From assembly GCA_947628585.1 (NCBI GenBank), contig CANRAL010000011.1, positions 1-37,460 on the forward strand: a stretch of DNA of 37,460 nt. Direction: 5' to 3'. This DNA is from an uncultured Bacilli bacterium. GTDB lineage: Bacteria > Bacillota_I > Bacilli_A > RF39 > UBA660. The translations under genes and the position numbers were made by a program. Below the pieces are notes generated by a model. It ran no database searches. It was not told the DNA's origin and worked only from the letters and a program-made list of their open reading frames with translations. Positions 1-37,460 of the stretch are shown here, piece by piece. The number at the start of each line of letters is the position of its first letter. Position 1 is the stretch's first letter.

Positions 1-107
1 ATTGCACTTCTATAACTTCCATATATTAATAATAATGCTCCCATCAAAAACACTATTACTATTATTGTTTCTATAAACACAAATCCATTCTTTTTTTCCT
101 TTGTCAT
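1..107 (-). CDS. Pilin-like (type IV / competence pseudopilin) protein, 5' part only
   Basis: Partial gene running off the left edge; only about 35 N-terminal residues are visible. It starts at an ATG preceded by AGGAAGG. The peptide MTKEKKNGFVFIETIIVIVF shows a class III (prepilin) signal: a short basic leader, Gly then Phe, Glu at position +5 of the mature form, and a hydrophobic helix. That is the mark of type IV pilins and ComG-type pseudopilins, which prepilin peptidase processes and which assemble in the membrane. The neighbouring upstream gene is a single-pass membrane protein, so the two may belong to one surface or competence locus. The rest of the gene is outside the window, so pilin subclass cannot be decided. 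It was too short for the ORF track. Confidence 0.6.
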   Translation of the reverse strand, partial: MTKEKKNGFVFIETIIVIVFLMGALLLIYGSYRSA

Positions 108-130
108 AATAACTATCCCTTCCTAATTAA

Positions 131-151
131 TAAAAAAAGACTTATTAAGTC
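131..151 (-). terminator. Weak terminator after the 160-residue membrane protein
   Basis: On the minus strand GACTT-ATA-AAGTC is followed by a run of seven T. It begins just past the stop codon of the 160-residue gene. The stem is short, so some read-through into the pilin-like gene is likely. Confidence 0.45.
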
Positions 152-152
152 A

Positions 153-635
153 TTAATTACAAATATATCCTAATTCTTCTAATGATCTTTTATATATGTC
201 AAAGTTTGTAACAATTTCTTCACCATTTTCATCTTTAGTAAAATCTATTACATCACCTTGGGAATACTCTATTGTATTTTCTTCATCATTATAAACAACT
301 AAATTATCTTGAAAAGATTCATATTCTTTAGCAACTTCGTAAGTTTCTTTTGATGGATATCTTAAAATAATTGAACTTCTACTAGTTAGTATCCTATCAT
401 CTTCAACTTCGCAATTTTCCACAATAATTTCTTCATAGTCAGTTACATCTTCATTTTTCATTTCACATCTTACATTATAAGCTTCAAATCCAGGTAATAC
501 TACCTTAGTAGATTCTTCAGGTTCATCGTTTCTTTTATCTTTTATATTTAATAATATTAACACTATTATTACTAATAAAATTATACAAAGGGTTACTATT
601 ACTCCAATTCTTATTAAGTTTTCTTTTTTTTCCAT
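153..635 (-). CDS. Single-pass membrane protein of unknown function (160 aa)
   Basis: Not recognised. Residues about 9-30 form one strongly hydrophobic membrane segment after a short charged N-terminus (MEKKENLIR), so the protein is probably anchored with its acidic C-terminal domain outside the cell. The outer part is rich in Glu and Asp and holds a few cysteines, one near the C-terminus (YICN). The ATG is preceded by AAAGGAGTT at good spacing and by an extended -10 (TGATATAAT), so it probably has its own promoter. It lies directly upstream of the pilin-like gene and may be a partner of it; that is inference from position only. Confidence 0.7.
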   Translation of the reverse strand: MEKKENLIRIGVIVTLCIILLVIIVLILLNIKDKRNDEPEESTKVVLPGFEAYNVRCEMKNEDVTDYEEIIVENCEVEDDRILTSRSSIILRYPSKETYEVAKEYESFQDNLVVYNDEENTIEYSQGDVIDFTKDENGEEIVTNFDIYKRSLEELGYICN

Positions 636-673
636 ATTATCTAACTCCTTTTTATTATCTATTTATTAGTTTT

Positions 674-682
674 ATTATATCA
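674..682 (-). promoter_or_regulatory. Extended -10 promoter for the 160-residue gene
   Basis: The minus strand reads TGATATAAT, a perfect TGn-TATAAT extended -10, about 40 bases before the start codon. The -35 region is only a T-rich stretch. It sits just after the terminator of the preceding 63-residue gene. Confidence 0.5.
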
Positions 683-694
683 AAAAAATTTCAA

Positions 695-716
695 AGAAAA
701 AAGTCTTTTTTAAGAC
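695..716 (-). terminator. Terminator overlapping the stop codon of the 63-residue gene
   Basis: The minus strand reads AGTCTT-AAAA-AAGACT followed by TTTTTTC. The 5' arm overlaps the TAG stop codon of the gene it ends. Confidence 0.65.
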
Positions 717-907
717 TATTTTTCATTATCAATTGTTTTCCATTCCGTATTGCCACATGTAGTACATATTTTAGGAGCTAAAACTTTTTTTCCTTTAGGT
801 AATTTCATACCTGTATCAATTTTACTACACAATACTCCGGTTTCTGGATCAATGTAAGCAATGCCAAATTTAGCATCTTTACAACCACCACATTCGTTAT
901 TTTTCAT
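716..907 (-). CDS. Small putative zinc-binding protein (63 aa)
   Basis: Function not recognised. The protein has an N-terminal CGGC pair and a second pair CTTC near residue 48, the four-cysteine layout of a small zinc ribbon, with one more Cys at residue 27. There is no signal peptide or membrane segment, so it is probably cytoplasmic. The ATG has an excellent site (AAAGGGAGG). A 10-bp hairpin lies immediately upstream, and its 3' arm runs into that ribosome binding site (see finding). Its short length and strong initiation signals make it a credible real gene rather than a shadow. Confidence 0.65.
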   Translation of the reverse strand: MKNNECGGCKDAKFGIAYIDPETGVLCSKIDTGMKLPKGKKVLAPKICTTCGNTEWKTIDNEK

Positions 908-915
908 ATTTCCTC

Positions 916-940
916 CCTTTATTATTTTTCATAATAAAGG
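916..940 (-). promoter_or_regulatory. Hairpin abutting the ribosome binding site of the 63-residue gene
   Basis: Perfect 10-bp stem CCTTTATTAT / ATAATAAAGG with a five-base loop. On the transcribed strand the 3' arm ends in AAAGG and the next bases GAGG complete the ribosome binding site. No U-run follows on the minus strand, so it does not look like an intrinsic terminator of the upstream gene; occlusion of initiation is an alternative. Confidence 0.4.
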
Positions 941-946
941 ATCTTT

Positions 947-1762
947 TTATACACTTTTTTTAACATAATTTATAAATTTCTTTTTATCTTTAAATAATAC
1001 ATATAAAGCTACAGAACTTAATATAAATAATAATGTTATAATTATGTAACTATATAAATAATTTATTTTAATAAAATCTAAACTAAATATATTAAAATAT
1101 TTGCCAATTCGTAATGGGAATATTTTACCAAATAAATTTATTATAAAAGCAACAATTGTGTAAAAAGATAGACCACCAACAAGATAATATAAAGGTTGCT
1201 TTATAAATCTTGCTCCCATTAAAGCAATATTTATAATAATACTCATAAAGAAAAACGCTAAAACAAAATCAGTAATTGATAAAAATAAATATGAGATAGG
1301 AATAGCATTTATTTTAGAAGCTCCTATAAAAGTTAATATATCTTTTAGAAAAATTATTAAAGGAAATGCCCATACTATTTTATAACTTTCTTCAATTATA
1401 TTTAATAATACTTTTTTATAATCTTTGATTCTAGCACTCTTGTTAGTTAATAATGGTAATACAAATAAAGTTATTAATATAAAAGGAGATACAACTAAAA
1501 ATATTTTACTCGCGGTAGTTTCTAAAGAATTTATATTCATTTGATCACGAAATCCAAAAAAAGATACTTTATATTCATCAATTTTTAAACAAGCTAAATC
1601 ACTACCTTCATTTGATAACTTATCACACTCTTCTTTAACATTTTCAATATTAGCCATAGATTTATGGTAATATTTAGTAGTTTCTTGATATCCTAAAATA
1701 GTTGGTACTAACATAACTATGAAAACTACAATAGGAATAATTACACTCCACTTTTTATTCAT
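947..1762 (-). CDS. Multi-pass membrane protein of unknown function (271 aa)
   Basis: Not recognised. The protein begins with a hydrophobic anchor at about residues 8-25 (IPIVVFIVMLVPTILGY). A roughly 55-residue loop follows that contains two cysteines (positions about 46 and 58) that could form a disulphide outside the cell. Four or five further membrane segments come after it, so it is an integral membrane protein with one outer loop. The ATG is preceded by AGGTGA. No transporter or enzyme motif is visible. It is followed closely by the small zinc-ribbon gene and may share its transcript. Confidence 0.7.
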   Translation of the reverse strand: MNKKWSVIIPIVVFIVMLVPTILGYQETTKYYHKSMANIENVKEECDKLSNEGSDLACLKIDEYKVSFFGFRDQMNINSLETTASKIFLVVSPFILITLFVLPLLTNKSARIKDYKKVLLNIIEESYKIVWAFPLIIFLKDILTFIGASKINAIPISYLFLSITDFVLAFFFMSIIINIALMGARFIKQPLYYLVGGLSFYTIVAFIINLFGKIFPLRIGKYFNIFSLDFIKINYLYSYIIITLLFILSSVALYVLFKDKKKFINYVKKSV

Positions 1763-1790
1763 TTAAACTCACCTATTTTCTAATAATAAG

Positions 1791-1799
1791 ATTATCACA
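1791..1799 (-). promoter_or_regulatory. Candidate extended -10 for the 271-residue membrane protein gene
   Basis: The minus strand reads TGTGATAAT (TGn plus GATAAT) about 30 bases before the ATG. The -35 is poor (TTTACG at short spacing). Confidence 0.35.
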
Positions 1800-1877
1800 C
1801 TTTTTAAATTTCGTAAATACCAAAAATTTAGTTGTTAATTTAAATGGTAACGTGAGTTACTACTATTTATTTTCAAT

Positions 1878-1916
1878 TAAAAAAAGTGATTCCATCAATT
1901 GATATCACCTTTTTCT
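1878..1916 (-). terminator. Terminator of the secreted beta-helix-like protein gene
   Basis: The minus strand reads GTGAT, an ATCAATTGAT-containing loop, then ATCAC followed by seven T. It lies just past the stop codon of the 519-residue gene, with A/T tracts on both sides that lengthen the stem. Confidence 0.65.
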
Positions 1917-1924
1917 AATTCAAA

Positions 1925-3484
1925 TTATTTATTTAATATTTTTTTAGTTACTAATGATATAACTCCTAATGTCGAAATTGCTAAAATTAAACAATTTGTA
2001 ATTCCATCATAAGTATTAGGATTACTTGTCGGAGTATCATCAGTTGGTTCATTATCTACTGGTTTATTATCTGAAGGTTCATTGTCTGAAGGTTTATTAT
2101 CAGTAGGTTCATCTTTTGAAGGTTCTTCTACTTTAACAAATGTTACACTAACCTTTACATCACCTGCTGGCATTTCAAAGCTATCACCAGTTACAAGAAC
2201 AGGGTCATCACCTTTCATAACAGTTATTGAAGCTACTTTATAACCACTATTAGGTCTAGTAGTAATTTTAACAGTTTCACCTTCAATAGCTGTTTCATTA
2301 ACTTCAAATTCACCATTTACGGTTGGTTCTTTAGAAATATTATGTATTTTACCAACTTCCCCACTTTCAGATTTACCATAACCTTCTTCACTTTTCATAT
2401 ACTTGGTTGGTACATCATTATTAAATTTACCACCACTTACATTAATAATTCCAGTTGCATCAGCTGTTTCATCTTTATAAGCTAATACAGCATCTTCTTC
2501 CGTATCAAATTCTCCACCAGTAATTTCAATTTTTAAAGAAGCTGCATCTGGATAATTTTCAGATTTATCAGCAATTACACCGATACCACCAGGTAACTTT
2601 ACATCACTTCCAGAGTCTTTTGCATCACCGACAACAATTTCATCTTCTGCCGTACCAGTTGCCTTAATTTTAGCATTATCTGAAATATTTACTGTACCAC
2701 CACGAGCTACAATACCAATTTTACCAGTTATATTTCCACCTGTAATATCTAAAGTACCTTTTTGAGGATGATAAATCGCGGTATTATTATTACTAGTAAT
2801 TGTTCCACCGGTAATTCTTATAGTTGAGTTTGTTGTTTTACTACCATTACCAGAAATAGCAAAACCATCAGCAGTTATTGTTCCCTTAGATACTTCTAAA
2901 GTAGATGTACCAAAAACTGCGATACCACCCGTAATTGAAACTGGAGTTTCATCTTCTTCATCTTCAGCAACTTTTAATGTTGCAGTATTATCTACACTAA
3001 TAGCGGCATAATTTTCTGGATCAGCATTACCGGATTGAGTAAAAGTACCACCTTTAATGGTAACTTGTGCTGTACCTCTAACTAATAAAGCCGAACCGCC
3101 ATGTTCATGATCAATACCACCATTACCATCAAAAGTAACTTGACTTGATCCTTCTACAACAAAAGTTGCATAATCTGATTCTAAATTAGGTGCTGTAATA
3201 TTTTTACCATTGAAATTAAAAGTTATGTTTTTGTTATTAATTACAATTCGACCTGTATCATTAGTTCCTGTGAATACAAAAGATTCTATTAAATTAACAG
3301 TGTCACCATTTGTAGCATTAGTTATGGCATCCGTTAGTGAATCACAATATTTAGTTGGTGTATCAGTTTTAGTAATACTAGCTTTGGCACCAACATCACT
3401 AGGCAAACTGCAATCCGCTAATACTCCCGGAACAAAAAGAGCACTAGCCATCACAGCTGCCATCATCATTTTAATTTTTTTCAT
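1925..3484 (-). CDS. Secreted, probably wall-anchored beta-helix-like surface protein (519 aa)
   Basis: Residues 1-23 form a classical signal peptide ending VLA before DCSLP. The next roughly 330 residues are short beta-strand repeats such as ITGGTITSNNNTAIYH and VNISDNAKI, typical of right-handed beta-helix surface proteins. Residues about 390-450 resemble a divergent InlB B-repeat (GETVKITTRPNSGY, then FEMPAGDVKVSVTF). A Pro/Asp/Glu/Lys linker of DNKPSDNEP-type repeats follows, then NPNTYD, a hydrophobic segment and a KKILNK tail. That end has the layout of a sortase signal with a non-standard motif. No catalytic residues were recognised; adhesion or shielding is inference. The gene is flanked by its own terminator and a promoter region with a long poly-T tract, so it is transcribed separately from the ribosomal cluster. 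Confidence 0.8.
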   Translation of the reverse strand: MKKIKMMMAAVMASALFVPGVLADCSLPSDVGAKASITKTDTPTKYCDSLTDAITNATNGDTVNLIESFVFTGTNDTGRIVINNKNITFNFNGKNITAPNLESDYATFVVEGSSQVTFDGNGGIDHEHGGSALLVRGTAQVTIKGGTFTQSGNADPENYAAISVDNTATLKVAEDEEDETPVSITGGIAVFGTSTLEVSKGTITADGFAISGNGSKTTNSTIRITGGTITSNNNTAIYHPQKGTLDITGGNITGKIGIVARGGTVNISDNAKIKATGTAEDEIVVGDAKDSGSDVKLPGGIGVIADKSENYPDAASLKIEITGGEFDTEEDAVLAYKDETADATGIINVSGGKFNNDVPTKYMKSEEGYGKSESGEVGKIHNISKEPTVNGEFEVNETAIEGETVKITTRPNSGYKVASITVMKGDDPVLVTGDSFEMPAGDVKVSVTFVKVEEPSKDEPTDNKPSDNEPSDNKPVDNEPTDDTPTSNPNTYDGITNCLILAISTLGVISLVTKKILNK

Positions 3485-3508
3485 TTCTCTTACCTCTTTC
3501 TAATTCCC

Positions 3509-3534
3509 ATTTTATCAAAAAAAAAAAAAAAAAA
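3509..3534 (-). promoter_or_regulatory. Extended -10 joined to an 18-base T tract upstream of the 519-residue surface protein gene
   Basis: The minus strand shows 18 consecutive T (3517-3534) and then GATAAAAT, giving TGA-TAAAAT as an extended -10. The homopolymer fills the place of the -35/-10 spacer. An alternative promoter TTAACA-17-TAAAAC lies farther upstream, in which case the tract would be in the leader. Confidence 0.4.
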
Positions 3535-3600
3535 CCACCATTTATTGAATTATTTGTTTTACTTGACATATTTTGCTTTGTTAATGTAAATATTTCCACT

Positions 3601-3626
3601 AAAAAAGATAACTTTTTTGTTATCTT
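3601..3626 (-). terminator. Terminator of the ribosomal protein cluster, after rplQ
   Basis: The minus strand reads AAGATAAC-AAAAAA-GTTATCTT, an 8-bp stem followed by a T run, a few bases after the rplQ stop codon. Confidence 0.8.
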
Positions 3627-3633
3627 CAATTTA

Positions 3634-3978
3634 CTATTTTACTAATTCAAGTCTTACTTCTAAAGCATCATCGCCACGACGTTCTTTTAATTTAATGATT
3701 CTAGTATATCCACCATCTCTAGTTTCATATCTTTTAGCTAAATCATTAAATACTACAGAAACAACATCGTTATCATTGTGTAAGAATGCTAAAGCTTTAC
3801 GACGAGCTACTAAAGTACCTTTTTTACCATAAGTTATCATTTTATCAACAAACTTACGAACTTCTTTAGCTCTAGCTTCAGTTGTAACTACATAACCTTT
3901 AGTTAAAACATCTTTTGTAAGTCCCGCAAGAATACTTCTTCTTACTCTGGTTTCTCTTCCTAATTTTCTATATAACAT
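3634..3978 (-). CDS. rplQ: Large subunit ribosomal protein bL17
   Basis: bL17 of the 50S subunit, recognised from MLYRKLGRETRVRRSILAGL at the start and the GGYTRIIKLKERRGDDA segment near the end. The ORF track begins at an upstream TTG. I place the start at the ATG of MLYRK because AAGGAG lies at good spacing, inside the end of rpoA, and family members begin at this point. That gives 114 residues, the usual length. It is the last gene of the cluster and is followed by a strong terminator. Confidence 0.97.
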   Translation of the reverse strand: MLYRKLGRETRVRRSILAGLTKDVLTKGYVVTTEARAKEVRKFVDKMITYGKKGTLVARRKALAFLHNDNDVVSVVFNDLAKRYETRDGGYTRIIKLKERRGDDALEVRLELVK

Positions 3979-3982
3979 AATC

Positions 3983-4927
3983 CTACTCCTTAAAAGCAAG
4001 TCCTAATTCAGCAACTTTATCTAAAACTTCTTTTAAAGATTTTTTACCTAAGTTTCTGATCTTAGTAACTTCCACTTCTTTTTTATTTACTAAATCTTGA
4101 ATAGTATGAATTCCTGCTCTCTTCAAGCAATTATAAGCTCGAACAGAAAATTCTACTTCTTCAATTGGGGTTTCTAATGTCTTAGTCATGGTATCAACTT
4201 TCTTTTCTTGCATTATTCCGGAAATATTACTTATAGCATTTAAATCTGCTACTAAATTAAAGTGTTCAATTAAAATTCTAGCAGCTAAAGCCATAGCTTC
4301 TTCAGGAGTCATTCGACCATTAGTTGAAACTTCCATAACTAATTTATCATAATTTTCATCTTGTCCTACTCTTGTTTTTAAAACTTCGTATTTAACGTTT
4401 TCAATTGGTGAATAAGATGAATCAATGGCAATTACACCAACTTTATTATCATCTAATAACTTTTTATTTTCACTCGCAGGAACATAACCACGACCATTAC
4501 CAACTGTTAATTCAATATCAATTTTACCACCCTTAACTAAGTTACAAATAACAAGATCAGGGTTCATAATTTCAATATCAGCATCTTTAGCAATATCTCC
4601 AGCAACAACTGGACCTTCAGTTGAAGCTACTAAATGTAATTTTTTAACATCTTCCGTATGATTTTTAATTACTAACTTCTTTATTGCTAAAACAATTGAC
4701 GTAACATCTTCTACTACACCTTCAATTTTTTGAAATTCATGCATTACACCATCAATTTTAATAGCAGTAACAGCACTTCCTGGTAAACTAGATAATAATA
4801 CTCTTCTTAAAGCATTACCTATCGTAGTCCCAAATCCTCTCTCAAGAGGTTCAATTTCAAATCTACAAAAATGATTACTTTCTTGACTTTCAGTAATTTT
4901 GTAAACTGGTTTTTCAAATTTTATCAT
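3983..4927 (-). CDS. rpoA: RNA polymerase alpha subunit
   Basis: Alpha subunit that dimerises to start assembly of RNA polymerase and contacts UP elements and activators through its C-terminal domain. The N-terminal domain has the family signature ERGFGTTIGNALRRVLLSSL at about residues 29-48. A linker follows, and then the helix-hairpin-helix C-terminal domain with CLKRAGIHTIQDLV and KIRNLGKKSLKEV. Its 314 residues are the normal length. It sits between rpsK and rplQ as in other Firmicutes, and its last codons contain the rplQ ribosome binding site. Confidence 0.98.
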   Translation of the reverse strand: MIKFEKPVYKITESQESNHFCRFEIEPLERGFGTTIGNALRRVLLSSLPGSAVTAIKIDGVMHEFQKIEGVVEDVTSIVLAIKKLVIKNHTEDVKKLHLVASTEGPVVAGDIAKDADIEIMNPDLVICNLVKGGKIDIELTVGNGRGYVPASENKKLLDDNKVGVIAIDSSYSPIENVKYEVLKTRVGQDENYDKLVMEVSTNGRMTPEEAMALAARILIEHFNLVADLNAISNISGIMQEKKVDTMTKTLETPIEEVEFSVRAYNCLKRAGIHTIQDLVNKKEVEVTKIRNLGKKSLKEVLDKVAELGLAFKE

Positions 4928-4946
4928 AATTTATTCCCTCCTTTTA

Positions 4947-5330
4947 TTACTTTCTTGGTCTTTTTGGTGGGCGACATCCATTATGAGGAATTGGTGTTAC
5001 ATCAGTAATACTAGTAATTTCAAGGCCTGCCGCTTGTAAAGATCTAATAGCATTTTCTCTACCTGGTCCTAAACCTTTAACAAAAACATCAACTTTTCTT
5101 ACCCCTTGTTCATAAGCTTTTGTTGCTGCATCTTCACTAGTTAAACCAGCTGCAAAAGGAGTTTTTTTCTTACTACCTTTATAACCAATTCTTCCAGCAC
5201 TTGACCAAGCAATGGCATTACCTTCTTTATCACAAATGGTAACAATTGTATTATTATAATTAGTATGAATATGTGCTTCTGCTTCAGGGACATTCTTCTT
5301 TATTTTTCTTTTTCTTCTATTATAAGCCAT
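4947..5330 (-). CDS. rpsK: Small subunit ribosomal protein uS11
   Basis: uS11 of the 30S platform, which helps form the mRNA exit channel region. The signature runs from [20 protein letters not shown] through the C-terminal end [10 protein letters not shown]. Its 127 residues are the usual length and it has a good ribosome binding site. It lies 14 bases after rpsM and 19 before rpoA, as expected for the alpha operon. The usual rpsD of the B. subtilis or E. coli alpha region is not present here. Confidence 0.98.
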
Positions 5331-5344
5331 ATTTATCTATCTCC

Positions 5345-5710
5345 TTACTTTTTCTTATTAGCCACTACTTTACCACGACCCTTACGAGTATGAGCATTAC
5401 GATTTGTTCTTTGGCCTCTTACTGGTAAACCTTTTTTGTGTCTAATTCCTTCATAACTATTAATTTCCATTTTGTTTTTAATACTCATTTGAACTTCTCT
5501 TCTTAAGTCCCCTTCAACTGAGTACTTATCAACTTCTTTCCGAAGTCTTGCAATTTCTTCTTCTGTTAAATCTTTAATTTTCTTACTTGATTCAACATTA
5601 GCATCTTTACAAATTGTTTTTGCTAAATTACGACCAATTCCATAAATAGCAGTTAAACCAATACATACATGTTTTTCATTGGGTAATTCAATATTTTTAA
5701 TTCTCGCCAT
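5345..5710 (-). CDS. rpsM: Small subunit ribosomal protein uS13
   Basis: uS13 of the 30S head, which contacts P-site tRNA and the 50S subunit. It is recognised from MARIKNIELPNEKHVCIGLT, the helix-two-turn-helix YGIGRNLAKTIC, and the basic end RGQRTNRNAHTRKGRGK. Its 121 residues are the normal length. It starts 8 bases after rpmJ and belongs to the alpha part of the cluster. Confidence 0.98.
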   Translation of the reverse strand: MARIKNIELPNEKHVCIGLTAIYGIGRNLAKTICKDANVESSKKIKDLTEEEIARLRKEVDKYSVEGDLRREVQMSIKNKMEINSYEGIRHKKGLPVRGQRTNRNAHTRKGRGKVVANKKK

Positions 5711-5718
5711 TTTTCCTC

Positions 5719-5832
5719 CTAACCTTGAACTTGTTTATGTTTAGGGTTTTCACAAATTACCCTAACTTTCCCTTTTCTTCTTATAATCTTACATTTTTTA
5801 CAAATCTTTTTTACAGATGGTCTAACTTTCAT
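5719..5832 (-). CDS. rpmJ: Large subunit ribosomal protein bL36 (missed by the ORF track)
   Basis: A 37-codon gene between infA and rpsM, too short for the supplied track. The translation begins [20 protein letters not shown] and ends in NPKHKQVQG. It keeps the zinc ligands of the C+ form of bL36: CKKC, a later Cys (VICENP) and a His (KHK). It starts at an ATG preceded by AGGAGGATATTT and stops at TAG. Gene order infA-rpmJ-rpsM is the standard one. The zinc-binding form suggests no zinc-independent replacement is needed from this locus. Confidence 0.96.
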
Positions 5833-5842
5833 AAATATCCTC

Positions 5843-6067
5843 CTATCTTTTATTCCAAACTATAATTCCATGTTCTACATCAGACGGTGAAATAGCCACC
5901 GTAACAGTATCACCAACTAATATTCTAATCATATTCATCCGCATTTTACCAGATGTATAAGCTTTAATTTTATAGCCGTTTTCCAACTCAACTATAAAAT
6001 CAATTCCTCCTTTTAAGGCTTCAATTACTTTACCTTCAACTTCAATTTTATCCTTATTTTTTCCCAT
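5843..6067 (-). CDS. infA: Translation initiation factor IF-1
   Basis: IF-1 binds the A site of the 30S subunit during initiation together with IF-2 and IF-3. The single S1/OB-fold is recognisable in [20 protein letters not shown], then [20 protein letters not shown]. The 74 residues match the family. The gene starts 3 bases after map ends, which suggests translational coupling, and lies just before rpmJ, the usual order. Confidence 0.98.
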
Positions 6068-6070
6068 TAA

Positions 6071-6814
6071 TTAATCTCCCGTTAATATTTCATAACCTGT
6101 ATCGGTTACTAATACTGTATTTTCATAATGTGCTGATGGTAAACCATCCCATGTTTTTATGGTCCAATCATTATCATCGACGTATACATCTTTTTTACCT
6201 AAATTAATCATTGGTTCAATGGCAATTACCATACCAGTTTTTAAACGAATATTACTTCCATCATCATAATTGGGTACATCGGGTTCTTCATGCATATCTG
6301 TTCCAATCCCATGTCCGACTAAATCTTCTACTACCGCATAATTATGATGATGGGCAAATTTTTCTATTTTTGCACCTATTTCTCTAATTCTTGTACCATT
6401 TTTTACTACTTTTACACCTTCATAAAAAGCTAAACGTGTATTTTCTACCAACTCTTTAGTTTCTTGAGGTACATTACCCACTAAAAAGGTTCTTGTTGCA
6501 TCAGCATGATATCCCCTATAAGATAATACTAAATCTACTGAAACTATATCTCCATCTTTTATTTTACGATTTCCCGGTATACCATGAACAACTTCATCAT
6601 TAAGAGAAATACAAACTGAAGCTGGGAATCCTTCATATCCTAAACAGGAAGGTTCACAACCATATTTTTTAATTGTTTTATAAGCAATTTCATCTAATCT
6701 TTTGGTTGTAACTCCTATTTGAATATTTTTCGCAATTTCTTGCATTACTAATTGATTATATTTACCAGCTTCTCGCATTAATTCAATTTCTCTTGGACTT
6801 TTTATACTTATCAT
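6071..6814 (-). CDS. map: Type I methionine aminopeptidase
   Basis: Removes the initiator methionine from new proteins in the cytoplasm. The five metal ligands of the pita-bread fold are visible: Asp in VSVDLVLSYRGYHADATRTF (two), His in GHGIGTDMHEEPDV, Glu in VIAIEPMI and Glu in HYENTVLV. The catalytic-side His is in DEVVHGIPG. Its 247 residues are typical of the bacterial type I enzyme without an N-terminal extension. It overlaps adk by 4 bases and is followed by infA, the conserved Firmicute order. Confidence 0.97.
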   Translation of the reverse strand: MISIKSPREIELMREAGKYNQLVMQEIAKNIQIGVTTKRLDEIAYKTIKKYGCEPSCLGYEGFPASVCISLNDEVVHGIPGNRKIKDGDIVSVDLVLSYRGYHADATRTFLVGNVPQETKELVENTRLAFYEGVKVVKNGTRIREIGAKIEKFAHHHNYAVVEDLVGHGIGTDMHEEPDVPNYDDGSNIRLKTGMVIAIEPMINLGKKDVYVDDNDWTIKTWDGLPSAHYENTVLVTDTGYEILTGD

Positions 6815-7455
6815 TTTATTACCTTTTCAATATCTTCGGCTATTTCAGATATAGACCGATTAACATCAATAATTTCTAATTTTTGTAATTTTTGATAATG
6901 TTCTTTAATAGGTTCTATATTAGTTTGAAATATTTCATAACGTTTCTTAAATGCTTCAACATTATCATCATCTCTTTTTTCTAATTTAGCACCACATTTA
7001 TCACAAATACCATCTACCTTAGGCTTTAAATTATCTTGATAAATATTATATGATTTGCCACATTTACAAATTAAACGTCCATCAATTCTTTTTACTGCTT
7101 CCTCTTTACTTAAATCTAACAAAACAGCAACATATTCTGTTATATTTAGTTTTGTTAAAACTTTTTCAAATTCTAAAGCTTGATACATAGTTCTAGGAAA
7201 GCCATCAACTATAAAAGGTTTTCCTTCTAAAGTTTTAAGTTTATTATAAATCAATTCAATAGTTAAATCATCATTAACTAAAGCCCCAGAATCTATTATA
7301 TTTTTTAGTTCCTTGCCAAGAGTACTACCACTAGAGATAACTTCGCGAAGTAAGTCACCCATTGATATATGCGTATAACCATATTTTTGAACAAGAATTT
7401 CGCTTTGAGTCCCCTTGCCCGCGGCAGGGGGAGCAATTAATATTATATTTTTCAT
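6811..7455 (-). CDS. adk: Adenylate kinase
   Basis: Converts ATP and AMP to two ADP and so balances the adenylate pool. It shows the P-loop APPAAGKGTQS at the N-terminus, the AMP-binding region DGFPRTMYQA and a long LID domain. The LID has a zinc-ribbon type, as in many Gram-positives, with cysteines in ICKCGKSY and ICDKCG. The first pair is spaced C-x-C rather than the usual C-x-x-C. It overlaps secY and map by 4 bases each, so the three genes are translationally coupled. Confidence 0.97.
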   Translation of the reverse strand: MKNIILIAPPAAGKGTQSEILVQKYGYTHISMGDLLREVISSGSTLGKELKNIIDSGALVNDDLTIELIYNKLKTLEGKPFIVDGFPRTMYQALEFEKVLTKLNITEYVAVLLDLSKEEAVKRIDGRLICKCGKSYNIYQDNLKPKVDGICDKCGAKLEKRDDDNVEAFKKRYEIFQTNIEPIKEHYQKLQKLEIIDVNRSISEIAEDIEKVIK

Positions 7456-8717
7456 CTTAGTCTCTTCCGCCGAGCTGAATAACTACGTGAAACTAAACCA
7501 CTTTCCATTTGTTTATAAGTATCAATTGCTACACCAACAACGATTAATATACCAGTTCCACCGATTGATACACTAGCAGGTAAATTACTGAAATTAGATA
7601 TCAAAACTGGCAAAGCCGCTAAAATAACTAAAAATAAACTACCAACAACGGTTAATTTTCCTAATGAATTAGCAATATATTTAGAAGTATCTTCTCCTGG
7701 TCTAATGCCGGGAATATAGCCACCTCTTTCATTAATATTTTTACTCATATCATCAGGATTCATCGCAATGAAGAAGGTATATATATAACCAAAAACAAAG
7801 ATTAATATTACGTAAAGAATAAATCCAGTTAATGAAGTATATACAATATATTTATTAACAAAATTAATAGCACTTTCATTACCAATAACGTTAACTATAG
7901 TCGCCGGAATTGTTGATACGATAGAAGCAAAAATTACAGGTAAAACTCCAGCTGAATTAATTTTAATTGGTAAATAACTTTGTTGGCCACCATAGGCACT
8001 ATTTGTTCTATTAGCATATTGAATTGGTATTCTTCTTTCAGCTAATTGAACCCAAATAATACCAACAATTATTAATATATATATTAGAATAAATGCTGCA
8101 AAGAATAACCAACCCATTAAAGCACTTTCATTAGCAACAACTAAACCCCGATAAGCACCTGTGAATATATTTGGCATACTTTGAATAATACCAGCCATAA
8201 TAAGCATTGATTGACCATTTCCTATACCTTTATTAGTAATTTGATCGCCCATCCATAAACAAAATGCTGTACCAGCAGTCATTACTAAAGATGTTTTTAA
8301 CATCGTATAAACATCAGCACCATTTAAGTAAAATACACAGATAACATAAGCTTGTACAAAAGCTAAAATAATACCTAAATAACGTGTTATACTATTAATT
8401 TTTTGTCTTCCGACATATCCTTGTTCTTTTAATTCTTTAAAATAAGGAAATATATCCGTTTGTAATAATTGGGTAATAATGGATGCTGTAATATAAGGAG
8501 AAACTCCTAAACCAAAGATAGAGAAGTTCTTTAATCCACCCCCACTCATTAAGTTAAAGATTTCTAAAAAGCCTAAATTTTCATAAACTACTGATGCCCA
8601 AGGAATAGTAATTGTAGTTCCTAAACAAAATACTCCTAAACAAAACAATGTTAAATAAATTCTTTTACGGATATCTTTATTATTTTTATTAAATAGTTGG
8701 GTAATTATCCGAAACAT
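7452..8717 (-). CDS. secY: Preprotein translocase channel subunit SecY
   Basis: The pore of the Sec export channel in the cytoplasmic membrane; it works with SecE, SecG and SecA and serves the secreted proteins seen elsewhere in the window. The 421 residues contain about ten membrane segments. Conserved blocks include GLGVSPYITASIITQLLQ (the helix 2 region near the plug) and NPDDMSKNINERGGYIPGIR in the cytoplasmic loop. It lies 1 base after rplO and overlaps adk by 4 bases, as in the spc operon. Confidence 0.98.
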   Translation of the reverse strand: MFRIITQLFNKNNKDIRKRIYLTLFCLGVFCLGTTITIPWASVVYENLGFLEIFNLMSGGGLKNFSIFGLGVSPYITASIITQLLQTDIFPYFKELKEQGYVGRQKINSITRYLGIILAFVQAYVICVFYLNGADVYTMLKTSLVMTAGTAFCLWMGDQITNKGIGNGQSMLIMAGIIQSMPNIFTGAYRGLVVANESALMGWLFFAAFILIYILIIVGIIWVQLAERRIPIQYANRTNSAYGGQQSYLPIKINSAGVLPVIFASIVSTIPATIVNVIGNESAINFVNKYIVYTSLTGFILYVILIFVFGYIYTFFIAMNPDDMSKNINERGGYIPGIRPGEDTSKYIANSLGKLTVVGSLFLVILAALPVLISNFSNLPASVSIGGTGILIVVGVAIDTYKQMESGLVSRSYSARRKRLR

Positions 8718-8718
8718 T

Positions 8719-9162
8719 TTAAATCACCTCAGCTTTGCCACCAGCGTTTTCAATTTTAGTTACAGCTGCTGTTGTAAAACGATGTGCTCGAACTGTTAAT
8801 TTCTTAGTAAGTTCACCACCAGCTAAAATCTTAATACCATTTAATTCTTTTTTAATAATTTTTCTTTCTTTTAAAATTTCTGGAGTTACAACATCACCAT
8901 CTTTAAAGAATTTTTCTAAATCCCCTAAATTTAAAGTTGCATATCTAACAGAGAAATTTTTATTATTAAAACCACGAATTGGGATTCTTCTATGTAATGG
9001 AGTTTGGCCACCTTGGAACCATGGTTTTATTGAAGCACCGCTTCTAGCCTTTTGACCTTTTTCACCACGAGTTGAAGTTTTACCCATACCACTACCTGGT
9101 CCTCTACCAACTCTTTTAATACTTTTCGTTTCCTTACTTCTAGGTAAATTTTCTAATTTCAT
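8719..9162 (-). CDS. rplO: Large subunit ribosomal protein uL15
   Basis: uL15 of the 50S subunit. The N-terminal glycine-rich part ([20 protein letters not shown]) and the [17 protein letters not shown] block are diagnostic. The ORF track starts at an upstream TTG inside rpsE. I choose the ATG of MKLENLPRS, which has GAGGAG at good spacing and gives the usual length of 147. It begins one base after rpsE stops. The L30 gene rpmD normally found between these two is absent. Confidence 0.97.
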
Positions 9163-9163
9163 C

Positions 9164-9667
9164 TTATAACTCCTCAACTTTCTTACCCCGAAGCATTGCT
9201 ATATGTTCTGGAGTTCTTTGCATTTGTAAAGCTTCTAATGTTGCTTTAGCTACATTTACTTGAGTATTAGATCCTAAAGATTTTGAAACAATATCTTTAA
9301 CACCCGCAAGTTCTAATACAGCCCGAGCAGCTCCACCAGCAATAATACCACGACCTTCTTTAGCAGGTTTTAATAAAACTACAGAACGACCAACTTTGGC
9401 AGTTGCTTCATGAGGAATAGTTCTATTATCTAATAATGATACCTTAACAACATTCTTTTGAGCAGCTTGTAAGGCCTTTTTGATTGCTTCAGGTACTTCG
9501 TTAGCTTTTCCATTACCAATACCAATTAAACCTTTACGATTACCTACGGCTACGGTTGCTGAAAATCTAAAATGTCTACCACCTTGAGTTACTTTTGTAA
9601 CCCGGCCAATAGAAATAACTTTTTCTTCTAATAAACTTTTCTTTTGGTCAAATTTTTGATTTCTCAT
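9164..9667 (-). CDS. rpsE: Small subunit ribosomal protein uS5
   Basis: uS5 of the 30S body, involved in mRNA entry and decoding accuracy. It carries the RNA-binding S5 domain ([20 protein letters not shown]) and the following [18 protein letters not shown] segment, then the C-terminal domain with [20 protein letters not shown]. The length of 167 is normal. It is 9 bases from rplR, and its stop is one base from the rplO start. Confidence 0.98.
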
Positions 9668-9676
9668 GCATCCTCC

Positions 9677-10033
9677 TTAAAATTCTAGTCCTGCTTCTCT
9701 TGCTGCATCAGCAAGGGCAGAAATTCTTCCATGATATTGGTAACCACCACGATCAAATACCACTTGTTTAATTTTTAATTTTTTACATTTTTCGGCAATG
9801 TCTTTACCTACTAACTTAGCAGCTTCAACATTACCACCATTTTTTATTTTTAATTCTAAATTTGATGAACTCGCTAAAGTTTTTCCGGTTACATCGTCAA
9901 TAACTTGGGCATAAATTCCACTATTAGAACGAAAAACATTTAATCTTGGAACTTCTTTAGTACCTGAAACATTTTTCCGAACTCTTAAGTGTCTTCTTTT
10001 ACGAGCTACATTATTTGCTTCTTTCTTTATCAT
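9677..10033 (-). CDS. rplR: Large subunit ribosomal protein uL18
   Basis: uL18 binds 5S rRNA in the central protuberance together with uL5. Recognisable parts are [33 protein letters not shown] and the end [20 protein letters not shown]. Its 118 residues match the family. The ATG has AGGAGGTAAATT before it. Confidence 0.98.
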
Positions 10034-10044
10034 AATTTACCTCC

Positions 10045-10581
10045 TTATGCCGCTTTCTTTCCGTCTTTATGACGTACATGTTCATCTTTATATCTTATAC
10101 CTTTACCTTTATAAGGTTCTGGTTCTCTTACTTCTCTAATCTTAGCCGCAAATTCAGAAACTCTTTGCTTATCAATACCATGAATTGTAATTTCCGTATT
10201 ACTTTCACTAGTAATAGATAGACCATTAGGAGCTTCAATAACTACAGGATGAGAATAACCAGCATTAATTGTTAATTTATTACCTTGAACATTAAATCTA
10301 TAACCTACGCCAACAGCTTCTAGTGATTTTTCAAAACCCCGAGAAACACCGATTAGCATATTATTGATTAAAGAGTTCATTGTTCCTTGCATAACATTTG
10401 CTCTTTTAGAAGGCTTTTTTTGTTTAGTTGTAACTACATTATCAGCTACAACAACATCAATTAAGTTATCAATAGTTAAATTAAGTTCACCTTTACTACC
10501 CTTAACATTAAGGCTATTACCATTTACACTAACAGTTACACCTTCAGGAATAGTTAATTTTCTTTCACCAATTCTACTCAT
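10045..10581 (-). CDS. rplF: Large subunit ribosomal protein uL6
   Basis: uL6 lies near the factor-binding site of the 50S subunit. It starts MSRIGERKLTIPEGVTVSVN and ends with EPEPYKGKGIRYKDEHVRHK, both diagnostic of bacterial uL6. The length of 178 is normal. It follows rpsH by 6 bases within the spc part of the cluster. Confidence 0.98.
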   Translation of the reverse strand: MSRIGERKLTIPEGVTVSVNGNSLNVKGSKGELNLTIDNLIDVVVADNVVTTKQKKPSKRANVMQGTMNSLINNMLIGVSRGFEKSLEAVGVGYRFNVQGNKLTINAGYSHPVVIEAPNGLSITSESNTEITIHGIDKQRVSEFAAKIREVREPEPYKGKGIRYKDEHVRHKDGKKAA

Positions 10582-10587
10582 ATAACC

Positions 10588-10986
10588 TTACCAAATATAG
10601 GCAAGAACTTCGCCTCCTAACTTTTTTTCTCTCGCTTCTTTATCCGTCATTAAACCTAAAGAAGTTGAAATAATTGCAATACCTAAACCATTTAATACGC
10701 GAGGAATTTCTGAAGCTTTAACATAGACTCTTAAACCAGATTTACTAATTCTTTTCAAACCAGTAATTACTTTTTCTTTCTTTTCACCATATTTTAAAGT
10801 TAAAGTTAAACGATCACCTTTAGTATCTTTTTCATATACATAATCAGCAATATAACCTTCTCTTTTAAGAATTTCCGCGATTCCTAAAGTCATTTTTGTA
10901 CCTACAACTTCAACAGTAGGATATTTCATTTGATTAGCATTGCGGATTCTTGTTAACATATCGGCAATTTTATCTTGTACAAACAT
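10588..10986 (-). CDS. rpsH: Small subunit ribosomal protein uS8
   Basis: uS8 is a primary binder of 16S rRNA and in E. coli the translational regulator of the spc operon. It is recognised from [20 protein letters not shown] at the N-terminus and the C-terminal block [20 protein letters not shown]. Its 132 residues are normal. It sits 16 bases after rpsN. Confidence 0.98.
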
Positions 10987-11002
10987 CTAATATTCCTCCT
11001 TT

Positions 11003-11188
11003 TTACCAACTAGATTTCTTAACGCCAGGTAATTTACCTTCGTTCGCTAATTCTCTAAAGCAAATTCGACATATTCCATATTTTTTAAGTACTGCATGTG
11101 GACGACCACATCTGTTACATCTTGTATAAGCCCGGGTTGAGAATTTAGGATTTCTCTTATTTTTAATAATCATACTTTTCTTAGCCAT
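11003..11188 (-). CDS. rpsN: Small subunit ribosomal protein uS14, zinc-binding short form
   Basis: The 61-residue length and four cysteines (CNRC and CRIC) identify the type Z form of uS14, which binds zinc. Firmicutes often carry a second, longer zinc-free form elsewhere in the genome; none is present here. Other markers are [15 protein letters not shown] and the [11 protein letters not shown] end. It lies between rplE and rpsH, as usual. Confidence 0.98.
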
Positions 11189-11199
11189 AACGATCCTCC

Positions 11200-11739
11200 T
11201 TAATTCCTAAATGGCATTCCGAAGCCTTTAAGTAAACTTTTAGCTTCTTCATTAGTTTTTGCTGTAGTAACAAAAACAATATCCATTCCTCTTACTTTAA
11301 CAACTTCATCATATTCAATTTCAGGGAAAATTAATTGTTCTTTAATTCCAATAGTATAATTTCCATGTCCATCAAATGAATGAGGAGAAACACCACGGAA
11401 GTCACGAACTCTTGGAAGTCCAACTTTAATTAACTTTTCAAGGAAATAATACATATTTTCTCCTCTTAAAGTAACTTTAACTCCTATTTGTTGACCTTCT
11501 CTTATTTTAAATCCTGCGATTGATTTATGAGCTTTAGTTATAATAGGTTTTTGGCCAGTTATAAGTTCTAAGTCTTTCATAGCTGCATTAATAAATTTTT
11601 CATCTCTACTACCTTCACCAACACCAACATTAATAACTATTTTTTCTAAACGAGGTACCGCCATAACAGAAGAATATTTATATTCAGCCATTAAATCAGG
11701 TACAATATTTTTATTATATAATTCTTTAAAATTACTCAT
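11200..11739 (-). CDS. rplE: Large subunit ribosomal protein uL5
   Basis: uL5 binds 5S rRNA and contacts P-site tRNA. It is recognised from [32 protein letters not shown] and [19 protein letters not shown]. The length of 179 is normal. It starts 3 bases after rplX, and its own ribosome binding site is weak (GCGAG only), so it probably relies on coupling to rplX translation. Confidence 0.98.
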
Positions 11740-11742
11740 ATT

Positions 11743-12066
11743 CTACTTACTCGCTTTCTTGGTAGTTTTCTTTGCAGGTTTTTCTTCCTTTTCTACCTTA
11801 TTTTTTTCTTTAACTGTAGTTTTTTCACTTTTCTTAGCAGTCTTTGAAGCGGTAACTACTTTTACATTTGATACATGAATAGGAGCTTCAATATCAAATA
11901 TTCCGCCTTTATCATTATTGTTTGTAGGTTTACTATGTTTTTTATTCATATTAATTCCTTCAACAACTACTTTATTTTCATTTTTTAAAGTTCTAATAAC
12001 TTTTCCTTCTTTACCACGATCTTTTCCCGCGATAATTTTTACATTGTCTCCAACTTTAACTTTCAT
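11743..12066 (-). CDS. rplX: Large subunit ribosomal protein uL24 with an altered lysine-rich C-terminus
   Basis: uL24 is an assembly-starting protein near the exit tunnel. The N-terminal KOW domain is intact (MKVKVGDNVKIIAGKDRGKE, KVVVEGINMNKKH, APIHVSNVKVV). After about residue 72 the usual C-terminal segment (typically a TRVGYK-like stretch and a KKSGE end) is not recognisable. A low-complexity Lys/Glu/Thr tail of about 35 residues replaces it. Total length (107) is close to normal, so this is a replacement rather than an extension. Confidence 0.96.
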   Translation of the reverse strand: MKVKVGDNVKIIAGKDRGKEGKVIRTLKNENKVVVEGINMNKKHSKPTNNNDKGGIFDIEAPIHVSNVKVVTASKTAKKSEKTTVKEKNKVEKEEKPAKKTTKKASK

Positions 12067-12075
12067 GATAACCTC

Positions 12076-12444
12076 CTACAATACTTCAGGTGCTAAAGAA
12101 ACGATTTTCATATAATCTTTTTCTCTTAATTCTCTAGCAACTGGTCCAAGTACCCGTGTTCCCACAGGAGACTTGTCATCTTTAATTAATACACAGGCAT
12201 TATCAGAAAATTTGATATAAGAACCATCTGAACGTCTTACACCATCTACAGTTCTAACAATTACTGCTTTTACTACTTTACCTTTTTTAACAGGACTATT
12301 AGGAATGGCTTTTTTTACTGTGCCAACAACAACATCACCAATGTTACCATATTTAACTTTAGATCCGCCCATAACTCTTATAACTAAAAGTTCCCGAGCA
12401 CCACTATTATCAGCAACATTAAGTCTAGATTCTTGCATTACCAT
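12076..12444 (-). CDS. rplN: Large subunit ribosomal protein uL14
   Basis: uL14 lies at the subunit interface. It is recognised from [20 protein letters not shown], the [13 protein letters not shown] strand and the [15 protein letters not shown] block. Two ATG codons are possible two codons apart; the first has AGGAGG at 7 bases and is preferred. Its length of 122 is normal. It is the first gene of the spc part and follows rpsQ by 11 bases, with no sign of a terminator or new promoter. Confidence 0.98.
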
Positions 12445-12455
12445 ACTAATACCTC

Positions 12456-12713
12456 CTAAAGAATTACAGCATCAATTAAAACTTCTACTAATTCATATCT
12501 CTTTGTCTTAGATAATGGTCTAGTCATTCTAATTTTTACTGTATCTCCTACTTTTGCTTTGTTATTTTCATCATGAGCTGCATATTTCTTAGAATATTTT
12601 ACACGTTTATTATATAGAGGATGTTTTTTAGCTGTTTCTACTAAAACCGTGATTGTTTTATTATTTCCAGCACTAACAACTCTACCTACTAACACGGGTT
12701 TATTATCAGTCAT
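12456..12713 (-). CDS. rpsQ: Small subunit ribosomal protein uS17
   Basis: uS17 is a primary 16S rRNA binder with an OB fold. It is recognised from [34 protein letters not shown] and [20 protein letters not shown]. The 85 residues match the family. It overlaps the last base of rpmC and closes the S10 part. Confidence 0.98.
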
Positions 12714-12916
12714 TATTTAACACCTCCACTTATTTCTCTTTCCTTAAGAATTGTTTTCATTCTTGCAACATCACGTCTTAAAGTAGCAATTTGTTTTGGT
12801 TTTTCTAAAGTACCATTAGCAAGTTGCATTCTTTTTGTGAATAATTCTTCTTTAGTTTCATTTATCTTTTTTAAAAGATCTTTATCCGATAATTTTCTTA
12901 GTTCTTTAATTTCCAA
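12713..12916 (-). CDS. rpmC: Large subunit ribosomal protein uL29, probable TTG start
   Basis: uL29 lies at the tunnel exit, near the docking site of trigger factor and SRP. It is recognised from [20 protein letters not shown] and the [20 protein letters not shown] helix. The ORF track starts at an ATG at 12928, but that codon abuts the AGAAGG sequence and has no usable spacing. A TTG four codons later is preceded by GGTGAT at 4 bases, giving 67 residues and a family-like N-terminus. The start therefore overlaps the end of rplP by 11 bases. Confidence 0.93.
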
Positions 12917-13331
12917 GAGAATCACCATCCTTCTTTACAAATTTAGTCTTAATAGATAACTTGTGAGAAGCTAATCTTAATGCTTCACGAGCTGTGGCTT
13001 CATCTACACCAGTTATTTCAAACATTATCTTACCAGTTTTAACAACTGCTACCCATTCTTCAACATTACCTTTCCCTTTACCTTGACGAGTTTCAAGAGG
13101 TTTTTTAGTTCTAGGCATATGAGGGAAAATATTAATAAATACTTTTCCGCCCCGTTTCATATAACGAGTCATAGCAATTCTGGCTGCTTCAATTTGGCGA
13201 GCAGAAATCCATCCACCTTCTAAAGCCTTTAATCCATATTCACCAAATGATAATTCCGTATTTCCTTTAGCCTTACCATCATAACTTAAACGATGACTTT
13301 TACGATATTTAGTTCTCTTTGGCATCAACAT
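12906..13331 (-). CDS. rplP: Large subunit ribosomal protein uL16
   Basis: uL16 organises the A-site tRNA contact region of the 50S subunit. It is recognised from [20 protein letters not shown], the [20 protein letters not shown] block and [20 protein letters not shown]. The first of two ATG codons is preferred because GGGAG lies 9 bases upstream. It overlaps the end of rpsC by 23 bases, so its start codon lies inside rpsC. Confidence 0.98.
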
Positions 13332-13986
13332 GTTTATCAGCTCCCTTCACAACCTTTTTGCTTGGTAAAATTTCGTTTTTATAAATCCATACTTTAACCC
13401 CAATTTTACCATAAGTTGTATTAGCTTCCGCCGTAGCATAATCAACATCAGCCCGAATAGTATGTAGAGGAACAGTTCCTTCAGTATATCCTTCAGTCCG
13501 AGCCATTTCAGCACCACCTAAACGTCCAGAAACTGCAGTTTTACAACCTTTAGCACCGGCTTTCATTGTATTGCGAATTGCTCTTTTTTGAACTGAACGG
13601 AATGGAGCTCTGGCTTCAATTTGACTAGCAATATTTTTAGCAACAATTTGCGCATTTAAATCAGGATTTTTTTCTTCAATTATATTAATGTAAACTTCTT
13701 CGCCAATTAATTTAGCAATTTTCTTTCTTAATTTTTCAATGTCTTCGCCACCATGACCAATAATTACACCAGGTTTGGCAGTATAAATAGATACTTCTAA
13801 ACGTTTACCTTTACGTTCAATAACAATAGAAGCAATCGCGGCATCTTTTAAGTTTTTTTCTAAGAATTCTCTGATTTTAACATCTTTAATTAATTTTTCA
13901 GCATAATCATCATCAGCATACCATTTAGATTGCCATTCTTTATTAACTCCAAGACGATATCCTATTGGATTAACTTTTTGTCCCAT
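13309..13986 (-). CDS. rpsC: Small subunit ribosomal protein uS3
   Basis: uS3 forms part of the mRNA entry channel of the 30S subunit. It is recognised from [20 protein letters not shown], the KH domain with [20 protein letters not shown], and the C-terminal [19 protein letters not shown]. Its 225 residues are normal. Its start codon immediately follows the rplV stop with no gap, and its AGGAGGTAATAAATAG site lies inside the end of rplV. Confidence 0.98.
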
Positions 13987-14331
13987 CTATTTATTACCTC
14001 CTTCATCAGTTACACAAACTGTAATATGACTACTTCTTTTATCATGACGATCAACATGACCACGAGAAGCAAATTTTATTCTTTTATAAATAGGTCCAGG
14101 ATTAACGAAACATTCTTTAATTTTTAAATTTTCTTCAACAGCTCCATTATTATTAACGGCATTACTAACAGCTGAATTTAAAACTTTTAAAATTAAGCGG
14201 CTAGCTTTAGTATTAGTATTTTCTAATATGCCTCTGGCTGTTTCTACATCTTTTCCTCTAATTAAATCCATAGTCATACGAGCAAGTCTAGGTTTAATTA
14301 AAGCATTTTTATGTATTGCATAAGCTTCCAT
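13987..14331 (-). CDS. rplV: Large subunit ribosomal protein uL22
   Basis: uL22 lines the exit tunnel with an extended loop and is a site of macrolide resistance mutations. It is recognised from KPRLARMTMDLIRGKDVETA and FASRGHVDRHDKRSSHITVC. The length of 114 is normal. It is 8 bases from rpsS and directly abuts rpsC. Confidence 0.98.
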   Translation of the reverse strand: MEAYAIHKNALIKPRLARMTMDLIRGKDVETARGILENTNTKASRLILKVLNSAVSNAVNNNGAVEENLKIKECFVNPGPIYKRIKFASRGHVDRHDKRSSHITVCVTDEGGNK

Positions 14332-14339
14332 GTTTCCTC

Positions 14340-14603
14340 CTACTTATTACCAGCATGGCCACCAAATTTACGAGTTTGACTAAATTCGCCTAATTTATGA
14401 CCTACCATTTCTTCTGTTATATATACAGGAATAAAATCTTTTCCGTTATGAACGGCAAAAGTATGTCCAACAAAGTCAGGAAAAATTGTTGATCTTCTTG
14501 ACCATGTTTTTATAACAGTTTTCTTTCCACTTTCATTCATTTCTTTTACTTTTTTCATTAAGGACTCTGCAACATAAGGTCCTTTTTTTAAACTTCTTGC
14601 CAT
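14340..14603 (-). CDS. rpsS: Small subunit ribosomal protein uS19
   Basis: uS19 lies in the 30S head next to uS13. It is recognised from [19 protein letters not shown], the [20 protein letters not shown] block and the [14 protein letters not shown] end. The 87 residues are close to the usual 90. It starts 9 bases after rplB. Confidence 0.98.
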
Positions 14604-14612
14604 TTAATCCTC

Positions 14613-15443
14613 CTATTTAGCCTTCCTACTAACAATAAGTTTTTCAGAAGCTTTTTTAGTTTTACGAGTTTTTTGACCAAGAGCTGGTTTACCCCAAGGA
14701 GTCATTGGGCTCTTACGTCCAACAGGAGCACGTCCTTCTCCACCACCATGAGGGTGATCATTAGGGTTCATAACAGATCCACGGTTAGTTGGACGAATTC
14801 CCATATGTCTTTTACGACCAGCTTTACCTAAATTAACTAATTTTATATCTTCGTTGCCGACTACTCCAACTGTAGCAATACAAGTTCCTAAAATCTTTCT
14901 TGTTTCGCCAGATTGTAATCTAAGTAAAACATATTTTCCTTCACGTCCTAAAATTTGAGCAGAAGATCCTGCGCTTCGGCAAAGTTCTGCACCTTTTCCT
15001 GGTTGAAGTTCAATACAATGAACAACAGTACCAACTGGAATATTTGCTAAAGGTAATGAATTACCTACTTTAATATCCGCTTTTTCGCCATTTTCGATAA
15101 TCATACCAACTTTTAAACCTTGAGGTGCGATAATATATCTTTTTTCACCATCACGGTAATTTATTAAAGCGATATTAGCTGTTCTATTTGGATCATATTC
15201 TATTGTTGCTACTCTACCAGTGATTCCTATTTTATTTCTTTTATAGTCGATCATCCGATATTTTTTCCGAGCGCCGCCACCAATATGACGAACAGTCATT
15301 TTTCCTTGATTATTTCTACCACCAGTTTTACTTTGTCTTTTTAATAAAGATTTAGTTGGTTTAGAGGCAGTCAATTCTTCATTTGTTAAAGTACTCATAC
15401 CTCTCCGACCATTGGTCGTTGGTTTATAATGTTTTATAGCCAT
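14613..15443 (-). CDS. rplB: Large subunit ribosomal protein uL2
   Basis: uL2 is required for subunit association and for the peptidyl transferase centre. It is recognised from [20 protein letters not shown], the OB/SH3-like middle part, and the C-terminal [20 protein letters not shown] that includes the conserved His near the catalytic site. The length of 276 is normal. It lies 11 bases after rplW. Confidence 0.98.
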
Positions 15444-15454
15444 AAATTAACCTC

Positions 15455-15730
15455 CTAAATTTCTATTGAAGAACCATCAGCTACAGTAACCATAGCTTTT
15501 TTATAAGTTTTAGTTCTTCCAGAGTATTTTCCAACTCTTCTTCTTTTTGATTTAGTATTTAAAGTATTAACACTTACAACACTAACTTTAAATGCTTGTT
15601 CAACTGCTCTTTTGATGTCTTCTTTAGTTGCACTTTTAACTACTTTAAAAGTATAAACATTTCCGCTTCTAGCTGCCATAGACTTTTCAGTTATAACCGG
15701 AGCAATAATAATATCTGAATAATGTTTCAT
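15455..15730 (-). CDS. rplW: Large subunit ribosomal protein uL23
   Basis: uL23 lies at the tunnel exit and docks trigger factor and SRP. It is recognised from IIIAPVITEKSMAARSGNVY, the EDIKRAVEQAFKVSVVSVNT helix-strand and the YKKAMVTVADG end. The 91 residues are normal. Its start overlaps the stop of rplD by one base (TAATG), indicating coupled translation. Confidence 0.98.
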   Translation of the reverse strand: MKHYSDIIIAPVITEKSMAARSGNVYTFKVVKSATKEDIKRAVEQAFKVSVVSVNTLNTKSKRRRVGKYSGRTKTYKKAMVTVADGSSIEI

Positions 15731-16356
15731 TATTTTAATGCCTCCTCAATATTTTTAACCGCTTGTTCGTCACAAACCAATACATCGGCGTTAACGATAT
15801 CATAACAGTTTATTTCTTCAGCCATAATAACAGCTACATTACTTAAGTTTCTAGTGGCCATATATAAATTTTCACTTTCTTCACTAGTAACAAATAAAGT
15901 TTTTTCACCAGCAATTTTTAAATTTTCTAAAACTACTTTAGCTTCTTTAGTTTTTAAACTACTTAAATTAAGATTATCAATAACTATTAAAGCTTTTTCT
16001 TTATTTTTATATGTTAACGCTGTTTTTAAAGCAATAACTCTTTCTTTCTTATTAATTTTAAAAGTATAATCTCGAGGATTTACTCCAAATGGAATGCCGC
16101 CGCCACGCCATTGTGTAGCTCTTATACTACCTTGACGAGCCCGACCAGTTTCTTTTTGATTCCAAGGCTTTTTTCCGCCCCCAGAAACTTCGCTTCTATT
16201 TTTAGTTTTTCTAGTTCCTTGACGAGTTGCATCAAGTTGTAAACGAATCATTTTCTTTAGGCAGTCATCATTAACTTCAATATTCCAAACAGTATCTTTT
16301 AAAGTTAAATCTTTTACATTTTCACCTTTAAGATTTTTAACACTTACTTTTGTCAT
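15730..16356 (-). CDS. rplD: Large subunit ribosomal protein uL4
   Basis: uL4 lines the exit tunnel; in E. coli it represses its own operon through the S10 leader. It is recognised from RQGTRKTKNRSEVSGGGKKP, GRARQGSIRATQWRGGGIPF and the globular C-terminal domain ending EEALK. The length of 208 is normal. Whether it regulates the structured leader before rpsJ here is unknown. Confidence 0.97.
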   Translation of the reverse strand: MTKVSVKNLKGENVKDLTLKDTVWNIEVNDDCLKKMIRLQLDATRQGTRKTKNRSEVSGGGKKPWNQKETGRARQGSIRATQWRGGGIPFGVNPRDYTFKINKKERVIALKTALTYKNKEKALIVIDNLNLSSLKTKEAKVVLENLKIAGEKTLFVTSEESENLYMATRNLSNVAVIMAEEINCYDIVNADVLVCDEQAVKNIEEALK

Positions 16357-16373
16357 ACTTACGCGTCCTTTCC

Positions 16374-17180
16374 TTATTCGTTTACTTCTGCACTGTTATC
16401 TTCAGTACTAGAACTTTCTTTTTCTTCTGTTGTTTCTTCTTGAGTATTTTCATTTTCTTCAACTACAGCATTTTCTTCTGGAGTAGTTTCTTCTTCTATA
16501 ACTTCATCAACAACAGTTTCATTTTCATAACTAATTATTTCTTTAGCATTTTCTTTACGGCTATTTTTAACAGCACTCTTGATTAAAACTAAAGCATTTT
16601 TTGCACCAGGTACATTACCACTTACTAAAATGTAATTTTCATCTTTATTTACTTCGATTATTTCTAGATTTTGAATAGTAACTGTTTCAACACCCATATG
16701 TCCTGGTAAATTTTTACCTTTTAATACTCTTTTTGGTAACATAGTACCTAAAGAACCTACAGCTCTATGATAGTGAGATCCATGAGTCATTGGTCCTCGA
16801 TGTTGATTATGACGTTTAATGGTACCTTCAAATCCTTTACCTTTACTAGTACCTGTTACATCAACTATTTCTCCTACGTTAAATACGTCTGCTCCTAATT
16901 TATCACCAACATTATAAGTAGTTTCAACACCTCTAATTTCTTTTAAGAAGCGCTTAGGAGTAGTGTTAGCTTTTTTTGCTCTGGCTACTTCTGATTTAGT
17001 AGCATTTTTTTCTTTCTTTTCAAATACGCCTAATTGAATGGCTTCGTATCCATCAGTTTCTTTAGTTTTAACTTGCATTACTACATTAGGTTCAACTTCG
17101 ATAACTGTAACCGGAATAAGTTTTCCATCTTTAGTGAATACTTGAGTCATTCCGCTTTTGCGTCCTAAGATTCCTTTCAT
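16374..17180 (-). CDS. rplC: Large subunit ribosomal protein uL3 with a long acidic C-terminal tail
   Basis: uL3 reaches the peptidyl transferase centre and is an early assembly protein. The core is complete: [19 protein letters not shown], the [20 protein letters not shown] segment with its methylatable Gln, and [12 protein letters not shown]. The core normally ends near residue 205-210 (LVLIKSAVK). Here about 60 extra residues follow, dominated by Glu with Thr, Asn and Ser. No domain is visible in the tail. The nucleotide sequence runs through without a frameshift and is followed at 17 bases by rplD. Confidence 0.97.
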
Positions 17181-17197
17181 TTTTTTACCTTCCTTTT

Positions 17198-17506
17198 CTA
17201 TAATTTAATTTTAATGTCGACACCACTTGGTAAATCTAAGTGATTTAAAGCATCAACTGTTTCCTTACTAGGATTTTTAATATCAATTAATCTCTTATGT
17301 GTTCTTCTTTCAAATTGTTCACGAGCGTCTTTATATTTATGTACCGCTCTTAAAACTGTAATTTTTTCAATTTCAGTTGGAAGAGGTACAGGTCCAGATA
17401 TTTCGCCACCTGTTCTTTTAACAGTTTCGACAATTTTTCCAGCTGCAACATCTAATAAACGATGGTCATAAGCTTTTAAATTGATACGTACTTTGTTACT
17501 TGACAT
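17198..17506 (-). CDS. rpsJ: Small subunit ribosomal protein uS10, first gene of the cluster
   Basis: uS10 of the 30S head, which also takes part in NusB-mediated antitermination. It is recognised from [40 protein letters not shown] and [20 protein letters not shown]. Its 102 residues are normal. The chosen ATG has AAAGGAGG at 9 bases. An earlier out-of-frame ATG lies only 2 bases from that site and is unlikely to be used. The leader upstream contains two compact hairpins. Confidence 0.98.
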
Positions 17507-17517
17507 TTTTCATGTCC

Positions 17518-17563
17518 TCCTTTCGCCTATATCTAGTATAGACTTGCTCCGTCCAAGTTCTCT
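17518..17563 (-). promoter_or_regulatory. Structured leader before rpsJ
   Basis: Reading the minus strand toward rpsJ there are two adjacent hairpins, ACTTG-GACGGAG-CAAGT and CTATA-CTAGA-TATAG. The ribosome binding site AAAGGAGG follows immediately. The layout resembles an autoregulatory ribosomal leader. I cannot match it to a named family by eye. Confidence 0.45.
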
Positions 17564-17638
17564 AATTTCTAGAATGATTTTAACAACCTATCCTAGTGTA
17601 TCAGTAACCTTGCACATCTACGCCAGTCATACAAAAAC

Positions 17639-17668
17639 ATTTTAACATTAAAATATATGAAAAAGCAA
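17639..17668 (-). promoter_or_regulatory. Candidate promoter of the ribosomal cluster
   Basis: The minus strand has TTGCTT, an 18-base spacer and TAAAAT preceded by TGT (extended -10). It overlaps the 3' part of the terminator of the upstream surface protein gene. A second TGTTAAAAT occurs at 17577-17585 and could be an alternative, giving a shorter leader. Confidence 0.4.
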
Positions 17669-17692
17669 GTCTTTTTTTCCAAAAACTTGCTT
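17660..17692 (-). terminator. Terminator of surface protein copy 1
   Basis: The minus strand reads AAGCAAGT, a 14-base loop, then ACTTGCTT followed by TTTC. It begins a few bases past the stop codon of the 803-residue gene. Confidence 0.65.
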
Positions 17693-17695
17693 AAA

Positions 17696-20107
17696 TTAAA
17701 AATCTAAAACAGGATAATCACTACCTAATTTCCATTTGCTTAATGTATAACCTTCCAGTGATAGATCTATTTCTTTTAAATCTATACCTTCTATATTTTG
17801 ATTTAAAGTATTTACAAAATTTTGTTTTTTTATTTCATCTATAGTAATTGATGTTCCAACATTATCTAAATTTGAACCAGCTATATTTGCATTATTTAAA
17901 TAATAATTATATTCTATTTTATTATCTGGGCTAGAACTGATTTGAGCTAAGCTATATTTAGTTATAGCATCTATTGTTCCAATATTATATGTATTTTTTA
18001 AATAAATTTTTCCACCCATATTTATAATTCCACTAGCAATATTTTTGGCAGTAATATTTCCTTTATTATAGGAATTAATAATTGATACTGTAAAATTATT
18101 AAAATCACCGCCAACTCCAATTAATCCACTACTCACTTCAGAGGTTCCTGTTTTTTTGGTATTATTTATGACATCTCCTAAATTATATGAGTTTAAAACA
18201 GTAAGTTTTGCATTGGTTAATTTATTTAATCCAGCATGGCCTATTAAACCGCCTGCATAAGTTATTCTATTTTCAAATGAGTCGCTTGTAACATTTCCAG
18301 TATTATAACATTTATCCATAATTAATTCAGCATCATAAACTAAACCAATAATTCCCGCAGTTCTAAAAGAACCGGTTACGTTTCCTGTGTTATAAGAATT
18401 AGAAACTATATTAGTATCAATTTTAGAATTTTGAATTATCCCAACTAATCCGCCTACCCAACTATTATCGCTTGTTTTTCCAATAATATTTGCAACATTA
18501 TAACAATTATCAATACTAATTTCTCCAGCTACTCGACCAATAATACCTCCAGCATCAATTCCCTTAACCGTTGAATCATTATTTATTCCATTACTAGAAC
18601 CGGTTATATTCACTATTCCATAACTCATTCCCATTAAACCGCCTGTATGATTATCAAAATTTCCGCCAATATATCCTTCAACATTCCCTTCATTATGAGA
18701 ATTTTTTATAATTGTCAAATTTGTGTTACTAGAATCTTTTCCTAAAAGTCCCCCAGCATAACTTCCTAAATTATTTGTTACTTCTCCTTTATTAATACTA
18801 TTTTCAATTGTTAATACTCCATCTGTACGACCAATTAATCCCCCAGTACTTGCACCATTAGTTATTTTACCATTATTTATACAATTTTTAATCGTTGTAA
18901 TTCCACTACCATTGTTATTACCTATAATTCCTCCCGTTAGCCATTCATTACTTTCACTTGTTACATTTACATTATTAACACAATTTTCAATATTTATTTG
19001 ACAACCCAAATTTTCTCCAATTATTCCACCTATTGTTGCTCGTACTGCGCTTGTTATTTCACCTGTTATTGTTAAATTTTTTATTTCTATTTTTGAATTT
19101 CCAGACATCATACCAAATAATCCTAATCTTGCATCGGCTACTGTATTTGATATATGAATATTTTTAATTGTATTATTTAATCCATCAAAATTACCTGAAA
19201 AGGCATTAACATTACTATAACCTATTGGTGTGAATCCTTTTCCATTTTTATCTGTTAATTCATTCATTAAGGCTTCACTACCTGTTTGGTAATCACTTAT
19301 ATTTCCAAAATCTAAATCTTTTGTTAATATATAATACTTTCCTTCTTTACTATCTCCTTTATTTACTTCTTCACTTAATTTTACTAAATCATTTATGGTA
19401 CTTATTTCATTTAATAATTTTTCTTTGGTTAATATTATTTTTCCTTCAAATTTCTTTCCTGCATTTAGTTGTTGATTATAATCTAAATTCTTAAATATTA
19501 TCGTTATCTTCCATTCATCGGTTGTACTTCTTGTATCACTTCCTACTACCCTTATTACTTCATCTTCGGCTATTGCATATAAACCTTCTGCTTCCGTTAT
19601 ATCATATCCTTCTGTTGTTTTATTTAATCTTTTCTTTATTTCATACTCATTTTCATTTTTTTCTACTTTTATTACTAATTCAGGTATTCCTTTATATTCT
19701 TCTAAATTTTCTTTTTCTTTTGCTTCTTTCGTTATAAACTTTTTTATTTCTCCTTCTTTTTCATAACTAGAATATTCTATTTCATTATTTTCTATTAATA
19801 TATAAACATTATATGTTGCTTCGGCTTCATTGGTTGTATTATTCGCTATTAAGGTGGCTTTAGCTATACTTGTTTCACTTACATCATCTCCATCTTGTTG
19901 TAAATTTTCTTCACTTATATTTAAAGTTATTCCTTCATCAGTTAAAAAAGATAAATCATCCACTGTTCCACTTGTTGTATTTATATTAGCTATTGTAGTA
20001 TTTCCATTATTACTTTGAAAATAAGCATAAGTTGCACCAATCACAACTATTAATATTACAAATAATCCTATTATAGACAATATTAATGACTTTTTCTTAT
20101 TTTCCAT
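17696..20107 (-). CDS. GLUG-repeat surface protein, copy 1 (803 aa)
   Basis: The N-terminus MENKKKSLILSIIGLFVILI continues into GATYAYFQS, a membrane-spanning signal like those of TasA/CalY-type proteins handled by SipW-like peptidases. Residues about 35-230 form an extracellular domain. From about residue 300 to 770 there are roughly eleven repeats of a GGIIG/GGLIG core followed by an NCYN-like strand and a turn, the pattern of the GLUG family of beta-helical surface repeats. The end (YTLSKWKLGSDYPVLDF) is shared with copy 2; there is no LPxTG-like signal, so anchoring is through the N-terminus or by release. I use the third in-frame ATG (20107) because it aligns with copy 2. The N-terminal half is almost identical to copy 2, while the repeats differ. 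Role in adhesion is inference. Confidence 0.82.
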   Translation of the reverse strand: MENKKKSLILSIIGLFVILIVVIGATYAYFQSNNGNTTIANINTTSGTVDDLSFLTDEGITLNISEENLQQDGDDVSETSIAKATLIANNTTNEAEATYNVYILIENNEIEYSSYEKEGEIKKFITKEAKEKENLEEYKGIPELVIKVEKNENEYEIKKRLNKTTEGYDITEAEGLYAIAEDEVIRVVGSDTRSTTDEWKITIIFKNLDYNQQLNAGKKFEGKIILTKEKLLNEISTINDLVKLSEEVNKGDSKEGKYYILTKDLDFGNISDYQTGSEALMNELTDKNGKGFTPIGYSNVNAFSGNFDGLNNTIKNIHISNTVADARLGLFGMMSGNSKIEIKNLTITGEITSAVRATIGGIIGENLGCQINIENCVNNVNVTSESNEWLTGGIIGNNNGSGITTIKNCINNGKITNGASTGGLIGRTDGVLTIENSINKGEVTNNLGSYAGGLLGKDSSNTNLTIIKNSHNEGNVEGYIGGNFDNHTGGLMGMSYGIVNITGSSNGINNDSTVKGIDAGGIIGRVAGEISIDNCYNVANIIGKTSDNSWVGGLVGIIQNSKIDTNIVSNSYNTGNVTGSFRTAGIIGLVYDAELIMDKCYNTGNVTSDSFENRITYAGGLIGHAGLNKLTNAKLTVLNSYNLGDVINNTKKTGTSEVSSGLIGVGGDFNNFTVSIINSYNKGNITAKNIASGIINMGGKIYLKNTYNIGTIDAITKYSLAQISSSPDNKIEYNYYLNNANIAGSNLDNVGTSITIDEIKKQNFVNTLNQNIEGIDLKEIDLSLEGYTLSKWKLGSDYPVLDF
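19361..19834. repeat. 474-bp tract apparently identical to 28457-28930 (copy 1 side)
   Basis: Compared base by base by eye with a constant offset of 9096, I found no difference in this stretch. Flanking bases of the two genes do differ (19358, 19360 and 19835 are the nearest mismatches). It encodes the middle of the shared N-terminal domain. Confidence 0.8.
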
Positions 20108-20148
20108 ATATATCATCATCCTTTTATCAAATACTCTATCTAAAGCCC

Positions 20149-20175
20149 ATTTTACTATATATATATATATATCAA
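20149..20175 (-). promoter_or_regulatory. Promoter of copy 1 with a (TA)n spacer
   Basis: The minus strand reads TTGATA, then a TA repeat, then G and TAAAAT, with a 15-base spacer. The uninterrupted alternating TA tract is 17 bases (20156-20172). The same layout and length occur before copy 2. A spacer of 15 is short for a housekeeping promoter; one added TA unit would give 17. Confidence 0.55.
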
Positions 20176-20199
20176 GCGTTGGTTTTTTAATTTAAAAAA

Positions 20200-20218
20200 T
20201 TTGACAAAAGTTTGACAA
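20200..20218. repeat. TTTGACAA direct repeat upstream of copy 1 promoter
   Basis: TTTGACAA occurs twice at 20200-20207 and 20211-20218, an 11-bp period, about one helical turn. It lies about 25 bases upstream of the -35. The same pair is present before copy 2. Confidence 0.6.
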
Positions 20219-20223
20219 TATAA

Positions 20224-20252
20224 AAACACTATCCATTTTCGAATAGTGTATG
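20224..20252 (-). terminator. Hairpin ending the higBA transcript; shared with copy 2 locus
   Basis: The minus strand reads CACTATTC-GAAAAT-GGATAGTG followed by TTTTTATATTG. It serves as a terminator after higA. Nearly the same sequence follows rpmE at 29316-29338, so it seems to belong to the duplicated surface protein cassette. Confidence 0.65.
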
Positions 20253-20265
20253 CAATATCAAATCT

Positions 20266-21357
20266 TTAAATATTATCAACCCATTTATATCTTTCACGAT
20301 ATTTTGCCATAAAACTATAATCCTCATTTTCCCTTTGCATTCTACCAATAACGATTCCTGGTTTTACATTTTGAGTTTGGGCAAAATTTTTAATGGAAGT
20401 AATATCTAATTTTGATTTCTTTAAAAATTTATTATAATCTATGTCATTTATCAATTGATTCTTTGCAAAATTATCAGCCCTTTTTTCAATTTCACTATCT
20501 ATAAAATAATAGTCAATGTATTGATTTTCAAAATCTTCATTTATTAAATGACCTATCTCATGAAATAACGTAAACCAAAATATATCAGAAAATGATTGGC
20601 GAAGTGTCATACAAAGTAATACCTTATCATTCTTTTTTTGAATATATCCTTGAACTGGGGCTCCAACAAAGTTATGGACAACTTCAAAAACTATTCCACA
20701 TTTAGAAAAAATATTTTTTAATTCCAAAATCATTTCATTAGCTTCAAGAAACATAGTTTTTTTTATTTCCAAACATTTGTCTTCTAATAATTTTTTATTA
20801 AATTTACAATCTACAATAGTCTTTTCCGTTAAATGTTCACATATTTTTTTCCATGCATATAAAATATTAACATTTACTCTTATTTTTTTAGATCCTCGAA
20901 AGGAAACTTGTTGCAATGGCAAATTAGGTATTGATAATAAATTATTAACACATAAAAATTTTCTCATATTTAAAAGAGTTTGAGCTTTAGTTGGTTCTTT
21001 AGCAATTATTTCATTTAATTCACAATATTTAACAATATCTTTTAATTCATTTAATACTTGAAATTCTTCTTTTTCAATATGATTAAGTTTTTCTAATTCT
21101 AATAATTCTTTATCATAGTTACCTTGTAAATTAATCCAAAATTCAGTTGGAATATTAAATACATATTCCAACGAATTAGCAAATTTAGAAGATATATTTT
21201 TTTTACCTTTTATTATTTCACAAATATGTTTAGGAGAATAACCAGTTCTTATCGCTAATTCTTCTTGAGACATTTTATTTTCATCTAACAATTCTTTAAT
21301 AGTTATTCCTGGATGAATTAATAAATCAAGGGATAAGCCATTCATTTTTTCCATCAT
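20266..21357 (-). CDS. higA: HigA-type antitoxin fused to an ImmA/IrrE metallopeptidase domain (363 aa)
   Basis: Residues about 14-70 form a Cro/C1-type helix-turn-helix of the HigA/VapI kind (ITIKELLDENKMSQEELAIR, TGYSPKHICEIIKGKKNIS). The C-terminal part, about 215-320, is an ImmA/IrrE-like zinc peptidase with the HEIGH motif (H266, E267, H270) and a downstream Glu in EIEKRADNFA (E291) as likely third ligand. The protein would neutralise the toxin encoded just upstream and repress the operon; the peptidase could cleave a partner or itself to release repression, which is inference. This fusion is known in the HigA group. Its start lies inside higB (32-base overlap) behind AAAGGAG, so the two are translationally coupled. 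Confidence 0.85.
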   Translation of the reverse strand: MMEKMNGLSLDLLIHPGITIKELLDENKMSQEELAIRTGYSPKHICEIIKGKKNISSKFANSLEYVFNIPTEFWINLQGNYDKELLELEKLNHIEKEEFQVLNELKDIVKYCELNEIIAKEPTKAQTLLNMRKFLCVNNLLSIPNLPLQQVSFRGSKKIRVNVNILYAWKKICEHLTEKTIVDCKFNKKLLEDKCLEIKKTMFLEANEMILELKNIFSKCGIVFEVVHNFVGAPVQGYIQKKNDKVLLCMTLRQSFSDIFWFTLFHEIGHLINEDFENQYIDYYFIDSEIEKRADNFAKNQLINDIDYNKFLKKSKLDITSIKNFAQTQNVKPGIVIGRMQRENEDYSFMAKYRERYKWVDNI

Positions 21358-21673
21358 GATATTCTATCACTCCTTTTATATTGACATTTTTGCATTCTTT
21401 TAAACCATTATTATCCATTTTCTCCGACAATGGTTCTACTATTAATCTATAATTTTTATTTAAATGTATACCAAATAAATTATTTAAATTTCCGGAAAGA
21501 GGATGAGGTTTTCCTAAACCATAATTTAAATATTCTTTAAAATTTGCTGAAGCTTTCATTTCATTTATTCTTTGAAAAAGCATTCTTGCCATTTCTAAAC
21601 CAACTTTTTTTACTAATTTATCTGCGTTAAAAATTATTTTTTTTACTTTAGGATCGTATACTACAAGTTGCAA
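21326..21673 (-). CDS. higB: HigB/RelE-like toxin (115 aa), TTG start
   Basis: The protein has the RelE-fold killer-protein pattern: an N-terminal helical part (MARMLFQRINEMKASANFKE), then GLGKPHPLSGNLNNLFGIHL and KNYRLIVEP, where the basic and aromatic residues of the mRNA-cutting site normally lie. Toxins of this family cleave mRNA on the ribosome. The start is a TTG preceded by AAAGGAGGG at 7 bases; no better ATG exists. A promoter and an inverted repeat lie just upstream. The toxin-first order matches higBA loci. There is no other sign of a plasmid or prophage around it. Confidence 0.83.
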   Translation of the reverse strand: MQLVVYDPKVKKIIFNADKLVKKVGLEMARMLFQRINEMKASANFKEYLNYGLGKPHPLSGNLNNLFGIHLNKNYRLIVEPLSEKMDNNGLKECKNVNIKGVIEYHDGKNEWLIP

Positions 21674-21692
21674 ACCTTAACCCTCCTTTATT

Positions 21693-21711
21693 AATTACCT
21701 AAAAGGTAATT
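21693..21711. promoter_or_regulatory. Operator-like inverted repeat at the higBA start point
   Basis: AATTACC-TAAAA-GGTAATT, a perfect 7-bp inverted repeat with a five-base centre. It overlaps the expected transcription start just after the -10, where a HigA repressor would be expected to bind. Confidence 0.6.
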
Positions 21712-21713
21712 TA

Positions 21714-21742
21714 ATTTTAACATTTAATCTAATTTAAATCAA
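21714..21742 (-). promoter_or_regulatory. higBA promoter
   Basis: The minus strand has TTGATT, a spacer of exactly 17 bases, then TAAAAT preceded by TGT (extended -10). This is one of the best promoter matches in the window. Confidence 0.65.
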
Positions 21743-21754
21743 CAATATTTTATT

Positions 21755-21806
21755 AAAAAAAAAAAAAAAAAAAGATAACTATCAAAATTAATAATTATCT
21801 TTTAAA
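21755..21806 (-). terminator. Terminator of hpf with a 19-base T tail
   Basis: The minus strand has AGATAATTA and TAGTTATCT (nine pairs with one G-U) around a loop, followed by 19 T. It separates hpf from higBA. Confidence 0.75.
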
Positions 21807-21818
21807 ATTATATTATAA

Positions 21819-22349
21819 TTATTTAACGTTAATAATTCCTAGTTTACCATCTTTTCTTTGATATAAAACTGAAACGCATTCTTCATCAATATTTTTAAAT
21901 ACAAAGAAATCATGATTTAATAATTCCATTTGTAAAATTGCTTCTTCTTCATCCATTGGTTTCATTTCTACATTTTTTCTTTTTACAATTTTAGTTTCAT
22001 CAATTTCTTCTTCGGCAACATCAAAGTTAAAATTCATTTCAAATTTATCAATATTTTTATATTTATCATTTAATCTATTTTTATTTCTTCTTATTTGCTT
22101 TTCTAATTTATCTGCTACCAAATCTATTGCTGCATATAAATCTTGATGATGTTCTTCAGCTCTTAAAGTAAAACGACTTGTAGGAATAGTTACTTCAATA
22201 ATTTGTTCATTATTTCTTATTCTGATAATTACTTTTCCTTCAACATTTTTACTTTCAAAATAACGATCTAGTTTACTTACTTTTTCATTAATATAATCCT
22301 TTATAGCCTTAGTAACAGTAACTTTATCTCCCCGAATATTTAATTTCAT
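21819..22349 (-). CDS. hpf: Ribosome hibernation promoting factor, long form
   Basis: Long HPF (176 residues) dimerises inactive ribosomes into 100S particles in resting cells. The N-terminal S30AE domain is visible in MKLNIRGDKVTVTKAIKDYI, KLDRYF and EEHHQDLYAAIDLVADKLEK. The C-terminal dimerisation domain is visible in KPMDEEEAILQMELLNHDFF and the end SVLYQRKDGKLGIINVK. It has its own extended -10 promoter and a strong terminator. Its position next to a cold-shock gene fits a group of stress and rest functions. Confidence 0.96.
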   Translation of the reverse strand: MKLNIRGDKVTVTKAIKDYINEKVSKLDRYFESKNVEGKVIIRIRNNEQIIEVTIPTSRFTLRAEEHHQDLYAAIDLVADKLEKQIRRNKNRLNDKYKNIDKFEMNFNFDVAEEEIDETKIVKRKNVEMKPMDEEEAILQMELLNHDFFVFKNIDEECVSVLYQRKDGKLGIINVK

Positions 22350-22369
22350 TATATCACTCTCCTAAAATG

Positions 22370-22378
22370 ATTATAACA
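22370..22378 (-). promoter_or_regulatory. Extended -10 promoter of hpf
   Basis: The minus strand reads TGTTATAAT, a perfect extended -10, about 20 bases before the ATG. The mRNA leader would therefore be very short, barely including the AGGAG site. No convincing -35. Confidence 0.55.
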
Positions 22379-22387
22379 TTATTCCAC

Positions 22388-22413
22388 GAAAAAAACTACT
22401 AAATTGTAGTAGT
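22388..22413 (-). terminator. Terminator overlapping the csp stop codon
   Basis: The minus strand reads ACTACTA-CAATT-TAGTAGT followed by TTTTTTC. The stop codon of the cold-shock gene lies in the stem. Confidence 0.75.
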
Positions 22414-22614
22414 CATTCTTTGTTCTATTACATCAATAGCTTGAAGCCCTTTTGGTGTTTCCACAAGCTTAAAATCTACAATACTGCCTTCACTTAAGGT
22501 TTTAAACCCATCTTTAACAATTGCTGAATAATGTACAAAGATGTCTGAAAGTTGTTCATTTTCAATGAAACCATATCCTTTTTCATTGTTGAACCATTTA
22601 ACCTTTCCAGTCAT
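22399..22614 (-). CDS. Cold-shock domain protein
   Basis: A 71-residue single-domain protein of the CspA/CspB family, which binds single-stranded RNA and DNA and relaxes RNA structure. RNP1 is visible as KGYGFIE and RNP2 as DIFVHYS, after [11 protein letters not shown]. It has a strong ribosome binding site (GGAAGGAG) and its own promoter and terminator, so it is a one-gene unit. Which of the usual several csp paralogues it corresponds to cannot be told. Confidence 0.95.
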
Positions 22615-22645
22615 TATTCCTTTTCACTCCTTCCTTGATAAAACT

Positions 22646-22654
22646 AATATAGCA
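22646..22654 (-). promoter_or_regulatory. Extended -10 promoter of the cold-shock gene
   Basis: The minus strand reads TGCTATATT, an extended -10, about 30 bases before the start codon. A palindrome TTAACGGTTAA lies just upstream at the place of the spacer. Confidence 0.45.
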
Positions 22655-22700
22655 TGGCTTAACGGTTAAAGGAATAACTAATCGTCCTACAAATTTCGAC

Positions 22701-22747
22701 AAAAAAATTAAACGACCTCAAAATATTAACATATTAAAAAATCGTTT
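22701..22747 (-). terminator. Probable terminator of the spoIID-spoIIID gene group
   Basis: The minus strand has AAACGA and TCGTTT enclosing an inner hairpin AATAT-GTTA-ATATT, followed by AATTTTTTTG. It starts shortly after the stop codon of the 198-residue gene. Confidence 0.5.
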
Positions 22748-22754
22748 GCAATGC

Positions 22755-23351
22755 TTATTTCAAAAATTCATCAAGTAAAAACGTATCATTGTTAGAGAAC
22801 ATGTATCCTATATTTTGAGATTTTTCTTCTATTTCTTTTAAAAAGTCACTTAAATTAGGATTTAAACCAAATCCAAATATATTTCTTTTCTTTAATCTAC
22901 TATTTATTAACTTAATTATTTCTTTTTGATTTAATAAATTTGTTTCAATAAATAAACTATGTTTTTCTTTATAATAATCTATATAACTAATTATACAATA
23001 TGTATTATTATAATTTAAATAAGCATTGGTATTATTTAATTTATATATTTTCATTTCATTAATTATATTAATTTTTCGATAATTTAAATTGGTTAATACA
23101 TTTATTAAAACATCTATATCTGCTTTAGTATAACTAGGATTAATAATAACTGTTATATTATCTCCAAATAAAGTATTATTTATTTTCTTTTCATTTATAA
23201 ACTTTTTATAACTAGATATAAATAATTTAATATTAGCTATTTTACCATTTTTTAAAGCTTTATTATTTATTTTATATTTTATTATTTTATTATTTTTTTT
23301 CGAATAATATAATAAACAATCATCTACAAAGTATAGGATATTTTTATGCAT
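22755..23351 (-). CDS. Unknown protein after spoIIID, possible degenerate MreB/Mbl-like (198 aa)
   Basis: Not firmly recognised. The protein is rich in Asn, Ile, Lys and Tyr, with no signal peptide. It starts 4 bases after spoIIID ends, so it is co-transcribed with it. In B. subtilis the gene after spoIIID is mbl, an actin-like protein of the cell cylinder. Faint similarity of pattern can be seen: an N-terminal hydrophobic beta pair, and ITVIINPSYTKADIDVLINV in the place where MreB-type proteins have a V-x-x-P-x-x-x-T-x-x-E segment. However, the nucleotide-binding DLGTAN motif is missing and the length is about 60% of MreB. A decayed, non-nucleotide-binding relative is my inference; it could also be unrelated. 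Confidence 0.5.
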   Translation of the reverse strand: MHKNILYFVDDCLLYYSKKNNKIIKYKINNKALKNGKIANIKLFISSYKKFINEKKINNTLFGDNITVIINPSYTKADIDVLINVLTNLNYRKINIINEMKIYKLNNTNAYLNYNNTYCIISYIDYYKEKHSLFIETNLLNQKEIIKLINSRLKKRNIFGFGLNPNLSDFLKEIEEKSQNIGYMFSNNDTFLLDEFLK

Positions 23352-23355
23352 AATT

Positions 23356-23601
23356 TTACCTCTTTTTATATTTTAATCTAGTAGTTTCTCCTCCTCTTAT
23401 ATGTCTTTCTTCAAGATGTTTTAACATAATTGAATCAATTTCTTTAGCTAAATTTTCATCAATTTTTTTTAATCGTTCACTTAAATCTTTATGAACTGTA
23501 CTTTTACTAACATTATATTTATTAGCAATAGTTCTAATAGTATCTTTAGTTTTTAACATATAATTAGCTTCATCTACTACTCTTTTATTAATATCTTTCA
23601 T
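23356..23601 (-). CDS. spoIIID: Sporulation transcription factor SpoIIID
   Basis: Small DNA-binding regulator of mother-cell genes under sigma-E and toward sigma-K. The 81 residues match the family: MKDINKRVVDEANYMLKTKD, then the helix-turn-helix TIRTIANKYNVSKSTVHKDL and the C-terminal helix ending GGETTRLKYKKR, including the conserved RHIRGGE. It lies in the order spoIID, spoIIQ-like, spoIIID known from B. subtilis. A hairpin upstream carries its AAGGGG ribosome binding site in the 3' arm. Confidence 0.95.
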   Translation of the reverse strand: MKDINKRVVDEANYMLKTKDTIRTIANKYNVSKSTVHKDLSERLKKIDENLAKEIDSIMLKHLEERHIRGGETTRLKYKKR

Positions 23602-23613
23602 TTATTAAACAAC

Positions 23614-23640
23614 CCCTTAATAAAATTTATTATTAAGAGG
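23614..23640 (-). promoter_or_regulatory. Hairpin between spoIIQ-like gene and spoIIID, covering the spoIIID ribosome binding site
   Basis: CTTAATAA-AATTTA-TTATTAAG, a perfect 8-bp stem extended by C-G pairs. On the transcribed strand the 3' arm continues into AAGGGG, the only candidate ribosome binding site for spoIIID. The following TTGTTTAAT is a poor terminator tail, so both attenuation and occlusion of the start are possible. Confidence 0.45.
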
Positions 23641-23652
23641 TTTAATTTATGA

Positions 23653-24282
23653 TTAAGCAAAGTCTTTTAAATTCATTTCATAAAAATCTAAAGGATTTAT
23701 AGCTGTACCATTTTGGTATACTTCAAATAACAAACAATTTGCACTTTCATTTTCTAAACTATTATCCCCACTTTTACCTATAACAGTTGAATTAGTAACT
23801 TCGTCATTTTCTTTTACTAAAACTTCACTTAAACTATAATAAACAGTTTTTAAATTATTATTATAAGTTACTTCCACAACATTACCAAGTATTTCATCAG
23901 TAGTAACTTTTGTTACGGTTCCTGACGTTGCACTTATTACTTCAAAAGCTTCAGATGAACTATATAAAATACCACTATTTTGTAAATAAGTATTTTCATA
24001 ATATACTAATGATTGTTGTTGATTTTTTTCATCATCATTCATTTTATAAAAACTTTTACTAATATTTACTTTATCACTAGTATAGGGTTTTACTATTGTC
24101 TGTTCATTAGTAGTATTTGTTACCGGTAAAGTATCATCCTTTAAAGCATTAACTGCCATATTACCTGAATCATATTTTTGTTCCATACTTGTACCTAAAA
24201 AGGCAATGCTAACAAATAAAGCCCCAATTGTAAGAACATATAAACTTGGTAAAACAAAAGATTTTAATTTTCTTTTTTTCAT
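23653..24282 (-). CDS. spoIIQ: SpoIIQ-like membrane protein with a LytM-type domain lacking catalytic histidines (209 aa)
   Basis: SpoIIQ is the forespore side of the engulfment channel with SpoIIIAH. Residues about 12-30 form one membrane anchor after a basic start (MKKRKLKSF). The outer part ends in a peptidase M23/LytM-like fold: EVISATSGTVTKV, GNVVEVTYNN, TVYYSLSEVLVKENDEV and VIGKSG. The zinc ligands of active LytM enzymes are absent. The usual HLHFEV is LLFEVY here, and no H-x3-D precedes it, so the domain should be structural only. It lies between spoIID and spoIIID, matching the B. subtilis order. The gene name rests on context plus fold pattern. Confidence 0.78.
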   Translation of the reverse strand: MKKRKLKSFVLPSLYVLTIGALFVSIAFLGTSMEQKYDSGNMAVNALKDDTLPVTNTTNEQTIVKPYTSDKVNISKSFYKMNDDEKNQQQSLVYYENTYLQNSGILYSSSEAFEVISATSGTVTKVTTDEILGNVVEVTYNNNLKTVYYSLSEVLVKENDEVTNSTVIGKSGDNSLENESANCLLFEVYQNGTAINPLDFYEMNLKDFA

Positions 24283-24287
24283 AATCC

Positions 24288-24313
24288 ACCATCCTAATTA
24301 AAGTATGGATGGT
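24288..24313 (-). promoter_or_regulatory. Hairpin covering the ribosome binding site of the spoIIQ-like gene
   Basis: ACCATCC, a 12-base loop, GGATGGT. On the transcribed strand the 3' arm GGATGGT runs into GGATTATG, so the only purine-rich initiation site is inside or next to the stem. No U-run follows on this strand. Confidence 0.4.
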
Positions 24314-24324
24314 TTTATTTATTT

Positions 24325-25233
24325 TTATACATTTATTTCGGAAATTGTTATATCTTTATAAAAATAATTGAGAATATCTTCATAATTTTTACCTAGTTTG
24401 GCAAGTTCATTAGCCCCATATTGACTCATACCCACGCCATGACCATAACCTTTGGTTGTTATGGTAACTAAATCATTATTAATAGTTATTTTAAAATCGG
24501 TTGATCTTAAATTTAATAATTTACGAATTTCGGTTCCTTGATATAACTTATCATTTATTGATAAACTATTTATTCTCCCCGTATCAGAATAATTAATAGA
24601 TTCGATTTTAATATTTTGACAAGTTATATTTAATTTATTACAAAATTCTTCTTTTTTCATTGTAGTTGTTACTTCAAAATTTTTCAAATTTTTATCGAAA
24701 CTAGCATCAACACTTGTTAAATAATCTTTAGATTCTCCAAAAACTAAAGCAGAATCTTCCGTATACCCATTACTAATGGCAAAATAAAATGCACAAATAA
24801 CTTCATTATTATAGGTTAATACTTTATTTTTAGTACTTTCAACAGCTTCCTTTACTTTATTATAATATGTTAAAAAATCATTTTGCCATTTATCATGCAT
24901 TTCATCAACAGTAATATATGCTTGATTAGTAACATCTGTTACTAAATCATAATTTTCTTTACTAGTATTAATTTTATAAATTGCATAACTTCTCGCAGCA
25001 ATTGCTTGAGCCTTTAAAGCTTCCATTTGAAAAGAAGCCGGCATTTCCGCGGCTACTACTCCAATTATATATTCTTCTAAATCCAAATTTTTTAAATCAT
25101 TAGTTTTACTATCTAATAATGTTACTTCAATATTTTGTTCATTTTTTTCTTCTATCTTTTCTTCTTTATAATTTACTTTTACCGCAAAATAACTTAATAC
25201 TAAAATTATTACTATTAATATTTTATTTCGCAT
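24325..25233 (-). CDS. spoIID: Stage II sporulation protein D, lytic transglycosylase
   Basis: SpoIID cuts glycan strands during engulfment, working with SpoIIP and SpoIIM. There is an N-terminal membrane anchor (residues about 4-19). The SpoIID core follows with LEEYIIGVVAAEMPASFQME, where the Glu of AAEMP is the catalytic residue known for the family, and then ALKAQAIAARSYAIYKI. The conserved end is TKGYGHGVGMSQYGANELAK. The 302 residues are close to normal. It begins 9 bases after rpiB and is followed by the spoIIQ-like gene. Confidence 0.96.
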   Translation of the reverse strand: MRNKILIVIILVLSYFAVKVNYKEEKIEEKNEQNIEVTLLDSKTNDLKNLDLEEYIIGVVAAEMPASFQMEALKAQAIAARSYAIYKINTSKENYDLVTDVTNQAYITVDEMHDKWQNDFLTYYNKVKEAVESTKNKVLTYNNEVICAFYFAISNGYTEDSALVFGESKDYLTSVDASFDKNLKNFEVTTTMKKEEFCNKLNITCQNIKIESINYSDTGRINSLSINDKLYQGTEIRKLLNLRSTDFKITINNDLVTITTKGYGHGVGMSQYGANELAKLGKNYEDILNYFYKDITISEINV

Positions 25234-25242
25234 ATCTATCCC

Positions 25243-25692
25243 TTATAAAGTATATGTTCCTTCTTCTATTTTATGTATTTTTTCTATTCTTCTTAAATGT
25301 CTTTCTTGAGAAGCAGTAGGCGTTTTTAAAAATTCTTTGATTATATCTACTAACTCAGAATAATTAATTTTATAGGATAAAGCTATTACATTTGCCCCAT
25401 TATGTTCTTTAGCTAAATGAGCTTCTTCTATTGTAGATACTTTAGCACATCTAATTCCTTTTATTTTATTTGCTGCAATAGACATACCAATTCCTGTTCC
25501 ACATAAAAGAATACCTAAACTATTATTTCTTAAAACATTTTGACATACTTCATACGCAAAATCAGGATAATCATCACCATCACTATTTTCTAAAGTAGTT
25601 TTTATAAAATTATAATTTTCCTTATTTAAATCTGTTATTAATTTAGTAACAACATCTTTTCCTAAATGATCACAACCAATATATATATTCAT
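25243..25692 (-). CDS. rpiB: Ribose-5-phosphate isomerase B (RpiB/LacAB family)
   Basis: Interconverts ribose-5-phosphate and ribulose-5-phosphate in the pentose phosphate pathway. Family marks are the N-terminal GCDHLGKD, the catalytic Cys in GILLCGTGIGMSIAANKI, and AHLAKEHNGANVIALS. The end contains the ERHLRRIEKI motif, where the Arg and His contact the phosphate. The length of 149 is typical. It has a TATAAT box about 20 bases before the start and an AGGAGGGG site. It appears to lead the transcript into spoIID. Confidence 0.94.
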   Translation of the reverse strand: MNIYIGCDHLGKDVVTKLITDLNKENYNFIKTTLENSDGDDYPDFAYEVCQNVLRNNSLGILLCGTGIGMSIAANKIKGIRCAKVSTIEEAHLAKEHNGANVIALSYKINYSELVDIIKEFLKTPTASQERHLRRIEKIHKIEEGTYTL

Positions 25693-25734
25693 TAAGTTCC
25701 CCTCCTAATAATATTATAATATTTTTAATATATT

Positions 25735-25759
25735 AAAAAAAGAGTATTTTACTTTTTTT
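25735..25759. terminator. Terminator of the Rpn-family gene
   Basis: A-run, AGTA/TACT mini-stem and T-run: on the minus strand AAAAAAAGTA-AAA-TACTC followed by seven T. It is nearly symmetrical, so it could act on both strands, though no plus-strand gene faces it. Confidence 0.5.
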
Positions 25760-25771
25760 ATTAAATAATTA

Positions 25772-26605
25772 TTACATTAATTTTTGAACTTGTACTTTTG
25801 ATAAATTAGTTGCTTTAGCTATTTGTTCTATTGGTAAATTTATTTTTAATAAATTTTTCGCAATTTCGATTTGTTGCTTTTTCATCCCCTTATTCATACC
25901 TTCTTGTTCCGCATCTTCTTTTATTGTATTTATTAACATTTCATTATCTTTTTCATAGTCCCAATTAAATACAAATTCTTCATTCATTTTTTTCATTTTC
26001 TTTTCATATGCCATTATTATTTCATCTTCCTTTCTTTCTTTTCTTAATTGTTCTAATTCTTCTTTATCTAAACATAGCATTAATACATGAATATATTCTT
26101 TTACTTTTTCATCTTTAGAATACCATAATTCTTTTAAATAATCCATATTTATTTCTACTATTTGTAAATTTTCAATATACTTTTTCCCGGTTTTATTATC
26201 TTGCATAAAATGATTATATCTTTTTATTTTTCCTTTATTTCCATAATTTAAATTTATTTGATAAAATTTCTTTTCATTATTATAACTTTTACTATTACCT
26301 GTTAACTGATTATAAAGGCTTGTTATATATTTAAAATTCCTTTTTTTAATACTTTTACTTATATTACTATTTACTTCAATATTAACATAAGCATCTCTAG
26401 TCTCTACTAGAGAGTCCATTATCTTTACTCTTTCTTTTATATTCTTTACTTTATGTTCCGTAGATAAATTATTTATTACCTCTTCCTTAGTACCTATAAC
26501 TTCGGTTAATAAAGTATTTAAAAACATATAATTATTACTTAACATAATACTTTTAAATACTTTATCATATTTGCATGTCAGCCATCTTGTTTTTAACTTA
26601 GTCAT
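25772..26605 (-). CDS. Rpn/PD-(D/E)XK nuclease family protein (277 aa)
   Basis: Member of the large family of recombination-promoting nucleases (COG5464-like), often annotated as PD-(D/E)XK transposase. It is recognised from DKVFKSIMLSNNYMFLNTLL at the start, the nuclease core AYVNIEVNSNISKSIKKRNF with a following KYITSLYNQL, and the middle YNHFMQDNKTGKKYIENLQI. The C-terminal end KNLLKINLPIEQIAKATNLS is the usual small helical module of this family. In many relatives the core reads IEMQ/IEIQ; here it is IEVN, so catalysis is uncertain. I start at the ATG (26605), not the GTG of the track, since AGAAGG precedes it. The region upstream is a 41-bp tandem repeat. Confidence 0.85.
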   Translation of the reverse strand: MTKLKTRWLTCKYDKVFKSIMLSNNYMFLNTLLTEVIGTKEEVINNLSTEHKVKNIKERVKIMDSLVETRDAYVNIEVNSNISKSIKKRNFKYITSLYNQLTGNSKSYNNEKKFYQINLNYGNKGKIKRYNHFMQDNKTGKKYIENLQIVEINMDYLKELWYSKDEKVKEYIHVLMLCLDKEELEQLRKERKEDEIIMAYEKKMKKMNEEFVFNWDYEKDNEMLINTIKEDAEQEGMNKGMKKQQIEIAKNLLKINLPIEQIAKATNLSKVQVQKLM

Positions 26606-26609
26606 AAAA

Positions 26610-26691
26610 CCTTCTTTCACTTATATATATTCCCCTTAGATGGTTGATTTCCTTCTTTCACTTATATATATTCCCCTTAGATGGTCGATTT
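26610..26691. repeat. Tandem duplication, 41 bp x 2, upstream of the Rpn-family gene
   Basis: Two head-to-tail copies of a 41-base unit beginning CCTTCTTTCACTTATATATA, at 26610-26650 and 26651-26691, differ at one base (TTGATTT/TCGATTT). Each unit contains GTGAAAGAAGG on the gene strand, so the ribosome binding region itself is duplicated. Confidence 0.9.
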
Positions 26692-26700
26692 CCTTTTTTT

Positions 26701-26739
26701 ATTTATAATTTTTTTTATTTTATTAAAAAAATTATAAAT
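26701..26739. repeat. 15-bp perfect AT inverted repeat
   Basis: ATTTATAATTTTTTT, a 9-base loop, AAAAAAATTATAAAT. It lies between the tandem repeat and the terminator of surface protein copy 2. It could be a second terminator or cruciform; composition alone makes such repeats less surprising here. Confidence 0.5.
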
Positions 26740-26747
26740 TATAACAT

Positions 26748-26775
26748 CAAAAAAATAAGTTTTTTATCACTTATT
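26748..26775 (-). terminator. Terminator of surface protein copy 2
   Basis: The minus strand reads AATAAGT-GATAAAAA-ACTTATT followed by TTTTTG. Confidence 0.65.
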
Positions 26776-26803
26776 CTCCTTGTTTTTTTAAATGAATATT
26801 AAT

Positions 26804-29203
26804 TTAATAATCTAATGTTGGATAACCATTACTACCTAATTTCCATTTACTTAATGTATAACCATCTAGTAATGGATCTATTTCTTTTAATTCTTTACTA
26901 ATATCATTTTCTTTTATTGTTGTCTCATTAACTATATTTTTATTTAAAATATCTACAAGTAAATTATTTGCTTCGGTTATAGGAGTAGCATTAAGATTAA
27001 TATTACTTGCATCTAATCCACTTTTATAATAAGCATTATAAGTAACTTTATTTGATGCATTACCACCCAAAACAAAACCTATTCCATATTTGTTTGTTGC
27101 ATTTACAGTTCCTAAATTATATACATTATTTAAATATATCTTTAATAAATTTAATGGTTCATTATTCCACACAACTGCAATTCCAGTTGCATTATTATTT
27201 GCTTTAATATTACCAACATTATATGAGTTTACGATGTAAGCTTCGCTTGAATGAGCAAGACAGCCAACTATCCCTGTTATTGCATTTGCACCACTAATAT
27301 TGCCTAGATTATAGCTATTTAAAATTCTAAGTTTACACGTATAATCACATAAGCCTACTATTCCTCCTAAGTCTACATTACCAGAAAATTCTGTTTCAAT
27401 ATTTCCTTCATTAAAACTTTTATCAATAATTATACTACTGTTATTAACAAGACCAACTATTCCTCCCCCTCTAAATGAATTTATTATTTTATTATGATTA
27501 GATGAATTGGTTATTATACTTTTTGAAGAATTATATATATAACCAACTATTCCACCAACATATGAAGTTTGTAAACTTTCTCTTTCATCATTAATTTCAC
27601 CATTATTTTTAGCATTATTAATATTTAATATACCATTATTTTGTCCTATTATTCCTCCGGCCAAAATGTTAGAAACAGCATTATCTTTTGATATAGTAAT
27701 TTTTCCTTCATTTGATGAATTATTTATATTTATATTTCCTACAATTGTGTTACCAATTAAACCACCAATATTTTTGGCTGTACTTCCTTTTATTTCATTA
27801 TTATTATGACAATTATTCATTTCTAAATTAACTACATCGCCATCCATAGCCCCAATAATTCCACCAATTGTAGTTCCTACATTATTAATAACTTCTCCTT
27901 CATTAAAGATATTTTCAATTATTAAATTTCCACCTTGATAACTACCTAAAATTCCCCCAACGACTGCGCCACCATTAATAGTGCCTTTATTAACACAATT
28001 TATTATTTTAGATTCACTTGATTCGTTACCATATATCCAACTAACTATTCCACCTACAGCATACGAACCAAAATTATTTGTTATATTTACCTCATTTACA
28101 CAATTATCTATAATGCTGTTTTCTAATCTATTTACTATTCCACCAAGTGGGGTGGCTATATCTGTTGTTACTTCTCCACTTAATGTTAAATTTTTTATTT
28201 CTCCTTTTTGCACCCAACCAAATAGTGCATAATATGCATTTTGCGTTGTTTTATCTTTCAAATATAAATTTCCTATTTTATGATTTTCACCATCAAATGT
28301 GCCACTAAATGGTTTATCAATACCTATTGGTGTAAAACCACTTCCAGTAGTTAATTCACTCATTAAGGCTTCACTACCTTCTTGGTAATCACCTATATTT
28401 TCAAAATTTAAATCTCTTGTTAATATATAATACTTTCCTTCTTTACTATCTCCATCATTTACTTCTTCACTTAATTTTACTAAATCATTTATGGTACTTA
28501 TTTCATTTAATAATTTTTCTTTGGTTAATATTATTTTTCCTTCAAATTTCTTTCCTGCATTTAGTTGTTGATTATAATCTAAATTCTTAAATATTATCGT
28601 TATCTTCCATTCATCGGTTGTACTTCTTGTATCACTTCCTACTACCCTTATTACTTCATCTTCGGCTATTGCATATAAACCTTCTGCTTCCGTTATATCA
28701 TATCCTTCTGTTGTTTTATTTAATCTTTTCTTTATTTCATACTCATTTTCATTTTTTTCTACTTTTATTACTAATTCAGGTATTCCTTTATATTCTTCTA
28801 AATTTTCTTTTTCTTTTGCTTCTTTCGTTATAAACTTTTTTATTTCTCCTTCTTTTTCATAACTAGAATATTCTATTTCATTATTTTCTATTAATATATA
28901 AACATTATATGTTGCTTCGGCTTCATTGGTCGTATTATTGGCTATTAAGGTTGCTTTAGCTACACTTGTTTCGCTTACATCATCCCCATCTTGTTGTAAA
29001 TTTTCTTCACTTATATTTAAGGTTATTCCTTCATCAGTTAAAAAAGATAAATTATCTACTGTTCCACTTGTTGTATTTATATTAGCTATTGTAGTATTAC
29101 CATTTACACTTTGAAAATAAGCATAAGTTGCACCTACTACCACTATTAATATTACAAATATTCCAACAATTAATAATACTAATGATTTTCTTTTATCCTC
29201 CAT
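26804..29203 (-). CDS. GLUG-repeat surface protein, copy 2 (799 aa)
   Basis: Paralogue of the gene at 17696-20107 with the same plan: MEDKRKSLVLLIVGIFVILI membrane signal, GATYAYFQS, an extracellular domain to about residue 230, then roughly eleven GLUG-like repeats (GGIIGQNNG, GGIVGLVNN and others) and the shared end YTLSKWKLGSNGYPTLDY. Residues about 40-270 are nearly identical to copy 1. From about residue 285 the repeat parts have diverged strongly, so the two display different surfaces. The track starts at an upstream TTG; I choose the ATG that aligns with copy 1. The spacing from AAAGG to this ATG is long (13 bases) in both copies. Surface adhesion is inference. Confidence 0.82.
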   Translation of the reverse strand: MEDKRKSLVLLIVGIFVILIVVVGATYAYFQSVNGNTTIANINTTSGTVDNLSFLTDEGITLNISEENLQQDGDDVSETSVAKATLIANNTTNEAEATYNVYILIENNEIEYSSYEKEGEIKKFITKEAKEKENLEEYKGIPELVIKVEKNENEYEIKKRLNKTTEGYDITEAEGLYAIAEDEVIRVVGSDTRSTTDEWKITIIFKNLDYNQQLNAGKKFEGKIILTKEKLLNEISTINDLVKLSEEVNDGDSKEGKYYILTRDLNFENIGDYQEGSEALMSELTTGSGFTPIGIDKPFSGTFDGENHKIGNLYLKDKTTQNAYYALFGWVQKGEIKNLTLSGEVTTDIATPLGGIVNRLENSIIDNCVNEVNITNNFGSYAVGGIVSWIYGNESSESKIINCVNKGTINGGAVVGGILGSYQGGNLIIENIFNEGEVINNVGTTIGGIIGAMDGDVVNLEMNNCHNNNEIKGSTAKNIGGLIGNTIVGNININNSSNEGKITISKDNAVSNILAGGIIGQNNGILNINNAKNNGEINDERESLQTSYVGGIVGYIYNSSKSIITNSSNHNKIINSFRGGGIVGLVNNSSIIIDKSFNEGNIETEFSGNVDLGGIVGLCDYTCKLRILNSYNLGNISGANAITGIVGCLAHSSEAYIVNSYNVGNIKANNNATGIAVVWNNEPLNLLKIYLNNVYNLGTVNATNKYGIGFVLGGNASNKVTYNAYYKSGLDASNINLNATPITEANNLLVDILNKNIVNETTIKENDISKELKEIDPLLDGYTLSKWKLGSNGYPTLDY
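28457..28930. repeat. 474-bp tract apparently identical to 19361-19834 (copy 2 side)
   Basis: Partner of the tract in copy 1, offset 9096. The supplied ORF track independently supports this: the plus-strand shadow ORFs at 19522 and 28618 have the same 71-residue translation. Confidence 0.8.
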
Positions 29204-29244
29204 ATATATATCATATCCTTTTATCAAATACTCTACTTTTCCTT

Positions 29245-29271
29245 ATTTTACTATATATATATATATATCAA
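29245..29271 (-). promoter_or_regulatory. Promoter of copy 2 with a (TA)n spacer
   Basis: The minus strand reads TTGATA, a TA repeat, G and TAAAAT, with a spacer of 15 bases, exactly as in copy 1. The alternating TA tract is 17 bases (29252-29268). Confidence 0.55.
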
Positions 29272-29286
29272 GGCCTTGGTTTTTTC

Positions 29287-29305
29287 TTTGACAAAAGTTT
29301 GACAA
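29287..29305. repeat. TTTGACAA direct repeat upstream of copy 2 promoter
   Basis: TTTGACAA at 29287-29294 and 29298-29305, 11-bp period, matching the copy 1 locus. Confidence 0.6.
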
Positions 29306-29309
29306 TATA

Positions 29310-29338
29310 AAAACACTATCCATCTTGGAATAGTGCAT
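29310..29338 (-). terminator. Hairpin after rpmE; shared with copy 1 locus
   Basis: The minus strand reads CACTATTCCA-AGA-TGGATAGTG followed by TTTTTATATTG. It ends rpmE but is nearly the same as the hairpin after higA. Confidence 0.65.
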
Positions 29339-29355
29339 CTAACTTACTTATAATT

Positions 29356-29568
29356 TTATTTATTATCTTGGTTTAGCCCAAATTTACGATTAAACTTTTC
29401 GATATTGCCAGTTTTTTTAGTAGTATTTTGTTTACCAGTAAAGGCTGAATGACATTCACTACAAATTTCGACATCAATCTTTTCCTTAACAGATTTAGTT
29501 TGAAAAGTTGCTCCACATGCACATGTTACTGTAGCATCTTTCATTTCGGGATGAATATTTTTTTTCAT
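29356..29568 (-). CDS. rpmE: Large subunit ribosomal protein bL31, zinc-type
   Basis: bL31 bridges the 50S central protuberance and the 30S head. It is recognised from MKKNIHPEMKDATVTCACGA, EICSECHSAFTGKQ and GNIEKFNRKFG. Three cysteines (CAC, CSEC) and nearby His fit the zinc-binding A type; the first CxxC-like position is HPEM here. The 70 residues are normal. It stands alone behind its own promoter with a perfect palindrome in its leader, which suggests autogenous control. Confidence 0.96.
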   Translation of the reverse strand: MKKNIHPEMKDATVTCACGATFQTKSVKEKIDVEICSECHSAFTGKQNTTKKTGNIEKFNRKFGLNQDNK

Positions 29569-29587
29569 TTTTTACTCTCCTTCCGCC

Positions 29588-29607
29588 ATGCTTCAATATT
29601 GAAGCAT
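29588..29607 (-). promoter_or_regulatory. Palindromic hairpin in the rpmE leader
   Basis: ATGCTTCAATATTGAAGCAT is a perfect 20-base palindrome. In the rpmE mRNA it gives an 8-bp stem with an ATAT loop a few bases before the AAGGAG site, about 12 bases after the predicted start. Leaders upstream of bL31 genes that bind bL31 are known in Firmicutes and other phyla; assignment to that class is inference. Confidence 0.6.
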
Positions 29608-29626
29608 AGTAATTTGTTTCTTTAGT

Positions 29627-29654
29627 ATTATAACATATTTTTAATATCGTGCAA
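29627..29654 (-). promoter_or_regulatory. rpmE promoter
   Basis: The minus strand has TTGCAC, 16 bases, TATAAT preceded by TGT (extended -10). A leader of about 50 bases results. Confidence 0.65.
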
Positions 29655-29660
29655 GTAAAA

Positions 29661-30347
29661 CTAACTTAAAAGTTTTAAGATATTTTTAAAAATTACTTGA
29701 TGAGCCTCATAACTCATATAATAACTATTTTTTTGTAAATAATATTTTTCATTCAAAGATATTGGTAATAAATCCATATATTTAGCATTATACATATCAG
29801 CTATTTTTTGTAATTTAGAATTTATATTCAAAGTATCATTTTTACTAAATTTTAACGCGGGATATAATCCCATAATGATAATATCTTTATCATAAAAAGA
29901 TCGAATATTTGTTAATAACTTTTTATATTCATTAATAAAATTATCTTGATATTCTTTAAAATCATTTGTTCTTAAAGACAAATTAGCAAATTCATCAACC
30001 CCAATTGCAATAGTTAATATATTACTTTTTTCAATTAATTGCTTAATAGGAATTTTACTTGTTTTACCTACTTCATTTTTTTCTAAATAATCATTTAATT
30101 TATCAATAGTTAAATAACCAATAGAAAACTCTTTATTAAAATAATTTAAATTATTATTTTTTTCATAGTATTCCGCGAGATAATCATTAAAACTGGGACC
30201 AATTACATTATATGGAGTCATACCTAAACTAATACTATCCCCAATTGCCATAATATTTATTTTGGTATTTTTATGTTGGGTGGAAATAAAAAAAGTTATA
30301 ATACTACCTATAATAATTATTAATAATAATTTATATCTTCTTTTCAT
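29661..30347 (-). CDS. Membrane-anchored SGNH/GDSL-type hydrolase (228 aa)
   Basis: The first 22 residues are a basic start and a hydrophobic anchor, so the domain faces outward. Block I is present as MAIGDSISLGM with the catalytic Ser. Block III appears as IAIGVDEFAN, where the usual GxND is GVDE. A late His in YYMSYEAHQVIF can serve as the catalytic His, but the usual D-x-x-H reads YEAH. Members of this family deacylate or de-esterify lipids or cell-wall sugars; the substrate is unknown. Its ribosome binding site is unusual (CTGGGGG). It follows murA across a strong terminator, so expression may be low or from another promoter. Confidence 0.78.
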   Translation of the reverse strand: MKRRYKLLLIIIIGSIITFFISTQHKNTKINIMAIGDSISLGMTPYNVIGPSFNDYLAEYYEKNNNLNYFNKEFSIGYLTIDKLNDYLEKNEVGKTSKIPIKQLIEKSNILTIAIGVDEFANLSLRTNDFKEYQDNFINEYKKLLTNIRSFYDKDIIIMGLYPALKFSKNDTLNINSKLQKIADMYNAKYMDLLPISLNEKYYLQKNSYYMSYEAHQVIFKNILKLLS

Positions 30348-30358
30348 AAAACCCCCAG

Positions 30359-30385
30359 AAAAAAAGTAGAGAACTTCTTCTCTAC
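30359..30385 (-). terminator. Terminator of murA
   Basis: The minus strand reads GTAGAGAA-GAAG-TTCTCTAC followed by seven T, directly after the murA stop codon. Confidence 0.85.
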
Positions 30386-30386
30386 A

Positions 30387-31640
30387 TTATACTTCAACTA
30401 TCTCGATCTTAGCACCAACATTAGATAATTTATGAATTATTCTTTCGTATCCTCTTAGTATATGTTCGGCATCATTTATAATAGTTATTCCCTTAGCAAT
30501 TAAACCCGCGGTTACTAAAGCAGCTCCACTTCTTAAATCTGTTGCAATAAGTTCAGCCCCATGTAAAGAACATTTGCCATGAAAAGTAGCATGTTGGCGT
30601 TCATATTCAATAACTGCTCCCATTTTTTGTAAATTAGGAACATGTCCCATACGATTTTCAAAAATTGTTTCTTCAAATTGGCTAATGCCTTTAGCTTGCG
30701 TAAGTAAAACACTCATTGGCTGTCCTAAATCGGTAGGAAAACCAGGATATACACTAGTTCGGACATTAACGGCTTTTAAATTGCTAGTACGATTTAAAAT
30801 AACTTGGTGGTCTGTTACTTTTAATTTAACCCCCATTTCCTTTAATTTATTTAAAACTACGGTAAGGTGATTAGGATTAACACCATCAATAATTAAATTT
30901 TTACCAATTAAAGATCCCATAATAATATAAGTTCCTGCTTCTATACGATCCGGTATAACTTCTATTTCCGCGGAATGCAATTCTTTAACCCCATTTATAA
31001 CAATAGTTTCAGTACCAGCCCCTTGGATATTCGCTCCCATTTTATTTAAAAATTCAGCAATATTTTCTATTTCTACTTCCCTGGCAGCATTATTTATAAT
31101 GGTTGTACCCGATGCCATAACCGCTGCAAATAAAATATTAATAGTAGCTCCTACCGAAGCAAAATCTAAATAAATATTTGCTCCCTTTAAATTATCGGCT
31201 GTAATTATGTACTTAGTATCCTCTTTAATAATTTTAGCCCCCAAAGCTTCAAAACCTTTTAAATGTAAATCAATGGGTCTACTTCCAATATTACATCCCC
31301 CGGGAAAATATATTTCCGCTTTTTTAAATCTTCCTAATAAAGCTCCCATAAAATAATAAGAAGCTCTTAATTTATTACTTAATTCTTCATCTATTATATT
31401 ATTTTTAATTTTTAAAGTATTAATTTTTAAAATTCCATCTTCTTCTTTCACGGAAACATTTAATAAATTTAATATTTCGATTAAAGCATCTTTATCAGAA
31501 ATATTAGGAACATTTTTAATTGTTAATTCTCCACTTGCTAACACACACGCGGGAATTAAAGCAACGGCACTATTTTTAGCTCCGCCAATTTTAATTGTTC
31601 CAGTTAAAGAATGATTGCCTTCAATAATTATTCTTTTCAT
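30387..31640 (-). CDS. murA: UDP-N-acetylglucosamine 1-carboxyvinyltransferase
   Basis: First committed step of peptidoglycan synthesis: adds enolpyruvate from PEP to UDP-GlcNAc in the cytoplasm. It is the target of fosfomycin. The catalytic Cys loop is intact as YFPGGCNIGSRPIDLHLKGF, so fosfomycin sensitivity at the target level is expected. Other marks are the N-terminal GGAKNSAVALIPA with the PEP-binding Lys, and FPTDLGQPM. The length of 417 is normal. Firmicutes often carry two paralogues (murA and murZ) and I cannot tell which this is. It has a near-consensus promoter and a strong terminator. Confidence 0.97.
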   Translation of the reverse strand: MKRIIIEGNHSLTGTIKIGGAKNSAVALIPACVLASGELTIKNVPNISDKDALIEILNLLNVSVKEEDGILKINTLKIKNNIIDEELSNKLRASYYFMGALLGRFKKAEIYFPGGCNIGSRPIDLHLKGFEALGAKIIKEDTKYIITADNLKGANIYLDFASVGATINILFAAVMASGTTIINNAAREVEIENIAEFLNKMGANIQGAGTETIVINGVKELHSAEIEVIPDRIEAGTYIIMGSLIGKNLIIDGVNPNHLTVVLNKLKEMGVKLKVTDHQVILNRTSNLKAVNVRTSVYPGFPTDLGQPMSVLLTQAKGISQFEETIFENRMGHVPNLQKMGAVIEYERQHATFHGKCSLHGAELIATDLRSGAALVTAGLIAKGITIINDAEHILRGYERIIHKLSNVGAKIEIVEV

Positions 31641-31672
31641 TTTTCGCCTCCTAAGGAAGTGTCTTTAATTAA

Positions 31673-31701
31673 AATATACCTATTTTTTTTCTCGATGTCA
31701 A
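31673..31701 (-). promoter_or_regulatory. murA promoter, near consensus
   Basis: The minus strand has TTGACA, a 17-base spacer and TATATT; the best sigma-A type promoter in the window. The AGGAGG site follows at the start of murA. Confidence 0.8.
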
Positions 31702-31704
31702 TTG

Positions 31705-32241
31705 TTATTTAAATATATGAATTATTCCCAAAATAAGAAGTAAAACTATACCTAAAAAATTAGCTAATTTACCTAAATGATTAGAACAATATTTACCAAT
31801 AGTTAAACCTAAATAAGTAAATAAAAAACTACAAATAGCAAAAATAATACTGGCAATTATTTTTTGATTTGTTAATGCCGATATTCCAAAACCCACGGAA
31901 AAACTATCAATACTTACTGATAAGGCTAAAAATAATAAACCAATTATCGATAAATTAAAATTAGATTTATCTTCTTTAAAATAATGATATAAAATATTAA
32001 AAGCCAAAGCTAACAAAATAATTCCTAATAATTTATTAGTTGTTAAACTTAATAAATTAATTAATTTTCTTCCTAATAAATTACCTAACAAAGGCATAAA
32101 AAAATGCAAAACACCAACCATTAAAGGTAAAATAAATACCTTTTTGGCTTGGGTAAAAGTACCTATTGATAAAGACAAAGAAAAAGTATCCATGGATAAA
32201 GATATACCAATAAGAATAATGGATACTATTTCTTTCATCAT
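31705..32241 (-). CDS. MntP/YtaF-like membrane transporter (178 aa)
   Basis: Six membrane segments arranged as two three-helix halves. Each half begins with a similar motif: SLSMDTFSLSLSIG near residue 15 and ALSVSIDSFSVGFGI near residue 106. That repeat with a membrane-embedded Asp is characteristic of the MntP manganese exporter family, which also includes the sporulation membrane protein YtaF. Length favours MntP; the neighbour spoIIR leaves YtaF open. Two adjacent ATG codons follow AAGGTGAT and either may be used. It lies between spoIIR and murA and has no clear promoter of its own. Confidence 0.8.
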   Translation of the reverse strand: MMKEIVSIILIGISLSMDTFSLSLSIGTFTQAKKVFILPLMVGVLHFFMPLLGNLLGRKLINLLSLTTNKLLGIILLALAFNILYHYFKEDKSNFNLSIIGLLFLALSVSIDSFSVGFGISALTNQKIIASIIFAICSFLFTYLGLTIGKYCSNHLGKLANFLGIVLLLILGIIHIFK

Positions 32242-32278
32242 ATCACCTTTTAAATTATATTTTTTAAAGGCATATTTA

Positions 32279-32788
32279 TTAATAAAATTTTTCTATTATT
32301 TTTTTAATATAAAAACTATATGTTATTTCATCTAAATCTTCTTCTTTAGCCTCAATTAAACACAAAGGAGGAAACAAAACACACCACCAATTATCACCTT
32401 CACCTTCTCCTAAAGTTATAACTAAAGATTCATATTCACCCGCGGGATAACTTATTCCATATAAATATTTTTCAGGAAAATAATTGTTACCATAATTAAT
32501 TTTATAAGGAACATTATATTTATTTATTTTTTCTTCTATTTCGGGTATTACTTCTTGAATTTCTTTTCGCGTAGTTTCAATAGTTAAAGATTTATTTAAA
32601 ATAGGATTAATAACAGGTTCTACTTCTTTTTTTATTTTTTCTTTTAAAGCTTGATCTTCTTCACTATTACTATTAGCAATAATTCGGTACCTAATAGCAT
32701 TCTCAGGAATAATTATATTATTAGTTTTTTCGACTTGACTAAGTAATAAAATAATAAGAATAAATAATCCTATTATTATTTTTTTCAA
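32279..32788 (-). CDS. spoIIR: Stage II sporulation protein R, probable TTG start
   Basis: SpoIIR is made in the forespore and signals across the septum to activate processing of pro-sigma-E by SpoIIGA. It is recognised from IRYRIIANSNSEEDQALKEK, GNNYFPEKYLYGISYPAGEY and the diagnostic GEGDNWWCVLFPPLCLIEA. A hydrophobic export signal occupies the first 20 residues. The track starts at a GTG that is part of the AGGTGAT ribosome binding site itself. A TTG 9 bases later (KKIIIGLF) is the better start, giving 169 residues. It follows the prmC terminator, so it likely has its own forespore promoter, which I could not pick out. Confidence 0.95.
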   Translation of the reverse strand: MKKIIIGLFILIILLLSQVEKTNNIIIPENAIRYRIIANSNSEEDQALKEKIKKEVEPVINPILNKSLTIETTRKEIQEVIPEIEEKINKYNVPYKINYGNNYFPEKYLYGISYPAGEYESLVITLGEGEGDNWWCVLFPPLCLIEAKEEDLDEITYSFYIKKIIEKFY

Positions 32789-32817
32789 ATTTATCACCTA
32801 TTCTTATTTAGAACAAA

Positions 32818-32852
32818 TAAAAAATATTTATTCACTAAAAATGAATAAATAT
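32818..32852 (-). terminator. Terminator overlapping the end of prmC
   Basis: The minus strand reads ATATTTATTCA-TTTTTAG-TGAATAAATAT followed by TTTTTATT, a perfect 11-bp stem. The prmC stop codon lies in the 3' arm. It separates prfA-prmC from spoIIR. Confidence 0.8.
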
Positions 32853-33541
32853 CTATCTAAATTATTAAAATCTTTTTGAAATTCATATTTGTAATTAGGA
32901 TAATGTTCTTCTAATAACTTAGTTAAAGAGTTCTTTTCATCGCTTCCAATTTCAAAAGCCAATAAAAATTTTTTCTTTAAAATGTCTTTACTATATTCTA
33001 ATATTTTTTTATAAAAATATATTCCATCATCTAAAGCAAATAAAGCTAAATGGGGTTCATAAATTTTCACCTTTTCTTCGACAAAACCATCATAAGGAAT
33101 ATAAGGGGGATTACTAATTACAATATCATATTTTCCTTGGGGCTTTTCAGTCATATCTCCTTCAATAAAATTTATATCTACGTGATTTAACTTAGCATTT
33201 TCTTTAGCAAGTTTTAAAGCCTCGAAAGATATATCGATAGCCGTTACATTAGCATCAAGTTCTTTTTTTAAAGCAATAGCAATACAGCCACTTCCCGTAC
33301 CTAAATCAATAATGTCTATTTTTTTATTAAACATCGCTTTCGCATAGTTAACAGTTTTTTCAACTAAAAGTTCGGTTTCAAAACGAGGTATTAAAACATT
33401 TTCATTAACTTTAATAATTGAGTTATAAAAATCAACATCACCAATTATGTATTGAACAGGATAACCTTCATGAAGCTTGGCTAAGGCTTGGGTCTGCAAA
33501 TCCTTTGCCACGTAACGCTTTATTAGTTCTTCATCAGTCAT
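32828..33541 (-). CDS. prmC: Release factor glutamine methyltransferase, short N-terminus
   Basis: Methylates the Gln of the GGQ motif in release factors RF1 and RF2, using S-adenosylmethionine. The Rossmann fold shows DLGTGSGCIAIALK, and the substrate motif is intact as IVISNPPYIPYDG. The family has a helical N-terminal domain of about 75-80 residues before the PVQYIIG motif. Here only about 30 remain, so the protein (237) is shorter than the usual 270-290. The start ATG overlaps the end of prfA by 8 bases and has only a weak site (AAAGAG), implying coupling to its substrate gene. Confidence 0.94.
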   Translation of the reverse strand: MTDEELIKRYVAKDLQTQALAKLHEGYPVQYIIGDVDFYNSIIKVNENVLIPRFETELLVEKTVNYAKAMFNKKIDIIDLGTGSGCIAIALKKELDANVTAIDISFEALKLAKENAKLNHVDINFIEGDMTEKPQGKYDIVISNPPYIPYDGFVEEKVKIYEPHLALFALDDGIYFYKKILEYSKDILKKKFLLAFEIGSDEKNSLTKLLEEHYPNYKYEFQKDFNNLDRYLFIFSE

Positions 33542-34604
33542 TGTTCTCTTTAGTCCCTGCTAGTTTTAATTTTAAATCTTCCGTTATTAAAGAATCTATA
33601 ATAGGATCTAAGTTTCCATTCATTACCCGATCTAATTCCATAATTGAAAAATTTGTACGATGATCTGTTACCCTATTTTGAGGATAATTATAGGTTCTAA
33701 TTTTTTCACTGCGATCGCCAGTACCAATTTTATTTTTTCGTTCACTTCCTAATTCTTTTTCTTGTTCTTGAAGTAAACTATCATATAATTTTGCTTTCAA
33801 CATCCGCATAGCATTTTCTTTATTTTTTAATTGACTTCGTTCCGTTTGACAAGTAACTACAACTCCTGTAGGTACATGAGTTATTCTTACAGCCGAATTA
33901 GATGTATTAACGGATTGTCCTCCGGCTCCTGATGAATGATAAACGTCAATTTTTAAATCACTTTCTTTTATGTCAATGTTAACATCTTCAGCTTCTGGCA
34001 TAACTAATACTGTTGCCGTTGAAGTATGAACTCTTCCTTGAGTTTCCGTCGCGGGAATTCTTTGAACTCGATGCGAACCACTTTCATATTTTAATTTAGA
34101 ATAAACATTATCGCCTTTTACCATATATTCTATTTGCGAATATCCACCACTGGTACCCTCTATTTCATGCATTACTTCGATTTTCCAACCGTTTTTATCA
34201 GCATAATAAGAATACATTCGGAATAAATCTCCAGCAAAAATGTTAGCTTCATCGCCACCTGCAGCTCCTCTTATTTCCATAATAACATTTTTACCATCAT
34301 TTTCATCTTTAGGAACTAATAATATTTCTAATTCTTTTTTCAATCTTTCTTCTTCTATAGTTAATCTTTCAACTTCTTCTAAAGCAAAATCTTTTAATTC
34401 GCTATCATTTTCCATCTCTTTAGCTTGTTTTAAATCATCTAATACTTTTTTATATTCATTATATACTTCGACTATTTCTTTTAAATCACTTTGTTCTTTA
34501 GATAATTTTTTCAAAGTATTAAAATCGTTTAATACTTCTGGTTTCACTAATTCTTCCGCTAATTCATTATATTTTGTTACAATAGCTTCTAATCTATTTA
34601 TCAT
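33534..34604 (-). CDS. prfA: Peptide chain release factor 1
   Basis: RF1 ends translation at UAA and UAG. The methylated GGQ motif is intact in YHSSGAGGQSVNTSNSAV, and the tripeptide that reads the stop codon is PAT within RVQRIPATETQGR. The length of 356 is exactly as in B. subtilis. Its own stop codon is UGA, which RF1 does not read; this also shows UGA is a stop in this organism. It has AAAGGAGG and a promoter with an extended -10, and is followed by prmC. Confidence 0.98.
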   Translation of the reverse strand: MINRLEAIVTKYNELAEELVKPEVLNDFNTLKKLSKEQSDLKEIVEVYNEYKKVLDDLKQAKEMENDSELKDFALEEVERLTIEEERLKKELEILLVPKDENDGKNVIMEIRGAAGGDEANIFAGDLFRMYSYYADKNGWKIEVMHEIEGTSGGYSQIEYMVKGDNVYSKLKYESGSHRVQRIPATETQGRVHTSTATVLVMPEAEDVNIDIKESDLKIDVYHSSGAGGQSVNTSNSAVRITHVPTGVVVTCQTERSQLKNKENAMRMLKAKLYDSLLQEQEKELGSERKNKIGTGDRSEKIRTYNYPQNRVTDHRTNFSIMELDRVMNGNLDPIIDSLITEDLKLKLAGTKENND

Positions 34605-34622
34605 ATAGATCCTCCTTTTTTC

Positions 34623-34650
34623 ATTTTATCAAATATTATGAAAAAAACAA
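34623..34650 (-). promoter_or_regulatory. prfA promoter
   Basis: The minus strand has TTGTTT, 16 bases, TAAAAT preceded by TGA (extended -10), just before the ribosome binding site. Confidence 0.5.
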
Positions 34651-34666
34651 ACTTTTTTTAACCTTT

Positions 34667-35707
34667 TTACTTAGTAAATGAGTGGGCTCTTTTTAAAGTT
34701 AAGGAAGATGTTTCATAATTTTTTAAATATTGTTTTAAAAAATATACTTTATCTATATTATGCAGAAATACTAAATCACAAAATTCCAAGGCTTGCTCTA
34801 AATATATTTCATTATAACTGCTTATATCTTTATAACTTCGACCATTAAGTTCTTTTCTTTTTAAGACAATATCTTCTTGATATAAATTACCTACCCCATT
34901 AGTTAATATATTAGCAAACAAATTAACATTATTTTGCCAAATTACAGGATTAGTTGTACCATTAGGACATCTAAATTCAATAGTGTTCATTTCTCCTACA
35001 GTATGAAAATCATATAAATTAGTAAAATTAACGGCTTCGTTCCGATAAATCTTTCTATTACTATTATTGTGAAGTAATTTATATATTTCTCTAAATAAAT
35101 CTTTAATAGATTCATCTTTTTGCATCATTTCATAATATAAATCATATTCGCTACCCAATAAATCTGCGATAGGCATAGCAAATTCCATAATCTTTTTTCT
35201 AGGTGTTAAATACTCTCCATAGCAAAACCGAAAAATAATATTTTCATAAACCATCCAAAGACATAAAAAATGATATAACTTTTGCGCTTCTTCATTTAAA
35301 ATATTAGCTCCAATATGAATATGACCAGCAGCATAGCCTTTAATTTTAGAATGTTTTTTTAAATATTCACAAATTTCCTTTACTTGTCGCCAACAATAAT
35401 TATCATCTTTTAAAATAGGAGAAATAATTTCCCCACCCATAGGAACTGAAGAATCTTCTTTAACTAACCATTTACCCTTATCATTTAAAAATTTGTTATT
35501 TTCCATATTTAAAAATTTGGCTTCTTGTTTTTTGCTTAATTTATCACATTCTATTTCTAAACCATACGTAATGTGGGAATCTATCCCTAAACTTTCCCGA
35601 AACTCTAATTTATAATCTTCTATTGAATGTAAAAAATCTTGTAATGCATCAAAACTTAACTTCGTTAATAATAAATTAGATAGTGTGAAAAGTTTTATGG
35701 AAAACAA
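34667..35707 (-). CDS. Amidoligase-family enzyme, 5' end displaced by an insertion sequence
   Basis: Member of the putative amidoligase family (glutamine synthetase / gamma-glutamylcysteine ligase fold) that joins amino groups to carboxylates using ATP. Conserved parts are ITYGLEIECD, LVKEDSSVPMGGEIISP, AAGHIHIGAN and MNTIEFRCPNGTTNP, which hold the metal- and ATP-binding acidic residues. The left inverted repeat of the insertion sequence starts at 35681, so roughly the first nine codons of the track ORF (a TTG start without any ribosome binding site) are IS sequence. The original N-terminus and promoter are cut off. The catalytic core looks complete, so a shortened protein might still be made from a start inside the insertion end. 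Substrate unknown. Confidence 0.75.
   Translation of the reverse strand: MFSIKLFTLSNLLLTKLSFDALQDFLHSIEDYKLEFRESLGIDSHITYGLEIECDKLSKKQEAKFLNMENNKFLNDKGKWLVKEDSSVPMGGEIISPILKDDNYCWRQVKEICEYLKKHSKIKGYAAGHIHIGANILNEEAQKLYHFLCLWMVYENIIFRFCYGEYLTPRKKIMEFAMPIADLLGSEYDLYYEMMQKDESIKDLFREIYKLLHNNSNRKIYRNEAVNFTNLYDFHTVGEMNTIEFRCPNGTTNPVIWQNNVNLFANILTNGVGNLYQEDIVLKRKELNGRSYKDISSYNEIYLEQALEFCDLVFLHNIDKVYFLKQYLKNYETSSLTLKRAHSFTK
35681..35706 (+). repeat. Left terminal inverted repeat of the insertion sequence
   Basis: Begins TAGTGTGAAAAGTTTTATGG. Compared with the right end read inward (TAGTGTGCATAGTTTATATA) the first seven bases match and most later bases agree over about 25 positions. Confidence 0.7.
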
Positions 35708-35719
35708 GTAGCACAGAGT

Positions 35720-35749
35720 AAAAAGATATTAAAATGAAAATTTTAATAT
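35720..35749 (-). terminator. Terminator of the transposase gene inside the left end
   Basis: The minus strand reads ATATTAAAAT-TTTC-ATTTTAATAT followed by CTTTTT, a perfect 10-bp stem. A second small stem TCTATC-TTTTTT-GATAGA lies just before it at 35753-35770. Confidence 0.65.
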
Positions 35750-35841
35750 AAATCTATCAAAAAAGATAGAAAAATTGTTCTTTGAAAATAGTAATTAATA
35801 AAAAAAGACATGATGAAAACAAGTAAAAATAAGAATTTAAC

Positions 35842-37272
35842 TTAAGCGTAAATATCAGAGTACTTGTAACCAAGATTAAGGAGTTCAATCCATTTGTTAG
35901 GCATATTAGAAATATTTTTAAGTTCGTCAAGTTCAACAGGAGTTTTCCAGCCTAAGGCTTTATTAGGTCTTAAGAAATTATTAAAAGAAGCAAATAAAAC
36001 CATGTAGGAATTGGCATTATCAAGAGAAGAAAAACCACCTTTAGGACGATAATAATATTTTAAAGTACGATTAAAGCGTTCAATGATTTGCTTTTCAGAA
36101 CGATATTCTTTAGAAATATCATCTTGATTTGTAAGACCAATAACCTGATAAAGATTAAAAGGTAAACCATGTTGAGAACAATACTCGTTAGCAACATTAT
36201 AGATAGGATTACCATCGGAAATGACATTCAAAGATTTAGGTAAAGTATCGTACTTAATTAAGGTTGAATAAGCAGCTTTAATAGAAGATAAAGAATCACG
36301 ATTTTTGTAGACACGATAAGAAGTAACAATTTTATTAATAGCATCAAACCAAAAGAAAACATAAGCGGTTTTACCTAAGATTTTAATGTAAGTTTCATCG
36401 GCAGCAATAGTATCAGAAAGATTGTAAGGATAAAACTCTAAAACAGGATGAATGATGGAAGAAGCGGCTTTGCAATAATTTTCAACAGTTTTATAAGAAA
36501 TAAAAACTTCGTGAATATCTTTTAGAATCGAAGCAGTTTGACGATAAGATAAACCATAATTAACATGATAAGTAAGACATAAACCAATAATATATTGAGA
36601 AGAATAAGCGCGAGATAAATCGATAGGAGATTTAATAAATTCACGATAGTCTTTTTGGAGAGAAGGAATATCAATATTAAATTTACGATAAATATATCTA
36701 AGTTTAATTTTTTCAGGATGTTCTTTGTAAAGTTTTCTATCATGAACGTTTAAAGAATTTTTATTCTTAAGATAAAAAGGACAATTATCATTTTTACATC
36801 GATAAACATCAAAATCGTCATGATGATGGTAAAGAACAAGTTGATATTTACAATGTGGACATTTAAGAATAACATCTTTGTCTTTGTTAGGATTAGTAGA
36901 AAAGATAAAGGAACAAACTTTGCATTCAAATTGATTACCTTTACCAGTGTTATCATAAAGATAGTCTTTAGGAGCACCGCAGCAAGGGCATTTAACATCA
37001 ATAGAAATATTTTTATTGTTTCTACGCTTAATAGGTTTAATGTTATTATCCTTAACAAGTTGTTTCCAATCTTTATGTTCAATTTTAACAAAAGGTTCAA
37101 TAATAGGAGGATCATCAACATTGAATAAACGATATTTAACGTCTTGAGGTTTATCATCAAGATGCTTAATTTCATCAACTTTAATAAATTTGGAAAGAAA
37201 AATAATAATTTTCCAAATAAATTTATTAATACTATTTAAAAATTTAATGATTATTGATATAATTATAGACAT
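35842..37272 (-). CDS. Transposase, DDE type with two N-terminal zinc ribbons (476 aa)
   Basis: The first 30 residues are hydrophobic (IIISIIIKFLNSINKFIWKI), unusual for a transposase. Two zinc ribbons follow: C95/C98 with C117/C120, and C138/C141 with C159/C164. A helix-turn-helix-like part (NYGLSYRQTASILKDIHEVF) leads to the RNase H-like catalytic domain, with Asp292 in ADETYIK, Asp353 in VISDGNPIY and Glu398 in IIERFNRTLK as the likely DDE triad. The C-terminal LRPNKALGWKTPVEL is common to integrase-like enzymes. All key residues are present and the frame is open, so it is probably active. ATG start behind CGAGGT. The start and this site lie in a stem-loop. Confidence 0.88.
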   Translation of the reverse strand: MSIIISIIIKFLNSINKFIWKIIIFLSKFIKVDEIKHLDDKPQDVKYRLFNVDDPPIIEPFVKIEHKDWKQLVKDNNIKPIKRRNNKNISIDVKCPCCGAPKDYLYDNTGKGNQFECKVCSFIFSTNPNKDKDVILKCPHCKYQLVLYHHHDDFDVYRCKNDNCPFYLKNKNSLNVHDRKLYKEHPEKIKLRYIYRKFNIDIPSLQKDYREFIKSPIDLSRAYSSQYIIGLCLTYHVNYGLSYRQTASILKDIHEVFISYKTVENYCKAASSIIHPVLEFYPYNLSDTIAADETYIKILGKTAYVFFWFDAINKIVTSYRVYKNRDSLSSIKAAYSTLIKYDTLPKSLNVISDGNPIYNVANEYCSQHGLPFNLYQVIGLTNQDDISKEYRSEKQIIERFNRTLKYYYRPKGGFSSLDNANSYMVLFASFNNFLRPNKALGWKTPVELDELKNISNMPNKWIELLNLGYKYSDIYA

Positions 37273-37327
37273 GACATATACCTCGTTTCTATTGTTTGAT
37301 GATAATCATTATACAGGTATATGTCAT
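37271..37327 (-). promoter_or_regulatory. Fold-back stem over the transposase start, enclosing its promoter
   Basis: Perfect 13-bp inverted repeat ATGACATATACCT (37271-37283) and AGGTATATGTCAT (37315-37327) with a 31-base loop. The mRNA 3' arm covers the AGGT ribosome binding site and the first bases of the start codon. A perfect TATAAT (37308-37313) lies in the loop, so native transcripts would lack the 5' arm while read-through transcripts would fold. Confidence 0.7.
37308..37313 (-). promoter_or_regulatory. Transposase -10 box
   Basis: Perfect TATAAT on the minus strand, about 36 bases before the start codon. No good -35 can be seen (TATCAA at 17 bases), so the promoter is probably weak. 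Confidence 0.5.
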
Positions 37328-37357
37328 TTTTTGATAGATAAAAATAGAAATTTCTAT

Positions 37358-37385
37358 ATAAAAACCCCTTCAAAAAAGAGGGGGT
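37358..37385 (-). terminator. Inward-facing terminator at the right end of the insertion sequence
   Basis: The minus strand reads CCCCT, an 8-10 base T-rich loop, AGGGG followed by TTTTTATA. It lies between the right inverted repeat and the transposase promoter, where it would stop transcription entering from the flank. Confidence 0.65.
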
Positions 37386-37433
37386 AAAGAAAAATATATA
37401 GAAATTATAGAAAAATAAAGAAAAAAACAGGTA

Positions 37434-37458
37434 GTTTGTATATAAACTATGCACACTA
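37434..37458 (-). repeat. Right terminal inverted repeat of the insertion sequence
   Basis: Read inward on the minus strand it begins TAGTGTGCATAGTTTATATA. It is an imperfect match to the left end and lies two bases from the window edge. Confidence 0.7.
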
Positions 37459-37460
37459 CC

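Follow-up and report, generated by a model that had tools for sequence, protein, structure and literature searches.

Can a promoter whose -35 and -10 hexamers are held apart by a pure TA repeat act as a length-dependent switch for the gene behind it? The locus that raises this question lies in a 37,460-nt stretch of DNA (the window, taken at its whole length), which is contig C11 of the 1.24-Mb assembly of an uncultured Bacilli bacterium (the source genome, G000). On the minus strand, positions 20175-20149 read TTGATA, a 15-nt spacer (TATATATATATATAG) and TAAAAT, with the -35 hexamer at 20175-20170 and the -10 hexamer at 20154-20149. A preliminary description had reported these hexamers with a 15-base spacer of alternating TA, a reading that proved exact, the spacer being 14 alternating bases and then a G adjoining the -10. 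It had also assigned the promoter to surface protein copy 1, which holds for that gene, whose likely start codon (20107) lies about 40 nt downstream, but not for it alone, as an identical promoter (29245-29271, minus strand; tract 29252-29268) belongs to copy 2. The repeat itself is an A(TA)8 tract at 20156-20172 (minus strand; TRF: period 2, 8.5 copies, 100% match), the putatively slippage-prone part of the spacer, and it sits between -35 and -10 as in TA-spacer promoters of the Vmm and hif kind. Alternative -35 registers for the 17-nt tract, 2 or 3 bases upstream, were discarded for their poor match to TTGACA in all copies (by eye).

From the dinucleotide frequencies of the window, 0.0002 such 17-nt tracts are expected by chance per window and 0.008 per genome. 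The complete 27-mer occurs twice in the window (0 expected from shuffles of the window) and has 18 exact occurrences in G000, where reversed-pattern controls gave 0. That the tract is a functionless low-complexity run of an AT-rich genome would agree with the composition of the window (72% A+T) and with simple promoter scans, in which the region was not enriched in promoter-like sites. We nevertheless give this explanation almost no credence, given 18 identical copies against 0.008 expected, the placement of the tract between -35 and -10 every time, and the bias of the downstream genes toward exported products described below.

Upstream of the -35, two TTGTCAAA boxes 11 bp apart (20195-20218, minus strand) form a candidate operator or UP-like element. 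Other paralogues carry a palindrome, ACTTTAC-n-TGTAAAGT, in place of these boxes, and in most copies the boxes or palindrome lie roughly 15 to 45 nt 5' of the -35; judging by these motifs, a shared regulator acting at the upstream boxes is possible. An intrinsic-terminator-like hairpin (20226-20249, minus strand) would insulate the promoter from HigB/HigA-like genes farther upstream. Those genes (20266-21673) have the same orientation and are separated from the promoter by the hairpin, so the tract is not common to two divergent genes. The antitoxin of the HigB/HigA-like pair has a C-terminal Peptidase_M78 (IrrE-like) domain. Comparison of the promoter region with phage records gave no match.

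Proteins encoded downstream

Copy 1 (17696-20107, minus strand) encodes 803 aa from the ATG at 20107, which was judged likelier than the first ATG at 20119; AAAGGA at 20119-20124 (minus strand) is the likely Shine-Dalgarno sequence. The protein has a basic N-terminus, a transmembrane/SipW-like signal (GATYAYF), a beta domain and beta-strand repeats. Its predicted structure likewise shows a long helix at the N-terminus together with a beta domain and an extended run of beta strands; we make no claim about its fold, because the mean pLDDT is 68 and a comparison with the PDB gave no match at E < 0.001. On this modeled architecture, we regard copy 1 as exported and probably exposed on the surface. 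A terminator-like hairpin (17663-17692, minus strand) separates copy 1 from the S10 ribosomal-protein operon, and read-through from the gene into the operon was dismissed on that account. Copy 2 (26804-29203, minus strand) encodes 799 aa with a GLUG motif (PF07581, E = 9e-5), and GLUG motifs also occur in a relative from the sister species G019 (GenBank CANPZG, uncultured Bacilli assembly Lapin-005__bin107). Nearby, a 41-bp direct repeat (2.4 copies, 26610-26707) is found where a PDDEXK_2 ORF (25772-26620) begins.

The proteins behind TA tracts carry a basic segment and a long hydrophobic helix at their N-terminus, the helix in most cases terminating in GATYAYF or a closely related motif, and these N-termini resemble the SipW-dependent signal TIGR04088 in sequence. 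On copy 1 this model scored 10.7 bits, below its cut-off of 19 (E = 0.47), and on a relative from genome G051 22.4 bits, above the cut-off; a SipW-like signal peptidase (TIGR02228) was found in G000. An N-terminal hydrophobic segment, taken as an export signal, was present in 44 of 47 tract genes versus 2 of 25 genes behind ordinary promoters, or, collapsed by genome with rows assigned to genomes manually, in about 15/18 versus 2/22. These export signals suggest that TA tracts control surface-exposed products, in keeping with the preliminary description, which had taken the controlled gene to be a large, probably exposed surface protein of the kind usually subject to phase variation.

TA tracts across the source genome

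G000 contains 88 (TA)6 words per strand, all of them within 28 promoter tracts. The eighteen 17-nt tracts account for 54; C10, C27:61, C35 and C46 contribute 4 each, C40 and C34 3 each, C1 and C29 2 each, and C3:100 and C21:4135 4 each. Since these sum to 88, every long TA run of the genome is a promoter tract. The tracts at C3:100 and C21:4135 have other flanks, yet stand 5' of exported proteins of the copy 1/2 type, and wherever the downstream gene of a G000 tract could be read it encoded an exported protein. At C14, C22, C26:22491, C34 and C49 the gene is cut by a contig end or unread; the leaders there match the family leaders where present.

Tract lengths of the paralogues step by whole TA units, as in promoters of the Vmm and hif kind, with spacers of 13, 15 and 17 nt. 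One unit fewer than in the window gives the 13-nt spacers at C1:56972 and C29:17735, and one unit extra the 17-nt spacers at C10:18654, C35:10885 and C46:79. The latter C35 locus and C7:4081 are 90% identical over 2.2 kb, with tracts of 19 and 17 nt, respectively. Two copies, C27:61 and C40:9183, keep the tract and the -10 and have GGGTTGCAACC instead of TTGATA. Family members with interrupted tracts have spacers of 17 (C10:9257) and 18 nt (C29:6201), looking, in sequence, as if fixed near the optimum.

Spacing of tract and ordinary promoters

The strength of sigma-70-type promoters depends on the spacing of their hexamers, and we read this general relation together with the genome's own spacer histogram. 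Ordinary promoters were those in G000 and G019 that match TTGACA..TATAAT exactly and lack a TA tract. Their spacing was 16-18 nt in 53/76, with 17 nt the commonest in both species and 15 nt seen in none (0/76). Tract promoters rarely fell in the 16-18 nt range, with 3/23 versus 21/34 ordinary promoters in G000 (P = 3e-4) and 3/22 versus 32/42 in G019 (P = 3e-6), values that serve as a guide only, as paralogues were treated as independent although related. Across 386 same-family genomes, 29 of 49 non-tract matches had exactly 17 nt, and readable promoters of this class include those of RnpA-like housekeeping genes (RnpA by eye).

TA-spacer promoters in relatives and Clostridia

The sister species carries the promoter type of the window (type 1) and a second type with other flanks, TTGACAGAATA(TA)n-TATAAT, 5' of the same protein family. 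Type-2 spacers measured 13 (2 cases), 15 (6) and 16 nt (1, in which the two types are fused), and a related promoter with variant flanks, TTGACAATA(TA)n, has a spacer of 17 nt (1) 5' of a lipoprotein. TA-tract promoters with TTGACA recur in several genera among the 386 same-family genomes, their spacers ranging from 10 to 21 nt; taken over all other genera with TA tracts, spacers scatter from 11 to 23 nt. In G051, five operons in a tandem array encode GATFAYF proteins, their spacers measuring 15, 17, 17, 21 and 17 nt; two G051 copies that are 93% identical just upstream differ in spacing (17 versus 21 nt). G182 has four lipoprotein genes in tandem with spacers of 19, 15, 11 and 19 nt. Outside the family this second, TTGACA type was rare (2/392 genomes, a sample in which 18 were same-family members). 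In a scan of 84,980 species in the genome_contigs collection, pure type-1 tracts were confined to a few gut Bacilli and Clostridia, with tracts of 13-25 nt that in Clostridia stand 5' of lipoproteins and membrane proteins. Five Clostridia, from rabbit gut by name (L112, L125, L126, L147 and L150), combine a CGACAAAGTTTGTCG-like palindrome with a TA-spacer promoter; their tracts measure 13, 17, 21 and 23 nt, and several precede Ser-rich lipoproteins.

Uniform tract length and a fixed-promoter alternative

Two observations speak against a slippage switch. One shared length is found in 18 of the 23 G000 tracts with a readable -35 and in 11 of the 12 type-1 tracts of G019, which is tighter than free neutral slippage would leave, and the two copies with GGGTTGCAACC lack a TTGATA adjoining the tract. 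The uniform length could be due to gene conversion that homogenizes the copies, to mismatch repair or to selection for 15 nt, any one of which could suffice. Loss of mismatch repair, as far as MutS is concerned, was rejected as a cause of instability, MutS being present in 29 of 30 genomes of the genus. G000 has it twice, as full-length, 848-aa frames (C35:253 and C42:3397); two MutS in one small genome possibly reflect a second strain in the bin.

Alternatively, the promoter may be fixed and tuned. Its 15-nt TA spacer would then be the functional state, suited to weak or regulated expression (perhaps with an activator that binds the TTGTCAAA or TGTAAAG boxes), and the differences in length would be no more than occasional drift. 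This would account for the strong 15-nt mode across two species and two promoter types, for operator-like boxes at a fairly constant upstream distance and for the presence of MutS. Such a promoter would have no need of a pure microsatellite; interrupted tracts would do, yet those have 17 or 18 nt. The length scatter in other genera and the restriction of every long TA run in G000 to the 28 tracts also argue against it, and we consider it unlikely, although the most serious competitor of a slipping promoter.

Traces of exchange between copies

A 474-nt stretch of copy 1 (19361-19834, minus strand) is identical to copy 2 at 28457-28930, whereas outside this run the two genes are about 50-95% identical; their N-terminal halves are conserved and their C-terminal halves divergent. 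By sequence comparison, the identical run is best read as a recent gene conversion or exchange of the N-terminal part. In G019, promoter types 1 and 2 are joined inside the tract at C2:9564-9591, giving a 16-nt spacer. Observations of this kind are what one would expect if identical promoters and leaders supplied the homology for shuffling paralogue cassettes, the TA tract being a mere junction: the 474-nt identity, the type 1/2 join at G019:C2:9564 and the contrast between the N- and C-terminal halves all speak for it. Such an anchor would explain neither why -35 and -10 flank the tract and lengths step by whole units, nor the single-copy TA promoters of unrelated Clostridia. We think it quite improbable as the main role of the tract, and recombination may act alongside slippage rather than in its place.

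Proposed mechanism of switching

The purity of the dinucleotide tract, the whole-unit differences between paralogues and the preference of ordinary promoters for 17 nt together point to slippage-driven switching. We put at roughly 70% the probability that slippage makes these spacing promoters phase-variable in the manner of Vmm and hif, with the majority of copies one TA unit below the optimum. The promoter would be of the sigma-A type, with a (TA)n microsatellite as its -35/-10 spacer, one of about 28 such in G000. Slipped-strand mispairing would add or remove whole TA units and so shift the spacing among 13, 15 and 17 nt. The 15-nt state found in the window is predicted to be weak or off, one unit from on, because 17 nt is the commonest ordinary spacing in the source organism; 15 nt would thus mean low and 17 nt high output. 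If slippage is ongoing within a population, as the paralogues suggest, independent events at 28 loci would leave that population mixed in its surface-protein repertoires, and the benefit might lie in a varied surface in the face of phages, the host's immunity or conditions of attachment. The preliminary description had anticipated a spacing switch through loss or gain of TA units, and the comparative data from paralogues and relatives fit it: whole-unit steps, 16-18 nt in ordinary promoters but seldom in TA-tract promoters, 17 or 18 nt in interrupted tracts, and exported products of the controlled genes.

A broader claim, on which we are evenly divided, is that the promoters form a genome-wide contingency system of uncultured gut Bacilli, with 28 promoters slipping independently in 1.24 Mb, mostly one unit below the optimum so that one slip turns a gene on. 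Such promoters would have arisen more than once, given the two types within a single genus and the occurrence in further genera and in Clostridia, and would be exchanged among paralogues through recombination inside the tract.

Comparison with known systems

The mechanism is already known; the taxa and the protein family are new to it and the scale is unusual. Among open-licence papers, no report of TA-spacer promoter switches in the bacteria concerned was found, and microsatellite switching in promoter spacers has hitherto been described mainly in a few pathogens. If the reading is true, it would place 28 such loci in a presumed commensal with a small genome and extend the phenomenon to Clostridia and to several genera of the commensal's own family; it would link switching to a large exported-protein family of unknown role, and it would make surface variation of poorly known gut bacteria measurable straight from existing metagenomic reads.

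Dinucleotide repeats were measured in metagenomic reads of "Candidatus Mycoplasma girerdii" (PMC5476646), likewise an uncultured bacterium that lives with a host and whose surface-protein loci have dinucleotide tracts of variable length. There, reading-frame changes with mixed motifs were inferred and the variation came from reads; here it comes from paralogues and relatives. The vlhA genes of Mycoplasma gallisepticum, with a prevalent repeat number of 8 and an active number of 12 (PMC6258824), share with our set a large surface-protein family, a microsatellite in each promoter and a commonest length that is not the active one (here, by prediction), but their repeat is the trinucleotide GAA, about 40 nt 5' of the start and outside the -35/-10 spacer. 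In Haemophilus influenzae, a (TA)9-11 tract between hifA and hifB has been proposed to alter the -35/-10 spacing for a surface structure (PMC2651432). The preliminary description had likened the locus to hif, and the spacing logic is indeed alike; as the closest model, however, hif had to be given up, since its tract serves two divergent genes, whereas the window promoter has one downstream gene, an upstream terminator and a place in a 28-locus set.

In Mycoplasma mycoides, Vmm and the poly-TA promoters of lipoprotein genes offer the closest fit, surpassing hif because they are single-direction promoters. For Vmm, gains and losses of dinucleotides within the promoter spacer are reported to accompany the ON and OFF states (Persson 2002, as described in PMC10502178 and PMC2628566), and in M. 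mycoides subsp. capri 95010 poly-TA tracts with N = 10, 10, 12, 16, 15 and 15 stand 5' of lipoproteins (PMC3053259). These systems share with ours promoter TA repeats at several surface-lipoprotein loci, differing repeat numbers and a single direction of transcription. ON/OFF switching is described for Vmm and is deduced in our set, where most copies are of one length. The proteins differ too, Vmm-like lipoproteins there and SipW-type/GLUG surface proteins here, as does the number of tracts: in those genomes 5-6 tracts exceed about ten repeats, against 28 tracts in the genome described here.

Follow-up and report, generated by a model that had tools for sequence, protein, structure and literature searches.

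An IS6-related insertion sequence on the minus strand occupies the end of the window, the 37,460-nucleotide stretch of DNA from an uncultured Bacilli bacterium that was analysed here, with its promoter side outermost. The leader of the transposase gene contains two complementary arms that very probably act as an RNA fold-back, telling transcripts apart by their origin. The -10 box of the element's own promoter is placed just inside the 5' arm, and native mRNA would start in the loop; it would therefore lack the 5' arm and leave the ribosome-binding site open. Read-through RNA from a flanking gene would carry both arms, fold, and cover the Shine-Dalgarno (SD) sequence and start codon, so that little transposase would be made from it. 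Hairpins farther out, one at the element tip and a middle one with a GC apex in the window copy, may also terminate some of the transcription arriving from outside, or slow it down. From sequence comparison, the fold-back reading has strong support: complementarity is kept through compensatory changes, whole arms have been replaced, the register is fixed relative to the -10 box as well as the start codon, and eight short IS6 members lack the structure.

In the window copy, the 5' arm, ATGACATATACCT (37315..37327, minus strand), and the 3' arm, AGGTATATGTCAT (37271..37283, minus strand), are separated by 31 nt and are exact reverse complements, confirming the perfect 13-bp inverted repeat around TATAAT described in a previous sequence-only reading of this DNA. 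The -10 box (37308..37313, minus strand) immediately follows the 5' arm, within the loop, and predicts a transcription start near 37301. The -35 box is weak; an alternative pair in this copy, ATGACA-17-TATCAT, would also start transcription inside the loop. The same reading had placed the transposase SD and start codon in the 3' arm, and this holds for all but two bases: the first G of the SD-like GAGG (37281..37284, minus strand; (A/G)AGG is kept in relatives) is just outside the arm, and only the A and T of the start codon (37272..37270) are within it. Pairing between the start region and upstream sequence was calculated at -19.8 kcal/mol, a value equalled by 1 of 5000 dinucleotide shuffles and the best for any of the 44 ORF starts that the window contains (the runner-up reached -12.4). 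The leader is AT-rich and a plain fold of its 141 nt in the window copy gave only z = -1.7, as might be expected of a chance repeat in AT-rich DNA; the targeted pairing test and the homologs consequently carry the weight. The shuffles and the ranking of ORF starts argue against chance, as do the compensatory changes, the unrelated arms of different lineages and the lack of such pairing in short IS6 controls. The homologs already contradict this explanation, which is extremely improbable.

An open frame of 65 aa (37263-37460) begins at the element tip and extends slightly beyond the start of the transposase. Because the frame is open through the leader, a gene fused to it in-frame could push ribosomes through the stem. 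The frame was checked in relatives with translational coupling in mind and was not conserved. A search of Rfam returned sub-threshold matches only.

The complete insertion sequence spans 1782 bp (35679..37460, minus strand), as defined by its ends, an 8-bp target duplication (TAATTTAT), and homologous copies with 8-bp duplications (L022, L024, L033, L036, and L038). Its left end, GGTAGTGTGCATAGTTT, begins at 37460 on the minus strand and its right end finishes at 35679 with the terminal repeat AAAACTTTTCACACTATC (35679..35696, minus strand). The ORF, profile matches, and homolog alignment identify a transposase of 476 aa (35842..37272, minus strand) with a hydrophobic N-terminus, two zinc ribbons, and a DDE domain (D292, D353, E398). 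The three catalytic-domain residues are invariant across 15 homologs and the CxxC pairs are conserved. The DDE domain is IS6/IS240-like, with a PF13610 score of 33.1 bits that exceeds the cut-off of 27; the match of the transposase to NF033587 (67.1 bits) is short of the curated cut-off of 125. The earlier description of a zinc-ribbon DDE element was therefore right and can be refined to an IS6-related element with the long clade VIII layout. Set beside published descriptions of its members (PMC6807381), the element agrees in size and layout with the IS6/IS26 family's long clade VIII, being longer than 1700 bp and having a zinc finger, an extra N-terminal part, and an 8-bp target duplication. 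Clade VIII (ISTet2, ISHahy6, and ISHco2; PMC6807381) is the same as clade i of PMC7986276, and its elements resemble the window copy in their length (>1700 bp), transposases of about 450-476 aa with a zinc finger plus a further N-terminal extension, and 8-bp duplications; ISTet2, for example, has 1761 bp and encodes 454 aa (PMC6807381). The authors of the classification suggested that the clade should perhaps form a separate family (PMC6807381). In this comparison by description only, the published accounts of ISTet2, ISHahy6, and ISHco2 mention no leader structure.

The contig of the window stops exactly at the element edge, and the same 77 bases open another contig (C9) from the same genome. 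Because TAATTTAT stands outside both ends, on C9 immediately past the window edge at the left and within the window (35671..35678) at the right, C9 is the true neighbor of this copy. The joined flanks form a single open frame, an amidoligase gene (PF12224) that is split 43 bp after its ATG by the element in the sense orientation. An inward consensus promoter, TTGACA-16-TATAAT, is located at C9:181..154, 77 bp outside the element tip, in the flank of this copy on C9 (G000:C9:78-181, L003). Still farther upstream, and oriented the same way, are genes reading as argS and rpoE. Transcription into the element is therefore likely, and with it a real threat of read-through for the window copy. A viral contig scan and a phage protein search gave no matches.

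The test set beforehand asked whether homologs have noncomplementary arms. Complementarity was kept in all 30 close leaders (window included), most of them from genomes of gut Bacilli and Clostridia, and the fold-back reading stood. In each of the 30 the order is the same: the 5' arm, TATAAT immediately next to it, a loop of variable length, and the complementary arm, which contains the SD and ends at the start codon. Arm sequences vary among the close copies (for example, TGACATATACCT, TGACATTACTCGA, TGACAAATACCT, TGATTGATACCT, and AGCGAATTCCT), and every variant is matched by a complement of its own. Distant elements, at about 40-45% protein identity, have unrelated yet complementary arms in the same place: GATAGATACCCC / GGGGTATCTATC in L071, GATGAAACACTC / GAGTGTTTCATC in L070 (where the start is GTG), AATAACTTGCCaCC / GGAGGCAAGTTATT in L068, and AGCTTGcCACcCC / GGAGTGACAAGCT in L095 and L100 from Geobacillus. 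The L100 copy is carried by plasmid pHTA426 of G. kaustophilus HTA426. Wholly different arms also occupy this place in L094 and L096, from Pediococcus and Levilactobacillus; the arms of L069 pair less well, and those of L101 only weakly. A check of other copies for paired changes, proposed with the original claim, thus revealed both compensatory changes and replacement of the whole arm in distant lineages. The arms, their register, and their covariation are shown by the sequences and their comparison. Since the arms are replaced wholesale while the register is kept, the leaders are well suited as natural material for work on RNA covariation.

Between L035 and its near relatives L028 and the window copy, three adjacent stem pairs are switched on both sides (CAT/ATG to TTG/CAA), possibly as one event rather than three. 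Two Lactobacillus relatives, L097 and L098, have a different 10-bp complementarity over a GTG start (GTGTAAGCAC / GTGCTTACAC in L097) that is placed differently relative to the promoter, and they were left out of the supporting cases. It is conceivable, but a long shot, that the arms serve as a changing element-specific code, in which the outer arm of a read-through RNA from one copy also pairs in trans with the exposed inner arm of a different copy's mRNA, and rapid joint turnover of the arms lets new lineages escape repression by relatives already resident.

Cognate pairing was compared with swapped pairing for 34 distinct arm pairs. The means were -17.1 and -8.8 kcal/mol, respectively, and the cognate sum was reached by 0 of 100,000 swap permutations, a procedure that ignores relatedness. 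Shuffled leaders matched the observed pairing in 0-1 of 300 trials in almost every member; L069, L100, L096, and L101 stood out as exceptions. In an alignment of 22 leaders, the seven start-adjacent pairs were 98.7% paired and included eight double changes, with none in any slid register. Several pair types occur at each stem position, and some pairs are G-U or have a one-sided bulge. Mapped on the protein tree, changes of pair type number at least five, three, and two at positions -5, -4, and -3, where the numbering is approximate in the L019 group because of a 1-nt indel. RNAalifold was also tried on a MAFFT alignment and undercounted the stem, its register being displaced by the 1-nt deletion of the L019 group; the arms were therefore paired sequence by sequence. 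Control IS6 elements were taken from plasmids because a search of the phylum with NF033587 gave mostly weak matches under the family cut-off. The fold-back was absent from all eight short members (IS1216, ISS1N, IS257, IS26, IS6100, ISTeha2, ISEnfa1, and ISSau6; z -1.4 to +1.9).

The freedom with which the arm sequences change while complementarity stays also bears on a quite unlikely explanation, that the inverted repeat is a DNA operator whose two arms, flanking the -10 box, are bound by the transposase or a host repressor to stop transcription. The arms are symmetric around the promoter as an operator would be, and a left subterminal motif beside the 5' arm, TCTATCAAAAAA, is mirrored at the right end, making some DNA-level binding near the promoter plausible. 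The distance between the arms varies widely, however, and some pairs are G-U or bulged on one side; moreover, the 3' arm is always over the SD and start codon, a position that an operator does not need. The motif itself, at 37327-37338, is mirrored by TTTTTTGATAGA (35753-35764), and similar motifs are present at the right ends of most copies. These may be subterminal transposase sites overlapping the promoter.

The RNA fold-back makes predictions about the two kinds of transcript, and folding of native and read-through forms, which had been suggested as a check, was run in that sense. The predicted cost of opening the SD-start region was 4.4 kcal/mol for RNA beginning 7 nt past TATAAT and 10.1 kcal/mol when the 5' arm was included; a shuffled 5' arm gave 5.9 kcal/mol. 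The read-through RNA was the costlier to open in 35 of 36 leaders, and L029 showed no gain. We infer from these results, and from the position of the -10 box, the start site in the loop and a translational block on read-through RNA. If native mRNA instead started upstream of 37327, it too would contain the stem, which would then be a general damper of transposase translation. There is a precedent in IS200, whose left end has a terminating stem-loop plus a stem-loop occluding the ribosome-binding site (PMC3196728). This explanation is very unlikely given the TATAAT that directly follows the 5' arm in all 30 close leaders, and in L069-L071 and L073-L075 the arm is likewise followed by a -10-like box, either TATAAT or TATACT and often preceded, one base away, by TG.

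The sequence-only reading proposed two layers of protection against read-through, the fold-back stem and a terminator 30 bases farther out. The first is strongly supported; the second stands in part. In the window copy, the GC hairpin ACCCCCTCTTTTTTGAAGGGGT is followed by the inward T-run TTTTATAT (37364..37385, minus strand) and is strongly terminator-like; about 36 nt, not 30, separate its inner edge from the 5' arm. One terminator-like hairpin was found and 0.4 were expected by chance, so the GC hairpin is not significant alone. The nearest relatives (L034, L019, L028, and L035) lack its stem, and the window sequence GAAGGGGTTTTT is replaced by GAAGTAATTTTT or GAAATTCTTTTT in relatives at about 88-92% protein identity. 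The GC hairpin is the apex of the larger middle hairpin (37349..37406, minus strand), defined by pairing and by relatives, in which a 12-bp outer stem (37406..37395 / 37360..37349) encloses it. This outer stem is found in many relatives with compensated changes, including TTTTTAGTA/TACTAAAAA in L053 and L031 and AAGAC...GTCTT in L021 and L024. The terminator claim gains further from another hairpin at the element tip, GGTAGTGT...AACTACC (37430..37460, minus strand), which overlaps the left terminal repeat and precedes an inward T-rich tract. Folding and relatives support it: GGTAGT...ACTACC with the T-rich tract occurs in nearly all copies, with GGTATTG/CAATACC in its place in L029 and L032. 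The second half of the tip hairpin is present at the left end only. By their structure, the tip and middle hairpins may be terminators, and the tip hairpin could be either a terminator or part of transposase recognition.

Protection against read-through transcription by fold-back is established for IS10 and IS50. As in those elements of the IS4 family, the arms described here are complementary and straddle the predicted promoter, the SD and start codon are in the 3' arm, and only RNA from outside would have both arms to hide the ribosome-binding site. The transposase family is unrelated, however; the arms of the present element lie some 130 bp in from its end, with the 5' arm adjoining the -10 box, and more hairpins are found outside. 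The proposed pair of devices, a terminator-like hairpin outside and a stem hiding the ribosome-binding site inside, resembles that of IS200, which is an unrelated HUH element without terminal inverted repeats. The short IS6 elements (IS26, IS257, IS1216, ISS1N, and IS6100) have a related DDE domain and 8-bp duplications (PMC7986276), but their leaders are only about 56-74 bp and lack significant fold-back. According to a 2021 review of the IS6 family, control of transposase expression is little known and the stimulation of IS6100 by a strong outside promoter is surprising; a term search of this review found no mention of control at the ribosome site or by a terminator (PMC7986276). In the open-access literature on the named clade VIII elements, nothing was found beyond classification. 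The fold-back mechanism is therefore known in kind, and its lineage-wide presence in an IS6-related clade appears to be new within the literature searched.

Elements of the IS6 family move resistance genes. The long zinc-finger branch has a clear and apparently old shield against read-through and the eight short members examined are without it, a contrast that is directly testable. As read from the arms, fold-back shielding would extend beyond the IS4 and IS200 families.
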